Positions 1-64,000 of a stretch of 64,000 nt of DNA are shown one piece after another (the stretch's first letter is position 1; every line of letters starts with the position of its first letter). The notes below the pieces were generated by a model. The model did not search any database. It was not told where the DNA came from and saw only the letters and a list, made by a program, of their open reading frames with translations. Position numbers and translations under genes: made by a program. This DNA is from Halothiobacillus sp. GTDB lineage: Bacteria > Pseudomonadota > Gammaproteobacteria > Halothiobacillales > Halothiobacillaceae. Where the stretch lies: the NCBI GenBank assembly GCA_023255735.1, contig JAGDVP010000010.1, forward strand, positions 1 through 64,000, written 5' to 3'.

Positions 1-36
1 GAAAACTGGCTTTAATAAATAAAGAGCTACCACTAT

Positions 37-68
37 AAACCCCCGCCTCATAAAAGGGGCGGGGGTTT
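37..68 (+). terminator. Rho-independent terminator
   Basis: An 11-bp perfect stem (AAACCCCCGCC at 37-47 with GGCGGGGGTTT at 58-68) and a 10-base loop is followed by ATTTTTA on the plus strand. It probably ends a plus-strand transcript entering from before the window; it could also back up the amtB terminator on the other strand. Confidence 0.7.
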
Positions 69-80
69 ATTTTTAGCGTT

Positions 81-102
81 AACCCCGCCAACCGGCGGGG
101 TT
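81..102 (-). terminator. Terminator downstream of amtB
   Basis: A 9-bp GC-rich stem (AACCCCGCC at 81-89 with GGCGGGGTT at 94-102, loop AACC) lies 25 bases past the amtB stop. The plus strand continues with TTTC and the minus strand with AACGC, so it looks bidirectional with the hairpin at 37-68. Assignment to amtB is inference from position. Confidence 0.6.
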
Positions 103-126
103 TTTCATTCAGCGTTCATCGAATGG

Positions 127-1434
127 TTAAACACGTTCACCGTGTTGGTTTATATCTAAACCCTCGGCTTCTTCTTCTTCTGTGACACGCAGGCCTATCG
201 TCATTTTCAGCACCATCAGGATCGCGAAGGTGACCACCACATCATAGACAATGGTGAAGCCCACGCCTTTGGCTTGAATGAGGAACTGAGCCAAAATGCT
301 GCCGTTGGCGTTGGCCGATACACCCACGCCGCCGAATGCCACGGCTGAGAAAATACCTGTCATGAGCGCGCCGACAATGCCGCCGACGGCATGCACGCCA
401 AACGCATCGAGTGAATCGTCGTAGCCCAACAGGCGCTTTAAGTAGACTGAGGCGAGGAAGGGGATGATGCCGGCCGCAATGCCGATCGCGAAGGCGCCAA
501 TGGGGCCGACAAAACCGGATGCGGGGGTAATGGCCACTAAACCGGCTACCGCGCCCGAGGCCATGCCAAGCAGGGTAGGTTTACCGCGCATCATCCATTC
601 AATCAGCATCCAGGACATCGCCGCTACCGCCGTTGCGATTTGGGTTACGGCCATCGCCATGCCCGCTGCTTGGTTGGCGGCAGCCGCAGAACCCGCGTTA
701 AAGCCGAACCAGCCTACCCACAGCAGGGCTGCACCGGCCATGGTGTACACAAGGTTAACGGGGGGCATGGGTTCTGTGCCATAGCCTTTGCGTTTGCCCA
801 ACATTAATGCGGCCACTAAACCGGCCACACCGGCGTTAATGTGCACCACGGTGCCGCCGGCGAAATCTTGCACGCCATCGCCCATTAACCAGCCGCCGCC
901 CCACACCATGTGGGCAATGGGCGAGTACACGAGGATTGACCAGGCCGCCATGAAGATCAGCAGGGCTCCGAACTTCATCCGCTCGACAATGGCACCAATA
1001 ATGAGCGCGGGGGTGATGATGGCAAAGGTCATCTGAAAGGTCATAAACACCGATTCAGGAATGGTGCCGGTTAGGCTGGTAAAGCCCATGCCTTTTAAGA
1101 ATACGGCGGAAAAATCGCCCACATAAGTGCCCGTGCCTTTGAAGGCCAGCGAGTAGCCAATAACAGCCCAAACCACGCTGATTAATGCGGTGGTGGCAAA
1201 CGTTGCCGCAGCGACCGATAACAAGTTTTTACGCCGCACCATGCCGCCGTAAAATAAGGCGACACCGGGAATGGTCATCATCAGCACGAGCGCCGTTGAG
1301 GTGAGCATCCAGGCGGTATCCCCTGAGTTCAACACGGGGGCAGGCACATCGGCATTAGCCGCTACCGAAAATACCATGCCCAAGATCGCCATTAGCCCCA
1401 GATAAATGCTGGGCATTTTCTTAATCTTACTCAT
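127..1434 (-). CDS. amtB: Ammonium transporter AmtB
   Basis: Inner-membrane Amt/Rh-family channel that conducts ammonia/ammonium. The 435-aa product starts with a hydrophobic signal segment likely cleaved after A-N-A near residue 28, followed by about 11 membrane helices. The family signature D-F-A-G-G-T-V-V-H-I is at about 190-199. The two pore histidines of the family correspond to H198 and H348 (in D-A-F-G-V-H-A-V). The C-terminal tail is cytoplasmic, the expected docking region for GlnK. It is the last gene of a porin-glnK-amtB run, 12 bases after glnK, and ends near a GC-rich hairpin. Co-location with a PII gene is the classic arrangement for nitrogen-regulated ammonium uptake. Confidence 0.97.
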   Translation of the reverse strand: MSKIKKMPSIYLGLMAILGMVFSVAANADVPAPVLNSGDTAWMLTSTALVLMMTIPGVALFYGGMVRRKNLLSVAAATFATTALISVVWAVIGYSLAFKGTGTYVGDFSAVFLKGMGFTSLTGTIPESVFMTFQMTFAIITPALIIGAIVERMKFGALLIFMAAWSILVYSPIAHMVWGGGWLMGDGVQDFAGGTVVHINAGVAGLVAALMLGKRKGYGTEPMPPVNLVYTMAGAALLWVGWFGFNAGSAAAANQAAGMAMAVTQIATAVAAMSWMLIEWMMRGKPTLLGMASGAVAGLVAITPASGFVGPIGAFAIGIAAGIIPFLASVYLKRLLGYDDSLDAFGVHAVGGIVGALMTGIFSAVAFGGVGVSANANGSILAQFLIQAKGVGFTIVYDVVVTFAILMVLKMTIGLRVTEEEEAEGLDINQHGERV

Positions 1435-1446
1435 TTTATTTGCTCC

Positions 1447-2620
<1,174 letters not shown>

Positions 2621-2670
2621 AAAACCATTCCTCATAAAAATCAGATTGTGCGAGTTGCATTCGAGTCATA

Positions 2671-2686
2671 TCAGGAAGCGTGCCAA
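2671..2686 (-). promoter_or_regulatory. Possible sigma-54 promoter of porin-glnK-amtB
   Basis: On the minus strand TTGGCACG (2686 to 2679) matches the -24 element exactly. The -12 element would be CTGA instead of TTGC, so the conserved GC is GA. The implied transcript start is about 39 bases before the porin ATG. The match is imperfect; the argument rests on the NtrC-like sites upstream. Confidence 0.4.
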
Positions 2687-2747
2687 TTAATTAACTAATT
2701 GATTTGTAATATTTTTTCTTGCGATTGCGCATTAAAGAGTGAAGCTA

Positions 2748-2764
2748 TGCTTATAATTGGTGCA
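2748..2764 (-). promoter_or_regulatory. NtrC-like binding site, distal half-site pair 1
   Basis: TGCTTA-N5-GGTGCA. The right half matches the NtrC consensus (TGCACC-N5-GGTGCA) fully, the left half only TGC. Lies about 70-80 bases upstream of the sigma-54-like element. Confidence 0.45.
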
Positions 2765-2780
2765 TCAAACCCCACTCAAA

Positions 2781-2797
2781 AGCGCCATAATGGTGCA
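2781..2797 (-). promoter_or_regulatory. NtrC-like binding site 2
   Basis: AGCGCC-N5-GGTGCA matches 10 of 12 positions of the NtrC consensus. It is exactly 33 bases (three helical turns) from the first site, the spacing expected for cooperating NtrC dimers upstream of a nitrogen-controlled operon. Confidence 0.55.
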
Positions 2798-2878
2798 TAA
2801 ACTTGCCTTGCAAGAACCAAGGTAATCCCCAAGAATCAAAGCTGCCGATAGTGACGTTTATTCAAGAGGTTAAATACC

Positions 2879-3130
2879 ATGTCTTTCGCCCACACCATTG
2901 AAGAGTTATCGCAACGCATCGAACAAGCGCTGCCGGAAAGTCTGAAACAAACCAAAAGCGAGCTGGATAAAACCATCCGCCAAGCAGTTATGAATGCGTT
3001 TCAAAAAATGGAATTAGTCACGCGAGATGAATTCGATATTCAAACTCAGGTGTTAGCACGCACGCACGCAAAGCTTGAGGCATTAGAGCAGCGCGTGGGC
3101 GCGCTTGAATCGACAAAATCAGCCCCGTAA
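2879..3130 (+). CDS. ubiK: Ubiquinone biosynthesis accessory factor UbiK (YqiC/BMFP)
   Basis: An 83-aa member of the BMFP/YqiC family, the usual size. The N-terminal half is amphipathic (A-H-T-I-E-E-L-S-Q-R-I) and the C-terminal half contains the family motif R-D-E-F-D-I-Q and a coiled coil (residues ~50-78), which mediates trimerisation. In Escherichia coli UbiK binds UbiJ and is needed for efficient aerobic ubiquinone synthesis. AGAGG lies 8-12 bases before the ATG. The gene precedes comM in the same direction, an arrangement seen in other proteobacteria. Confidence 0.85.
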   Translation: MSFAHTIEELSQRIEQALPESLKQTKSELDKTIRQAVMNAFQKMELVTRDEFDIQTQVLARTHAKLEALEQRVGALESTKSAP

Positions 3131-3198
3131 TAATTCCAATAACCGGGTAATCGCCGCAAAATAAGCGCCCCATGCAAGCGTAAGATTCAAGGATTTTC

Positions 3199-4710
3199 AT
3201 GGCCATCGCAAAAGTATTCAGCCGCGCCCAAGTAGGTATTGATGCCCCCCTCATTACGGTTGAAGCCCATGTGGCCAGCGGCTTACCGGCCATTACCATC
3301 GTGGGTTTGCCTGAAACGGCGGTGCGTGAAAGCCGCGATCGGGTGCGCGCTGCTATTTTATCCTCGGGCTTTGAATTTCCACCGCGGCGGCTCACCATTA
3401 ATTTAGCCCCCGCCGATTTACCCAAAGAAGGCGCCCGTTTTGATTTGGCAATTGCAGTGGTCATTTTGGCCGTAACGGAGCAAATTCCCGGTTTAAATAC
3501 TGAGGCGGTGTTTAATCGGCTGCGAGATTATGAATTTCTCGGTGAATTATCGCTTGATGGCAGTGTGCGTGCGGTAGCGGGCACCTTATCAGCGGCCATT
3601 GCCGCGCGCGATGCCGGCCGCAGCATCATTGTGCCCACGCAAAGCGCGGATGAAATTGCGGTTATTCAAAATATACGGGCATTTAAAGTGGAAAGCCTTG
3701 CCGCGTTAGTTGCTCATTTAGCGGGGCAATTGAGGCTTGATGAGGTGCAACCGCAAACAAGGCAACCGATTAATTTCACGCAAGAGGGCGATTTTGATGA
3801 AGTTCGCGGCCAACCGCGCGCTAAACGTGCGTTAAGTATTGCGGCGGCGGGCGCACATAATTTATTGCTTATAGGCCCGCCTGGCGCCGGTAAAAGCATG
3901 TTGGCGCAACGCTTGCCCGGCATACTCCCGCCGATGACTGAAGCCGAATCGATTGAATCGGCAAAAATTGCCTCGGCATCGCACGCTGGGTTTAAAGCCG
4001 CCAACTTTGGCCTGCGCGCCTTTCGTAATCCCCACCATTCCGCCTCGGCGGTGGCCATTATTGGCGGTGGCTCAAACCCAAAGCCAGGTGAAATTTCGTT
4101 GGCGCATGGCGGAATTTTATTTCTGGATGAATTACCTGAATTTGATCGCAAAGTACTCGAAGCACTGCGCGAGCCGCTTGAAAATGGCAAAATTACCATT
4201 TCACGCGCCGCGCAACAGGCTGAATTTCCAGCGCGGTTTCAATTAATCGCGGCGATGAATCCATCACCGCAAGGGGTAGAAATCAATTCTATCGCGGCCC
4301 AGCGGTACCGCGCTAAATTATCTGGACCCTTACTCGATCGCATTGATATGCACTTAGAAATTCCCCGGGTGCCGGCGGCCGCATTATCTGAAGATACCCA
4401 TGAAGAACCATCCGACATTATCCGCCAACGGGTATCCGAGGCTCGAATGATTATGCTCAAACGCCAAGGTGTGGCTAATGCGCATTTGTCACCCAAACAA
4501 TTAAGTGATGTCGCGATACTTAATCAGAAAGATCAATTATTTTTAAATTTAGCGATCGAAAAGCTCAAACTCTCTGGACGGGCACGCAGTCGTATTCTTA
4601 AAGTGGCGCGCACTATTGCCGATTTAGAACAAAAAACCGATATCGATACCCAAACTTTAAGTGAAGCAATTGGCTATCGTAATCTGGATCGATTATTTAG
4701 TACGCCTTAA
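3199..4710 (+). CDS. comM: ComM/YifB-family AAA+ ATPase
   Basis: A 503-aa YifB/ComM protein with three parts: an N-terminal ChlI-like domain (~20-140, opening A-K-V-F-S-R-A-Q-V-G-I), an AAA+ Mg-chelatase domain with Walker A G-P-P-G-A-G-K-S at 226-233 and Walker B around F-L-D-E-L-P-E-F, and a C-terminal Mg-chelatase helical domain (~405-500, L-S-G-R-A-R-S-R-I-L). In naturally competent relatives ComM is a hexameric helicase that promotes branch migration during integration of imported DNA; in others the role is unclear. Length and motifs are complete. It converges on cmoB with only five bases between. Confidence 0.93.
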   Translation: MAIAKVFSRAQVGIDAPLITVEAHVASGLPAITIVGLPETAVRESRDRVRAAILSSGFEFPPRRLTINLAPADLPKEGARFDLAIAVVILAVTEQIPGLNTEAVFNRLRDYEFLGELSLDGSVRAVAGTLSAAIAARDAGRSIIVPTQSADEIAVIQNIRAFKVESLAALVAHLAGQLRLDEVQPQTRQPINFTQEGDFDEVRGQPRAKRALSIAAAGAHNLLLIGPPGAGKSMLAQRLPGILPPMTEAESIESAKIASASHAGFKAANFGLRAFRNPHHSASAVAIIGGGSNPKPGEISLAHGGILFLDELPEFDRKVLEALREPLENGKITISRAAQQAEFPARFQLIAAMNPSPQGVEINSIAAQRYRAKLSGPLLDRIDMHLEIPRVPAAALSEDTHEEPSDIIRQRVSEARMIMLKRQGVANAHLSPKQLSDVAILNQKDQLFLNLAIEKLKLSGRARSRILKVARTIADLEQKTDIDTQTLSEAIGYRNLDRLFSTP

Positions 4711-4715
4711 AGCAT

Positions 4716-5690
4716 TTATTTTTTATTGGCAATTATAATAGCGCGTAGCGGCGAAGGATAACCTTCGATGGTTTTTTTGGAATCAGTCGTATCTAAAAAA
4801 TCAATCAACGAGGGTTTAAAATCGGTCCATTCTGTTGCTCTTTGCTCATTAAATGATGTGTACTCTAAACTCACCACTCGGATATGAGTGTAACCCGATC
4901 GCATAAGCCAAATTTGAAGCAATGGAATGCTCGGAATAAACCAGACATTGCGCATGGCGGCGTATCGATCCTCTGGCGTTAATATATTTTGATTGGGACT
5001 ATCTATAATTAATGTTTCAAGCACTAACTCGCCGCCGGGTCGTAAACACGCCCCCAATTCTTGAAGATGATCAATAGGGCTGCGACGATGATACAAAACA
5101 CCCATTGAAAACACCGTATCAAAAATAGGTTGTCGTGTTGTTTCCTCTAACGTGGTGGGAATTATAAGCGCGCGTGATTCGCCCAAAAGATGCGCAACCG
5201 CATAAAATTGCGCCACAAAGGTTACGGTTGGCTCAATACCTACCGCACAATGCGCACCTGCGCCAAGTATACGCCATAGGTGATAGCCACTTCCGGTACC
5301 CACATCCAGTACCCGCCTTTCGTGCAAAGGCGTAATGTGGGGCGCGAGTCGATCCCATTTTGCGTCTGATCGCCATTCGGTATCGATAAAAATGTCATAC
5401 AGGGAAAAGGGGCCTTTTCGCCAAGGAGATAACTGTTTAAGCAGAGGATATAAGTGGCTATGATCAAAAAGAATGTCACTTTGTACGCTGACAACGGCTT
5501 GGTTTAAGTTGCAGTTTAACTCATTGGGTATTTCTGGTAACTCGGATAATATTTTTTTTAACTGAGGCCAATGCCCATGGTTAATTTTTTCAAAATGTAT
5601 AAGATTTTTTTCAATCCATTCGCTTAGGTTTAAATTTTTATTGGACTGAATATAAGCTAAAAAATCATTAATTTTTTTTTGAATTCTCAT
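4716..5690 (-). CDS. cmoB: tRNA U34 carboxymethyltransferase CmoB
   Basis: A 324-aa class I methyltransferase-fold enzyme that transfers the carboxymethyl group from carboxy-SAM to 5-hydroxyuridine-34, making cmo5U in wobble position of several tRNAs. Visible signs: the CmoB-specific stretch P-W-R-K-G-P-F near residue 89, D-T-E-W-R-S-D-A-K-W-D, and the cofactor loop V-L-D-V-G-T-G-S-G-Y-H at 127-137. Its ATG overlaps the cmoA stop (ATGA), so the two are translationally coupled with CmoA supplying the substrate. The coding sequence is noticeably more AT-rich than the rest of the window. Confidence 0.95.
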   Translation of the reverse strand: MRIQKKINDFLAYIQSNKNLNLSEWIEKNLIHFEKINHGHWPQLKKILSELPEIPNELNCNLNQAVVSVQSDILFDHSHLYPLLKQLSPWRKGPFSLYDIFIDTEWRSDAKWDRLAPHITPLHERRVLDVGTGSGYHLWRILGAGAHCAVGIEPTVTFVAQFYAVAHLLGESRALIIPTTLEETTRQPIFDTVFSMGVLYHRRSPIDHLQELGACLRPGGELVLETLIIDSPNQNILTPEDRYAAMRNVWFIPSIPLLQIWLMRSGYTHIRVVSLEYTSFNEQRATEWTDFKPSLIDFLDTTDSKKTIEGYPSPLRAIIIANKK

Positions 5691-6439
5691 GATTTAATAG
5701 CTAACCAAGCTGCAAAGCAATAATTTTTAGCGATAAGCGATATATTTTTGAATCCTACTTTTTTAAAACGATTGACATGATCAATTTCCGTTTCTGTAAT
5801 GAGCACATTTTCAAGTGCTTGTCTTTTGTGTGCTATTTCTAGTTCAGAATAACCATTGCGTCGTTTAAATTCGTGATGAAGTTCAGTGATTATATTTTGC
5901 ATGATATTGTTTGTATCGTGGATTTTTTCTATCACGATTAATCCGCCACCAGGATTTAACCCTTGGTATATTTTTTCTAATAAATAATTGCGATGCTCAG
6001 GCAAGATAAATTGAAGGGTATAGGCCAAAACTACTAAGGATGCGTGTTCAATTTTTGTATCGATCACATCTTCACAGAGTAAATAAATGGGTATTTTGGG
6101 TTGAAATGCTGCGATATGTGCTCGTGCGCGTTCCAACATAGCCGATGAAGAATCAATTCCGTAAATGGTTACATTTTGCGTGTTGGTGGTCAGCACGCCA
6201 GCGCGTAATGCTAAGGTAATCGTGCCGAGCGAGCAGCCTAAATCATAAATATTTGAGTCGGGTTGGACTAAATTGCGCGCTATGTCTGTGATCATCTCTA
6301 AGCAGAAGGCATATCCCGGCACGGATCTTGAAATCATATCGGGAAATACGGCTGCCACCGCTTCGTTAAAGCAAAATGCGGCTGGCTTTTCTGAGGTGTT
6401 AAAAAGCTGATCTCGTGCGCTGGGTAGATTCTTATTCAT
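5687..6439 (-). CDS. cmoA: Carboxy-SAM synthase CmoA
   Basis: A 250-aa SAM-binding protein converting S-adenosylmethionine and prephenate to carboxy-S-adenosylmethionine. Visible: the family's R-S-V-P-G-Y at 38-43 and the glycine loop Y-D-L-G-C-S-L-G-T at 65-73. Length fits the family. The product is used by CmoB, encoded by the overlapping next gene. Upstream, between this gene and selU, is a 197-base AT-rich spacer with a perfect DnaA box. Confidence 0.95.
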   Translation of the reverse strand: MNKNLPSARDQLFNTSEKPAAFCFNEAVAAVFPDMISRSVPGYAFCLEMITDIARNLVQPDSNIYDLGCSLGTITLALRAGVLTTNTQNVTIYGIDSSSAMLERARAHIAAFQPKIPIYLLCEDVIDTKIEHASLVVLAYTLQFILPEHRNYLLEKIYQGLNPGGGLIVIEKIHDTNNIMQNIITELHHEFKRRNGYSELEIAHKRQALENVLITETEIDHVNRFKKVGFKNISLIAKNYCFAAWLAIKS

Positions 6440-6636
6440 AGATAAGTGTTTTATTTCTGTTGATATTGATGATAGTTAAGCCAAGCTAAATTCACTTGCA
6501 AGCGTTATAAATTTTTAAAATTCATCGTGTTATTTTATTTTCAACCTGTGCGCCGTGTTAATTTTTAACTGTGGGTAACTTCTTTGCTGTTGTGGATAAC
6601 TTTGGTGTTTTTTTTCTTCAACAGGATAGCCATGAG
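6440..6636. other. AT-rich selU-cmoA spacer with DnaA boxes; possible second origin sub-region
   Basis: A 197-base AT-rich spacer carrying TGTGGATAA at 6591-6599, the exact consensus DnaA box in reverse, and TGTGGGTAA at 6570-6578 (one mismatch), 21 bases apart and in the same orientation. It also has the string TTCTGTTGATAT, which recurs with similar flanks in the mnmE-selD spacer. It must also hold the cmoA promoter. Role in initiation is inference. Confidence 0.4.
6591..6599 (-). promoter_or_regulatory. Consensus DnaA box
   Basis: TGTGGATAA reads TTATCCACA on the minus strand, a perfect high-affinity DnaA box. A second, one-mismatch box is at 6570-6578. Confidence 0.6.
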
Positions 6637-7749
6637 TTATACCGATTGTTCTTGTAGCCATGATCGCACAGCCTCTGTAGGGCCAATAAATTGGATTCGA
6701 GCTATTTTTTTGCTGATTTGATAGTCATACATGGGGTCGTAGTATTCGGCTAGCATCCGTGCAATTAATAGGTTGAGTTTTTCGACGTTATTATTTAGAT
6801 AAAATTCGTGTATGCCTTCGCTTGCCAACGTTCGATACTGTCGGTACCGCTCATCACCGAGTCTGCGTTGAATTTGGCTTAAGCTTTGAATTAAATCATC
6901 GTGTTGTTGCTTGAATACCGTATTTTCATCAACAAAGCGGCACCTTAATCTTTGTCGTTTAAGAACGATATATTCGTTCAAAACCCGGGTTACTCGCTCC
7001 TCGATCGGAGTTTGCAGAATGATGAGTGGGGCGTTTTGCATGCGGCGCCACAAACTTGTAGGTAGCCTGCGTGCGCCTATTTTGGCGCTTTCATCTTCAA
7101 GCACAATGGCAGCGTGTTTATTTTTATCATTCAGGCGTAGCAATTGAATCGATACACGGTGATCAATATCAATTTGGCTCGGTTGTGGATCAATCTCTTG
7201 GCCAAATGCTGATCCTTTGTGATTTGCCATTCCTTCGAGATCAAGTATTCGAGGGCAAGATTGAATCAATTCGGTTTTACCACTCCCTGTACGGCCACCG
7301 AGTACGATGAAATTTGTCCGCATTGTTTCAAATTCAAGCGTATTGATTAAAAATCGCCGCATTGCCTTGTAGCCGCCACCGAGTCTTGGCACGGTGATGC
7401 CGACCTCATGGGCGAGCATTGCCTGGCTTAAACGTGATCTGAGTCCGCCACGAAAGCAATAAAGCATGCCAGTGGGATTTTTTTGGAAAAAATCCTGCCA
7501 TTGAGTCAGCCGATGCTGTTTTTTTGCCTCATCGACTAATTCATACCCCAAGGCGATGGCGGCCGCTTGCCCTTGTTGTTTGTATTTTATGCCGACTAAA
7601 TGTCGCTCTTGATCATTAAGCAATGGGATATTAATGCTCTTAGGAAATGCACCTGCGGCAAATTCGACGGGCGCCCTGACATCGAGCAGAGGAATTTGCT
7701 CTATAAAGAGGCGAGCAAAATTAGTTTCGACAGGTAACTCTAACGGCAT
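6637..7749 (-). CDS. selU: tRNA 2-selenouridine synthase SelU (MnmH/YbbB)
   Basis: A 370-aa two-domain enzyme that replaces sulfur by selenium at 2-thiouridine-34 of tRNA, using selenophosphate through a geranylated intermediate. The N-terminal rhodanese domain carries the catalytic cysteine in Y-C-F-R-G-G (Cys98; Cys97 in E. coli). The C-terminal P-loop domain starts with G-G-R-T-G-S-G-K-T at 151-159. The start codon overlaps the selD stop by one base (TAATG), so SelD and SelU are coupled. No selA/selB is seen, so in this window selenium use is visible only for tRNA. Confidence 0.95.
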   Translation of the reverse strand: MPLELPVETNFARLFIEQIPLLDVRAPVEFAAGAFPKSINIPLLNDQERHLVGIKYKQQGQAAAIALGYELVDEAKKQHRLTQWQDFFQKNPTGMLYCFRGGLRSRLSQAMLAHEVGITVPRLGGGYKAMRRFLINTLEFETMRTNFIVLGGRTGSGKTELIQSCPRILDLEGMANHKGSAFGQEIDPQPSQIDIDHRVSIQLLRLNDKNKHAAIVLEDESAKIGARRLPTSLWRRMQNAPLIILQTPIEERVTRVLNEYIVLKRQRLRCRFVDENTVFKQQHDDLIQSLSQIQRRLGDERYRQYRTLASEGIHEFYLNNNVEKLNLLIARMLAEYYDPMYDYQISKKIARIQFIGPTEAVRSWLQEQSV

Positions 7750-8804
7750 TATTGACCACTTATGGTGATTATTGGCTCATTGGCTATACGCGCTTGCATG
7801 TAACCGATGGGTTGATCGAAGCAACCTGCTGCGTTCAGCATGTGCTGCACTTGTGCGGCACCCTCAGGGCGTACAGCAATGAGTAAGCCACCCGAGGTTT
7901 GAGGATCGCAAATAAGGGCTTGCGTTGCTTCAGGCATAGCGCTGATTTCTTTGCCATAGCTTGCAAAATTACGATAAGTGCCGCCGGGTATTTGTTTTTG
8001 CGCCAAATAAAATTCAACGCTTTCAATGAGGGGGATGTTTTTTAAGTTGAGATCTGCCCGGGTTTGGCTGCCACGGCACATTTCAAGCAAATGTCCGCCG
8101 AGGCCAAAACCGGTCACATCGGTCATAGCGGTCACGGTGGTTAACGAGCTTAATTCAGCGCCTATTTTGTTGAGTTTGCACATCACATCGGCTGCTTTTT
8201 GTGCATCTTCTGGGCGTAAAACGGCGTCTTTTTGCGCGGTAGTTAATATGCCAATGCCCAAAGGTTTTGTGAGAAACAAAATATCACCGACTTGCGCCGT
8301 ATCATTGCGTTTTAACGCAGAAAGCTGTACGCGGCCAGTAACCGCGAGCCCAAAAATAGGCTCGGGTGCATCAATCGAATGCCCCCCGGCGAGCGGGATA
8401 CCTGCTTCCTTACAGGCGTATTTGCCGCCATCAATCACTTCGCTTGCCACATGGGCGGGTAGCTTATCGATAGGCCATGCAAAAATTGCAATGGCCAGCA
8501 AAGGCGTACCGCCCATAGCATAGATGTCACTGATGGCATTTGTTGCGGCAATGCGGCCAAAGGTGAAGGGATCGTCCACAATTGGCATAAAAAAATCGGT
8601 TGTACTAATAATGGCTGTACCGTCGCCTAAATCGTAAACGGCGGCATCGTCACGGCTTTCATTGCCCACAATGAGTTTGGGATTAGCAGCGGCGGATATT
8701 TTACTGGTGTGCAAAATTTCATCGAGTAAGGCGGGTGAAATTTTGCAGCCACAGCCTGCGCCATGGCTGTATTGGGTTAAACGTATTTGATTGGCAGTGC
8801 TCAT
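7749..8804 (-). CDS. selD: Selenophosphate synthase SelD
   Basis: A 351-aa enzyme making selenophosphate from selenide and ATP. The N-terminus has the flexible loop G-A-G-C-G-C-K with Cys18 (catalytic position) and Cys20; this is the cysteine form, with no in-frame UGA. The ATP-binding core D-D-A-A-V-Y and the C-terminal D-P-Q-T-S-G-G-L motif are present. It feeds the coupled selU gene. The upstream side faces the 313-base AT-rich spacer that I consider the best origin candidate. Confidence 0.96.
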
Positions 8805-9117
8805 GGGTTTTACCTTTTGATCTGTTTTTAAATTTAATTTAATAATGTTTTTAATTCTGTTGATATTTTTGATGATTAGCTTTGTGTATTTTGACCTAAA
8901 AGTGTTAATTTTTCTTTATTTTTAGCGGGTTATCAGGTAACCAACACTGTGGATATCATCGCTTAAGGGTGGATGGATGGCTCGCCAAGTTGGGGATAAC
9001 TTTTAATAAATTCATTATACCCAGTTATTCCTCAGGTTTTGGTTTGAGTAGGCGTACAGGGGCATCCATTTACGTCGTACAAATTTTTTGTTCGCGCAAT
9101 GGTCCAGATAACGGGGG
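8805..9117. other. oriC: Candidate replication origin (mnmE-selD spacer)
   Basis: No gene in 313 bases. The left part (about 8815-8925) is extremely AT-rich and begins with GATCTGTTTTTAA at 8819-8831, 11 of 13 bases like the E. coli DNA-unwinding 13-mer. The right part has two DnaA-box-like sites, TGTGGATAT (8948-8956) and TGGGGATAA (8991-8999), each one mismatch from consensus, plus the inverted repeat GGTTA-N5-TAACC (8928-8942). AT-rich unwinding region followed by DnaA boxes is the layout of a bacterial origin. Position next to mnmE and about 4 kb from dnaA also fits. The number of boxes is low, so this stays a candidate. Confidence 0.5.
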
Positions 9118-10461
9118 TTATTTGCCAATACAAAAGGTGCTGAAAATTTCACCGAGCAAATCATCAGCGGTAAATTTGCCGGTAATTTGATCGAGTGCCA
9201 TTTGAGCACGACGCAACGATTCAGCCGCCAGTTCGCCAGCTTTTTGATCTGTGAGCGCGGTTTGTGCGGCTGCAATTTCTGCTCGTGCTTGAATTAGCGC
9301 ATCGAGATGTCGGCGCCGGGCAATAAATTGCCCGCCTTCGGTGGTTTTAAATCCCATCAGTTGTTTTAAGTGGCTGCGCAATTCAGGTAAGCCCGCCCCG
9401 GTTTTAGCGCTGATATTTAGGATACGCCGCTCGGTATTAAATCCGGCTATGCCGCCAGTGAGATCAATTTTATTGTGAATTTCAATAAGGGGTTTGGCCG
9501 GCATTTGCGCGCGAAGTGCTTTGTCATGGGGGCTGTATTGCTCTCGGTCATCGCGAAGTAATAAAATTACATCCGCCTGTTCGATTTCTACCCAAGCGCG
9601 CCGAATGCCTTCTTGCTCAATGGGATCATCGCTTTCGCGCAACCCGGCGGTGTCAATAATATGAACGGGCAAGCCATCGATTTGAATTTCTGCGCGCAAT
9701 ACATCACGGGTGGTGCCGGCAATATCTGTGACAATGGCTCGATCTTCGCCGGCTAATTGATTGAGTAAGCTCGATTTGCCCGCGTTAGGTTTGCCAATAA
9801 TAGCGATACGCATGCCCTCGCGCAGCAAAACGCCTTGCTCGGTCTCGGCAAGCAGAGCATCAAAATCGTGCAAGAGTTGCTGATTTTGTTTGGCTATTTG
9901 TGGATCGGATAAAAAATCGATTTCCTCTTCCGGAAAATCTAAAGCCGATTCGATTCGAACACGCAGGCCAATCAGCGCGGTGGTTAAGGGCGAAATGCGT
10001 TTTGAAAAACCGCCCTGCAAAGCCCGACTCGCCGCTTGTGCCGCCGCTTGGTTTCCTGCATCAATTAAGTCGGCCACGGCTTCAGCTTGGGTTAAGTCAA
10101 TCCGGCCATTAAGAAACGCCCGTTCGGTAAATTCTCCCGGGCGGGCTAAGCGGGCGCCTAATTGCAAAAGGTGGTGCAGTAAGCGATCTAAAACCACAGG
10201 GCCGCCATGCCCTTGAAGTTCTACCACATCTTCACCGGTATAGGAGTGGGGTGCGGCGAAAACAAGGCAGAGGCCATCGTCAATCACATCTTGGGTGTTG
10301 GGATCAATAAATACCCCATGCCGTGCATAACGAATGGGCGGGAGTTTGCCTGTGATGTGTTGGGCAATGCTCTGTGCCTTAGGGCCGGAAATACGAATAA
10401 CGCCAACCCCCCCTCGACCGGGGGCAGTGGCAATGGCGGCGATGGTATCGCAAGAAGTCAT
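9118..10461 (-). CDS. mnmE: tRNA modification GTPase MnmE
   Basis: A 447-aa GTPase that, with MnmG and methylenetetrahydrofolate, builds the 5-aminomethyl/carboxymethylaminomethyl group at wobble uridine. N-terminal formyl-THF-binding domain opens T-I-A-A-I-A-T-A-P-G-R-G-G-V. The G domain inside the helical domain has G-K-P-N-A-G-K-S-S at 223-231 and D-T-A-G; the protein ends in the essential F-C-I-G-K with its cysteine. It is usually followed by mnmG; here mnmG is absent and the AT-rich spacer follows instead. It is the last gene of the rpmH-rnpA-yidD-yidC-mnmE run. Confidence 0.96.
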   Translation of the reverse strand: MTSCDTIAAIATAPGRGGVGVIRISGPKAQSIAQHITGKLPPIRYARHGVFIDPNTQDVIDDGLCLVFAAPHSYTGEDVVELQGHGGPVVLDRLLHHLLQLGARLARPGEFTERAFLNGRIDLTQAEAVADLIDAGNQAAAQAASRALQGGFSKRISPLTTALIGLRVRIESALDFPEEEIDFLSDPQIAKQNQQLLHDFDALLAETEQGVLLREGMRIAIIGKPNAGKSSLLNQLAGEDRAIVTDIAGTTRDVLRAEIQIDGLPVHIIDTAGLRESDDPIEQEGIRRAWVEIEQADVILLLRDDREQYSPHDKALRAQMPAKPLIEIHNKIDLTGGIAGFNTERRILNISAKTGAGLPELRSHLKQLMGFKTTEGGQFIARRRHLDALIQARAEIAAAQTALTDQKAGELAAESLRRAQMALDQITGKFTADDLLGEIFSTFCIGK

Positions 10462-10523
10462 TCGTTTTAACCCACGGCGTTAAGGGGTGCGCGCACCTAT
10501 TCAAGTAGGTAAACCCAAAGGCT

Positions 10524-12206
10524 TTAATCTGTTTTTGCTAAAGCCATTTGTTTCTCAATTTGCCGCGTAATAGTGTATTGCTGTGCGATAGATAACAGGT
10601 TATTAACAAACCAATACAGCACTAAGCCGGCGGGGAAAAATGAGAAAAATACGGTGAAAATCACGGGCAACCAAGCGAAGATTTTTTGCTGCATCGGGTC
10701 AACGGGCGCAGGGTTTAATTTTTGCTGAATAAACATGGAAATCCCCATCAGCAAAGGCAGAACAAAAAACGGGTCTTTTTGCGATAAATCATGAATCCAA
10801 AAAATCCAAGGGGCTTGTCGCAGCTCAACGGATTCCGCCAAAACCCAATAAAGTGAAATAAAGACCGGTATTTGAATCACAATGGGTAAGCAGCCACCCA
10901 ACGGATTAATTTTTTCCTTTTGGTATAACTTCATCATTTCTTGCGAAAGTTTTTGGCGATCTTCACCAAAACGTTCTTTTAATTGCTGCATTTTTGGTGT
11001 TACTGCCCGCATTTTAGCCATGGAGCGATAACTAATGGCAGATGGCCACAAGAAGAAGATTTTGATCACAAGGGTGACCAGTACAATAGCCCAACCCCAG
11101 TTGCCTACCCATTCATGAAAATGTTTTAGTAACCAGAAAATGGGATCTGCAATGACGGTAAAAATGCCGTAATCAATGGTGAGATTCAACCCTTGTGCCA
11201 ATGGCGCTAAGTTGGATTGAATTTTTGGCCCCACATATAAGGTGGAGCTGAGTTCACCTTTTGAACCTGCTGCAATGGTATCAACAGGAGATGACATACC
11301 AATTGTATACAGTGTTTGGTTATTTTTACTTGAAACTAAAGTATAAAAATTATTCACTTGCAGCGGATTTGCGGGAATCCAAGCGCTCAGGAAGTAATGC
11401 TCGATAATCGCAACCCACCCGTTGCTTAACGGCTTGTTGAGCTTGGTTTTTGCCATATCCTCAAAGCTGACTTTCTCATAAGCCAAGCGATCCTTGCTCC
11501 CCGGTACATCACCGGCGTACACCCCGCCGGTGTAGGTGTGTACAAGTTGGGTTCCGGGGGTAGTGCCCAGCCGAGTAAGCTGGCGATACTGGCTGGCCTG
11601 CCAAGGTTGGTTTGATGTGTTATCAATTTGGTATTCAACTTTAATCGCATAATCACCCCGTTTCACAATGAACCATTTGGTGATTTTAATACCCTCTTTT
11701 TCCCACGTTAAGGGAATCCGCAGCTCGTTCTGACCGGGTTGCAGCTGATATTGGGATTGCGCGGATTGAAATTGGGCGTAGTGATCCGGGGCGGGCGAGC
11801 CTTTGTCGCCGAGCAAGCCTGATTGAGCGATATAAACAAACCCATTGCTATCGTTGAGTAAATTTACCGGCTCGGCTTTGTCTTGCTCTTGGGGATAACG
11901 CAGCAAATCTGCCGCATCAATCACACCGCCCCGAGGGTTAATTTTTAGCGATAAAACATCCGTTCGAACCGTGATTTGCGCAGCATTTGCGATCGCGTTA
12001 GCAGGCTCAGCCGGATTGGGCGTGGCGATTTTTGGCTGGGCATTGGGTAAATCTAAAGCTTGCTCTGGTATAGCCGCCGTCGGCAAAGAGGACGTTTGTG
12101 GCGCCACGGCCTGCACGGTTTGCTGTTGATCCCGGGTCCAGGCTTGCCAGAGGAGCATCAATACAAAACCAAGCGCTACAACCAAAATCAGGCGACGATT
12201 ATCCAT
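10524..12206 (-). CDS. yidC: Membrane protein insertase YidC
   Basis: A 560-aa inner-membrane insertase (Oxa1/YidC family), working alone or with SecYEG. N-terminal membrane anchor at about 5-22, then a proline/alanine linker, the large periplasmic beta-supersandwich domain (~75-340) typical of Gram-negative YidC, and the conserved C-terminal five-helix core from ~350 with the hydrophilic cytoplasmic loop K-M-Q-Q-L-K-E-R-F-G. Full length. It lies 13 bases after yidD in the canonical ribosomal-protein/RNase P/insertase run. Confidence 0.97.
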   Translation of the reverse strand: MDNRRLILVVALGFVLMLLWQAWTRDQQQTVQAVAPQTSSLPTAAIPEQALDLPNAQPKIATPNPAEPANAIANAAQITVRTDVLSLKINPRGGVIDAADLLRYPQEQDKAEPVNLLNDSNGFVYIAQSGLLGDKGSPAPDHYAQFQSAQSQYQLQPGQNELRIPLTWEKEGIKITKWFIVKRGDYAIKVEYQIDNTSNQPWQASQYRQLTRLGTTPGTQLVHTYTGGVYAGDVPGSKDRLAYEKVSFEDMAKTKLNKPLSNGWVAIIEHYFLSAWIPANPLQVNNFYTLVSSKNNQTLYTIGMSSPVDTIAAGSKGELSSTLYVGPKIQSNLAPLAQGLNLTIDYGIFTVIADPIFWLLKHFHEWVGNWGWAIVLVTLVIKIFFLWPSAISYRSMAKMRAVTPKMQQLKERFGEDRQKLSQEMMKLYQKEKINPLGGCLPIVIQIPVFISLYWVLAESVELRQAPWIFWIHDLSQKDPFFVLPLLMGISMFIQQKLNPAPVDPMQQKIFAWLPVIFTVFFSFFPAGLVLYWFVNNLLSIAQQYTITRQIEKQMALAKTD

Positions 12207-12219
12207 CTTTAAGACTCAA

Positions 12220-12579
12220 TCATTTGTGTGGGGTAATAACAGGTGAACCCAAGGTGGGTGGGTTCTCGTTGACAGGCAAAACAGAATCAGGTTCAACCAG
12301 TAAAGCCTGTGGGCTATTTTGGCTATCAGTAATCAAGTGTGCCTGATGATCATGACAAGTGCATTCCGAACCGGGCACCGGATCATATCCCCCGGTACAA
12401 AATGGTTGGCAGCGACCTAATCTTTTAAGCGCTAACCACCCGCCACGCCATGTGCCGTGGATTTTTAGCGCCTCAATGGCGTAATTGGAACAAGTGGGTT
12501 CAAAGCGGCAGCTGGGTGGCAAAAAAGGGCTAATCAGGAGCTGATAACCCCGCACCAGTTTAATTAGGAGCCAGCGCAT
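12220..12579 (-). CDS. yidD: Membrane protein insertion efficiency factor YidD
   Basis: A 119-aa YidD/haemolytic protein. The conserved core [22 protein letters not shown] and the motif [14 protein letters not shown] with three conserved cysteines are in the first 75 residues. The C-terminal ~45 residues extend beyond the usual ~85-aa length and look unstructured. The start overlaps the end of rnpA by 16 bases. Family role: peripheral inner-membrane factor assisting YidC. Confidence 0.92.
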
Positions 12580-12935
12580 CGGGCGGCTACCTTTTCAAAG
12601 AGCTGTTGCATCATTAAGTTCAGTGCGGGAGGTGGCAATTTATCTGCGCCAGATTTGGCCATAATAACGTAATCAAGCACGGGTAATTGCGCGCGATGCA
12701 AACGAAAATACTCTCGTGCCGCGCGTTTAATTCGATTCCGATCGAAAGCGAGCTTAGCCTGACGTTTGGCAATAGCCAAGCCTAACCTAGGAGAATTGCC
12801 TGCAAACGCATTCACCACGGCCATTAATTGTTCGTGGTGAATGCGTTTGCCAGAACTTAAGACGTGCTTGAACTCATCGGGGCGAATTAAGCGCGCCTCA
12901 ATCGAAAAACCAAACCGTTTTGGCGGGGCCAACAT
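12564..12935 (-). CDS. rnpA: Ribonuclease P protein component
   Basis: A 123-aa protein subunit of RNase P, which matures tRNA 5' ends with the RNA subunit. The signature [13 protein letters not shown] region (here [12 protein letters not shown], residues ~68-79) is intact, and the N-terminal [15 protein letters not shown] is typical. It sits 37 bases after rpmH and overlaps yidD. Confidence 0.95.
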
Positions 12936-12972
12936 GGCTCGGTGAAGCGGCCGTCCGGTCAGTGAACCTAAA

Positions 12973-13107
12973 TTAGACAGCGAGACGTTTGCGGCCTTTG
13001 GCGCGGCGTGCGTTAATTACAGCACGACCGCCGCGGGTTGCCATGCGGGCACGAAAACCGTGGGTGCGTGCACGGTGAATAATGCTGGGTTGGTATGTTC
13101 TTTTCAT
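12973..13107 (-). CDS. rpmH: 50S ribosomal protein L34
   Basis: A 44-codon gene read directly from the minus strand: it starts M-K-R-T-Y-Q-P-S, contains [11 protein letters not shown] and ends R-K-R-L-A-V before TAA. This is a complete L34 with the usual length and extreme arginine/lysine content. First gene of the run towards mnmE, with a strong promoter at 13257-13285 and a leader of about 140 bases. Confidence 0.97.
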
Positions 13108-13426
13108 GCTAAAAATTCCTATCGAAAAACCGAGCGTAGCGGCGCGTATGGTTAAAATTTAACGCTTAAAATACCAATCACCGAGATATTTTGCAGCCAC
13201 CTGCAAAATAAACCAGTGTTAAAACAAATTTAAGCGCGGCAACCAAAAGGCCAAATATTAAACCGGAAAAACAACCCGCTGTCAATCAAATACCTAGATT
13301 GAATCCTTGTGCTTTTTGGATGTAACGGCGTGTTGTTCAGTACCAAATCATTGCCACGTTGGCTGCGCTTAGAGCGAAGTCAGTGATACACTAAAAGTCT
13401 TTTTTGCGCAGGTTCGTTTTCCAGTT
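13108..13426. other. rpmH-dnaA divergent spacer
   Basis: 319 bases without a gene. It holds the minus-strand rpmH promoter and must hold the dnaA promoter, of which I found no good match. I see no TTATCCACA-type DnaA box and no strongly AT-rich unwinding region, although this is where the origin lies in Pseudomonas-like genomes. Confidence 0.7.
13257..13285 (-). promoter_or_regulatory. Sigma-70 promoter of the rpmH operon
   Basis: On the minus strand TTGACA (13285 to 13280, perfect -35), a 17-base spacer, then TTTAAT (13262 to 13257, five of six of TATAAT). Transcription would begin near 13250 and run into rpmH. Very good consensus for a ribosomal-protein gene. Confidence 0.75.
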
Positions 13427-14836
13427 ATGCCGACCATCACGCCTGACTTTTGGCCACAGTGCATTGAGCGATTAGCTCAAGAGCTTTCATCCCAGCAAAT
13501 CAATATGTGGATTCGCCCCTTACAGCCGGAGTTTAAAGACGATCAGCTTTTGGTTCTCTGGGCGCCGAACCGTTTTGTGCTGGATATGGTGGCGCAGCAA
13601 TTGCGGGCAAAAATTCTAGAGCAAGCGCAAACGCTGCTAAATCGCCCGATGTTAGAAATCAGCTTGCAGGTAGGGAGCGCGCAAACGGTTGCTCCTAAAG
13701 CCGCCGTCGCCGCATCTTCTGCACCAAGAGCCTCGACGCCTGCGCCCTCCATCAACCTTGGAAGCGAGGAGTCGGCGCATCAGGAAACGGTGTCCAATGG
13801 CGAGCCAAAAGAATTTGTAAGCCATATTAATAATCAATTAAATTTCGAAAATTTTGTCGAAGGTAAATCGAATCAATTAGCGCGCGCGGCTGCTCAGCAG
13901 GTTGCTCAAAACCCAGGTGGTGGCTATAACCCATTATTTATTTATGGTGGCGTTGGCTTGGGTAAAACGCATCTCATGCAAGCGGTGGGTAATGCAATTC
14001 TTGAGCACTCGCCTGCGGCAAGGGTGGTTTATCTGCACAGTGAGCGTTATGTTCAGCAGATGGTTAGTTCTATTAAAAATAATACGATCGAAGATTTTAA
14101 AAATTATTATCGTTCAGTTAATGCATTATTAATTGATGATATTCAATTTTTTGCGGGGAAAAATCGCAGCCAAGAAGAGTTTTTTCATACCTTTAATGCC
14201 TTGATCGAGCAGGGACAGCAAATTATCATGACCTGCGATCGTTACCCGAAAGAAATTGAAGGGCTAGAGGAGCGCTTAAAGTCGCGTTTTGGTTGGGGGC
14301 TCACCGTGGCCGTCGAGCCGCCTGATCTGGAAACACGGGTGGCTATTTTACAAAGAAAGGCAGAGCTTTCGCATATCACGTTAAGCACGGATGTGGCTTT
14401 TTTTATCGCCAAACGCATCCGCGCTAACATTCGTGAGCTCGAAGGTGCCTTGCGACTCGTGATTGCAACGGCGCAATTCACCGGGCGCCCCATTACCGTC
14501 GAATCTGCCAAGGAGGCGTTAAAAGATCTGATAGCCGCGCAAGCGAAGATGATTACGCTAGAAAATATTCAGCGTACCGTGGCCAAATACTACAATCTCA
14601 AGGTGACTGATTTAACGGGTATTCGCCGATCGCGTTCCATTGCACGGCCGCGTCAAATTGCGATGAGCCTGGCTAAAGAGCTGACTAACCACAGTTTGCC
14701 TGAAATTGGTGAAGCATTCGGTGGGCGCGACCATACAACCGTGATTCACGCCTGCAAAAAAATAGAAGAGTTACGTGAGATAGAAACCAAGTTGAATGAT
14801 GATTACAACTTACTTCGGCATACATTAAATATTTAG
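13427..14836 (+). CDS. dnaA: Chromosomal replication initiator DnaA
   Basis: A 469-aa initiator. Domain I (~1-85) for DnaB/DiaA contacts, an alanine/serine/proline-rich domain II (~90-130), AAA+ domain III with Walker A G-G-V-G-L-G-K-T at 174-181 and Walker B L-L-I-D-D-I-Q-F, and domain IV with the DnaA-box-binding signature [11 protein letters not shown] near the C-terminus. All motifs intact. First of dnaA-dnaN-recF-gyrB. The ribosome binding site is weak, as often seen for this tightly controlled gene. An inverted repeat begins inside its stop codon. Confidence 0.98.
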
Positions 14837-14993
14837 GAACCCTCTAATTAAATCCCGCCTAAGACTTGGGTTTGCGGACGTTCCGCGTTGTTGCGGTGCT
14901 GCCGATGGGAAGAGCCATTCACAGCGCAGCGCGCCGAGTAGCTCATCTCTGAAAACCGAGTCTTTGCCACGGGGAATTTAATCAGAGGTTCCT
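14835..14993. repeat. MITE-like imperfect inverted repeat between dnaA and dnaN
   Basis: About 159 bases with imperfect terminal inverted repeats of about 40 bases: the left end AGGAACCCTCTAATTAAAT matches the reverse complement of the right end, AGGAACCTCTGATTAAAT. Both continue through CCC and AAGACT-GG-TTT blocks. The interior has no reading frame. The left end starts at the second base of the dnaA TAG codon. Size and ends resemble a miniature inverted-repeat element, but no clear target duplication is visible. Confidence 0.6.
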
Positions 14994-15035
14994 TAATCAT
15001 TAAACCCTAACAAAATCACTTTAGGACGATACATA

Positions 15036-16148
15036 ATGCAATTTGTTGTCAATCGAGAAATTTTTAACGCCGCCATTAATCAAGTCATCGGTGGGGTTGA
15101 AAAACGTCAAACGATGCAGGTTTTAAGCAATCTATTGCTTGATGCCCGCGATGGCCAACTGGTTTTGGTCGCAACCGATCTTGAAATTCAATTACGCACG
15201 TCGTTAGATGTTACCGTTATTAAGCCGGGCGCCATAACGGTAAATGCGCGCAAATTAGCTGACATTATCAAGGCGGCGCCGCCCGAGGCGGCTATTCGTT
15301 TGCATCAAAGTGAAGGTTGGATTGATATTGACATTGGCACAGGTAAATTTCGGTTAGCCACGATCGAAGCCGATAGCTTCCCGCAAATGGCCATTGATTC
15401 GGCGCATCAAAGCACCTTAACGCTGTCGGAAAAAAACCTATTCGCGTTGATCGAAAAAACTCAATTTTCAATGGCGCAACAAGATGTGCGTTATTTTCTG
15501 AATGGTTTGCTTTTAGAGGTCAACGCGACTGAGATTATTACCGTGGCAACCGATGGTCATCGCCTTGCTTACGCACAATTGGTGCATGAAAGTGCGGGGC
15601 AAGACAAGCGACAAGTGATTGTGCCGAGAAAAATGATCGGCGAAGTACTCAAATCGCTGAATCGGGAAAGTGAATCGCTGGTTAATCTGACCTTGAGAGA
15701 TAATCAAATTGAATTATTAATCGGTAAGAATTATTTAATTAGTAAATTGATTGACGGCAAGTACCCTGATTATTCTCGGGTAATTCCGCAGTTCAATAGT
15801 AAAACAATGATTGTCTCAAAATCTGAGTTAAAACTAGTTTTACAGAGAGCCAGCATTTTATCGAACGAGCGCTTTGCCGGCGCTTATTTTTACCTAACAC
15901 ACGATCAGCTTGTTATTGAATCAAATAACTCTGAGCATGAGTCTTCTAAAGAAAGCTTGATGGTGCAATATGCTTTTGATGATTTAAAAATATCATTTAA
16001 TATATCCTACCTTTTAAATATTTTGTCGGTCATTGATTCCGATCGAGTGTGTATGGTGCTTGAAGCGCCTGAGTCCAGCGTTTTAATCACACCCGAAATT
16101 GCGGGTAGCGTTAATGTTAAATACGTTTTAATGCCGATGAAGTTGTAA
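15036..16148 (+). CDS. dnaN: DNA polymerase III beta subunit (sliding clamp)
   Basis: A 370-aa sliding clamp, the standard length (E. coli 366), with three repeated clamp domains. Family stretches visible: M-Q-F-V-V-N-R-E at the start, V-L-S-N-L-L-L-D-A around 35-45, T-D-G-H-R-L-A-Y-A near 173, and the C-terminal Y-V-L-M-P-M-K-L, which lines the protein-binding pocket. It follows dnaA after a 199-base gap that contains the inverted repeat, and is separated from recF by six bases. Confidence 0.97.
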   Translation: MQFVVNREIFNAAINQVIGGVEKRQTMQVLSNLLLDARDGQLVLVATDLEIQLRTSLDVTVIKPGAITVNARKLADIIKAAPPEAAIRLHQSEGWIDIDIGTGKFRLATIEADSFPQMAIDSAHQSTLTLSEKNLFALIEKTQFSMAQQDVRYFLNGLLLEVNATEIITVATDGHRLAYAQLVHESAGQDKRQVIVPRKMIGEVLKSLNRESESLVNLTLRDNQIELLIGKNYLISKLIDGKYPDYSRVIPQFNSKTMIVSKSELKLVLQRASILSNERFAGAYFYLTHDQLVIESNNSEHESSKESLMVQYAFDDLKISFNISYLLNILSVIDSDRVCMVLEAPESSVLITPEIAGSVNVKYVLMPMKL

Positions 16149-16154
16149 TTCTAT

Positions 16155-17216
16155 TTGGCGACTATTGCATCGATTTCGGTTACAAATTTTCGCAATCTCA
16201 GTATTGTCGACTGCGAATTTTCTTCGGGTTTTAATCTTCTATCGGGAGAAAATGGCGCGGGGAAAACAAGCTTGCTTGAAGCGCTCTATTTTTTGGGCAA
16301 TCTTAAGTCGTTTCGAAGCCAAACGCACCATGATCTCATCGCGCAAAATGAAGCTTGTGCCGTGGTTCGCGCGCGGGTATCTAATCCGCATTCTTCTTTT
16401 TTTATGGCGGTTGAGCGCTGCAAGGAGCGCTTTCGGCTAAAGGTGGATCATGAAGATATTCAATCTGCGGGCGAATTTGTTGCGCATTTACCTGTACTCG
16501 CGTTGCATGCGCAATCAGATGATTTAATTTTGGCTGGGCCGGAATATAGGCGCAAGTTTTTGGATCGAACCGCGTTTTACCTGTTCCCAGAGTTTGCAAC
16601 TATTTTCACGCAATTTTCTCGGGTATTAAAACAACGTAATGCGGCATTAAAAAATGGCCAATCTACTCTGGCTTGGGATGGTTTGTTCGTTCAGTGCAGC
16701 ACACTTTTAACCCAGAAAAGATTAGAAGCATTAGATTATATTCTGGCAACATTGCCCAATATTTTATTGAGTTTAACGCCTTATTTATCGCTCCAAGTTG
16801 ACTATCATCCAGGTTATCGCGCAACGGGTACTTTGGCTGAGTCTTTAGTGCGCCATGCGGCGCGTGAGCGTGAATTAGGTCAGACTTTAAGTGGGCCGCA
16901 TCGTGCGGATTTGATTTTATCCATGAATGGCGCGGCGGTGAAATCAACTGCATCACGCGGGCAAATTAAAATTATCCTTTTGGCGTTATATTTGTCGGTG
17001 GCGGGTGTATGGCGAACGGTCTCTGATCAAAGTGCCCTATTGTTATTTGATGACTTTATTTCAGAGCTCGATAATCGGCACGCAGCCCTTTTATTTGAGT
17101 TTTTATCGCATTTTGGTCATCAGGCTTTTTTTTCTACCACAGATCGTAATCCGCTCGACTTTGCATTTGATGCCAAATACAGCCTGAATGCCGGCAAGAT
17201 AACATCCATGTTATAA
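16155..17216 (+). CDS. recF: DNA replication and repair protein RecF
   Basis: A 353-aa SMC-like ATPase that helps load RecA at gaps. Walker A G-E-N-G-A-G-K-T at 31-38, the ABC signature L-S-G-P-H-R-A-D near residue 240, and Walker B L-L-L-F-D-D-F-I-S-E-L-D near 298. The start is a TTG, six bases past dnaN; no ATG in the same frame gives the conserved N-terminal S-V-T-N-F-R-N-L. Translation is likely coupled to dnaN. Confidence 0.95.
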   Translation: MATIASISVTNFRNLSIVDCEFSSGFNLLSGENGAGKTSLLEALYFLGNLKSFRSQTHHDLIAQNEACAVVRARVSNPHSSFFMAVERCKERFRLKVDHEDIQSAGEFVAHLPVLALHAQSDDLILAGPEYRRKFLDRTAFYLFPEFATIFTQFSRVLKQRNAALKNGQSTLAWDGLFVQCSTLLTQKRLEALDYILATLPNILLSLTPYLSLQVDYHPGYRATGTLAESLVRHAARERELGQTLSGPHRADLILSMNGAAVKSTASRGQIKIILLALYLSVAGVWRTVSDQSALLLFDDFISELDNRHAALLFEFLSHFGHQAFFSTTDRNPLDFAFDAKYSLNAGKITSML

Positions 17217-19670
<2,454 letters not shown>

Positions 19671-19710
19671 TCTGGGTTCTTTTAACTCGATAAGAAAAAA
19701 GGAATTAATC

Positions 19711-20286
19711 ATGGGCGTCACGTTATCAGTGTTGTTGTTTATGGTTGGACTGTTGGTGGTCTGGGCGATCATTATCTACAACGGGCTTGTGGTGTTGAAG
19801 CATAACGTGTCCCAAGCTTGGTCGAATATTGATATTTTGCTCAAGCAGCGGCATGACGAGCTACCCAAATTGGTTGAAACCGCGAAGCAATACATGCAGT
19901 ACGAACAGGCAACGCTGGAAAAAGTCATGCAGGCGCGCACCGCTGTGCGTGGGGCGCAAGATTCAGGGGATGTTGACGCGTTGGGGCGTGCGGAAGGCCA
20001 GTTGCGTGCGGGTCTTGCTGGTTTTTATGCTGTGGCAGAAGCGTATCCTGAATTAAAAGCGGATCTCAGCTTTCAGCATTTGCAGCAACGAATTTCAGGG
20101 CTGGAGAACATGATTGCTGATCGGCGGGAGTTTTATAACGCATCGGTCAACATCAATAATGTTCGGATTGAGCAATTCCCTGATGTGATGGTGGCGCAGT
20201 TATTCCATTTTCGACCATTTAAGTTGCTCACTTTTCAGGCGGACGAACTTTTAGATGTTAATGTGAATTCGTTGTTTAACGCTTAA
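19711..20286 (+). CDS. LemA family protein
   Basis: A 191-aa LemA protein: one N-terminal membrane helix (~4-24) followed by the conserved core Y-N-G-L-V-V-L-K-H-N-V-S-Q-A-W-S-N-I-D-I-L-L-K-Q-R-H-D-E-L-P-K-L and an all-helical coil bundle, ending with F-N. The ATG at 19711 is chosen because AAGGAA precedes it; the open frame extends further back into gyrB. Family function is not settled; LemA genes often sit next to a GIDE/TPM-type membrane protein, as here. Confidence 0.88.
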   Translation: MGVTLSVLLFMVGLLVVWAIIIYNGLVVLKHNVSQAWSNIDILLKQRHDELPKLVETAKQYMQYEQATLEKVMQARTAVRGAQDSGDVDALGRAEGQLRAGLAGFYAVAEAYPELKADLSFQHLQQRISGLENMIADRREFYNASVNINNVRIEQFPDVMVAQLFHFRPFKLLTFQADELLDVNVNSLFNA

Positions 20287-20295
20287 GCGGTTTGC

Positions 20296-21225
20296 GTGAT
20301 GGCGTGGTATGCGGTTTGGGTTGGGCACTTAGATGCCAACGAATACCGAGGATTGTTGATCGCCTTATTTTTGTTCACCTTGGCGCTATTTGTGACAGGG
20401 GTTTATTTTATCCGGCGAACCTACTGGATTATCAATACACCGACATCGAAAATTCAATCCGCGCATCAAGGCTATATTGAAATTGAAGGTGTTACGCGGC
20501 TCATTGATGCAGCACCCTTGGCATCGCCGCTGACAGGTACGCCGTGTGTGTGGTACTGGGTTTCGGTTGAGCACAAAGAATCCGGTTATCAGGATACGGG
20601 TAAAAACCTCTGGCAACGGGTGTACCAGCATCAAAGTGACCACTTAATTGCGGTAAGCGATGGCAGCGGAGAATGCTTGGTTGACCCCGATGGCGCGCGT
20701 ATCCACCCCGGGGTTGAGCGGCAATGGTATGGCGATACGGAAATACCAAGCGGCATCGCTGCCGGCGGCATCACGAGCCGACTGTTTGGGGATTACCGAT
20801 ACACAGAAAAACTACTTTTACCAAACCATGCCGTTTATGTGTTGGGTTGGTTTAAAACGATCGCGCATGATCCGTATCAAGCAGAGCAAGAAGCCATCAA
20901 AGCAATGCTGCGGGAATGGAAAACGGACCCTGAAAAAATGCGCGCTTTTGATCTTAATCAAGATGGCCAAATTAGTGAAGATGAGTGGGCACACGCGCGG
21001 CAGCAGGCTGAGCTTGAGGCACGTGCGCTGCGAGTTCCATCGAATGATCAAGAACAGCAAACCCATTTTATGAGCAATGATTTGCAGGGGCATCGGCCAT
21101 TTATTATTTCGGCTCTGGATCAAGCCGCGCTGGCGCGGCGATTTCGACGTTGGGGCTTTTTGGCTTGGTTTGCGAGCTTGTTGGGATTTTTCTTTTTAAT
21201 TACTGCCTATTATCTGCGCACCTAG
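20296..21225 (+). CDS. GIDE-domain (E3-ligase-like) membrane protein with an EF-hand
   Basis: A 309-aa protein with a membrane helix at ~18-40 and another at ~285-305, bracketing a GIDE-type domain (the domain of mitochondrial MAPL/MUL1; here ~50-195, including I-E-G-V-T-R-L and P-C-V-W-Y-W-V-S-V-E). No RING finger is present, so ubiquitin-ligase activity is not implied. Residues 219-230, D-L-N-Q-D-G-Q-I-S-E-D-E, form a canonical 12-residue calcium-binding EF-hand loop. Starts at GTG-ATG, nine bases after the LemA gene; the two are surely co-transcribed. Probable role: envelope process together with LemA, unknown in detail. Confidence 0.8.
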   Translation: MMAWYAVWVGHLDANEYRGLLIALFLFTLALFVTGVYFIRRTYWIINTPTSKIQSAHQGYIEIEGVTRLIDAAPLASPLTGTPCVWYWVSVEHKESGYQDTGKNLWQRVYQHQSDHLIAVSDGSGECLVDPDGARIHPGVERQWYGDTEIPSGIAAGGITSRLFGDYRYTEKLLLPNHAVYVLGWFKTIAHDPYQAEQEAIKAMLREWKTDPEKMRAFDLNQDGQISEDEWAHARQQAELEARALRVPSNDQEQQTHFMSNDLQGHRPFIISALDQAALARRFRRWGFLAWFASLLGFFFLITAYYLRT

Positions 21226-21255
21226 ATTGCTTGGAGCCGGGTTGAGATCAACTGC

Positions 21256-22050
21256 ATGAAAATTGCGACTTGGAATGTAAATTCACTCAATGTTCGTCTG
21301 CCGCAGGTGGTGCGCTGGCTTGCCACCCATCGCCCCGCCCTATTAGGGTTACAGGAACTTAAACAAGTGAATGAAGCGGTGAATGCGGCTGCTATTGAGG
21401 CCTTGGGTTATCGCCTTATTCTCAATGGGCAAAAAACCTACAATGGCGTGGCCTTGGTTTATGACGCGGAGTTAGGCGAGCCGCGGGATATCGTGTGTGA
21501 AATCCCCGCACTGGAGGATGCGCAACGCCGGGTGGTGGCGGCTACATTTGGCGATTTGCGGCTGATTAATGCCTATGTGGTGAATGGCGAGTCGTTAGCG
21601 TCAGAAAAATATGAGTATAAGTTGCGCTGGCTGGCTGCATTTCATGATTGGCTCGCTGCAGAGTTGTTCCGTTATCCTAAGTTAATTGTAATGGGCGATT
21701 TTAATATCGCACCAACGGATGACGATGTTTATGATCCCCAAAAATTTCACGGCCAAGTGTTATGCAGCGCGTCGGAGCGGGATTTTTTTCAGGGGTTTTT
21801 GGATTTGGGTTTAACCGATACCTTGCGGCAATTTAAGCGAGAGCCGCAATGTTTTACTTGGTGGGATTACCGAGGGGGCGGTTTTCGGCGAAATCAGGGA
21901 TTACGGATTGATCATCTTTTGGTGAGTAGGGCTGTGATGCCGAGCGTGGTGGATTGTGTGGTGGATGCGGTGCCGCGCGGTTGGGAGCGGCCTTCGGATC
22001 ACGCCCCTGTTATGCTGACACTTCAAAAATCTGAGACCAAGCCGCTATAA
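21256..22050 (+). CDS. xth: Exodeoxyribonuclease III (first copy)
   Basis: A 264-aa AP endonuclease/3'-exonuclease of the exonuclease III family. Motifs: T-W-N-V-N-S-L-N-V-R, L-G-L-Q-E-L-K (catalytic Glu), M-G-D-F-N-I-A-P (Asp/Asn pair), and the terminal R-P-S-D-H-A-P-V with catalytic Asp-His. Complete. Its last 41 bases overlap the end of glnE on the opposite strand. A second, diverged member is at 39724-40494. Confidence 0.93.
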   Translation: MKIATWNVNSLNVRLPQVVRWLATHRPALLGLQELKQVNEAVNAAAIEALGYRLILNGQKTYNGVALVYDAELGEPRDIVCEIPALEDAQRRVVAATFGDLRLINAYVVNGESLASEKYEYKLRWLAAFHDWLAAELFRYPKLIVMGDFNIAPTDDDVYDPQKFHGQVLCSASERDFFQGFLDLGLTDTLRQFKREPQCFTWWDYRGGGFRRNQGLRIDHLLVSRAVMPSVVDCVVDAVPRGWERPSDHAPVMLTLQKSETKPL

Positions 22051-24835
22051 CGACGGCTCGCTCATGACGAAACTCCGCGCAGGGCGTGATCATCGGTTTC
22101 TGGAGCAAAGTGCGGTGGTGTATGGCATTGCGTAGGTTTTGAAACGCGCCAACTAGAGCCTCGCAGGTGGCTTCATCCATGAGCTTGAGGTGGGCAAGGG
22201 CGCGCAATTGGCGAATATTATCGGTGAACTGGGTGATTTCTGGCTGTGCGTGCGCATGGCGCAGTAAAAGATATTGCACCATAAATTCAATATCGGTGAT
22301 GCCGCCGACACCTTTTTTCAAATGAAATTCATCGGGTTGTGTGGGTTCTTGCTCATTGCGCATTTTGACGCGCATGTCCATAACCGCTTGTTTAAGGAAG
22401 GTGGCATCTCGGGCTTGGCTTAAGCAAGCGCGCCGAATGTGTGTGAATTCTTGTGCGATGTCGGGGCTGCCGGCGATGAATCGGGCTCGGCAGAGTGCTT
22501 GGGTTTCCCATAGCCAAGCCTGCGTGTTCTGATAATGGGCAAATCCCTGCAGGCTTGAAACGAGTAACCCGCTGGCGCCATCTGGCCGCAAACGGGTATC
22601 GACTTCATAAAGCACGCCGGCCGGGGTGCGAATGCTGAGAATATGAATTATTTTTTGGGTTAGGCGGGCAAAAAATACTTGGTTATCTATGGGTTTTGCA
22701 CCCGTCGTTACGCCGTCGGTATCGGTTGAATTGTGCAAAAAAACCAAGTCCAGATCTGAGCCATAGCCGAGCTCAATCCCACCAAATTTGCCATAGGCAA
22801 TCACGGCAAATCCTGGGGTGTAACGCAGGCCATCGGCGCCTAGGGCACTGGGTTCACCATGTTTTTCACTCAATTGCTGATATGCCTGTGCGAGAACGGT
22901 CTCTAAAACAACTTCGGCAATCCAAGTGAGCTGATCGGATACACGCATTACCGGAAGAATGCCCGTCACGTCAGCAGCCGCCACGCGAAGCACGGCCATT
23001 TGCCGAAAACGCCTAAGCTCGTCAAATTGTCGCTCCTCATCATCGGGAAAGCGCGATAAAAAACCTAAGAGCTCTGTTTTAAGCTCTGCCGTATTGGGTT
23101 GATGGAATAGGCTTTCTGGATCAATTAACTCATCCAGTAAAATGGGTTGCTGGCGCAGCAGTTCGGCAATCCACGGACTGGCTGCGCACAGATGAATGAG
23201 CTGATTGAGGGCTTGTGGCTGCTCTATCAGTAAGGCGAGATAAACCGACCGGCTGAGCACGGCACGCACGAGCGCGAAAATGGCACTCAGAATGCTTGTG
23301 CGGGCATCAATCGTAGCCACTTGCCTGAGCAATTTAGGAATGAGTAAATCGAGTCGTTGGCGCACGGTATCGGAGATTTTGTCTTGAAGCTCATGCTGCC
23401 AATCGGTGAGTGTGGCCAGTGCCGCCGCAGGCTCCTTAAAGCCCGCTTGCTTGAGCGCTTCGAGCGCCGCATCGTGGGAAAGCGATTGATGCCAAAGGCG
23501 GGATAAGGGGTCGGTATCGGGTATTTCATCTCGCTGGGTTTGGAGCACCGCGCCAAAATGCTGATGGATTCGATCCCGATGGTGATTGAGCGCTTCAAGA
23601 AAGTCCGCCCAGGTAGCGTAGCGCATGGCATAAGCTAAGCGCGCGCGATCATCTTCATCTTGCGGCAGGGTTTGGGTTTGTTGATCGTGCATCATTTGCA
23701 GCCGATTCTCGGCGCGGCGCAGAAAATCATAGCCCGCTTTGAGCTCACTGACTATCGGGGCGGGTAGCTCTTTGAGTTCAAGCAGTACGGTTAGGGTGGT
23801 CAGGATACTGCGGGTTTGCAGTCGAGGTTCACGCCCGCCCCGTAATAATTGAAATAGCTGGCCGATGAACTCTACTTCACGGATGCCGCCCGGGCCTAAT
23901 TTAATGTTTTCAATCAAACCTTTGCGGTTCATTTCTTGTTCAATGGCGCTTTTCATGTCGCGGAGCTGCGCGAAGGCGCCAAAATCTAAATACTTGCGAT
24001 AAACAAAGGGTTTTAATAGATGCAATAACCGCGCACCGGCGGCAAAGTCGCCGGCAATCACCCGGGCTTTAATCAGCGCATATCGCTCCCACTCACGGCC
24101 TTGGGTGGTGTAATAATCTTCGATGGCATCAAAACTGAGTGCCAGCGCGCCTTCATCCCCATGCGGGCGAAGGCGCATATCCACCCGAAACACAAAGCCA
24201 TCCCGGGTGACTTCATTGAGTGATTTGATCAGCCTTTGCCCAAGCTTAATAAAAAACTCGCTGTTGCTGATGGGGCGAGCGCCGTCGGTTTCCCCCGCAT
24301 GCTCGAATGCGAAGATTAAATCGATATCTGATGAGTAATTCAGCTCATACCCGCCAAGCTTGCCCATACCTAAGATAATAAGCTGCTGCGCCTTGCCGTC
24401 TCGATCCCTCGGCGTGCCGTGTCGTGCGGTGAGCGCACGTTCATGCAAAGCCAGAGCCGCTTCTACACAAAGATCAGCCAATTGCGACAGATCATGGAGT
24501 GTTTCGGCGGTGGGGGCTAAATCATTCACATCGCGCCAAGCAATGCGCGCCATTTCAGCGCGGCGTATTTGCCGAAGGCGGGCGTCAAAATCGTCGGGTG
24601 TGCAGGCATCAAGCGCGGCGCGGATGCGATCAGCCAAGGGTTGGCTGGCATTCGATTCGCCTGCGTAAGCCAACAAGTACGGCATAATATTGGCTTGCTT
24701 TTGCACGCTGGCGGCAACAAAGGGGCTGGCAAATACCAAGCGTTCAAGCTCGGCAACCTGCGCCTGGGTCGCACCCGCCGCCTTGGCGGATTGTGCGATT
24801 AACGCAAACGGTTCGGGGGCGACGGAATCTCGCAT
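22010..24835 (-). CDS. glnE: Bifunctional glutamine synthetase adenylyltransferase/deadenylylase GlnE
   Basis: A 941-aa enzyme that adenylylates and deadenylylates glutamine synthetase in response to PII and glutamine. It has the two nucleotidyltransferase modules of the family: an N-terminal one with L-G-M-G-K-L-G-G-Y-E-L-N-Y-S-S-D-I-D near 152-169 and a C-terminal one with A-Y-G-K-F-G-G-I-E-L-G-Y-G-S-D-L-D, each followed by a helical bundle. Both S-D-x-D metal sites are present, so both activities should work. GGAG precedes the ATG. Convergent overlap of 41 bases with the exonuclease gene. Confidence 0.97.
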   Translation of the reverse strand: MRDSVAPEPFALIAQSAKAAGATQAQVAELERLVFASPFVAASVQKQANIMPYLLAYAGESNASQPLADRIRAALDACTPDDFDARLRQIRRAEMARIAWRDVNDLAPTAETLHDLSQLADLCVEAALALHERALTARHGTPRDRDGKAQQLIILGMGKLGGYELNYSSDIDLIFAFEHAGETDGARPISNSEFFIKLGQRLIKSLNEVTRDGFVFRVDMRLRPHGDEGALALSFDAIEDYYTTQGREWERYALIKARVIAGDFAAGARLLHLLKPFVYRKYLDFGAFAQLRDMKSAIEQEMNRKGLIENIKLGPGGIREVEFIGQLFQLLRGGREPRLQTRSILTTLTVLLELKELPAPIVSELKAGYDFLRRAENRLQMMHDQQTQTLPQDEDDRARLAYAMRYATWADFLEALNHHRDRIHQHFGAVLQTQRDEIPDTDPLSRLWHQSLSHDAALEALKQAGFKEPAAALATLTDWQHELQDKISDTVRQRLDLLIPKLLRQVATIDARTSILSAIFALVRAVLSRSVYLALLIEQPQALNQLIHLCAASPWIAELLRQQPILLDELIDPESLFHQPNTAELKTELLGFLSRFPDDEERQFDELRRFRQMAVLRVAAADVTGILPVMRVSDQLTWIAEVVLETVLAQAYQQLSEKHGEPSALGADGLRYTPGFAVIAYGKFGGIELGYGSDLDLVFLHNSTDTDGVTTGAKPIDNQVFFARLTQKIIHILSIRTPAGVLYEVDTRLRPDGASGLLVSSLQGFAHYQNTQAWLWETQALCRARFIAGSPDIAQEFTHIRRACLSQARDATFLKQAVMDMRVKMRNEQEPTQPDEFHLKKGVGGITDIEFMVQYLLLRHAHAQPEITQFTDNIRQLRALAHLKLMDEATCEALVGAFQNLRNAIHHRTLLQKPMITPCAEFRHERAVVIAAWSQIFEVSA

Positions 24836-24913
24836 GGCTTGGGCTCCATGGGGGTGGGTGATGCCAAGTGGGCTTGGCGCCAGGGTGTGCGCACCGCTTC
24901 GGTGTGCTTAGCC

Positions 24914-25315
24914 TTATGTATTTTCGCTTATCGGTTCGTCGGTGCTTTTGATTTTATTAATATAAATCAAATGCATGCCGCGAACCGAATCGGCGGGACG
25001 GAGCGCATCACGAACTTCGGTGACGGTGCCATGAACATACTGAGCTCCAGAGGGCGCATTATCATCATAAACAATCACATGATCGCAAGGCAGTACCTTG
25101 AGCAAGCCGGCTATTGTTAATTGCGTGTCCTGCTCAAAGGTCAGCACGGCAAGGCTGGGTGAGCCAAATTCACTGAGTTTTTGCACAAAAACTGGCCGAG
25201 GCGTGAAGCCTCCGCGACGATTTTGCTGTTCTTGAAGAATATATTGAGCCACCTCTTCTTGGCTCAGGTGTTGTTCGGTCTGCGGGGCGGGCTGCATGTC
25301 TGGTGTTGGCGTCAT
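24914..25315 (-). CDS. Hypothetical protein
   Basis: A 133-aa soluble protein that I do not recognise. The first ~35 residues are glutamine/proline-rich and probably disordered (P-T-P-D-M-Q-P-A-P-Q-T-E-Q); the rest looks like an alpha/beta fold with the string L-P-C-D-H-V-I-V-Y-D-D-N-A-P-S-G-A. No signal peptide or membrane helix. It lies upstream of glnE on the same strand, 78 bases away, and downstream of the DsrE-like gene. The ribosome binding site is weak, but composition and the conserved-looking core favour a real gene. Confidence 0.6.
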   Translation of the reverse strand: MTPTPDMQPAPQTEQHLSQEEVAQYILQEQQNRRGGFTPRPVFVQKLSEFGSPSLAVLTFEQDTQLTIAGLLKVLPCDHVIVYDDNAPSGAQYVHGTVTEVRDALRPADSVRGMHLIYINKIKSTDEPISENT

Positions 25316-25409
25316 TGGATTACTTTTGAGTTGGGTTGAGCATAATCCGTTAATTTTAACCGCATTCCTGCGCGCAACACGAACAAAGCTTTCTTGAGTT
25401 TAGTGCGCA

Positions 25410-25886
25410 TTACGGGCGAACCAAAATGTAACCCGCATCGACCAGTTCAACCACGCGAACGATACCCGCCGGCACCTTTTTAGCGACAGGATTTAATGCC
25501 GGCTCATGACCCAAGCGCTCGGTCGCATTTTTAAGTGCGTTCATGCAAGCCGAGAATCGCACGCCCTGTTGCGATAGCGCTTCAATCCGTTTGGCATGTT
25601 CGTTATTGGCAAATAAGAGGCTAATACCCGGCCCAAAAGCAACTACTTCAATATCCACATTATCGCCGTAAGCTTTAAGCAAATTGGCGGTGACATTCAA
25701 TAACAGGGTTTGGCGTTGCAAATCACTTTCTGTTTCTTGCAAAACAATATGATGTTTGGCCATCGAATTGCCACCGAGCGCATCAATCGCTTTGGCATCT
25801 GCGCGGGCTGTTTGACTTATGCCGAACGCAAAAAAACAAAAAATGAGTGCAAGCATAAGCGAGGGGGTAAAGCGAACGGTGGGCAT
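25410..25886 (-). CDS. Secreted DsrE-family protein
   Basis: A 158-aa protein with a clear signal peptide (hydrophobic core ~11-25, A-R-A near 29) followed by a DsrE/DsrF-like alpha/beta domain: H-H-I-V-L-Q-E, V-E-V-V-A-F-G-P-G-I, and G-V-R-F-S-A-C-M-N-A-L with one conserved cysteine, ending Y-I-L-V-R-P. Cytoplasmic DsrE proteins carry sulfur on a cysteine in dissimilatory sulfur oxidation; exported single-cysteine homologues are common in sulfur oxidisers but their role is not established. GAGGAG lies before the ATG. A 358-base spacer lies upstream. Confidence 0.82.
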   Translation of the reverse strand: MPTVRFTPSLMLALIFCFFAFGISQTARADAKAIDALGGNSMAKHHIVLQETESDLQRQTLLLNVTANLLKAYGDNVDIEVVAFGPGISLLFANNEHAKRIEALSQQGVRFSACMNALKNATERLGHEPALNPVAKKVPAGIVRVVELVDAGYILVRP

Positions 25887-26244
25887 AGTGGACTCCTCGG
25901 GGTGATGTTGCTTGTTGCCGGGGATAGCAATAAGACTGCCCTACTTTAAGCGTTAAGCTTGCTTGATGCTTATCAAGGTTTTTAATCTGAGCCAAGCATG
26001 AGTTACCGCGCTAAGCCTTCGAGCGGTGACACCGAGGCGGTATCAAAACCATTTTTGACAACAACATAGTGAGGTCGCGGTGGTTCTTGACGAAAATTTA
26101 TTCAGGCGCCATACTCAAAACATAATATTTCTTCCTCTGCCCGTGAACCCTTTGATTTGCGCGGCGCACCTATCTGTTGTTTAGTTGCGGTTTCGCTACG
26201 GCGGTGCCGGATTTTTAATGTACCGAACCATTTGACGCTTATTA
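25887..26244. other. Divergent spacer between the DsrE gene and the phosphatase gene
   Basis: 358 bases without a convincing gene. It must hold divergent promoters. A good plus-strand sigma-70 match is listed separately; apart from that I see no repeat or RNA structure. Confidence 0.6.
26087..26115 (+). promoter_or_regulatory. Probable sigma-70 promoter of the phosphatase gene
   Basis: TTGACG (26087-26092), 17-base spacer, CATACT (26110-26115): five of six and four of six consensus bases with ideal spacing, about 125 bases before the phosphatase ATG. Confidence 0.4.
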
Positions 26245-27099
26245 ATGACACTATTTAAACAACTCCTGATTAATTCCGGTGGCCGGGATTTTGTTGTGGG
26301 CGATCTGCACGGGAATATAAACCGCTTAGAAAAAGTGCTTGAATATCATCAATTCAAGCCAGATCGCGATCGGGTGATTGCCGTGGGCGATTTGATTGAC
26401 CGCGGCACCGACTCAATGAACACACTGCGTTTATTATCTGAGCCATGGTTTTTTTCTGTGGCCGGTAATCACGAGCGGTTATTAAGCCAATATCGCCAAG
26501 GATTAACCCAGCGCCAATTAGATGCCGCCGCGCGCAAGCGTTTGGAGCAATCGGGTGCTCAATGGTTGTTAGATGCCTATGATTCACTAAATGATGATAA
26601 ATGGGCAGATTTGATTACGGAAATTATGAATTTAATTGGGCAAATGCCCTTAATGATTCAAATTGGTAATGGCGTTAATGCCGTGGGCGTGGTGCATGCA
26701 GAGCTCCCTGATTGGGATTGGAATCGCAATGTCGCTCGATTAGAGCGGATTAAAAAAGTTAAATTTTGGGATCAGCCGCGTGATGATCCCAGTATTGAGC
26801 CGATTTTGTGGGGGCGCACCCAGTTTCAATCCTTAATGCGCGGCGAGCATCGGGATCGCGTCATTAGCGGCATTGCCTGGGTGATTTATGGCCACAGTAT
26901 TTTGAATACGCCGCGCCGCGCGGGTAATCGGCTCTGGATTGATACGGGCGCTTATGAAAATCAGCCAGACCGGGGTTTGTCGATTGTGGAAGTGGCGCCC
27001 ACATTGACTGTGACAACGCATTTTCGCGATTTACGCATTCGCACGGAGCGGTTTAATTTGAATTTACAACCCCGTTTTCATTCTGTTTTGATGAGTTGA
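26245..27099 (+). CDS. PPP-family metallophosphoesterase (PrpA/PphA-like protein phosphatase)
   Basis: A 284-aa calcineurin-like phosphoesterase with the full PPP signature set: V-V-G-D-L-H-G-N near 18-25, V-G-D-L-I-D-R-G near 47-54 and V-A-G-N-H-E-R near 72-78, and a later I-Y-G-H-S histidine. These bind two metals. Closest in layout to bacterial Ser/Thr protein phosphatases PphA/PrpE, though diadenosine tetraphosphatase-type activity cannot be excluded. A 67-codon gene follows six bases later. Confidence 0.85.
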   Translation: MTLFKQLLINSGGRDFVVGDLHGNINRLEKVLEYHQFKPDRDRVIAVGDLIDRGTDSMNTLRLLSEPWFFSVAGNHERLLSQYRQGLTQRQLDAAARKRLEQSGAQWLLDAYDSLNDDKWADLITEIMNLIGQMPLMIQIGNGVNAVGVVHAELPDWDWNRNVARLERIKKVKFWDQPRDDPSIEPILWGRTQFQSLMRGEHRDRVISGIAWVIYGHSILNTPRRAGNRLWIDTGAYENQPDRGLSIVEVAPTLTVTTHFRDLRIRTERFNLNLQPRFHSVLMS

Positions 27100-27105
27100 T
27101 TTCCC

Positions 27106-27309
27106 TTGAACACGACACTGACCACTGAATTGAACGCCCTATCCACGCGTGAGCTTGAGCAGTTAATTCAAGCGATTGCTGCAGAATTAACCCTTCGCAG
27201 CACCCAGCCTGCCAAGCCACTTGATGCGGAGGAATTCGCGCAAGTGCTGAATTTTGAGCTCAAACGACACCGCAAACAAAAAGAAGAGGTGTTTAATCCC
27301 TTCGCTTAA
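27106..27309 (+). CDS. Small hypothetical protein
   Basis: A 67-aa acidic/helical protein with a TTG start directly behind the phosphatase gene. The first half has a heptad-like leucine pattern (L-S-T-R-E-L-E-Q-L-I-Q-A-I), the second half is charged (E-L-K-R-H-R-K-Q-K-E-E). Not recognised. Its stop overlaps the rmuC stop by four bases on the other strand. Co-transcription with the phosphatase suggests a partner or regulator; that is inference. Confidence 0.5.
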   Translation: MNTTLTTELNALSTRELEQLIQAIAAELTLRSTQPAKPLDAEEFAQVLNFELKRHRKQKEEVFNPFA

Positions 27310-28901
27310 GGGCGTTCATCCGCCGACGGGTTGGGCGCGTTAACCGCGTGCAATCCGGCCGTTAGCTCGGGTGCGGTCAAGGGGCGCGTATCAGTGGTGA
27401 TGGGCGTTAAATCGGGCAAATCTTCCCGATCGCTGCGCACCGCGCCCAAGGTTTGAAATTTGCGTGCCGAGGGCAGCACGCGCCCTTCTAAGGTGCCGAC
27501 CGATTGGTTGAACGCACCCACCGCCTGATCTAAATGCTTGCCCACTTTTTGCCAATGGGTGGCTAAATTCCCCATCCTCTCGTAGAGCTCGCGCCCTAAT
27601 TCTGCCATTTCTTGGGCATTTTTTGCGAGCGCCTCTTGCCGCCAGCCGTAGGCGACGGCTTTGAGCAAGGCAATTAACGTTGTGGGGCTGGCGGGAATAA
27701 CCCGCATTTGCGCGCCATATTCAATCAGCTCAGGATCTTGCATCAGCGCGGCTGAGAAAAATACCTCGCCGGGCACAAATAGCACCACAAATTCTGGCGT
27801 GGGGTCGAATTGATCGAAATATTCTTTTTTGCTGAGTTGGGTAATGTGGTTGCGCACTTGGCGGGCATGATCTTGGAGCGCGGCCGCGCGTGCTTCATCT
27901 GTGGTGGCCTCCATGGCGGTTAAGTAGGCATTGAGCGGCGCTTTGGCATCGACAATCACGCGGCGGCCACCGGGCAGATGCACAATCATATCGGGACGCA
28001 GGCGGTTGCCTGTATCACGGGTGCTGACTTGTTCATCGAAATCGCAATGCGCCAGCATACCCGCGAGTTCTACCACCCGTTTGAGCTGCACCTCGCCCCA
28101 GCGCCCCCGTGTTTGGGGTTGGCGCAGCGCCCGCACGAGATCGGCCGTTTCTCGATGGAGTTGGGGCAGATGAATTTTGAGCAAATCATTAATTTGCTGC
28201 GTCATGGCGCTGTATGCGCCGGTGCGGGCTTGCTCTAAGGTGTTGAGTTTGACATCGAACTGATCCAACCGCTCGCGGATCGGCTGGGTAAGCTGCGCGA
28301 TGGCTTCTTGGCGTTGATTGAGATCTTGGGTGGCTCCGGTTTGAAAGCGGCTTAAATTTTCTTGCGCTAACTTTAAAAACGATTCGTTATTGGCGCGTAG
28401 TGCATCGGCTGAAAGCGCTTGAAACGCTTGCTGTAGCTGGGTTTTGGCTTCGGTGAGCAAAGCCAGCTTTTCGCCTGCGGCTTGGCGCTCTTGGGCGAGG
28501 CGCTCGTGCAGCTCGGCCTGCTCGGCGGCGGCGAGTTTGGTTTGTTGGGTTAAGCGCTCAATGGTGTGATGGGCGAGCTCGCGCTCGGTTTGCCGTTCTA
28601 TTTGGAGCGCGTCGAGGCGCTGGCTTAATGCCGCCAACGTGGCTTGGCTTGCTGCTAATTCCACCCCGCGTGCTTCGGCCTGTGCTTGCGTATGCGCCGA
28701 GTGCAGGGCTTGCTGCGTTAACTGGGCGGTTAATGCGGTGCGCTCTTGTTGAAGTCGCCCAATTTCTTGCAGGCTTTGCTGCGATTTTTGGCGCGAACCT
28801 TGCCAAAAAAAAGCGAACCCCACCGCAAGGATGGCGCTGGTGATAAGGCCAAGCCAGACCAGAATGGGGGCGATGGCAGGCAACTCATTGAAAAAGCTCA
28901 T
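27306..28901 (-). CDS. rmuC: DNA recombination protein RmuC
   Basis: A 531-aa RmuC. An N-terminal membrane helix (~12-33) is followed by a long coiled coil (~35-190, many Gln/Ala/Leu heptads) and the conserved RmuC nuclease-like core with R-G-R-W-G-E-V-Q-L-K-R-V-V-E-L-A-G-M and V-D-A-K-A-P-L-N-A-Y. In E. coli rmuC limits inversions at short inverted repeats. About 30 bases downstream of purH on the same strand. Confidence 0.95.
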   Translation of the reverse strand: MSFFNELPAIAPILVWLGLITSAILAVGFAFFWQGSRQKSQQSLQEIGRLQQERTALTAQLTQQALHSAHTQAQAEARGVELAASQATLAALSQRLDALQIERQTERELAHHTIERLTQQTKLAAAEQAELHERLAQERQAAGEKLALLTEAKTQLQQAFQALSADALRANNESFLKLAQENLSRFQTGATQDLNQRQEAIAQLTQPIRERLDQFDVKLNTLEQARTGAYSAMTQQINDLLKIHLPQLHRETADLVRALRQPQTRGRWGEVQLKRVVELAGMLAHCDFDEQVSTRDTGNRLRPDMIVHLPGGRRVIVDAKAPLNAYLTAMEATTDEARAAALQDHARQVRNHITQLSKKEYFDQFDPTPEFVVLFVPGEVFFSAALMQDPELIEYGAQMRVIPASPTTLIALLKAVAYGWRQEALAKNAQEMAELGRELYERMGNLATHWQKVGKHLDQAVGAFNQSVGTLEGRVLPSARKFQTLGAVRSDREDLPDLTPITTDTRPLTAPELTAGLHAVNAPNPSADERP

Positions 28902-28933
28902 GCGTGAATTGCCCTTAATGGATGAACGGCGAT

Positions 28934-30511
28934 TTAGTGGCGAAAGTGGCGAATGCCGGTAAACACCATCGCCATGTTGTGCTCGTTGGCGGCATCAATC
29001 ACCTCGCTGTCGCGCAGTGAGCCGCCGGGCTGAATCACGGCGGTAATGCCTGCGGCGGCGGCGGCATCAATGCCATCTCGGAACGGGAAAAAGGCATCGG
29101 AGGCCATCACAGAGCCGGCCACGGGTAAGCCCGCATCGGCGGCTTTAATGGCGGCGATACGCGCCGAATAAACGCGGCTCATTTGCCCTGCGCCCACACC
29201 AATGGTTTGCTCGCCACTGGCGTAAATAATGGCATTCGATTTCACAAACTTGGCTACATGCCAGGCAAATAACAAATCGCGCCATTCCTCGGGGGTGGGC
29301 GCGCGCTGGGTGAGGATGGTCAAATCGGCGCGCGTGATGCGTGCCTCATCGTTGTCTTGCACCAGCAAGCCGCCGTTGACGCGCTTAAAATCCAACCTAG
29401 GCTCGGGGGTGGCGGCAGCCGTGCCGGTGCTGAGCACGCGGATATTGGGCTTGGCCGCCAACTCAATTAAGGCATCTTGATTGAATGCAGGCGCGATAAT
29501 CACCTCCACGAATTGCCGCGCCACAATCGTGCGGGCGGTGTGTGCATCCAAGGGGCGATTAAAGGCGATAATGCCGCCAAAAGCGGAGGTGGGATCGGTG
29601 GCGTAGGCTCTGTCATAAGCGATGGTTAAATCCGCCCCGATGGCAACGCCGCAGGGATTGGCGTGTTTCACAATCACGCAGGCCGGTTCTAAAAATTGCT
29701 TAACGCATTCCAGCGCGGCATCAGCATCAGCAATATTGTTGAAAGATAACGCTTTGCCTTGGAGGATGTGTGCGCGGGCAATGCTGCCCGCCGGGGCATT
29801 ATGTTCCACATAAAACGCCGCCGCTTGATGCGGGTTTTCGCCGTAGCGTAAATCTTGCGCCTTGACGAGTTGCAAATTAAAGGTGGGCGCAAAGGTATTG
29901 CCACTGACCATTTTGCCGAAATAATCGGCAATCATGCCATCGTAGTGGGCGGTGTGTTCAAAGGCTTGCACCGCGAGTTCAAAGCGGGTTTTCCCTTCAA
30001 TGCCGCCGGCTTCAATTTCTGCCAGAACGCGGTCGTAATTCGCCGGATTGACGATTATCGCCACATCTTGATGATTTTTCGCGGCGGCACGCACCATGGC
30101 CGGCCCGCCAATATCAATTTGCTCGACCGCATCATCAAAGGCACAATCTGCCGCGGCCACCGTTTGGGCAAAGGGGTATAAGTTCACCACCACCAAGTCG
30201 ATGGGTTGTATGCCGTGCGCGCTCATCACCGCATCATCTAGCCCGCGCCGCGCCAAAATGCCGCCATGAATTTTGGGGTTTAAGGTTTTCACCCGCCCGG
30301 CCATCATTTCAGGGAAGCCGGTAATTTCAGCGACTTCCGCCACCGGCAAGCCGGCATCGCGCAGAAGCTGCGCGGTGCCGCCAGTTGAAATGAGCGCGAC
30401 ACCGTTCTTATGCAAGCCTTGGGCGAAATCGAGCAGGCCGGTTTTATCCGATACGCTTAATAGAGCGCGGCGCGGCGTGGTACGGGGCATGATTTTGGGG
30501 GATGAATTCAT
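28934..30511 (-). CDS. purH: Bifunctional AICAR formyltransferase/IMP cyclohydrolase
   Basis: A 525-aa enzyme for the last two steps of IMP synthesis. The N-terminal MGS-like cyclohydrolase domain starts [13 protein letters not shown] with L-I-S-T-G-G-T; the C-terminal transformylase has [11 protein letters not shown] and K-H-A-N-P-C-G-V-A. The protein ends with G-I-R-H-F-R-H as in the family. The ATG at 30511 is preferred over a start at 30571 because AGGA lies 9 bases before it and the family N-terminus begins here. Confidence 0.97.
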
Positions 30512-30592
30512 GAAAAATCCTAAGCAGTAGCCTGTCTGAGTGGGCGCGAAAACGCGCATTTTACACGGCAAACCCGCACAATCGATGAAAAA

Positions 30593-31483
30593 TCATGGGG
30601 CGGCGGGCGGCACGAGCTCGGCAAACAGCGCGCTGTAATCGGCATCACCAGCGCCTTGGGTGCAGGCCTGTGCTAAGCGATCGGTGAGGGCGCGCACCAT
30701 CTCGATGCGGATTTGGTGGGCTTCGGCCGCTTTGGTAAATAAGGTTAAATCTTTGAGCAGGTGCTTTAAGGGAAAATTGGCCGTGGCAAAATCCCGCTCA
30801 ACCATTTTTTGCAATTTTTTATCGAACGTGGGCGCATAAAGTGCGCTGGCACGCAGGGTTTCCATAAAAAGACCCACATCAACCCCCTCCGCTTGCACCA
30901 AGCCTAAGCTCATCGAAAAGGCGGCGGTAAGCGAGCCGATCAACTGATTCATCGCTAATTTGACAGCAGCACCTTGCCCCACGACGCCAAAATGCGTCGG
31001 TGTGCCGAGCGCGCCGAGCACGGTATCGGCTTGCAAAATATCCGCACTTGCCCCGCCCAAGAGAATTTGCAAGGTGCCCGTTTGCGCTTGCGGGGTGGAG
31101 CCGAGTACGGGCGCCTCAAGGTAGCGACCGCCGAGCGCATGAATTGACTGTGCTAGCGCGCGCGATTGATCCGGCGAGATGGTTGAGCCGTTAATCACCA
31201 GGCGATTGCGCCATAAAGATTGATGCTCGGGCGCCAGAAAAACGGCCTCGCAGGCTGCAAAATCCGCTAACATCACCCAAACAAGATGCGCGGGAATGAC
31301 GGCTTCTGCGAGCGTGGGCACAACGCAAACCGTCGCCGTGCTGCCCGGCTGTGCCGGTGTGCTGTTCGGCCATTGATCTGGCAGCGAGCTGCGGTTAAAG
31401 CCGCGCACGGTAAAGCCAAACTCAGCCAAGCGCTGCGCCATGGCGCGCCCCATGAGTCCTAATCCCAGCATGGCTATATTCAT
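30593..31483 (-). CDS. NAD(P)-dependent beta-hydroxyacid dehydrogenase
   Basis: A 296-aa member of the 3-hydroxyisobutyrate/tartronate-semialdehyde/GLYR1-like family. N-terminal Rossmann motif G-L-G-L-M-G-R-A-M-A (6-15) with R-G-F-N-R-S, which favours NADPH; substrate motif A-P-V-L-G-S-T-P-Q-A; and the helix G-Q-G-A-A-V-K-L-A-M-N-Q with the catalytic lysine. The substrate cannot be set from sequence; succinic-semialdehyde or glyoxylate reductase are options. It converges on nothing; dgt is divergent 68 bases upstream. Confidence 0.82.
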   Translation of the reverse strand: MNIAMLGLGLMGRAMAQRLAEFGFTVRGFNRSSLPDQWPNSTPAQPGSTATVCVVPTLAEAVIPAHLVWVMLADFAACEAVFLAPEHQSLWRNRLVINGSTISPDQSRALAQSIHALGGRYLEAPVLGSTPQAQTGTLQILLGGASADILQADTVLGALGTPTHFGVVGQGAAVKLAMNQLIGSLTAAFSMSLGLVQAEGVDVGLFMETLRASALYAPTFDKKLQKMVERDFATANFPLKHLLKDLTLFTKAAEAHQIRIEMVRALTDRLAQACTQGAGDADYSALFAELVPPAAP

Positions 31484-31551
31484 AGGTTTTCTCTCTTACC
31501 ATTTAACGAGCAGGGATAATGCCTTAAATTGTCCCCGAACAGGAATTCAAC

Positions 31552-33003
31552 GTGTCCGACCCTGCAGCCGATAGTTATCCTTGGAATTTATGGCTCAATG
31601 CCGCCCGTCGCCGCCCGAACCTTGCGGCGCCGGCGTTATTCCACACCGAAACGCGCGCTGAAATTGAGCGCGATTATGATCGGGTGTTGTTTTCCACCCC
31701 CGTGCGGCGCATGGCCGATAAAACCCAAGTGTTTCCCTTAGATCGCGCAGATAGCGTGCGCACCCGCCTAACCCACTCGCACGAGGTGGCAAATTTAGCC
31801 CGTTCGGTGGGGCTGGATTTGGTGTTCAATCGGGGCGTGGCCGAAGGTTTGCCTGCTGCGCTGCGCGATGTGCCCGCTTTGCTTGCCACCATTGGGCTGG
31901 CGCATGATTTGGGCAATCCGCCGTTTGGTCATCAAGGCGAAGCGGCTATCGGGCGGTGGTTTGCCCAAAACGCTGCGCGGGTGTTTGGCGATGCGCCCGA
32001 GTTAACCTATGCCATGCGCCAAGATTTTCTGCTTTTTGAGGGCAATGCCCAAACCTTGCGCTTGCTGACAAAATTGCAGTTGATTAACGATGACTACGGT
32101 TTGAATTTAACGGCGGCCACCTTAGCCTCACTGATTAAATACCCCGTGGGCAGCGAAGCGGTGGATAGGACGCGGGTGACGCGCAAAAAGCACGGGTTTT
32201 TTCAATCCGAACAGGCTTTGGTGGCGGATGTTCAGGCGCGCTGCGGGTTAGCGCCGGGGCAGCGCCACCCGCTCACTTGGGTTTTAGAGGCTTGCGATGA
32301 TATTGCCTACTCGGTGTTGGATGCCGAGGATGCGGTGAAAAAAGGTTTACTGTCATTTTCCGACATTCTGGCTTTTTTGCGCCACACAGCCGGCGATGAT
32401 GCGATGGTGACTCAAGTGTGTGTCGCAGCGGAACACGAGCACCGGCGCTATCGCGAGGCGGGGTTATCGCCGGCAGAATTAAATGACATCTCCATGCAAA
32501 CGTTTCGTATCCGCGCGATTGGCGCTTTGATGCAGGCGGTTGCCGATACGTTTTTAAGCCAGCTGCCCGCCATTGGGCGGGGGGATTTTAACCAAGAGCT
32601 GATTGCCGCCTCGCCTGCGGGCGCGCTGTTAGCAGCGCTTAAAGCCTGCAATTGGCAGCATGTGTACCGGCACAAAACTGTGCTCAAGGTCGAGTTGACC
32701 GGGTTTACCGTGATTCATGGCCTAATGGATGCCTTTTGGTACGCCATTACCTGCCGCGTGGATGCACACAACCCAGCCAGCGCGCGGTGCACACCGCTTG
32801 CCAGCTACTTGTATCAACTGATTTCAGAAAATTATCGCCGCGTGTTTGAATCCCCCGCCAACCCCATGCCCTTGCGCTATCGCGAGGCGCAGCTGTTAAC
32901 GGATATGCTCTCCGGCATGACCGATAGTTTTGCCGTGCGCTCTTGGCAGCAAATACAAGAAGCCGGATTCAGTTCAACCCTTCATAGAGGAGTTCGCGCG
33001 TGA
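31552..33003 (+). CDS. dgt: dGTP triphosphohydrolase-family protein (Dgt-like)
   Basis: A 483-aa HD-domain dNTP triphosphohydrolase. The metal ligands lie in T-H-S-H-E-V-A-N-L-A near 73-82 and G-L-A-H-D-L-G-N-P-P-F-G-H near 122-134; E-G-N-A-Q-T-L-R and the Y-S-V-L-D-A-E-D-A helix follow. Length fits the long Dgt type. It starts with GTG. Its stop overlaps the yfbR start (GTGA), making a coupled pair for dNTP pool control. Whether it prefers dGTP is not visible. Confidence 0.9.
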   Translation: MSDPAADSYPWNLWLNAARRRPNLAAPALFHTETRAEIERDYDRVLFSTPVRRMADKTQVFPLDRADSVRTRLTHSHEVANLARSVGLDLVFNRGVAEGLPAALRDVPALLATIGLAHDLGNPPFGHQGEAAIGRWFAQNAARVFGDAPELTYAMRQDFLLFEGNAQTLRLLTKLQLINDDYGLNLTAATLASLIKYPVGSEAVDRTRVTRKKHGFFQSEQALVADVQARCGLAPGQRHPLTWVLEACDDIAYSVLDAEDAVKKGLLSFSDILAFLRHTAGDDAMVTQVCVAAEHEHRRYREAGLSPAELNDISMQTFRIRAIGALMQAVADTFLSQLPAIGRGDFNQELIAASPAGALLAALKACNWQHVYRHKTVLKVELTGFTVIHGLMDAFWYAITCRVDAHNPASARCTPLASYLYQLISENYRRVFESPANPMPLRYREAQLLTDMLSGMTDSFAVRSWQQIQEAGFSSTLHRGVRA

Positions 33004-33617
33004 GTGCCATGGAATCAACCGAGCCGCAGAGCCATTTCTTTGCTTATTTAGCCCGCATGAAATACATCGTGCGTTGGGGTTTGATGCGCAATACCCGCAG
33101 TGAAAATATCCAAGAGCATAGCCTGCAGGTGGCCATGATTGCTCACGCGCTGGCGTTGATTGGCAATGAGCTATACGGCGAGACGAACGATATTGGCCGG
33201 ATCGTGACCGTGGCGCTCTATCACGATGCGCCGGAAATTATTACCGGCGATTTACCCACGCCAATTAAATATTTTCGCCAAGATATTTTGGATTCCTACA
33301 AAGCGCTCGAAGCCCATGCCGAGGCTAAACTGGTGGGGCTTTTGCCCGCGAATTTGCGCCAAGCGTTTGCGCGGGTGATTGAAAGTGAGCACATTGAGCC
33401 CGAAGTGGCGCGCGTGGTTAAAGCCGCCGATTCATTATCGGCATACTTAAAATGCTTGGAAGAGGGCTTTGCGGGGAATTTGGAATTCAAAAAGGCCGAA
33501 GGCTATTTGCAAAGCAAGCTTGAAGCAATGCAGCAAACCCTGCCGGCGGTGGCCTATTTTCGCAGTCACTTTGTCGAAGGGTTTAAGCTCACGCTGGATG
33601 ATTTAAGCCATGAATAA
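33000..33617 (+). CDS. yfbR: 5'-deoxynucleotidase YfbR
   Basis: A 205-aa HD-domain phosphohydrolase that removes phosphate from deoxyribonucleoside 5'-monophosphates. Visible: R-W-G-L-M-R-N-T-R-S-E-N-I-Q-E-H-S-L-Q-V with the first ligand His, and A-L-Y-H-D-A-P-E-I-I-T-G-D-L-P-T-P with the HD pair. GTG start overlapping the dgt stop. Dgt plus YfbR would take dNTPs to nucleosides in two steps. Confidence 0.93.
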   Translation: MSAMESTEPQSHFFAYLARMKYIVRWGLMRNTRSENIQEHSLQVAMIAHALALIGNELYGETNDIGRIVTVALYHDAPEIITGDLPTPIKYFRQDILDSYKALEAHAEAKLVGLLPANLRQAFARVIESEHIEPEVARVVKAADSLSAYLKCLEEGFAGNLEFKKAEGYLQSKLEAMQQTLPAVAYFRSHFVEGFKLTLDDLSHE

Positions 33618-33624
33618 ACGCGGA

Positions 33625-34500
33625 TTAACGCGACGAATCGAAAGGCGTTTTGATCTGATAAAAATCCACCCGGCCACGCAAATAGTGTACGGCACCCGCC
33701 ACAATTAAGCCGCCAAGCGCCAGTAAAAATAGGCTCGCCTGCACATAGCCCAGCATGGCAATCGCCGCACCAATCAAACCCAAATGCCGCCCCAATACAC
33801 GGGTGGTGCTGGTTATTGCAACACTTAAAGCGGATAGCGCGCCCAATTCCAGCGCGAGAATAACCATTAAGCTCATTAAAATACTGGCAACGGCGGGGTA
33901 GATCACTGCGAGCGCCCCCAGCCCCAACGCGAACGTGAATACCGCAAACACTACGCGCTGCTGCGTGCGCGTCGGGGTGGATTGAGGCAGGTACCCATTT
34001 AACCGCAACCACAGCATTAAGCCGGCGGCAAATGTCCAAACGCCAATAAATAAGCCCACCACCGCAATCAGCCGTAAATCCCAGGTGTAGGCATCGTGAT
34101 CGGTTTCAAGCCAGCCGGTTAAGCCGAGCAGTGCCACCGATAATCCGCCGCCAATTGTAATCAGCGCCAACCCGCCGAGTATGCTGTCTTGGCCGCCGGC
34201 TTCGGGTTCGATGGCGGCCTGTTCATCCACGGCTTTAGGCTGATCTTTGCGCCTGGCCGAGAGGGGCGCTGCGGCCATGCCAAGCAAAATCATGATGCCG
34301 GCAAGCAGGGTGTTGCTGCCATCAGACGTTAAAAGCACGGAGCTAAGCATCATGCCCATGGCCAAAATCAGCAGCCCCACCGCCGCCTTCGGCCAAGGCG
34401 CGCGCCCAGATTTTTGTTGGCCGCTTAAGCCCTGCACCGCCGCCAAAATAGCGATTAAGGCGAACCAACCGATGAGATCGATTTGCATGCCCACATTCAT
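33625..34500 (-). CDS. Membrane protein resembling the PntB membrane domain
   Basis: A 291-aa protein with about nine membrane helices. Its order of features matches the membrane half of proton-pumping transhydrogenase PntB: helix 1 ending in Q-G-L-S-G-Q-Q-K-S-G-R (PntB has A-G-L-S-K-H-E-T-S-R-Q), and V-G-L-F-I-G-V-W-T-F (PntB has L-G-I-F-I-G-A-V-T-F). The NADP-binding domain is missing, and the proton-channel His and Asn of PntB are not conserved at the aligned places. The ATG at 34500 is chosen because it overlaps the stop of the upstream partner gene (ATGA); an open frame extends to 34611. Remote homology judged by eye. Confidence 0.55.
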   Translation of the reverse strand: MNVGMQIDLIGWFALIAILAAVQGLSGQQKSGRAPWPKAAVGLLILAMGMMLSSVLLTSDGSNTLLAGIMILLGMAAAPLSARRKDQPKAVDEQAAIEPEAGGQDSILGGLALITIGGGLSVALLGLTGWLETDHDAYTWDLRLIAVVGLFIGVWTFAAGLMLWLRLNGYLPQSTPTRTQQRVVFAVFTFALGLGALAVIYPAVASILMSLMVILALELGALSALSVAITSTTRVLGRHLGLIGAAIAMLGYVQASLFLLALGGLIVAGAVHYLRGRVDFYQIKTPFDSSR

Positions 34501-34865
34501 GGCAGCATCGCAGTTTTGGTAGATTTGGCTGACGATTCCGGCACCAAAGACCCGCTTTTTAGCGGATGCGTGGGCGGCATGGGGCGCGTTTTGGCTGGCG
34601 GCTCGCAGCAAATTTCCCGCCAGAGGAGCGAAAAGGCGGTTGTGGCCGATTGCGCGGCAAATAGCACTGCCAATGCGGTGAGAATCATGCCGGCCACCGA
34701 GGTGGCATTAACGAGCGCGCTGGTGGCAGCCACAAGCATAAAACCGGCCAAGGCGGCTGCCAGCAACAACCCCCGCCCCCGTCGCCGGGCATCGCCGCGC
34801 ACAAACCCGGAAAGCCCGAGCGCCACGGCCAGCAAGACGGTATATAAGGCAATCACAGGATCCAT
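34497..34865 (-). CDS. Small membrane protein, possible PntA C-terminal-domain relative
   Basis: A 122-aa protein with about three membrane helices in the first 80 residues (L-Y-T-V-L-L-A-V-A-L-G; A-A-A-L-A-G-F-M-L-V-A; A-L-A-V-L-F-A-A) and a polar proline-rich tail. Size and position directly upstream of the PntB-like gene match the membrane subunit PntAB of three-gene transhydrogenases. Overlap ATGA with the next gene implies coupled translation. It lies 27 bases past the trxB stop... on the same strand, so it may be transcribed after trxB. Identity is inference. Confidence 0.5.
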   Translation of the reverse strand: MDPVIALYTVLLAVALGLSGFVRGDARRRGRGLLLAAALAGFMLVAATSALVNATSVAGMILTALAVLFAAQSATTAFSLLWREICCEPPAKTRPMPPTHPLKSGSLVPESSAKSTKTAMLP

Positions 34866-34892
34866 GTGCTGCTCGGTCTCTTGGGGGCGGGC

Positions 34893-35951
<1,059 letters not shown>

Positions 35952-35971
35952 TCAAAGTTAAGGATTAAGGC

Positions 35972-37084
35972 ATGAAGTTTCAAGGTGAACCGGGTTACGC
36001 CCACGGCAGCAAAGAGTGTATCGGCGTTTTACTACTCAATTTAGGCACGCCCGATGAGCCCACCACGCCCGCCTTGCGGCGCTATTTGAAGCAGTTTCTA
36101 TCCGATCCGCGCGTGATCGAGGTAAATAAATTTCTGTGGTGGCCGATTCTCAATCTGATTATTTTAAATACCCGCCCCGCCAAATCGGCGGCGGCCTATC
36201 GCGAGGTTTGGAGCCATTATGAGGAAGGCTCGCCCTTGCTCACCATTTCACGCCAGCAACAACGCGGCCTGCAAACGCGCTTGTCTGCGCTTATGGCCGG
36301 CCCCGTCAGCGTGGCTCTCGGCATGCGATACGGCAACCCATCGGTGGCCAGCGCCTTGGCAGAACTGCGCGATGCCGGCGCCCGGCGCATCGTGGTGCTG
36401 CCGATGTATCCGCAATATGCCGCGGCCACCACCGCATCCAGTTTTGATGCGGTATTCGATGAGCTAAAAACCTGGCGCTGGATGCCCGAGATGCGCCTGA
36501 TTACCCATTACCACCGCGAACCGGCGTATTTAGATGCCTTGGCGGCCAGCGTGCGCGAGCATTTTGCCGAACACGGCATGCCGCAAAAACTGCTGATGAG
36601 CTTTCACGGGGTACCCAAGCGCTATTTGTTGGCGGGTGATCCGTATCATTGCGAATGCCATGTCACGGGGCGTTTACTGGCCGAGCGCCTGGGGCTTGCG
36701 TCCGAGCAATACATGGTTACGTTTCAATCGCGCTTTGGTCGCGAGGAATGGTTGCGCCCCTACACCGATGAAACCATGAAAGCCCTGCCCGGCCAAGGCA
36801 TCAAAAATATAGCCGTGATTTGCCCCGGCTTTTCGGCGGATTGCTTGGAAACCATTGAAGAAATTGGACAAGAAAATCGCGAATACTTCATGGAAGCTGG
36901 CGGCGAAACCTATCACTACATCAAGGCGCTTAACGCACGCGACGATCATCTCGATGCGCTGGCGCAGCTGATTGTTCGCCACAGCCAAGGCTGGCCGGAG
37001 GTGGCGGGGTTTGATGCGCATGCCGATGAGCAAGAGCGTGCCCTCGTGCAGGCCAATGCCCTTAAAATGGGTGCGCCGCAATGA
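35972..37084 (+). CDS. hemH: Ferrochelatase
   Basis: A 370-aa enzyme inserting ferrous iron into protoporphyrin IX, last step of haem synthesis. Visible: V-L-L-L-N-L-G-T-P-D-E-P near 20-31, M-S-F-H-G-V-P-K-R near 199-207 with the metal-binding His, and F-Q-S-R-F-G-R-E-E-W-L and C-P-G-F-S-A-D-C-L-E-T-I-E-E with the catalytic Glu. AAGGA precedes the ATG. The stop overlaps the next ATG (ATGA). Confidence 0.96.
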   Translation: MKFQGEPGYAHGSKECIGVLLLNLGTPDEPTTPALRRYLKQFLSDPRVIEVNKFLWWPILNLIILNTRPAKSAAAYREVWSHYEEGSPLLTISRQQQRGLQTRLSALMAGPVSVALGMRYGNPSVASALAELRDAGARRIVVLPMYPQYAAATTASSFDAVFDELKTWRWMPEMRLITHYHREPAYLDALAASVREHFAEHGMPQKLLMSFHGVPKRYLLAGDPYHCECHVTGRLLAERLGLASEQYMVTFQSRFGREEWLRPYTDETMKALPGQGIKNIAVICPGFSADCLETIEEIGQENREYFMEAGGETYHYIKALNARDDHLDALAQLIVRHSQGWPEVAGFDAHADEQERALVQANALKMGAPQ

Positions 37085-37848
37085 GCCCGGTGCCGCCCAT
37101 CGGTGTGGTGATTATTGGCGATGAGATTCTCTCGGGGCGACGTAAAGATACGCACTTAGCGGCGGTGATCGAGCGCTTAGCGCCGCGTGGCTTGCGTTTG
37201 AGCTGGGTGCAGATGATTGGCGATGAGGAACGCTTAATTGAGTCCACCCTGCGCGCCAGCTTGGCGGCGGGGAGCATTGCCTTTTGTTTTGGCGGCATTG
37301 GCGCCACGCCGGATGATTTAACTCGAGCTTGCGCGGCACGGGCATTTAATCGGCCGTTGGCGCGCCACCCTGAGGCGGAGCGTCGCATCATCGCGCAATT
37401 TGCTGATGCGGCGTTTCCTCATCGAGTGCATATGGCTGATTTTCCACAAGATGTGGATTTAATCCCCAATCCCGTGAACAACGTGGCCGGTTTTTACCTG
37501 GAGCAGCATTTTTTCATGCCCGGCTTCCCCCAGATGGCGCACCCGATGCTTGATTGGATTCTCGCCAACCCCTTGCAAAAATTGGGCAGCGATCATTACC
37601 ACGAGCAAGCGGTTTGGACGATCGGTGCATCGGAAAACGACTTATTGCGGCTCATGACTGATCTTTGCGCGCAATTTCCGAACTTAAAATTATTTAGCCT
37701 GCCCACCATGCAAGGCGAGCAACGCTTGATTGAATTAGGCTTCAAGGGCGCGAGAGCCCAAGTGGCCGAGGCGATGGCGATGCTGCAAGCGCAGTTGGAT
37801 GCGCGCCACGTGCCCTATCAAGTCAACAGGCCGCAGCCGAACGTTTAG
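37081..37848 (+). CDS. CinA-like molybdopterin-binding-domain protein
   Basis: A 255-aa protein made of the MoCF/CinA N-terminal domain: I-G-D-E-I-L-S-G-R-R-K-D-T-H near 12-25, F-C-F-G-G-I-G-A-T-P-D-D-L-T near 67-80 and the substrate stretch I-P-N-P-V-N-N-V-A-G-F. It lacks the C-terminal nicotinamide-nucleotide amidase domain of full CinA; in related single-domain proteins the activity is ADP-ribose-type pyrophosphatase or unknown. Coupled to hemH by an ATGA overlap. Confidence 0.83.
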   Translation: MSPVPPIGVVIIGDEILSGRRKDTHLAAVIERLAPRGLRLSWVQMIGDEERLIESTLRASLAAGSIAFCFGGIGATPDDLTRACAARAFNRPLARHPEAERRIIAQFADAAFPHRVHMADFPQDVDLIPNPVNNVAGFYLEQHFFMPGFPQMAHPMLDWILANPLQKLGSDHYHEQAVWTIGASENDLLRLMTDLCAQFPNLKLFSLPTMQGEQRLIELGFKGARAQVAEAMAMLQAQLDARHVPYQVNRPQPNV

Positions 37849-38037
37849 GCGCGTCGAGCGCGATGGAGCCATTGATGCGCCAAGTTAGCCTTGATAGCCC
37901 AGTGAACTAATTCCAAGGAACATCGTCAGAATCACCCTGTGGCGCGTGGCCAGCCCCACCGATGGCTGGGAGACTTAAGCTGCCGCGCGTCGCGTCACCG
38001 GAAACGATTCTTCCGATTTATTTAGCAGAGGTACCGT

Positions 38038-39492
38038 ATGCGAACTCCAATTCTGACCCATGTGATTCGTGCCGCTCTAACACCCCGTGGGCGCGTTTTG
38101 TTATCCGCAGCTGTCATTGCCGCCCCCTTGATGGCCATGACACCTAATTTAAGTTTTGCCGACACCGCGATGCCCGATTACGTGCAGCTCGTAAAACAAT
38201 CGAGCCCGTGGGTGGTGAACATCAGCACCGTCTCCAAGCCCAAAGCGCAGCAAACCTTCGATAGCGGCAACGTACCCACCTTCCCGCCCGGACCCACCGG
38301 CGATATGCTGCGCCGTTTTTTTGAGCAAATGCCGCAAAATCAAAGATCAGAACCGGTTCGATCATTGGGTTCGGGTTTTATCATCTCCGCCGATGGTTAT
38401 ATTTTAACCAACGCGCATGTGATTGATGGCGCAGATAAAATTACGGTTCGAATGCCCGATCGCCAAGAATATACCGCCAAGGTTATCGGCAAAGACAAAC
38501 GCACCGATATTGCGCTGATTAAAATTGATGCTACCAACCTGCCCGTGGCGCCCATCGGCAACTCCGACAATATCCAAGTAGGCGAATGGGTGTTGGCCAT
38601 CGGTGAGCCATTCGGGCTAGATCACACCGCCACACACGGCATTGTATCGGCGATTGGTCGTGATTTGCCGGATGAAAGTTATGTGCCGTTCATTCAAACC
38701 GATGCGCCGGTTAACCCTGGTAATTCCGGTGGGCCGCTGATTGATACCAACGGCAAGGTGATTGGCATTAACTCGCAGATTTACACAAAATCGGGCGGCT
38801 TTATGGGGATTTCGTTCGCCATTCCGATCAATGTGGCCATGAATATTGTCGATCAACTCAAAGCTACGGGCTCTGTTTCTCGGGGGTATTTGGGCGTATT
38901 AATTCAGCCGGTGACGAATGAATTGGCCAAATCGTTCGGCATGAGCAATACCAAAGGCGCACTCGTCGCTAAAGTAGAACCCAATACACCCGCCGCCAAA
39001 GCTGGCTTGAAATCCGGTGATGTGATTTTGAAATTCAACGGCAAAGAAATTAATCGTTCCGGCGAGCTGCCCATCATGGTAGGCATGTCCGCGATTGGCA
39101 AACCGTCTACTTTGACCGTACTGCGCGATGGCACCGAGCGTGAAATGACCGTGACGGTTGAAAAACTCGATAAAGCAGCGATGGAAGCCGAAGGCGGCCC
39201 GGGGGCGGCAATCGAAAAAATGGGTCTTAAAGTGTCGGAATTAAGCGCAACGGAGCTGCAGCAATTAAACGTGCAATATGGGGTTAAAGTCGATGCCGTC
39301 GGCAACGACTCACCCTTTGCAAGCGTGCTGGCACCTAAAGATGTGTTGCTTGAGGTGAACCGTGTGCCGATGAAAACCACCGAAGACTTGAGGAAAGCCT
39401 TGGATAGCGCACCGAAAGATCGGCCGATTGCCATTCGCTTGCTGCGCGATGGTCAGCCCTTATTTATGGCGGTGCAGTTAGGCAAACAATAA
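38038..39492 (+). CDS. Periplasmic serine protease, HtrA/DegP/MucD type
   Basis: A 484-aa exported trypsin-like protease/chaperone. Signal peptide to about residue 42 (hydrophobic V-L-L-S-A-A-V-I-A-A-P, cleavage near S-F-A). Catalytic triad His127 (T-N-A-H-V-I), Asp157 (R-T-D-I-A-L) and Ser230 (P-G-N-S-G-G-P). Two PDZ domains follow (~275-370 and ~390-480). Role: envelope protein quality control; similar proteins are under sigma-E or AlgU control, but I found no convincing site upstream. Followed by two terminator-like hairpins. Confidence 0.95.
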   Translation: MRTPILTHVIRAALTPRGRVLLSAAVIAAPLMAMTPNLSFADTAMPDYVQLVKQSSPWVVNISTVSKPKAQQTFDSGNVPTFPPGPTGDMLRRFFEQMPQNQRSEPVRSLGSGFIISADGYILTNAHVIDGADKITVRMPDRQEYTAKVIGKDKRTDIALIKIDATNLPVAPIGNSDNIQVGEWVLAIGEPFGLDHTATHGIVSAIGRDLPDESYVPFIQTDAPVNPGNSGGPLIDTNGKVIGINSQIYTKSGGFMGISFAIPINVAMNIVDQLKATGSVSRGYLGVLIQPVTNELAKSFGMSNTKGALVAKVEPNTPAAKAGLKSGDVILKFNGKEINRSGELPIMVGMSAIGKPSTLTVLRDGTEREMTVTVEKLDKAAMEAEGGPGAAIEKMGLKVSELSATELQQLNVQYGVKVDAVGNDSPFASVLAPKDVLLEVNRVPMKTTEDLRKALDSAPKDRPIAIRLLRDGQPLFMAVQLGKQ

Positions 39493-39525
39493 GCCGGCAT
39501 TGAGATGGGGGCGATAGTGGGGTGG

Positions 39526-39560
39526 TTTGATGCTTTTTATACCCCGCCATCAAATTTTTT
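39526..39560 (+). terminator. Terminator after the htrA-type gene
   Basis: TTTGATG (39526-39532) pairs with CATCAAA (39548-39554) around a 15-base loop and is followed by six T. Only 34 bases beyond the stop codon. The stem is AT-rich, so it is weaker than the next one. Confidence 0.5.
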
Positions 39561-39627
39561 GAATGGAGGAGTGAACTATTCATCTCGCACACAATCTCAA
39601 TAAGCGGCTCCTCAAGGATGAACCATT

Positions 39628-39654
39628 GCCCCGAATGATCCGGGGCTTTTTTTT
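39628..39654 (+). terminator. Strong rho-independent terminator
   Basis: GCCCCG (39628-39633), seven-base loop, CGGGGC (39641-39646), then eight T. Insulates the second exonuclease gene from read-through. Confidence 0.85.
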
Positions 39655-39723
39655 GCCCGTGATTTGTTCACGGCGCGCACCACGGTACACTGCCGCCTTT
39701 AATTAACGGCTGGGGAATGCGCG

Positions 39724-40494
39724 ATGCGGGTTATTTCATTTAATGCAAACGGCATCCGTTCGGCAGCAAAAAAAGGCTTTTTTGATTGGCTTGAAAACCA
39801 AAATGCCGATTTTGTCTGCATTCAAGAAACCAAGGCGCAGCCCGATCAACTCACCGACGCGGTGTTTCATCCCGCGGGCTACACCTGCCAGTACGTATCG
39901 GCGCAGAAAAAGGGCTATAGCGGTGTCGCAATTTATGCGCGGCGCCCGCCTGAGCGCATGATTACCGCGCTGGGCTTGCCAGAATTTGATGCCGAAGGCC
40001 GCTATTGCGCGTTTGAATACCCCGATTTAATGCTGGCCTCGCTGTATTTGCCGTCGGGCTCAGCGGGCGATCACCGCCAAGAATCGAAAGATCGCTTTCT
40101 GGCCGCCTATTTGCCTTTGCTTGCGGCCTATCGCCAAGCGCAAACCAAACCCTTGATTTTGTGTGGTGATTGGAATATCGCCCACAAAGAGCGGGATCTT
40201 AAAAATTGGCGTAGCAACCAGAAAAACTCCGGATTTTTGCCGCATGAGCGCGCGTGGCTCGACGAGTTGTTTAATACCTTGGGTTATGTGGATGCGCACC
40301 GCGTGGTGGCGCCCGATGAGGCGATTTATACGTGGTGGTCGAATCGTGCTAATGCGTGGGAGAACAACGTGGGGTGGCGAATCGATTATCAAATTATTAC
40401 GCCCGATTTGGCAGGGCGTGTGGCGAGTGCAGCGGTTTACCGGGGTGAGAAGTTTTCAGACCACGCCCCGCTAATCATTGATTACAAAGATTAA
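39724..40494 (+). CDS. Exodeoxyribonuclease III (second copy, ExoA type)
   Basis: A 256-aa exonuclease III/AP endonuclease. Catalytic motifs: S-F-N-A-N-G-I-R-S, V-C-I-Q-E-T-K, C-G-D-W-N-I-A-H and F-S-D-H-A-P-L. It has the N-G-I-R variant of the first motif and W-R-S-N-Q-K-N-S-G-F, as in ExoA-type enzymes, and differs clearly from the copy at 21256, so the two are old paralogues rather than a recent duplicate. Its last four bases overlap the terC-family stop. Confidence 0.93.
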   Translation: MRVISFNANGIRSAAKKGFFDWLENQNADFVCIQETKAQPDQLTDAVFHPAGYTCQYVSAQKKGYSGVAIYARRPPERMITALGLPEFDAEGRYCAFEYPDLMLASLYLPSGSAGDHRQESKDRFLAAYLPLLAAYRQAQTKPLILCGDWNIAHKERDLKNWRSNQKNSGFLPHERAWLDELFNTLGYVDAHRVVAPDEAIYTWWSNRANAWENNVGWRIDYQIITPDLAGRVASAAVYRGEKFSDHAPLIIDYKD

Positions 40495-41240
40495 TCCGGC
40501 AAAGAATCTGACATTAATTGTGCCCGCTTTTTACGCATGCGGATATTCAGCGATTCCACAATCAAAGAAAACCCCATGGCCGCATAGATATAGCCTTTGG
40601 ATACATGCTGGCCGAAAGCTTCGGCGATTAAAAACACCCCCACCAAAATCAAAAATGACAAGGCCAGCATTTTAATGGTGGGGTGATGCTCAACAAACTC
40701 ACTGATGGACTTGGCCGCCACCATCATCACCAACACCGCCACAATAATGGCCGCCACCATAATCTCGATGTGTTTAACCAAACCAATCGCGGTGATCACC
40801 GAATCGAGCGAGAACACAATATCGATGAGCGCGATCTGCATCACCACGGTCCAGAGCGCCACTTTTTTAAGGGCGGGGCCACTGCTTGTTTCAACCTGGC
40901 CGCCGGTTTCCATCGTATCGTGCATTTCGGTTACGGCTTTGTACACCAAGAACAAGCCACCCACGAGCAGAATTAAATCGCGCCCTGAAAAGGCCAGTGC
41001 CCCAATATGCAAGAAGGGTTCGGTGAGCCCCATGAGCCAAACCAGCGAAAACAAAAGCCCGATCCGCGTCACCATCGCCAACGCCAGCCCAAAAAATCGA
41101 CCCGCCGCCCGTTGGTGCTCGGGCAGCTTTGAAACCAAGATGGCGATGACAATAATATTATCAATGCCCAAAACAATTTCGAGCGCGGTTAAGGTGGCAA
41201 ATGCGATCCACGTTTCGGGTAAAAAGAGCAGCTCTAGCAT
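40491..41240 (-). CDS. TerC-family integral membrane protein
   Basis: A 249-aa membrane protein with about seven helices. The TerC signature T-A-L-E-I-V-L-G-I-D-N-I-I-V lies at 18-31 and its repeat-like partner A-L-I-D-I-V-F-S-L-D-S-V-I-T in the second half; the acidic residues are the likely metal-binding sites. Members of this family (YgdQ/YkoY/Alx) are linked to metal export during protein secretion, mainly manganese; the ion here is not known. Confidence 0.88.
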   Translation of the reverse strand: MLELLFLPETWIAFATLTALEIVLGIDNIIVIAILVSKLPEHQRAAGRFFGLALAMVTRIGLLFSLVWLMGLTEPFLHIGALAFSGRDLILLVGGLFLVYKAVTEMHDTMETGGQVETSSGPALKKVALWTVVMQIALIDIVFSLDSVITAIGLVKHIEIMVAAIIVAVLVMMVAAKSISEFVEHHPTIKMLALSFLILVGVFLIAEAFGQHVSKGYIYAAMGFSLIVESLNIRMRKKRAQLMSDSLPD

Positions 41241-41385
41241 GGCGAACCTGTTGTATTGCTAAGGATTTTGAAACAATGCGATTCGCAATTTAGCATTTTG
41301 CGCCCCGTTTAAGAAATTTAAGTTCTGCGTGTGGCCATTTGTTTATCTTAAGCGCGAGGGCATCCTGTTTTGCCAGATAGTTTCG

Positions 41386-41391
41386 TATACT
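41386..41391 (+). promoter_or_regulatory. Possible -10 element of the lipoprotein gene
   Basis: TATACT, five of six of the -10 consensus, 30 bases before the ATG at 41421. No convincing -35 is seen at the right distance, so this is tentative. Confidence 0.3.
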
Positions 41392-41420
41392 GAACCTGAG
41401 TTTTTTGTGGGAGAAAAATC

Positions 41421-41888
41421 ATGGGGCTGCGAATCCTCTTACCGAGCGTTTTATGTGGATTGAGTGTCGTGTTAACTGGCTGCGCCACCCCCATGTCGGG
41501 CGATGTGTACAGCAGAAGCAACGCCATGCAAATGCAAACCGTGCAGTACGGCACCATTGAACGCTTGCGTGGGGTGCAAATCGCCGGAAGCCAATCGCCC
41601 GTGGGCATGATTGGTGGTGCCGTGGTGGGCGGTTTGCTGGGCAGTGGTGTGGGCGGCGGGCTGGGGCGCGATTTGGCGACGGTCGGCGGGGCGATTGCCG
41701 GCGGGGTGGCAGGTTCTGCGATTGAAAATAATGTCACACAGCAAAATGGTGTCGAAATTGTGGTGCGCTTGGATAATGGCCGCACGGTATCGATTGTGCA
41801 GGCCGTGGGCGCGCAGATGTTTTCTTTAGGCCAGCGGGTGCAAGTGCTAACTGCGCCTGATGGCACAAGCCGGGTCACGGCGGGTTAA
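41421..41888 (+). CDS. Glycine-zipper outer-membrane lipoprotein (SlyB/PcpL-like)
   Basis: A 155-aa lipoprotein: signal peptide with lipobox L-T-G-C and acylated Cys21, then a glycine-zipper double-helix segment (~66-100, G-G-A-V-V-G-G-L-L-G-S-G-V-G-G-G-L-G and G-G-A-I-A-G-G-V-A-G) and a C-terminal beta domain with V-R-L-D-N-G-R. This is the SlyB/Rick_17kDa architecture. Family members stabilise the outer membrane under stress. GGGAG precedes the ATG. Confidence 0.88.
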   Translation: MGLRILLPSVLCGLSVVLTGCATPMSGDVYSRSNAMQMQTVQYGTIERLRGVQIAGSQSPVGMIGGAVVGGLLGSGVGGGLGRDLATVGGAIAGGVAGSAIENNVTQQNGVEIVVRLDNGRTVSIVQAVGAQMFSLGQRVQVLTAPDGTSRVTAG

Positions 41889-41927
41889 TGATGAGCACCG
41901 AAGGCTTTATTTACTTGAGGGTCTGTT

Positions 41928-42548
41928 GTGTTCGGGATTGATATTGCCGCGCTGTTGGCGCAATACGGTTTGTGGGTTTTAGCCATCGGCTGCCTGCTTG
42001 AAGGTGAAACCGTGTTGGTGCTTGCAGGCCTTGCCGCGCATCAAGGGTTGCTCGGTTTGCCGCAAGTGTTGATTGTGGCCATGGTTTTTGGTTGGCTGGG
42101 CGATCAGATTTTTTTCTGGCTTGGACGCTGGAAAGGCGATGCCATTTTGCAGCGCTTTCCCCGTTGGGCGAAGCAAAAGCCCCGATTGGATATTTGGATT
42201 CATAAATACCACGCGCCGGTCATTGTGATGGTGCGCTTCATGTATGGCCTGCGCATAGCCGGTCCCGTTTTGATTGGTCACAGCGGTTTGTGCCCTTGGA
42301 AATTTATGCTCTATAACGCGATTGGCGCCGTGATTTGGGCTGTTTTATTTGTGAGTTTAGGCTGGGTGTTTGGCCAGGCCGCAGAGCAGGTGCTGACCCA
42401 AATTGACGCGTGGGGACATTATGTTTTTTATGTGGGCGCCGTTGTGGTCTTGGTTTTGGGGGCGGGTATTTGGCTTTGGAATCGCAGGCGGGCGGCGCGT
42501 TTAGCGCGGGCGGCGCTGGCGGCACGCCAAGCGCAAGGTCTTGAGTAG
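41928..42548 (+). CDS. DedA-family membrane protein
   Basis: A 206-aa DedA/SNARE-associated family protein. Four or five hydrophobic segments; characteristic L-E-G-E-T-V-L-V-L-A-G, G-D-Q-I-F-F-W-L-G-R and the R-F-M-Y-G-L-R-I-A-G-P motif with the conserved arginines. Homologues act as undecaprenyl-phosphate or other lipid flippases and in proton-motive-force homeostasis. GTG start behind GAGG. Followed by gmk 11 bases on. Confidence 0.88.
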   Translation: MFGIDIAALLAQYGLWVLAIGCLLEGETVLVLAGLAAHQGLLGLPQVLIVAMVFGWLGDQIFFWLGRWKGDAILQRFPRWAKQKPRLDIWIHKYHAPVIVMVRFMYGLRIAGPVLIGHSGLCPWKFMLYNAIGAVIWAVLFVSLGWVFGQAAEQVLTQIDAWGHYVFYVGAVVVLVLGAGIWLWNRRRAARLARAALAARQAQGLE

Positions 42549-42562
42549 ATTTGAGGTAATTG

Positions 42563-43195
42563 ATGGTGATGTTGGGGCAGTTGTTTATTATTTCCGCGCC
42601 CTCGGGGGCAGGAAAAACCAGTTTAATTAAAGCATTGCGGGCACAAATGCCTGATTTGGGCTTATCTATCTCGCATACCACGCGCCCAATGCGACCCGGT
42701 GAGGTCGCAGGTCAGCATTATCACTTCGTTAGCGTAGCAGAATTTGAGGCGCTGATCGCGGCGCAGGCCTTTGTCGAATATGCCCAAGTCTTTGATCATT
42801 ATTACGGCACCTCACGCGCGGCGGTAGAGCAGGTCTTGGCGCAGGGGCGTGATTTAATTTTAGAAATTGATTGGCAAGGCGCCGCGCAGGTTCGCGCGCT
42901 GTTTCCCACGGTGCAAAGCATTTTTATTCTGCCGCCTAGTCTTGAAGCGCTGGCGGCGCGTTTGGCGGCGCGTGCGCAAGATGATCCCGCTGTCATTGCC
43001 CGCAGGCTTGCCGAAGCCAGCCGTGAAATGCAGGAATACCCCAATTACGATTACTTAATTATCAACGATGATTTTTCTCACGCACTCAGCCAGTTACGTT
43101 CCATTTTTGAAAGTGAGCGCTTGCGCACCCCAAGACAGGCGCAGATTGAGCGCGCGCGCTTAGAAAATTTGGCTATAGCCCCCAAAAAGCCGTAA
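42563..43195 (+). CDS. gmk: Guanylate kinase
   Basis: A 210-aa kinase converting GMP to GDP. P-loop S-A-P-S-G-A-G-K-T-S near 10-19, the GMP-binding S-H-T-T-R-P-M-R-P-G-E, and H-Y-x-F in Q-H-Y-H-F. The ATG at 42563 is taken because GAGG lies six bases before it; an in-frame TTG one codon earlier is possible. First of gmk-rpoZ-spoT, the standard proteobacterial cluster for guanine nucleotides and (p)ppGpp. Confidence 0.96.
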   Translation: MVMLGQLFIISAPSGAGKTSLIKALRAQMPDLGLSISHTTRPMRPGEVAGQHYHFVSVAEFEALIAAQAFVEYAQVFDHYYGTSRAAVEQVLAQGRDLILEIDWQGAAQVRALFPTVQSIFILPPSLEALAARLAARAQDDPAVIARRLAEASREMQEYPNYDYLIINDDFSHALSQLRSIFESERLRTPRQAQIERARLENLAIAPKKP

Positions 43196-43234
43196 ACTAA
43201 TTGGTCAGTTTCACTTATCCTGGGTAGAGTCATC

Positions 43235-43561
43235 ATGGCGCGTGTCACCGTAGAAGATTGTCTTGTAAAGATTCCGAACCGCTTTGAGCTGGTTTTAATG
43301 GCCGCCCGCCGCGCCCGCCAAATTGAACAGGGCGCCGAGCCGCTGGTGCCAATGGGCAAAGAAAAGCCCGTTGTGATCGCCTTGCGCGAAATTGGCGAGG
43401 GCAAAATTGATGCCGCCCGTATTGAAGAAATTCAGTCCAACATGGTGGTGTTGCGCTCGCAGATTTCTGAAGCCGAGATTCGGGCGGAGTTAGCACAGTT
43501 TGCCGACGATGACGAAGGCGGCAGTGTTCGCCGCCCAGCGACAACGAGCGACGAGGGCTAA
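43235..43561 (+). CDS. rpoZ: RNA polymerase omega subunit
   Basis: A 108-aa omega subunit (E. coli 91), assembling RNA polymerase and contributing to ppGpp site 1. N-terminal [25 protein letters not shown] and [10 protein letters not shown] are the family core; the acidic tail is longer than in E. coli. Its end contains the ribosome binding site for spoT. Confidence 0.96.
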
Positions 43562-43562
43562 A

Positions 43563-45779
43563 TTGCCCGAAGTTTCGGCTTTGCCTCCTTTGAGTGCCGC
43601 ACGGGCGGCAAGCCCTGCAAGCTTGGTCTTGGCTGCCGAGGCCGTCGGAGCTGAAAAATTCTTCGCGCCTTTGGCGATGGTGTTGGCACCTTATATTGAT
43701 TCAACAGGCATCTCGCATGTGCGGGATGCCTTTATTTTTGGTGCGAATGCCCACGTGGGGCAGTCGCGTCAAAGTGGCGAGCCGTACATCAGCCATCCGA
43801 TTGCGGTGGCAGAAATTTTGGCTGGCCTGCATATGGATGAGGCGACTTTGGTCGCGGCCATTTTGCATGATGTGATCGAAGACACTGCGGTGGTGCGCGA
43901 GGAAATTGTGCTGCGCTTCGGTGAAGAGGTGGCGCGCTTGGTCGATGGGGTTTCCAAGCTCACCCAAATCCGTTTCAAATCCAAAGCCGAGGCGCAGGCG
44001 GCCAATTTTCGCAAAATGATGATGGCGATGGTGGAAGACGTGCGTGTCATCCTCATCAAGTTGGCCGATCGGCTGCATAACATGCGTACGCTGGGGGTGA
44101 TGCGCCCCGATAAACGCCGCCGCATTGCGCGTGAAACCTTAGATATTTACACCCCAATTGCCAGCCGTTTGGGTTTGAATTCGCTGCGCCATGAGCTTGA
44201 GGATATGGGCTTTGCGGCCTTGTATCCCACGCGCTATCGGGTGCTGTCGGAGTCGGTGCGCAAAGCGCGGGGCAATCGCAAAGAGGTTGTTGCGGGCATT
44301 GAAGAGCGGTTTGTGCGTCGGTTTGGTGAAGAAGCCTTAAAGGCGCAAATTGATGCGCGTGAAAAACGCCCCTATTCCATTTACCGCAAAATGCTACAAA
44401 AACACTTAAGTTTCAAAGAAGTGTTTGATGTGTTTGCGGTGCGTATCGTGGTGCAAAATGTGGATGAGTGCTACCGCGCACTCGGCATTGTGCACAACTT
44501 ATACAAGCCCTTGCCGGGGCGGTTCAAAGATTACATTGCCATCCCTAAGGCCAACGGTTATCAATCGTTGCATACCATTTTATTCGGCCCCCACGGCATT
44601 CCGCTGGAGGTGCAAATTCGCACCAACGAGATGCACCAATTTGCCGAAAGTGGCATTGCGGCGCATTGGTTATACAAATCGAGCGGTGACCAAGGTACCG
44701 TGACCCAAGCACGCGCGCGTGAATGGCTGCGCGATTTACTCGAAATTCAGCAAAAAGCGGGCAATCCACAGGAGTTTTTGGAATCGGTTAAGGTCGATCT
44801 TTTTCCTGATGAGGTGTATGTGTTCACCCCCATGGGCGAGATTATCGAGCTGCCGCGCCGCGCGACGGTGGTGGATTTTGCCTATGCAATTCATACCGAT
44901 GTAGGCAATCGGTGTGTCGCCTGCAAAATTGATCGCCGCTTTGCGCCCCTCTCTGCCCCGCTAGAAAACGGCCAAACCATTGAGATTATTACAGCGGCCG
45001 GCGCTGAGCCCAACCCCAATTGGCTCTCGTTTGTGGTTACAGCCAAGGCGCGCGCCAACATTCGAAATTACCTTAAAAATCTGCAGGATACCGAGGCCAT
45101 TAAATTAGGGCATCGCCTGCTGGTGAAAGCATTAAATGCCGAACAGGTTGAGCTTGAGGCGGTGCGGCCTGAACGCATGGCGCAGTTGCTGGCTGAGTAT
45201 CATTTTGATGGCTTACAAGATTTACTCCATGAAATTGGCTTGGGTAACCGGATGGCGCCCTTGGTCGCGCGGTTGCTTGTGATGGAAGAGGGTGATGGGG
45301 TTGCCGCCGAGGGCGGTTTACCCGGCATGGGCGCGACCCAGCCGCCCATAATTATTAGCGGCACCGAAGGGTTAGTGGTCGATTTTGCGAAATGCTGCCA
45401 TCCGATTCCGGGTGATGCGGTGGTGGGGTTTTTGAGCACCGGCCGCGGCATCGTGGTGCACCGCTGTGATTGCAGTAATGCGGTCGATGCGGGCATCCAC
45501 CCAGAGCGTTGGCTGGCGGTGAATTGGGCGAGCCCACCGACCGGGGAATATCAAGCACTGATTATTGTGCATGCTAAAAATGTGCGGGGTGGTTTGGCGC
45601 GGATTGCCGGCTCCGTGGCCGAAACCGGGGCGGATATTGACGATGTGCGCTTCGATGATCGGGATATCAACCTCACCATTATCACGATTGCTTTGCGCGT
45701 GATTGATCGGGTGCATTTAGCGCGCGTGATGCGACGAATTAAGCAAGTGCCGGATGTGGTTAAGGTAACTCGTCCTTAG
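43563..45779 (+). CDS. spoT: Bifunctional (p)ppGpp synthetase/hydrolase SpoT
   Basis: A 738-aa RelA/SpoT protein. HD hydrolase domain (H-D-V-I-E-D-T near 97-103, intact), synthetase domain (R-F-K-D-Y-I-A-I-P-K-A-N-G-Y-Q-S-L-H-T), TGS domain (V-Y-V-F-T-P-M-G-E-I), helical region, zinc-finger-like C-C-H-P-I-P-G-D and C-terminal ACT domain. Both catalytic sites look complete. The TTG at 43563 is preferred: GAGGG in the end of rpoZ lies five bases before it. A TTG at 43500 would overlap rpoZ by 62 bases and add 21 residues. Confidence 0.93.
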   Translation: MPEVSALPPLSAARAASPASLVLAAEAVGAEKFFAPLAMVLAPYIDSTGISHVRDAFIFGANAHVGQSRQSGEPYISHPIAVAEILAGLHMDEATLVAAILHDVIEDTAVVREEIVLRFGEEVARLVDGVSKLTQIRFKSKAEAQAANFRKMMMAMVEDVRVILIKLADRLHNMRTLGVMRPDKRRRIARETLDIYTPIASRLGLNSLRHELEDMGFAALYPTRYRVLSESVRKARGNRKEVVAGIEERFVRRFGEEALKAQIDAREKRPYSIYRKMLQKHLSFKEVFDVFAVRIVVQNVDECYRALGIVHNLYKPLPGRFKDYIAIPKANGYQSLHTILFGPHGIPLEVQIRTNEMHQFAESGIAAHWLYKSSGDQGTVTQARAREWLRDLLEIQQKAGNPQEFLESVKVDLFPDEVYVFTPMGEIIELPRRATVVDFAYAIHTDVGNRCVACKIDRRFAPLSAPLENGQTIEIITAAGAEPNPNWLSFVVTAKARANIRNYLKNLQDTEAIKLGHRLLVKALNAEQVELEAVRPERMAQLLAEYHFDGLQDLLHEIGLGNRMAPLVARLLVMEEGDGVAAEGGLPGMGATQPPIIISGTEGLVVDFAKCCHPIPGDAVVGFLSTGRGIVVHRCDCSNAVDAGIHPERWLAVNWASPPTGEYQALIIVHAKNVRGGLARIAGSVAETGADIDDVRFDDRDINLTIITIALRVIDRVHLARVMRRIKQVPDVVKVTRP

Positions 45780-45820
45780 CTAATTTTTTATGATTAAATT
45801 TTATTTTATGAGGCCCGTGT

Positions 45821-46207
45821 ATGGCAAACAAAACCATTATTCACACCGAGCAAGCCCCCCGAGCAATTGGAACCTACTCCCAAGCGGTACGGGTAGATAA
45901 AACCGTGTATTTATCGGGGCAAATTGCGCTGGATCCGCACACGATGAACATGGTGAATGACACCATCGAGCAAGAAATTCGCCAAGTGTTAACGAACTTA
46001 TCGGCTGTTTGCGAAGCGGCCGGCGGGTCGTTGGCTGAGGTTGTAAAACTGCAGGTGTATTTAACCGACTTGGCGCATTTTGCCAGTGTTAACAGCCTGA
46101 TGGCTGAGTTTATCCAAGCGCCTTACCCCGCCCGCGCGGCCATAGGAGTGGCGCAGCTACCCCGGGGGGCGCGGGTTGAAATGGATGGGGTTTTGGTGCT
46201 CAATTAA
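45821..46207 (+). CDS. ridA: RidA-family enamine/imine deaminase
   Basis: A 128-aa YjgF/YER057c/UK114 protein that hydrolyses reactive 2-aminoacrylate-type enamines. Family motifs [30 protein letters not shown] and [14 protein letters not shown] with the substrate-binding Arg. Downstream of spoT as in E. coli relatives; last gene of the run. Confidence 0.93.
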
Positions 46208-46245
46208 TGCGGCTGCTTTAGGCGCGGCTTTTGTTGTTCAGCTGC

Positions 46246-47271
46246 TCAATCATTTTGCGGCGTGCATTGATCGTACCAATCCTGCGCGTACTCGGGCAGG
46301 GCGCGGCACAAATGGTAAAACTGTGCTTGATCCAGCAGCCCGCGCCGATTAAGGGCGCAAGCGATTGAAAAATATCGGGCTTCTTCTCGGCGGATATTGA
46401 GCTCGGGTGGTGGGTTGGTGATGAGCGCGATGGTGCTGGGTGACAGAGACCAAGCCTCGGCAATGCGGGCGCTATAGGCGGGCACGAGTGCCCTAAATGC
46501 GGCCAGATAGGCGGCGCTTAAGCTGGCGCCAGTTAAGGGCTTTTGACGAATCAATGCAATTAGCCCGGTGTGTTCAATCAGCAACGAGAGGTAAAGCTCG
46601 AAGCCTACATTGGCATCCATGTTGACATCCGCTGGGCTTTGATGTTTCAGCCCTTGGCGCAGCGCATTGGCCGCCCGCAGGCTGATCGGCCAAATATCGT
46701 GAATCAGCAGCGGGTGGACGCCCTCAATGGCATTGAGCTGGGCTATGGGGCTGAACATGGCGGCTGAAACCACCTCACGCATCCCCGCAAAGCCAAGCAA
46801 CATGACGGCCTGTTCAAGCGAGGTGATGTTTTCACGCCGCACCCGCATGGCCGGGCTGTTAATTAGGCGCAGCACCTGGGTTGAAATAATCGGATCCGAT
46901 TCAATCAATTCGGTCAGGCTGCGTATGGGGGTGTCGATATTATTCAGCGCGGTCATCAACTTGGGCAGCACGCTGGGTAGGCGCGGCACCAGCTGGGTGA
47001 GCTGGGTGGGGGTTTGACTGAGATCTTCCCTGCGCGCACGAAGCCAGCGCGCTTCGGGTTCGCTTAAGTGTTCGCTCGTGGCCGAGGGAACGGACGGCGC
47101 ATTCAACAATTGTTGATAGAACGTGAGACTCACCTCGGCGGCATTGGGAAAGTGGGGTTCTTCTGGGGGGGCTTTGCTTAGATTTTTTGCGGCGGCACTC
47201 GGCGGTTGTTTTGGCCGCACGGTGGGTTTGGCGGGTTCTTTTGCGAAAAGCGTTGTAAGCCATTGCCACAT
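46246..47271 (-). CDS. HDOD-domain protein
   Basis: A 341-aa signalling protein with a low-complexity N-terminus (~10-45, Lys/Pro/Ala) and a single HDOD domain (~85-290) recognisable by L-P-K-L-M-T-A-L-N-N, S-D-P-I-I-S-T-Q-V-L-R-L-I-N-S-P and V-M-L-L-G-F-A-G-M-R-E-V-V. HDOD domains are catalytically dead HD relatives used in c-di-GMP and chemotaxis-type networks. It lies 15 bases after a BolA gene and near a GGDEF-EAL gene. Confidence 0.82.
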   Translation of the reverse strand: MWQWLTTLFAKEPAKPTVRPKQPPSAAAKNLSKAPPEEPHFPNAAEVSLTFYQQLLNAPSVPSATSEHLSEPEARWLRARREDLSQTPTQLTQLVPRLPSVLPKLMTALNNIDTPIRSLTELIESDPIISTQVLRLINSPAMRVRRENITSLEQAVMLLGFAGMREVVSAAMFSPIAQLNAIEGVHPLLIHDIWPISLRAANALRQGLKHQSPADVNMDANVGFELYLSLLIEHTGLIALIRQKPLTGASLSAAYLAAFRALVPAYSARIAEAWSLSPSTIALITNPPPELNIRREEARYFSIACALNRRGLLDQAQFYHLCRALPEYAQDWYDQCTPQND

Positions 47272-47286
47272 AACTGATTGCGCTCG

Positions 47287-47592
47287 TTAGTGATTGCTGC
47301 CGGCACAATCGGGCGAGGCGGGCGCCGAACCTTTTTGCGCCCACTCAGCCGGTGTAAACGTGTGCAGTGATAAGGCGTGCATTCCGGCATCGCGCTCGGC
47401 TTGCAATAGGCTTTGCACGTGACGATGCCGCGCAAGTAAGCCCAATTCGGCAAATGCTTCGCTCACAATCACCAGGCGGTAATGGGTTTCTTCTCGCGTG
47501 CCGGCATGCAGGTGCGATTCGTTATCAATTTCAAGATGGGTGGGAGCCAGTTCAGATTGAAGTTGGCTGCGAATACGGTCGGCTCGGTTCAT
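47287..47592 (-). CDS. BolA-family protein
   Basis: A 101-aa BolA protein: R-I-R-S-Q-L-Q-S-E-L-A-P-T-H-L-E-I-D-N-E-S at the N-terminus, then G-T-R-E-E-T-H-Y-R-L-V-I-V-S-E-A-F and the helix H-R-H-V-Q-S-L-L with A-L-S-L-H-T-F-T-P-A-E-W. BolA proteins pair with monothiol glutaredoxins in iron-sulfur trafficking and can bind DNA. Whether this is BolA or IbaG type is not certain; the T-H-Y-R-L-V-I-V-S motif is BolA-like. Confidence 0.88.
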   Translation of the reverse strand: MNRADRIRSQLQSELAPTHLEIDNESHLHAGTREETHYRLVIVSEAFAELGLLARHRHVQSLLQAERDAGMHALSLHTFTPAEWAQKGSAPASPDCAGSNH

Positions 47593-47625
47593 GGTATGTT
47601 TGCTCTGATTAATTAACTTGATGAA

Positions 47626-50007
47626 TCATAACAAGCCGACGCCCAACATGGGGTAAATTTCTGCGGGTAAGCCGGGGCGACCAATCAAATACCCTTGAAA
47701 AGAATCGCAGCCGAGGGCTTCGAGCAAATCGCGTTCGGCCGTAGTTTCAACCCCTTCGGCCACCACCTCTAGGCGTAACGCATGCCCCATGGCGATGATC
47801 GCTTTAACGATTTCAAGGTCTTTGGGGTCATCGAGAATATCCCGCACAAAGCTTTGATCGATTTTTAGGCGATCAAAAGAGAATTGGGTGAGATAACTTA
47901 ATGAAGAATAGCCCGTGCCAAAATCATCCAGTGCTAACTGCACGCCTAATGCTTTGAGTTCAGCCAAGGTGTTGGCGGCGGTGTGGGGGTCATTGACGAG
48001 CGCGGATTCGGTGAGCTCAAGCTCAAGCAAAGCGGGCGGAATGCCCGATTGCGCTAAAGCCGCGCGCACGCGATCCACAAAACACGGGGCGTGTAATTGG
48101 ATGCTGGAGACATTCACCGCCACGGTAATGCGCTCACCCAGCGGCACCCGCCAACGGGCAATTTGCAGGCAAGATTCTAAAAGCACCCAGCCGCCAATGT
48201 CGATAATGAGCCCCGATTGCTCAAGCAAAGGGATAAATCGATCGGGGCCGGCGGCAAGATCGGGCGTGGTGTGGCGCCAGCGTAATAAAGCCTCAACCCC
48301 CGTGATGGCAAGGCTGTTGGCATTTTGCTGGACTTGGTACACGAGATAAAAGCGGTTATCGGCTTGGCCTTGGCGCAGCGCCGTGAGCAGCAGCGCGCGC
48401 CAGTTTTGTTCGGCGGCAATCTGCGGCGAGAAGATGGCATGGCCATTGCGCCCCTGCGCTTTGGCGGCGTACATGGCGGAATCGGCTAAATGCAATAATT
48501 CGTGCATGCTGCGGCCATGATCGGGCCAAACCGCCATGCCGGTGCTGGCGGTGGTGAGTACCGTGAGATGATCCATGTGGAAGGGGTTGGCCACTAGGGC
48601 TTTAACCCGAGCGCCTAAGGCATCGAGTGCCGCCGGGGTGCCATCGGTGGGGAGTAGCAGCGCGAACTCATCGCCGCCCAATCGGGCAATTAAAATGCGC
48701 TCAACCGTGCATTCATCGTGCAGGCGCTTTGCGATTTGCTTTAGGAGCTGATCTCCGCGCGGATGGCCGTAGCTGTCGTTAATGGAGCGAAAATAATCCA
48801 AATCAAACTCAATGAGGGCGAGTTTTTGATTGTGTTCTTGCGCGAGCTCATCCATCCAGAGCTGGGCTTGAATTTGGAAAAATTGGCGATTGAGCAGGCC
48901 GGTTAATTCATCTTGACTGGCCAAGGTTTCGTAGCGTTTTTGGGCTAGTTCCCGCTCGGTTACATCACGGCCAATAATAATTAATAGCTTGCGCTCGCCT
49001 TGCTCGGTGAATGACGGCAGTTTGATGGTATCGAACACGCGGTGCCCGCCCGCCGGCTCAGGGAGTTTTTCAAGCGTGCGGGTAAGTTTTTGTGAGGCCC
49101 AAGCCTGTTGATCGGTGTCGATACAGGTGGTAAGCCCTTGTGTGTAAATTGGCAGAGTTAATTCGGCTAATTGCGCATCGGTTTTACCCCACCACGGTTT
49201 GTTTTGCAGATGTAAGAGATCCAGCGCGGCTTGGTTGGCCAATAGCCAGCGCCCCGCGCCATCTTTAATCACAATAAAATCGGGTGTGGCATCAATGAGC
49301 TGCCGCATTAATTGCTCGTTGTCACCTAAGGCGTGTTCGAGGGCTTTAATGTGTGAAATTTCATGCGCCAAAATAAATTCGTGCAACGCCGAGGCTGGCG
49401 GCGCTTGGATCAGCATGCGATGAAAAATTCGCGTATGGCCCTGATTATCGATAACAGCGTGTTCGTCAAAGCTATTTGAGCCGTCAAAGTGGGCGATATT
49501 TTGGGTGAGCTGTTGTATCAGTGCGGGGTCAGCGAGTTCACGCGCGGCCTGATTCAAAAACGCAATGGCTTGAGATTCATCGCGACCAATCACGAAATCG
49601 GGTAAGCGATCAAGCCAGCCCATCGCATCGGGTGACACGCCGGGATAGGCGGAAATATGCAACAAGCGCACCGACGATTTTGTATCGGGTGTCACGGGGG
49701 CTTGCGGGATGAGCGCGGCTAGGTGTTGGCCATCAAGCCAGCACGCACGCCAAATCCACCCTTGCAGGCTTTCTGAGGGACCCGCGCGGCCGGTGTTTTC
49801 CTGCCAGCGTGCATCACCTGCGAGCATGCCTAGGATTAAATCGAGTCGATGAGGCTCGCCTTGGGCGAACGGGGCGGCAAGCGGCGTGTTTGGCAGCGCA
49901 AGAGGCTGCCAATCGCAGATTCGATTGGCCGCATCCAGTCGTACCCACAACCAAACCTCGCTGTAGGCGTGCGGCGGGCTATCGGCCATGACGTCGAGGC
50001 TCAGCAT
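47626..50007 (-). CDS. PAS-GGDEF-EAL cyclic-di-GMP enzyme
   Basis: About 793 aa. N-terminal unclassified region (~1-230), a PAS domain (~240-360, D-A-T-P-D-F-I-V-I-K-D and A-L-D-L-L), a GGDEF domain with intact L-G-G-D-E-F and an EAL domain with G-V-E-A-L-L-R-W, L-E-L-T-E-S, D-D-F-G-T-G-Y-S-S and D-Q-S-F-V. Both catalytic signatures are present, so it may both make and break c-di-GMP. The exact start is unsure: TTG at 50100, ATG at 50007 or ATG at 49989 are in frame; none has a strong ribosome site. Confidence 0.88.
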   Translation of the reverse strand: MLSLDVMADSPPHAYSEVWLWVRLDAANRICDWQPLALPNTPLAAPFAQGEPHRLDLILGMLAGDARWQENTGRAGPSESLQGWIWRACWLDGQHLAALIPQAPVTPDTKSSVRLLHISAYPGVSPDAMGWLDRLPDFVIGRDESQAIAFLNQAARELADPALIQQLTQNIAHFDGSNSFDEHAVIDNQGHTRIFHRMLIQAPPASALHEFILAHEISHIKALEHALGDNEQLMRQLIDATPDFIVIKDGAGRWLLANQAALDLLHLQNKPWWGKTDAQLAELTLPIYTQGLTTCIDTDQQAWASQKLTRTLEKLPEPAGGHRVFDTIKLPSFTEQGERKLLIIIGRDVTERELAQKRYETLASQDELTGLLNRQFFQIQAQLWMDELAQEHNQKLALIEFDLDYFRSINDSYGHPRGDQLLKQIAKRLHDECTVERILIARLGGDEFALLLPTDGTPAALDALGARVKALVANPFHMDHLTVLTTASTGMAVWPDHGRSMHELLHLADSAMYAAKAQGRNGHAIFSPQIAAEQNWRALLLTALRQGQADNRFYLVYQVQQNANSLAITGVEALLRWRHTTPDLAAGPDRFIPLLEQSGLIIDIGGWVLLESCLQIARWRVPLGERITVAVNVSSIQLHAPCFVDRVRAALAQSGIPPALLELELTESALVNDPHTAANTLAELKALGVQLALDDFGTGYSSLSYLTQFSFDRLKIDQSFVRDILDDPKDLEIVKAIIAMGHALRLEVVAEGVETTAERDLLEALGCDSFQGYLIGRPGLPAEIYPMLGVGLL

Positions 50008-50137
50008 GGGTGGGGCGCCGCAGGGGGTGTGGGTAGGTAAGACAAAATGCGTGAAAATCCTTTTTTGCGGGCTGTTGTAATAATCATTCTCATGTAGCAA
50101 AGCATAGCCAATTAAACCGCCGGGGTATATTGCAATT

Positions 50138-51415
50138 TCATGACGCAGGGATGCTGGATTCGTTGTTTGCAGGCGGGGTGGGGTCGGATGCTAAAAATAC
50201 GGCATCGCCTTCGATGCGAATGGGCACGGCTTGCAGGCTCGTGCCCGGGCAAGGGCCTTGGGTGCAGGCGCCGCTTTGAATATCAAACTGCGCATGATGC
50301 ACGGCGCAGCGCAGCGTGAGGCCATCGGGTTGGCCTGTCAGATACCCGCGCCGGGTTTTGCACAAAGGCGAGCCGTTGTGCGGGCAGCTATTGCGATAAG
50401 CGTAGAGGGCTTTATGGGCGCGCACCACGATGATGCTTGGGACGCCATTTTGCGGGCGAACGCCCACGGCATCGGCTGGCCCCAAATCATCTAAGTGGCA
50501 CAGGGGTTCTATTGGGTTGGCTTGTTGGTTGGCTTGTGTGTTCAATCCATCAAAGCCGATTTGCCTAATTTTTTGTTCCGCAAGGCGCACGCCAAAGGTC
50601 ACGGCGGGCGACCAATCGGCGGTGGCAGCCCCGCTTGCACGCGCATGAATAACGCCGGCAATTAAGGTGTCGCCAGCCCCCAGGGTGTCTACTACCGGAT
50701 TGACGATTTGGCTCGGTATGCTGTGAATCGTGCCCAGCTGCGGCGCCAGCCAATAAGCACCCGCCGCGCCCCAGGCGAGAATGAGCACGGCTTGCGGTGC
50801 CCAATGATGCGCGGCGGTTAAAAAAGCCCGGGGGTCAGTAAAATCGCGGCCTTCTGCAAATGCGCGCGAGAAGAAAATCACATCTGGAAATTGGAACAGC
50901 TGCTCAAGGTGCGGGCGCTCTTTTTCAATTTCAAGCGATAGGGTTTGCGTGCGGCTCATGCTGCGCGCCCAAGCCAGCATGGCGGCGGTATCCATGCAGT
51001 TTCTGGCTTCAAAATGCAGCCAGTCAAACGGGGTTAAATCGATGGCGAGAAATGCGTTTAAGTCAAATTCGGGTGCATCACGATAATGCACAATGGTGCG
51101 GCTGCCATTGTGCCGATTGAGGGTGATGTAGGAGGTAGGCGCATGACCAAAGCCTATTTTTTGGCTGGGCGATAAATCGATGCCGCGCTGCGTGATTTTT
51201 GTCTGAATCAGTACACCATCGGCATCCGGGGTGAGTACGGCGGCCAGCGCGCAGTGGTGTTCAAATTGGCGCAGCACCTGCAAGGTGTTGCAGACATTGC
51301 CGCCCGTGCTCTGCCGCTGGGCTAGCGCCCGTTGCTCACTATCCTCAAGGGGGTAGTGGTCTACTTCATTGATGATGTCGATGGTGGCAATGCCAATGCC
51401 TAAGATAGAGGCCAT
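50138..51415 (-). CDS. PfkB (ketohexokinase-like) kinase fused to a Rieske domain
   Basis: A 425-aa fusion. Residues ~2-295 are a PfkB/ribokinase-fold sugar kinase most like ketohexokinase: I-G-I-A-T-I-D, G-G-N-V-C-N-T-L, Y-R-D-A-P-E-F, W-L-H-F-E-A-R-N, and the catalytic D-T-L-G-A-G-D at 243-249. Residues ~305-415 form a Rieske [2Fe-2S] domain with C-P-H (Cys344, His346) and C-A-V-H (Cys370, His373), all four cluster ligands present, then the typical G-P-C-P-G turn. Start ATG 51415 is chosen over an in-frame TTG at 51433 because GGAGCGAG precedes it. A kinase joined to a redox centre is unusual; substrate and electron partner are unknown. Confidence 0.85.
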   Translation of the reverse strand: MASILGIGIATIDIINEVDHYPLEDSEQRALAQRQSTGGNVCNTLQVLRQFEHHCALAAVLTPDADGVLIQTKITQRGIDLSPSQKIGFGHAPTSYITLNRHNGSRTIVHYRDAPEFDLNAFLAIDLTPFDWLHFEARNCMDTAAMLAWARSMSRTQTLSLEIEKERPHLEQLFQFPDVIFFSRAFAEGRDFTDPRAFLTAAHHWAPQAVLILAWGAAGAYWLAPQLGTIHSIPSQIVNPVVDTLGAGDTLIAGVIHARASGAATADWSPAVTFGVRLAEQKIRQIGFDGLNTQANQQANPIEPLCHLDDLGPADAVGVRPQNGVPSIIVVRAHKALYAYRNSCPHNGSPLCKTRRGYLTGQPDGLTLRCAVHHAQFDIQSGACTQGPCPGTSLQAVPIRIEGDAVFLASDPTPPANNESSIPAS

Positions 51416-51496
51416 AACGCAAGCTCGCTCCAATTGATGGGACGCGCCCGATGCCTGTTTTGCGCGGGTGCGATTAGGGCGGTGATTATGCCGAAT

Positions 51497-52045
51497 TTAT
51501 GATGAAGGTTCAGTAGACTTGGCGAGCGTTTTTTCTTCAATCCACCAGCGCTCGGCTGAGGCATGCAGCACAAGGCAGCCCGCACCGCCATAGGCGCGCA
51601 CCTTGCCGGCCGCCCCGGGGTTTAGTACCCAAATTTCATGGTCTGTATCAATGCTGCGGTGATGGGTGTGGCCGTAGACAATCGCGCGCGCTTCTGGGTG
51701 GCGCATTCTCAGCTTCTCATGGCGCTGATGCGCGGGATTAACGCGATGGCCGTGCTCAATAACGAGCAAGCCGCCGGGCAGCTTGAGCCGTGCCAGCTCC
51801 GGCAGAGATTCGAGTAAGTGGGCGGTACCTTGCGGCCATTGATCAACGGTGTCGTTGTTGCCCCGCACTGCCATGATATGGCCTGATTTTGGTGTGGCAC
51901 GCCGCAAAATATCGGGGTCTAAAATATCACCCGCATGCACGATGACATCGCATTGCTGCATCAAGGTGAGGATTGCGCCCTCGATTGCCCCATGCGTATC
52001 GGAAATAATGCCGACGCAAACGGATGCCTGTGCTTCAAGATCCAC
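51497..52045 (-). CDS. YfcE/YsnB-type metallophosphoesterase
   Basis: A 182-aa calcineurin-like phosphodiesterase, short MJ0936/YfcE class. Metal ligands in I-I-S-D-T-H-G (~13-19), V-H-A-G-D-I-L-D (~35-42), R-G-N-N-D-T (~59-64), I-E-H-G-H and V-Y-G-H-T-H-H. GTG start at 52045, four bases behind AGGAGG; an ATG two bases earlier is out of frame. Natural substrate unknown in this family. Divergent from rlmJ. Confidence 0.88.
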   Translation of the reverse strand: MDLEAQASVCVGIISDTHGAIEGAILTLMQQCDVIVHAGDILDPDILRRATPKSGHIMAVRGNNDTVDQWPQGTAHLLESLPELARLKLPGGLLVIEHGHRVNPAHQRHEKLRMRHPEARAIVYGHTHHRSIDTDHEIWVLNPGAAGKVRAYGGAGCLVLHASAERWWIEEKTLAKSTEPSS

Positions 52046-52383
52046 ATTGCCTCCTGTGTTTGCGGTGGATGGGTTATTTTAAATCGTTGTCGGCTCAGCG
52101 CGCTATGCGGTAAGACCCCCCAATTGGGTGCGCGTTCCTTATGCAGGGCATCACTTTTGTGCGTTGCGGGCGCACTGCGAGCCTTCGGCGGGGTTAGCCC
52201 GCTGACTAGTATGTTAGGTGGCGCGGTTTCTGTCATCTTTCATCGGGGTTAAAAGCGTCTTGTCTTGGGCTAAACGTAAGGGCGCGTGCATTGAGACGCG
52301 CCAAGTCCGCCCATCGCACGTATGATGTCTGCCCATTCCCGCGCAGGCCGCTTGTCGTTGGGTATCGAGAGGATTAGCAGCTT
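52046..52383. other. Divergent spacer before rlmJ
   Basis: 338 bases without a supported gene. It contains inverted repeats GCGGG-N5-CCCGC (52188-52202) and GGCGCGT-N8-ACGCGCC (52281-52302), neither followed by a T run. A minus-strand open frame crosses the region but lacks any family likeness and runs into the phosphodiesterase gene in another frame. It looks like an old, possibly repeated, non-coding segment. Confidence 0.5.
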
Positions 52384-53265
52384 ATGAATTATCAACATCT
52401 CTTTCACGCGGGCAACCATGCCGACGTGCTCAAGCATTTGGTTTTGCTTCAACTGATTGAATTAATGCAGCAAAAACCAGGTGGTTTTTTGATGCTCGAT
52501 ACCCATGCGGGGGCGGGTTTATATGATTTAACCGCTGCTGAGGCGCGCCGGGGCGATGAAGCGCGGGGCGGCATTGAGCGCTTGCGTGCGGCCATGGCGC
52601 TGGCACCGCCCTGTGATGCGCCCGCGATGCGCCTAATGTCGGATTACCTGGCGCGCGTGCAAGGTTTCGGCCGGGCGCAGTATCCCGGCTCCCCGTTGCT
52701 CGCGGTGGGGCAATTGCGCACGCAAGATCGGTTTATCGGCGTGGAGCTGGTATCTAAAGTGGCGCGCGAATTGGGTCGAAATTTAGATTTATGCCCCCGG
52801 CACGAGGCGGGCATTGCCCAGCGGCGCACGGTGGCGCGCTGCGGTGAAGGCTTGGCGGCATTGAAATCAGATTTACCCCCTATTGAGCGTCGCGGCCTGA
52901 TTTTAATTGATCCGCCCTATGAGCAACCGAGCGAGCGCGATGAGATTATTGCCGCACTTGAGGCCGGTTTGCAGCGGTTTGAAATCGGGGTTTTTGCCCT
53001 GTGGTACCCCATTAAGCAGCGCCCTTTTTTGAGCCGTTGGTTGCATCGGATTGCCCGCTTAACCGAAAGGCCTGTGTTAACCATCGAAAATTCGCTGGTA
53101 CCCGATGAACTGGGTAATCGCCTCACGGGTTCGGGCTTGCTCATCATCAACCCGCCTTGGCAGTTTGAGCCGTTGATTCGCCCCACCTTAACGTATTTAA
53201 ATGCGGCCTTGCGCGAGGATACAGCGGCACCCTGCGCGATCACTTGGCTTAACCCGCAAAAATAA
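52384..53265 (+). CDS. rlmJ: 23S rRNA (adenine-2030-N6)-methyltransferase RlmJ
   Basis: A 293-aa N6-adenine methyltransferase acting on free 23S rRNA. The N-terminal M-N-Y-Q-H-L-F-H-A-G-N-H-A-D-V-L-K-H is the RlmJ hallmark; SAM site D-T-H-A-G-A-G-L-Y; catalytic L-I-D-P-P-Y-E-Q near 177-184. Usual length. GAGG before the ATG. Followed by cysZ after 19 bases. Confidence 0.96.
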   Translation: MNYQHLFHAGNHADVLKHLVLLQLIELMQQKPGGFLMLDTHAGAGLYDLTAAEARRGDEARGGIERLRAAMALAPPCDAPAMRLMSDYLARVQGFGRAQYPGSPLLAVGQLRTQDRFIGVELVSKVARELGRNLDLCPRHEAGIAQRRTVARCGEGLAALKSDLPPIERRGLILIDPPYEQPSERDEIIAALEAGLQRFEIGVFALWYPIKQRPFLSRWLHRIARLTERPVLTIENSLVPDELGNRLTGSGLLIINPPWQFEPLIRPTLTYLNAALREDTAAPCAITWLNPQK

Positions 53266-53284
53266 ATCAACCAGAGGCCATGCG

Positions 53285-54043
53285 ATGACCGGTTTTGGTT
53301 ATGTTTTACAGGGTCTTCGCTTGATGTGGCGCCCGGGGATTCGGCGATTCACCCTCATTCCGCTGGCGATTAACCTTCTATTATTCGGCGCAGGCACTTG
53401 GGCGCTGATCCATTACGCGCAGCACATGCTCAATCAGCTCTTACCCGATTGGTTAAATTGGCTGAGCTGGTTGTTGTTGCCTGTTTTATTTATCGGGCTT
53501 TTGCTGATGGCGTTTTTCAGCTTTACGCTGGTCGCTAATTTCATCGCCGCGCCGTTTAATGCGCTGCTCGCCCAAAAAATTGAGTTTGAGCTGACCGGCG
53601 AGGCTACGCCGGAGGATAACACCGCACTTTGGCCGCTCGCGGTCAAAACCCTCGCGGCAGAATGGCGAAAGTTTCGATATTTTTTGAGCTATGCCATTCC
53701 CCTTGCCCTACTGTGGTTCGTGCCGGGTTTAAATCTTTTGGCGCCCTTTTTGTGGTTTGCCTTCTCGGCGTGGATGATGGCGCTGCAATATATTGATGCG
53801 CCGGCGGGCAATCACCTATGGGAATTTGAAGCTCAGCGCCGATGGTTGCAAACCATGCCCGTCACAAGCTTAACGTTCGGCGCCACGATGACGGGCATGA
53901 CCCTCGTGCCGGTGCTGAATTTGTTGGCCTTGCCGGTGGGTGTCTGCGCGGCCACGGCGCTTTGGGTTAATAAAAAATCAGCGCGCAACGCCTTTGCACG
54001 CGATAACCCAAAGGGTTTAATTGTGCGGCGCACTGGACAATAA
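53285..54043 (+). CDS. cysZ: Sulfate transporter CysZ
   Basis: A 252-aa inner-membrane sulfate permease of the CysZ/EI24 family. Opening G-F-G-Y-V-L-Q-G-L-R-L-M-W-R-P-G-I-R-R-F is typical; at least four hydrophobic segments; F-I-A-A-P-F-N-A-L-L-A-Q-K is the conserved loop. The ATG at 53285 is used (AGAGG upstream); the open frame runs back into rlmJ. Supplies sulfate for assimilation to cysteine. Confidence 0.93.
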   Translation: MTGFGYVLQGLRLMWRPGIRRFTLIPLAINLLLFGAGTWALIHYAQHMLNQLLPDWLNWLSWLLLPVLFIGLLLMAFFSFTLVANFIAAPFNALLAQKIEFELTGEATPEDNTALWPLAVKTLAAEWRKFRYFLSYAIPLALLWFVPGLNLLAPFLWFAFSAWMMALQYIDAPAGNHLWEFEAQRRWLQTMPVTSLTFGATMTGMTLVPVLNLLALPVGVCAATALWVNKKSARNAFARDNPKGLIVRRTGQ

Positions 54044-54091
54044 GTTAAACCTATACTAATTAATAAGAGTAACTTTAATCAGGAGATGCCT

Positions 54092-54490
54092 ATGAAACGC
54101 CGTGAATTTATGACCACCGCCTTAGCCGGCACTGCCGTCCTTGCCCTGTCATCTCAAGCTGCTCACGCGGCACCGCATGCGCAAGAAAATGTGGTGTTTG
54201 ATGCGCAAAACCCCGGCCACTGGAAATCCGTGGAGGCACTCCATGTGCCCATTATTGAGCGTAAGGGCAGCCAAATAACCATTAGAACCCCACATCCGAT
54301 GAGCGAGGATCATTACATCGTGAGCCATACCGTGGTGTTGGCGGGCGGCAAGTTTCTAGATCGAAAAACCTTTAGCTGGAAAGATCAACCGGTATCAGAG
54401 CACACCTTGCCGACCGGCTACACCGGCAAAATTACCATAACGAGCACCTGCAATTTGCATGATTTTTGGATCAAAGAAACGCAGGTTTAA
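54092..54490 (+). CDS. Tat-exported superoxide reductase-like (desulfoferrodoxin-family) protein
   Basis: A 132-aa protein with a twin-arginine leader (M-K-R-R-E-F-M-T-T-A-L-A-G, cleavage near A-H-A at 26) and a superoxide-reductase domain. All expected iron ligands can be placed: His51 (A-L-H-V-P), His68 and His74 (H-P-M-S-E-D-H, six apart), Cys120 and His123 (C-N-L-H). This is the one-iron, class II type without the N-terminal rubredoxin-like centre. Known function: one-electron reduction of superoxide to peroxide; classically cytoplasmic in anaerobes, here periplasmic. AGGAG precedes the ATG. Follows cysZ by 48 bases. Confidence 0.82.
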   Translation: MKRREFMTTALAGTAVLALSSQAAHAAPHAQENVVFDAQNPGHWKSVEALHVPIIERKGSQITIRTPHPMSEDHYIVSHTVVLAGGKFLDRKTFSWKDQPVSEHTLPTGYTGKITITSTCNLHDFWIKETQV

Positions 54491-54708
54491 ACTTTGCGGG
54501 CACTGCCCAATAGCAGCAAACCACCCAATACAATGGCACCCAAACCCGCCCAAATTGGGATATTCACGGTTTGGGTTTCTTTAACATTCAATTCAATGGG
54601 GCCGATTTTGGCCTGATTGGTGTTTTTGGTGTAGCTAAAACTGCCATAGGCTAAGCCCAAAGCGCCGCCCACAATCAAAGCCAGTGCCATGATGCGTAAT
54701 CCCTTCAT
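54487..54708 (-). CDS. Small two-helix membrane protein
   Basis: A 73-aa membrane protein: helix 1 at ~5-22 (A-L-A-L-I-V-G-G-A-L-G-L-A-Y-G), a short polar loop with I-G-P-I-E-L-N-V-K-E-T-Q-T-V-N-I-P, and helix 2 at ~52-70. The loop type I-G-P-I-E-L-x-V is seen in widespread small uncharacterised proteobacterial proteins. Function unknown. Stop overlaps the superoxide-reductase stop by four bases. Confidence 0.75.
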   Translation of the reverse strand: MKGLRIMALALIVGGALGLAYGSFSYTKNTNQAKIGPIELNVKETQTVNIPIWAGLGAIVLGGLLLLGSARKV

Positions 54709-54897
54709 TTCGTAAGCCTTTGGTTTGCTTAACAGGGGCGTTAAGATGCTTTTGAGTCTAACACGGTTCAGTGTGGCGCACGGTGCGTGATGTTCTGGGC
54801 GGTGGTTAAATCACCCATCGATTATTTTGGATAACGCGCAAGCTTGCCGCAAAATACCAAAGGCTTAAGCTTGAGCGTATTCCCCCATCACCCCATC

Positions 54898-55452
54898 ATG
54901 AGCAACAGCATGGCAGAGTCCCTTTTCGATCAGCTTAAAAAAGCAGGTTTAGTTGACGCTAAAAAAGCGCAAAAATCGCAAAAAGAGAAAGGCAAAGCAC
55001 ACTATCGCGAGGTAAAACAGAACACCCCCGTGAACCACGATGTGGCCGAGCAGGCGGCGCAGGCTTTCAGTGAAAAGGCGGCGCGAGATCGGGCACTGAA
55101 CTTGGCGCGTGAAGCAATGCAGGCGCAAAAGGCAGCGCAGGCGCAAGCGCGTCAGATTATTGAATCGAACCGAATAAGCGCGTTTGCCGGACAAATTGCC
55201 TATCATTTTGCGGATAACGGCAGCGTAAAAACGCTGCACGTAAATCCGCAAACCCATCATAAGCTGGCCGCCGCAGGGATTCGAATCGCCCGCTTTGAGG
55301 GGGGCTATGTGCTGATTTCTGCCGCCGCCGCTGAAAAACTGGCCTCGCGCGATGCCTCTTTATTAATTGCCCACCCGAGCGATGCACCACCCGTCACGAA
55401 CACGGACGACCACTACGCGCAGTTTGCCGTGCCCGATGACTTGATCTGGTAG
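54898..55452 (+). CDS. DUF2058-family protein (YaiL-like)
   Basis: A 184-aa protein with the DUF2058/YaiL pattern: S-L-F-D-Q-L-K-K-A-G-L-V-D-A-K-K-A-Q-K near the N-terminus, a long alanine/glutamine-rich basic helix (~40-90), then a globular end with A-Y-H-F-A-D-N-G-S-V-K and F-A-V-P-D-D-L-I-W. The family associates with nucleoid or ribosome; role unproven. The ATG at 54898 is a choice; 54910 or a TTG at 54844 are in frame, and no strong ribosome site settles it. Confidence 0.8.
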   Translation: MSNSMAESLFDQLKKAGLVDAKKAQKSQKEKGKAHYREVKQNTPVNHDVAEQAAQAFSEKAARDRALNLAREAMQAQKAAQAQARQIIESNRISAFAGQIAYHFADNGSVKTLHVNPQTHHKLAAAGIRIARFEGGYVLISAAAAEKLASRDASLLIAHPSDAPPVTNTDDHYAQFAVPDDLIW

Positions 55453-55490
55453 GGCGCAAACCATGCCGGCGCGGCCTTGGCGGCAACGAG

Positions 55491-57206
55491 TTATCGGCCG
55501 GAAGGTTTGCGCCCACCGCCGGGTTTGCCGCCGCTGCGCTGGGCGGGTTTTGCTGCCGGGCGCGCAGATAGCGCACTTTTGCGACCAGCGGGCTTGGCGG
55601 CCGCTTGGGTGTGCGCTTTCACTGAGGGTTTTGCGCTGGGCTTTGAGCTTGGTTTCGCCGCAGGCCGCGCAGCGGGTTTGGTGGCAGGTCTTGCGGGTTT
55701 GGTGGCGGCTTTAGCGGAAGCGGCAAGGGGTTTGCCTGTGGTGCCGGCAGAGCCGGTGGCCGCTTCCATGCGGGCGCGGCGCTCGGCGTTGGCGGCAGAT
55801 TTGCGTTTCATGCCGGCAATTTGCCGCTCTTCTTTTTGCTCTTTGTAGCGTTGTAGCGGGGTTCTGTTATCGAACTTGCCTTCAAAGGGGTTGCTATCGG
55901 TTTTAAATTCGAGGCGAATCGGCGTGCCCATCAGCATAAATTCCCGCCGGAACCAGCCTTCTAGATAGCGCGAATAATTGCCCGGTAAGCGATCGGTTTG
56001 TTTGCCGTGAATGACGATGATCGGTGGGTTGCTCCCGCCTTGGTGGGCGTAGCGTAATTTAATGCGCCGACCATGCACCAGTGGCGGTTGATGAGCAAAT
56101 ACGGCGGCTTCGAGTGAGCGGGTGAGTACATTGGTGCTTATGTCGCGCATGGCGGCGGCGTAAGCGGTATCAACGCTTTCAAATAATCTATCCACGCCTG
56201 TGCCGTGCAATGCGGAGATATAGTGCATTTCTGCGTAGTTAATAAAATCGAGCTTCAAATCGATTTGCCGCTTGACTTCCGCGCGGGCGTAGTCGGTCAT
56301 GTTGTCCCATTTATTAATGGCGATCACCAAAGCGCGGCCTCGGTCGTGAATAAACCCCAGGAGATGTTGATCTTGCTCGCTGACACCCTCGTGCGCATCG
56401 CAGACCAAAATCACCACATTGGCAGCTTCAATGGCCTGTAAGGTTTTGACAATACTGAATTTTTCGATCATCTCATTCACGCGCGCGCGCCGCCGCACGC
56501 CGGCGGTGTCAATCAAAGTGTATCGCTTGCCATTTTGCTCAAAGGGGATGTAAATGCTGTCGCGCGTGGTGCCCGGCTGATCGAATGCCAGCACGCGCTC
56601 TTCGCCCAAAAGGCGGTTGGTGAGGGTGGATTTGCCTACGTTCGGGCGGCCAATGAGCGCAACCCGAATGGTTTTTTCGTCGTATTCGGGCGCGCTTGGG
56701 GTGTTGGGGAATTTGCCAGCGATTTTAATTGCGACCGCATCCCAGAGACTACTAATGCCGCGCCCGTGTGAGGCGGTGGTGAACACCGGCTCGCCCAAAC
56801 CCATCCGCGAAAATTCTGCCTGAACGAGCGATTCATCGACGCCATCGACTTTGTTCACCACCAGCTGAATAATTTTGCTGGTGCGGCGGAGTTTTTCTGC
56901 AATTTCTTGATCGGCCATGGTTAAACCGGCGCGGGCATCCACCAAAAACACCACGCAATCGGCCTCTTCAATCGCGGCCCAGGCTTGGTCTTGCATTAAG
57001 GCTTCAATGCCGCCGCGCTCGCCGGTGAGCCCGCCGGTATCAATGACGATAAACTCGCGCCCCTCGTGCTCAGCCGAACCATACTGCCGATCACGGGTTA
57101 AGCCCGCGTAATCTGCCACCAAGGCGGCGCGGGTACGCGTCATTTGGTTAAACATTGTGGATTTTCCGACGTTTGGTCGGCCAACTAAAGCAATTACAGG
57201 TTTCAT
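55491..57206 (-). CDS. der: Ribosome-assembly GTPase Der (EngA) with long basic tail
   Basis: A 571-aa double-GTPase needed for 50S maturation. Two G domains with G-R-P-N-V-G-K-S-T at residues 9-17 and again near 187, D-T-A-G-V-R-R-R-A in the second, and the KH-like domain ending near residue 470. Beyond it is a tail of about 90 residues made of Lys/Ala/Pro/Ser-rich units (variants of A-A-K-P, S-A-K-P), absent from standard Der (~490 aa). ATG at 57206 fits the family N-terminus M-K-P-V-I-A-L-V; an in-frame TTG exists at 57218. The gene normally follows bamB directly; here a DUF945-like gene lies between. Confidence 0.95.
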
Positions 57207-57290
57207 GCAGATATCCAAGCCATGCGCAGTACAGACAATCAGAGCCGCGCGCGGTCGTCGCGGCGCGTATTGCGCGCGATTATCGCAGCC

Positions 57291-58598
57291 TTAAGGGAAG
57301 ATTGCCGAACTATCGACACTTTGGCCATTGATTTGCCAGCCCTCTGCGCCATAGCTTATGTTCATGGGCAGATCCTGCGACGCGCTTTGGGTGCGCGCTT
57401 GCCGTAGCGTGGCATGCAGCTGCCAAGTCAGCGGTGGTGGGATTGGATCGATGGCGGGCGCTTGGGATGCGGCGGTTTTGTACCGCGGGCCCAACGCCTC
57501 GCCCGCTAATTCAATTTGGCCGGCCAAATTGTGCCAATACAACGCCCTTAAGTGCACGTCGGCGGCGCGCAAAGCTACCAATACCGCAGGCAAGGTGTCT
57601 TGCGGGAGCGTGCGAACCAGTTGTGCCAAGCGGGGTAGCAGTTGCTGTCTTAGGGGTTCTGTTGGGGCTTGTTCATCGGGCGGCGACGCTTGGGCAGGCA
57701 TTAGCATGAGCGCACTGCGCACATCGGTGATGAGGGTTGCCAGATTTTTGAGAAAGCTGGGCTCTGCCCCCCCAATGTTGATGGCCAATTGGCCGCCGCC
57801 CCAAAGCTTTTGATTGACGGACACCGAGCGCGCCGCGCAGAACACACTCATCGCGCGCGCGGCGCCCTGATTCATCTTCGCTTGGCTTAAACGCAATTGA
57901 AACTGATCAACTCGGCCGCGTTGGTTTGCCGTAACCCAGCCTAGTTGGCGGATATCCAAATCAATTTCACCCACGGCTTGGCTTAAATCAATAAGTCCGT
58001 TGGACGCGGCAAGCTGGGTGTGTGCTGTTACCCTCGTGCGGCCAAAGAGGTAATCCGCCTTATCCCAATGAATCACAAAGCCTGGGGTATCGATTGTGCC
58101 GTGCCAGGTATCGCGCGCCGCATCAAAGCGCAGCTCGCCGGTGTTTGGCGCGTCTGCCAATGTGAACAGCACATGGCCTTGCCAATTGACTAAGCCATCA
58201 AGGCTCAATGGCTCATCATTGGGTACGCGGGGCAGTGGGTAAATTTGCACCGGGCAATCTTGCGTGATTTTAAGCTTAAAACGAGCCCACCCCCATTGAT
58301 TGCCGGATGCCGTAGGCCAGCCGGGCGGCAGCGTGTGCAGCGTGAGTCGGGCTGCAAGCGCGGGCGTGCCCGCAAAACCATGGCGCACCAGCGTAAAGTC
58401 GCGCTGATACGGGCTTTGCGTCAGACGAATCAGCTGCCAGTCGGGGTTCGCCGCAACCCAAGCGGCGAGGGCTTTATCGAGCCGCACGCCGGCTTGATAG
58501 GGTATGACATAGCCCCACAGCGCCGCTAAAAGCAGTAAAAATAGGGCGCTACGGGCAGGCCATCGACTGCGACGGATGAATGTAAGATGCAGTTTCAT
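57291..58598 (-). CDS. DUF945-like (YdgA-like) exported protein
   Basis: A 435-aa protein with an N-terminal membrane anchor (~18-33) and a large periplasmic part with many beta-type stretches and few cysteines. The layout (anchor, then G-V-R-L-D-K-A-L-A-A-W and Y-Q-R-D-F-T-L-V-R-H-G) resembles DUF945/YdgA proteins, judged by eye and not certain. No catalytic motif. It stands between a terminator and der, so it probably has its own promoter. Confidence 0.6.
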   Translation of the reverse strand: MKLHLTFIRRSRWPARSALFLLLLAALWGYVIPYQAGVRLDKALAAWVAANPDWQLIRLTQSPYQRDFTLVRHGFAGTPALAARLTLHTLPPGWPTASGNQWGWARFKLKITQDCPVQIYPLPRVPNDEPLSLDGLVNWQGHVLFTLADAPNTGELRFDAARDTWHGTIDTPGFVIHWDKADYLFGRTRVTAHTQLAASNGLIDLSQAVGEIDLDIRQLGWVTANQRGRVDQFQLRLSQAKMNQGAARAMSVFCAARSVSVNQKLWGGGQLAINIGGAEPSFLKNLATLITDVRSALMLMPAQASPPDEQAPTEPLRQQLLPRLAQLVRTLPQDTLPAVLVALRAADVHLRALYWHNLAGQIELAGEALGPRYKTAASQAPAIDPIPPPLTWQLHATLRQARTQSASQDLPMNISYGAEGWQINGQSVDSSAIFP

Positions 58599-58621
58599 AG
58601 CCCAAGGGGTTGTTTGCCCAT

Positions 58622-58645
58622 AAAAAAGGATCGTTCAAGCGATCC
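58622..58645 (-). terminator. Terminator after bamB
   Basis: On the minus strand GGATCG pairs with CGATCC around a six-base loop (58628-58645), followed by six T (58627 to 58622). It lies 66 bases past the bamB stop and ends the rodZ-to-bamB transcript before the DUF945-like gene. Confidence 0.8.
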
Positions 58646-58710
58646 TGCATCACCATGGCGCGCGAATCTGTGGCGGATAACCGGCTGCTAGGGGGTAACC
58701 GGCCGCGGGG

Positions 58711-59913
58711 TTAGGGCAGCTGGAACACCACCAAATCGCCGCCCCGCGTGACCGCAGCCACGGTGTTGGCTTCCGAGCGCATCGGATCAATAAGCGCGCC
58801 GTTTAGCCGAGTGCGGCCAACTATCGCGCCGGTTTGGGTATTGAGAACATGCAGATAGCCTTCTTGGTCACCCACCACGAGTTGATTGTTTTCAATGGCA
58901 GGTCCTGTGACACCGCGATAGGCAAGAGCCGCTTGCCGCCAGAGGGGCTCACCCGTGCGCCGATCCAGCGCCCAAACCACGCCATTGGCATCGGTGGCAT
59001 ACACGGCATGGGCATCCAAACTCATATCGGTGTAGCCCGAAAATTTCCGGCTCCACAGCGTTTGGCCGCCTTTGGCGTTGATGGCGGCTAAACGGCCTTG
59101 ATAGGTCACGACATAAAAGGTGGCATCAGCAAACAGGGGCGTGGCATCAATATCCACCATCCGATCAATATCGGTGCGACCCATGGGCAGGGCGATTTGA
59201 TTTTTCCACAAAAAGCGGCCATCGGTGCGGGAGAGTACGGCAAACTCGCCATCGTCATAACCCACGGCAACGGCATCGGGGAAGAGTAACGCGCGGCTTT
59301 GGCCTTGCAGCGTCATGGCCGGTTCGTTGTGATTAACCGACCAGGCAATGCTGCCATCTTGGGTTTTAAGCAGGCTAACCGAGCCGTCTTTGGCGCGCAC
59401 CACCACATCGGTATCACCGACTGAAGGCGCCGCTTCAATCGCGGTTGAAACCTGTGCTTGCCACAACAGTTTGCCGGTATCGATGGCCAGCGCAAAGACT
59501 TTGCCCGTATCGGAACCGAACACCACCATGGCATCGCTGGCACCGCCACCCACACTTAAATTAGCCTTTAAGTTGGCTTCCCAGAGCCGTTTGCCGGATT
59601 TGATGTCGTAGGCAAATACTTGGCCGCGCGCATCGGCCACAATCACCCGCCCGGCCGATACGACGGGGGCAATGCGCAATAATTCATTTTTTTGCCCCGC
59701 CCCCGCGGTGGCTTGCCATAAAATTTTTGGCGCCGATTTGTTATCAATTTGGGTTAAAGGGGTTGGTTTGACCAGCTCGCGGGTCTCAGAGCAGCCAGCG
59801 AGCCAAACTAATGCGAGGGGGAGCAGCAGCACATGGGCAGTTATGCGCCGCCAGGCGCGCGGGTGCAGACGGCGAGCAGCAGTGGGTGCGTCGGGTGAAT
59901 TTAAAAGGTTCAT
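58711..59913 (-). CDS. bamB: Outer-membrane assembly factor BamB
   Basis: A 400-aa lipoprotein subunit of the BAM complex. Lipobox W-L-A-G-C gives acylated Cys41 after an unusually long, basic leader (~25 residues before the hydrophobic core). The rest is an eight-bladed PQQ-type beta-propeller, seen as repeated W-x-x-x-T/A-x-x-G and A-x-D-x-x-x-G-K-x-L-W units. Overlaps the upstream yfgM-like stop by four bases. Confidence 0.94.
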   Translation of the reverse strand: MNLLNSPDAPTAARRLHPRAWRRITAHVLLLPLALVWLAGCSETRELVKPTPLTQIDNKSAPKILWQATAGAGQKNELLRIAPVVSAGRVIVADARGQVFAYDIKSGKRLWEANLKANLSVGGGASDAMVVFGSDTGKVFALAIDTGKLLWQAQVSTAIEAAPSVGDTDVVVRAKDGSVSLLKTQDGSIAWSVNHNEPAMTLQGQSRALLFPDAVAVGYDDGEFAVLSRTDGRFLWKNQIALPMGRTDIDRMVDIDATPLFADATFYVVTYQGRLAAINAKGGQTLWSRKFSGYTDMSLDAHAVYATDANGVVWALDRRTGEPLWRQAALAYRGVTGPAIENNQLVVGDQEGYLHVLNTQTGAIVGRTRLNGALIDPMRSEANTVAAVTRGGDLVVFQLP

Positions 59914-60587
59914 GATTGGGGGGCTCCTGATGCGGGCGCTTTCTCGGTGGCACTGGGCGCCGTTGGCGGATTGGTTGCGGGTAAATTATCGAGTTTAATT
60001 TGCACCAATCCACCGGCTGAGGCCGGATCGCGCAGGGCTTGCCCGTAGCTTAGCCTTGCCGCTTGCCAGTTTTTCTGGCTCGCTTGAATATCGCCCGTCA
60101 GTTCAGCAAAAAGCGAACCATATGGCGCGGGTGGGACGACTTTTAGGGTGGCTAGCGCTGCATCCGGCTCGTTTTGCGCCCATTGCACGCGGGCTAAGCG
60201 CAATCGCGCTAAGGCGGCCAGCCCCGGCTGGTGGGTGCTTTGGATGGCATCTTGTAAATAAATGCGGGCTTTTGCCAGATCGTTTTGGCTCATGGCCTCA
60301 TGCGCGCCGATCATGAGCGCTAAGGTGGCGTAAACCGAGCCTTGCTCGCTGGTCGCCAGTTTGCGCGCCGCTTGCATGGCTTCTATAGGTTGATTGGCCT
60401 GGCTCAATTGCTCGATTTGGTGAAAAGCCAGTGCCGCTTGGGTTTGGCGTTGGCCTTGCCAGTTTTGCCAGCCCAGCCAGCCGGCAACCACCATGAGGCC
60501 CAGCGTGATGCCCAAAAGCAGCGTTTTGCCGTATTGCGCCCAAAACTCCTTAATTTTATCGAATTCTTCGTCGTCCGTTGTTGTCAC
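59910..60587 (-). CDS. YfgM-type TPR membrane protein (UPF0070)
   Basis: A 225-aa ancillary SecYEG translocon protein in E. coli terms. Short cytoplasmic start with D-D-E-E-F-D-K-I-K-E-F-W, one membrane helix at ~23-41 ending in G-W-Q-N-W-Q, then TPR-like helices (A-R-L-R-L-A-R-V-Q-W-A) and an alanine/proline tail. Lies between hisS and bamB exactly as yfgM does in E. coli. Confidence 0.9.
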   Translation of the reverse strand: MTTTDDEEFDKIKEFWAQYGKTLLLGITLGLMVVAGWLGWQNWQGQRQTQAALAFHQIEQLSQANQPIEAMQAARKLATSEQGSVYATLALMIGAHEAMSQNDLAKARIYLQDAIQSTHQPGLAALARLRLARVQWAQNEPDAALATLKVVPPAPYGSLFAELTGDIQASQKNWQAARLSYGQALRDPASAGGLVQIKLDNLPATNPPTAPSATEKAPASGAPQS

Positions 60588-60634
60588 AGGGCACCTATCG
60601 GGTTAAGGGTAAAAAATAAATCAGAATAAAAAGG

Positions 60635-61930
60635 TTAGCATGCCGATGGCCGAGCGCCGATGGCTTGCGCAAGCCAAGCTATGGCTTCGGTGGGGCTCAT
60701 GCTGGTGTCGGTGATGCTTGGCGCTGTGGGCTCAGCGCGCAAGGCTTTGATGGTCCAGTGTGGCACTGTTTGACGTGGCGCTTCAACATGCACTGTAAAT
60801 GCCGCGCCACTGCGATCGGCTCGGCGTAACTGATTTTTAAGGCCGCCGCCATCCAGCGCGCATTGCACGCGCTGCGAGGGCAGCGCATTTCGCAGGGCAT
60901 CGGCGGCATTCAGCGCGGCCGCTTTGCTGGCCGGATCGGTCCAGAGCACATAAATATCGGCGGTGCTGTCGTTCTCTGGCTTATCGCACAGCTCAATCAG
61001 GCGCTCAAGCCCAAGCGCAAACCCGGCGGCAGGGGTGGCTTTGCCGCCCAATTGGCTCACCAGCCCATCATAGCGGCCGCCCGCGCAGATCGTGCCTTGC
61101 GCGCCTAGCGCGTGGGTGACCCACTCAAATACGGTGCGGTTGTAATAATCTAAGCCCCGCACCAACCGGGGATTCACCACAAAGGGGATGCCGGCGGCGG
61201 TGAGCAAGGCTTGGACTTCGGCAAAGTTTTCTTGATCGGCCGCATCCAGATAATCACCCAGTGCTGGCGCGTCGGCCACAATGGCTTGCACCGCCGGGTT
61301 TTTGCTATCCAAAATGCGCAGGGGGTTGGTTTCCAGCCGGGCGCGGGCTTCATCATCCAGCGCTTCGCGGTGGGCTTGCAGATAGGCAATAAGCACGGCG
61401 CGATGGGCAGCGCGCGCAGCCACACTGCCTAAGGTGTTGATTTGAAGTTCAACTTCGGTAATACCGAGTTGCTGCCAAATGCGGGCGGCCATGAGCATAA
61501 GCTCAACGTCCAGCTCTGCCCCGTTAACGCCAAAGGCTTCAACCCCAAATTGATGAAACTGACGGTAGCGACCTTTTTGTGGCCGTTCGTGCCGAAACAT
61601 GGGGCCGATGTACCAGAGTTTGCGTTGCTGGTTGTGAATTAAGCCGTGCTCTAAACAGGCGCGCACGCAGCTTGCGGTGCCTTCCGGGCGCAGTGTGATG
61701 GCATCGCCGTTGCGGTCGATGAAGCTGTACATCTCTTTTTCTACGATGTCGGTTACTTCACCAATGCCGCGGGCGAACAGCGCGGTGTGTTCCACGAGCG
61801 GCATGCGGATTTCTTGATACCCATAGCGGCGCGCCGTATCGGCCAAGACCGATTCTAATTGCGACCAGCCGAGCGTTTGGGCGGGCAGCACATCGTGCAT
61901 GCCACGCAAGGTTTGTAGCGTTTTACTCAT
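60635..61930 (-). CDS. hisS: Histidyl-tRNA synthetase
   Basis: A 431-aa class II synthetase. Motif 1 region R-G-M-H-D-V-L-P, motif 2 F-R-H-E-R-P-Q-K-G-R-Y-R-Q-F-H-Q-F-G-V-E near 112-131, the histidine-specific L-V-R-G-L-D-Y-Y-N-R-T-V-F-E-W near 258-272, and motif 3 G-F-A-L-G-L-E-R-L. Standard length. Immediately follows ispG with no spacer between stop and ATG region. Confidence 0.97.
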   Translation of the reverse strand: MSKTLQTLRGMHDVLPAQTLGWSQLESVLADTARRYGYQEIRMPLVEHTALFARGIGEVTDIVEKEMYSFIDRNGDAITLRPEGTASCVRACLEHGLIHNQQRKLWYIGPMFRHERPQKGRYRQFHQFGVEAFGVNGAELDVELMLMAARIWQQLGITEVELQINTLGSVAARAAHRAVLIAYLQAHREALDDEARARLETNPLRILDSKNPAVQAIVADAPALGDYLDAADQENFAEVQALLTAAGIPFVVNPRLVRGLDYYNRTVFEWVTHALGAQGTICAGGRYDGLVSQLGGKATPAAGFALGLERLIELCDKPENDSTADIYVLWTDPASKAAALNAADALRNALPSQRVQCALDGGGLKNQLRRADRSGAAFTVHVEAPRQTVPHWTIKALRAEPTAPSITDTSMSPTEAIAWLAQAIGARPSAC

Positions 61931-63043
61931 TTATTCTTTATTAGTCAGGGGGTTGGCCGCCTTGGTGTGCGCAGCAATGTGGTTTCGAATGGCGCGCTCA
62001 ACGCCATCCACTAATTCGGCTTCGCTGAGTTTTCCCGCCGGCTTGCCATCAATATACAACAAATTAGGCTGGCCGCCGGTAAGACCAATGGCGGCCTCAC
62101 GCGCCTCCCCAGGCCCGTTGACGACACAGCCGATGACGGCCACATCCATTGGGGTATCGATGTCTTCCAGTCGGCCTTCAAGCGCATTCACCGCTTTAAT
62201 AACATCAAACTCTTGGCGCGAGCAGGAAGGGCAGGCAATTAGGTTGATGCCACGATTGCGCAGGCGTAGCGATTTTAAAATATCCCAGCCGACCTTAATT
62301 TCTTCCACGGGATCGGCGGCCAGCGAGATGCGGATGGTGTCGCCAATGCCTTCGGCTAACAAAAGCCCGAGGCCGACGGCGGATTTCACCGCCCCCGATC
62401 GCAGCCCACCGGCTTCGGTGATGCCTAAGTGTAAGGGTTGCTCGATTTGGCTGGCCAGTGCGCGATAGGCCAAAACGGTCATCCACACATCGGAGGCTTT
62501 GAGTGAGACTTTAAACTCGGGGTAATTGAGTTTGTCGAGAATATCAATATGGCGCAGCGCCGATTCCACCATGGCATCTGGGGTGGGTTCGCCATATTTT
62601 TGCTGTAAATCTTTTTCGAGCGAGCCTGCATTCACGCCAATGCGCAGCGGAATGCCTTTATCGCGCGCGCAATCAATCACCGCGCGCACCCGATCGGCTC
62701 TGCCAATATTGCCGGGATTAATCCGCAAACAATCTGCGCCAAGCTCGGCCACGCGCAGGGCGATGCGGTAATCAAAGTGAATATCGGTAATGAGGGGAAT
62801 ATCCACTGCGCGGCGAATTTTGCCGAAGGCTTCAGCCGCCGCCATGGTCGGCACCGAGACCCGTACCAAATCGGCGCCCGCTTTTTGAATCGCCTGTATT
62901 TGGGCAATGGTCGCCGCCACATCGCAGGTATCGGTGTTGGTCATGCTTTGCACCGAAATGGGCGCATCGCCGCCGATGGCCACACGGCCAACCTGAATTT
63001 TGCGCGAGAGGCGTCGAATCGTGGGTGAGGCAATGTGGCTCAT
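61931..63043 (-). CDS. ispG: 4-hydroxy-3-methylbut-2-enyl diphosphate synthase
   Basis: A 370-aa iron-sulfur enzyme of the MEP isoprenoid pathway (GcpE). N-terminal TIM-barrel with V-Q-S-M-T-N-T-D-T and A-D-I-H-F-type D-I-H-F-D-Y; the [4Fe-4S] domain has C-P-S-C-S-R and [10 protein letters not shown]. Bacterial single-protein type. Its ATG overlaps the rodZ stop (ATGA). Confidence 0.97.
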
Positions 63044-64000
63044 GGGCCGCCCACCTTGGTGCGCACCACGCCGGTGGTGGTGTTGGGCGCGCCGAGTTTA
63101 ACGGGTTCCCCTTTCCATAAAACGGTCACTGCCGCAGGGTTGCCAAGGATGACTGAAAAAGGCCCAGCGCCTGGCAAGCTGCGCTCGCTGCCTTTTTTGA
63201 GTACGTCGTAAATCAACCGCTTGCCCTTGGCATCTTGCACTTCGACCCAGCAATCGGCGCTGTTGGCTTTAATCACAAGATTGTTATCGGCCGCAGTTGC
63301 TGGCGCGGGCGCAGGTAGATTGGGTGCGCTATCGGCCGCGTTTGCTGCCGGGGGATTAGCCTGTGCCTGAGTGGTCGGATTAAGCCCGGGCGATTCCTGC
63401 GCGCCGAACGGCGGCGGTGGCGGCAATCCGCCTGATAATGCTGTTTGGCTTGATTCGGTTGAGCGGTTGGTTGCGGGGATTGCCTCTGTGGGCGCCGCGG
63501 CAGGCAACGCGCTGGGCGATGAGCCGGCTGCGGGTGCGCTGGCATTGGGGGTGCTCACCGCGCCATTCATTGGAATATCGATGGCAATGGGTGCTGGCTC
63601 AGCGCTCGATTGCGGCGCTATGAGGCGGGTGTTTTGGCTTTGAGGCAGGCCAATGAGGCTCGCAATGCGTTGCTGCCAAGCACTTGGAAGGGCGAATACG
63701 GCGACGGTGATTACCCCGGCGATAATGAGTACGGTGGCAAGCCAGCCCCACACGCGCCCGCCCCGCGCTTGCGGGTTATGGTGCGGGGTGTGCGTGGCTT
63801 TACGGCTCGACATTACATCAAGCGGCGCGCGGGCGTGGGTATTGAGTGACTCTGTGCGCGGGTTGATGGTGCGCTGAGCTTCAAACGCGGCCAGCAGTTG
63901 GGCGGCATCGGTATCGAGCAGGCCGGCCCAATGTTTAAGGTAAGCGCGCACATAAATGGGTTCTGGGGCTTCATCGAGCCGGTTGGCTTCAATCAGCTCC
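63040..64000 (-). CDS. rodZ: RodZ-like cytoskeletal HTH membrane protein, 5' end outside window
   Basis: C-terminal about 320 residues of a RodZ protein; the frame stays open to the window edge. The window-edge part encodes the end of the HTH_25 domain ([13 protein letters not shown]), followed by a basic juxtamembrane stretch, one membrane helix ([15 protein letters not shown]), a long Pro/Ala/Ser linker, and the C-terminal DUF4115 domain ([13 protein letters not shown]). RodZ links MreB to the cell-shape machinery. Overlaps ispG by four bases. Confidence 0.9.

Follow-up and report, generated by a model that had tools for sequence, protein, structure and literature searches.

A fused gene and its two halves

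The window, by which we mean the whole 64,000-nucleotide stretch of Halothiobacillus DNA analysed here, carries on its minus strand a single open frame of 425 aa (50138..51415, ATG at 51415) in which a ketohexokinase-type PfkB kinase is joined to a Rieske [2Fe-2S] domain. A sequence-only reading of this DNA had described one frame holding a kinase and a Rieske domain and had called the kinase ketohexokinase-like; the frame is confirmed, with both Pfam domains above their cut-offs, and the naming is strongly supported by Pfam and by sequence and fold matches. The PfkB match covers residues 1-287 (E 4.1e-20, 72.8 bits against a cut-off of 25.8) and the Rieske match residues 304-392 (E 7.9e-12, 45.4 bits against 20.3), and NCBIfam gave only matches far under cut-off on both halves of the fusion. 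The kinase domain takes up residues 1-292 (50540..51415, minus strand, as are all parts of the gene), and its translation holds the D-T-L-G-A-G-D motif with the catalytic base at residues 243-249 (50669..50689). The Rieske domain takes up residues 304-410 (50186..50506), with ligands C344, H346, C370 and H373 and an invariant cysteine pair, C384 and C389, in GxCxxGPC (residues 384-389, 50249-50266). The kinase motif that the earlier reading had called intact is present as D243-T-L-G-A-G-D249, and the four ligands are at the positions it gave. Between the domains lies a variable linker (residues 293-303, 50507..50539) that differs in length and sequence among the aligned relatives. In a single-chain predicted structure of the fusion, linker residues 291-300 have a mean pLDDT of 61, and the pTM of the model is 0.81, a value that does not fix the arrangement of the domains.

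Among PfkB kinases of known structure, ketohexokinase (KHK) is the one nearest to the kinase half; sulfofructose kinase YihV and ribokinase, which belong to the PfkB family too, are among the closest known systems. Mammalian KHK (KHK-A, KHK-C; PDB 2hqq, 6ul7, 6p2d) gives the best sequence and fold match across the whole kinase domain. Residues D13, G39, N40, N43, K165 and D249 of the window protein align with KHK D15, G41, N42, N45, K174 and D258, and the accessible part of one published account gives Asp15, Gly41, Asn42, Asn45 and Asp258 as KHK fructose and catalytic residues (PMC2651755); as far as the accessible parts of the publications describe them, the fructose-binding and catalytic residues of mammalian KHK are identical to those of the window kinase (PMC2651755, PMC11332825). 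Among the 113 kinases that we aligned, D13, G39, N40, N43 and D249 are kept in 113, 113, 113, 112 and 112, and the D249 column has one gap, so that the aspartate is present in all 112 kinases with a letter at that position. GAGD is replaced by AAGD in 19 of those 112, with the Asp still in place. A pseudokinase reading was rejected on these residues, the catalytic Asp and the fructose residues being kept. By homology, the fusion kinase would use ATP to phosphorylate the C1 hydroxyl of a ketose, with fructose or a closely related sugar as the most likely substrate. The matched mammalian chains are about 300 residues long and stop at the kinase end, whereas the bacterial members adjoin or join a Rieske in 36 of 98 loci outside the window's family.

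The known roles of Rieske clusters lie in electron transfer and in oxygenases. The window Rieske has fold matches to the Rieske ferredoxins of ring-hydroxylating dioxygenases (BphF/BphA3, CarAc) and to NirD, and a sequence match to such carriers over the ligand loops; the NirD and HcaC families are the NCBIfam matches of this half, far under their cut-offs. In an alignment of 24 Rieske-family sequences, the four ligands and the further Cys pair of GxCxxGPC are invariant in all 24, which argues for a working cluster, and the pair is kept in fused and free-standing members alike; the C-terminal Rieske ferredoxin domain is predicted by homology to carry a [2Fe-2S] cluster. When the ferredoxins 3gce and 2i7f are aligned with it, only the second Cys of the window's pair is present in them, and, in contrast to those ferredoxins, the window's Rieske family is tied to, or encoded beside, a sugar kinase. 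Of the 27 order genomes, five, with that of the window among them, have a match to the oxygenase alpha-subunit family PF00848, the one such family searched, and service to a ring-hydroxylating oxygenase of that family was rejected as a general role on this count.

The fusion is preceded on its own strand by a gene for a YfcE-type phosphodiesterase (51497..52045, minus strand, Pfam and NCBIfam). This gene lies upstream, on the same strand and within about 0.5 kb, in all 24 fused loci L003-L026, and in the window's family it may form a third part of the unit; tblastn found no match to YfcE in the 100 loci L079-L178. Near the fusion, on the opposite strand, the window also encodes a 134-aa protein (54086-54490, plus strand) with a twin-arginine-like start, as judged by eye, and a match to desulfoferrodoxin PF01880 (1.3e-7).

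Conservation of the fusion in the order

To see how far the fusion extends, we searched 27 order genomes, a set that includes the one the window comes from (2.06 Mb in 29 contigs), and counted a match at E 1e-5 or better. The fusion protein is matched in 26 of the 27, and the complete fused frame is intact in 25, namely the window and 24 others. The genome without a match (G007) is 85% complete. In the remaining genome (G006, 64% complete), a 303-aa kinase frame ends at a stop within the linker, the Rieske beyond it is a broken remnant, and a second copy is interrupted by a contig end; this locus (L027) may be a natural loss of the Rieske or an error of a mixed and incomplete assembly.

The window protein is 46-82% identical to its 24 order relatives, and the closest named records, with up to 82% identity in this protein, are from Halothiobacillus. 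In a 26-row alignment of the window, these 24 relatives and one fusion from outside the order, the four Rieske ligands and D249 are invariant, and an in-frame check of the junction, which the earlier reading had proposed, found no stop between the domains in any of the 25 fused proteins of the order. Computed against three relatives, dN/dS is 0.12-0.17 for the kinase part and 0.16-0.18 for the Rieske part, the linker has more non-synonymous change than either domain, and the last 15 residues are drifting, with dN/dS of 0.7-1.1. Chance is excluded, because 46-82% identity is kept and both domains have dN/dS of 0.12-0.18 as against 0.7-1.1 in the last 15 residues.

The sequence-only reading had held that relatives with the two domains as separate genes, and a stop between them, would indicate a sequencing error here. 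Separate adjacent genes do exist (L042, L043 and others), but the sequencing error does not stand, since 25 of the 27 order genomes hold the intact fusion. That two genes were joined by a fault of sequencing or assembly has practically no chance of being right: the two separate genes of L042 and L043 lie outside the order, and the intact fusions within it come from separate assemblies. We conclude that the fusion is real, an artefact or missing stop being ruled out by the intact fusions across the order, the alignment and the dN/dS values.

Fused, adjacent and separate genes across the class

We ran the fused-family profile over a class sample of 369 genomes, of which 149 match it at 1e-25 or better. 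Counts of kinase and Rieske from this sample are lower bounds among the matches listed down to about 2e-29, and on that footing the kinase is present in at least 102 of the 369 genomes, 4 of the window's family and 98 others. The 98 kinase loci outside the window's family, taken with flanks of up to 5 kb, were searched with kinase and Rieske profiles. Five are fused, 30 have a Rieske directly downstream on the same strand, with 11-95 bp between the domain ends, and one (L170) has it directly upstream, which makes Rieske the commonest family found directly at the kinase. Two of the 30 downstream partners (L163, L167) are partial Rieske frames only, in which the second ligand pair is not visible, and the remaining partners keep the ligand motif. 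At the other 62 loci there is no Rieske in the flank, nor any weaker Rieske match at E up to 10; at three of these (L108, L116, L123) the contig ends less than 500 bp downstream. The two-gene modules (L042, L043, L148, L166 and others) hold the same two families, adjacent and on the same strand, and differ from the window in having two polypeptides where it has one.

Over whole genomes, a Rieske of this family was found anywhere in 57 of the 102 kinase genomes as against 47 of 267 without the kinase, among the matches listed; this is a hand count from the profile matches plus four adjacent partners found in the loci, over genomes that are not independent. In a phylum sample of 249 genomes, the kinase occurs in two, the window's and G592 (kinase part only), and 11 match over the Rieske part, among them G458, where the matched range starts within the kinase part and contains stops. 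Rieske genes that stand free, without the kinase, occur in varied settings; one (L202:3750-5333) lies downstream of a gene that by eye resembles a ROK-type sugar kinase. From the kinase loci without a Rieske and the varied settings of free Rieske genes, it follows that each also occurs independently and that the pair is a recurring, not an obligate, partnership. A functional link between kinase and Rieske is supported by the gene pairs and by the further fusions in other families.

Other neighbours of the kinase were grouped in clusters that were named by eye and family-tested only in part. A small, weakly zinc-ribbon-like protein (19 loci), a pentapeptide protein (11 loci) and, after the kinase, a gene like a ThiO-type flavin oxidase (8 loci) lie directly at kinases that are all without a Rieske. 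A cluster of long cNMP-binding proteins at the kinase has 29 loci, with 17 genes within 400 bp. These proteins of about 1350-1650 aa (L170:136-4215, L148, L156, L166, L177 and, by eye, L183, L185 and L188) have cNMP-binding, rhodanese and FGE-sulfatase domains according to Pfam on the L170 copy only, and often stand 5′ of the kinase or the Rieske, or of the two together; in L170 and L177 a YjbQ/UPF0047 gene intervenes. The L170 protein has tblastn matches in 32 of 100 loci, L170 itself included, some perhaps by way of one shared domain.

The two-gene module, with the kinase first and then the Rieske, is widespread over the class and is the probable ancestor of the fusion, which would mean that it turned into one gene in the Halothiobacillus family and a few other lineages. 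To follow the fused label, we used a quick tree (LG+G4) of the 113 kinases, with 15 of the 25 fused members of the window's family, and a careful tree of 72 of these rows, comprising all fused and adjacent members and every third of the rest, with L176 left out. The label changes three times on both trees. None (0%) of the careful tree's 200 bootstrap replicates, in a bootstrap that had not settled, has one change, and the starred branches force at least two changes; in the AU test, a single fused clade has p 0.0955, and one origin is not rejected. We therefore propose, without certainty, that fusion occurred in two to three lineages from the two-gene state, bearing in mind that the counts do not separate gain from loss.

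Proposed redox control of the kinase and other readings

The best explanation of the fusion, which we put forward tentatively, is a ketohexokinase-type kinase with a Rieske domain that exerts redox control over it. The Rieske would sense the redox state of electron carriers and adjust the kinase, so that sugar phosphorylation would track electron supply. The pairing is our only ground for inferring that kinase and Rieske influence each other, and that redox state acts on the kinase in this direction. The sequence-only reading had suggested redox-gated kinase activity, or a pathway that goes on to oxidise the phosphorylated product; this is still a guess, though a better founded one now. We favour redox control because no oxidoreductase was seen to recur beside the kinase-Rieske pair, in neighbours read by eye and partly family-tested, and because of the scarcity of PF00848 in the order, where the window's genome is one of the five that have it. 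Against redox control are the 62 kinase loci with no Rieske in the flank, the G006 locus that keeps its kinase frame with a broken Rieske, the Rieske genes found without a kinase in varied settings, and a single origin of the fusion that the AU test does not reject. The wider proposal of an iron-sulfur-gated sugar kinase family, in which a ketohexokinase is set by the [2Fe-2S] cluster of a tethered or partner Rieske and was put together in at least two lineages of the class, is possible but doubtful.

It is also conceivable, if somewhat unlikely, that the Rieske works as a plain electron carrier, serving a separate oxidoreductase of the same pathway, and that the tether places a redox step near the sugar phosphate without regulating the kinase. 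Its fold and sequence resemble the oxygenase-type and NirD-type Rieske carriers, and free-standing members without a kinase fit a diffusible carrier; the ThiO-like gene 3′ of the kinase in eight loci could supply an oxidoreductase, but all eight are among the 62 loci without a neighbouring Rieske, and the lack of a recurring oxidoreductase at the pair, together with the few PF00848 genomes, also weighs against a carrier. We consider it unlikely that the genes are paired for co-expression or stability with no redox coupling, the fusion being a neutral loss of a stop codon between touching genes. The short, variable linker and the small gaps between the domain ends of the downstream pairs would make fusion easy, and the kinases without a neighbouring Rieske and the broken Rieske of G006 agree with such a passive pairing; however, the adjacency recurs in many families, once in reversed order (L170), and the ligands and the further Cys pair are invariant in every sequence of the 24-member alignment.

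Compatible with any of these readings, though quite improbable, is a kinase substrate other than fructose, such as another ketose or a damage- or sucrose-derived sugar, with the Rieske serving in that pathway. Sucrose synthase PF00862 (E up to 1e-20) was found in 37 of 102 kinase genomes as against 19 of 267 without the kinase in the class sample, among the matches listed, an association that fits fructose release in some hosts but is confounded by genome kinship. Neither the window's genome nor the three other members of its family in the class sample has a PF00862 match, so that the window's family is outside the reach of the association, and sucrose breakdown as a common source of fructose was rejected on these grounds. 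The conserved KHK fructose-site residues also speak against another substrate.

Both domain families are well known; what is new is the fused architecture and the recurring gene pair behind it. In the part of the open-access literature that we covered, we found neither a kinase-Rieske fusion or partnership nor a Rieske cluster gating a sugar kinase. Kinases closely related to the fructose kinase of humans, a target of inhibitor searches, are common in the class. Since the Halothiobacillus fusion is a single polypeptide and has no evident membrane part, its expression should be possible, which makes iron-sulfur gating of a ketohexokinase directly testable. The fusion and the same parts side by side in many related bacteria hint at a redox-linked sugar kinase, and the recurring partnership points to a role of the Rieske or the kinase that is known for neither family. 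If true, iron-sulfur gating would tie the phosphorylation of sugars in sulfur oxidisers to the redox state of their electron transport chain.
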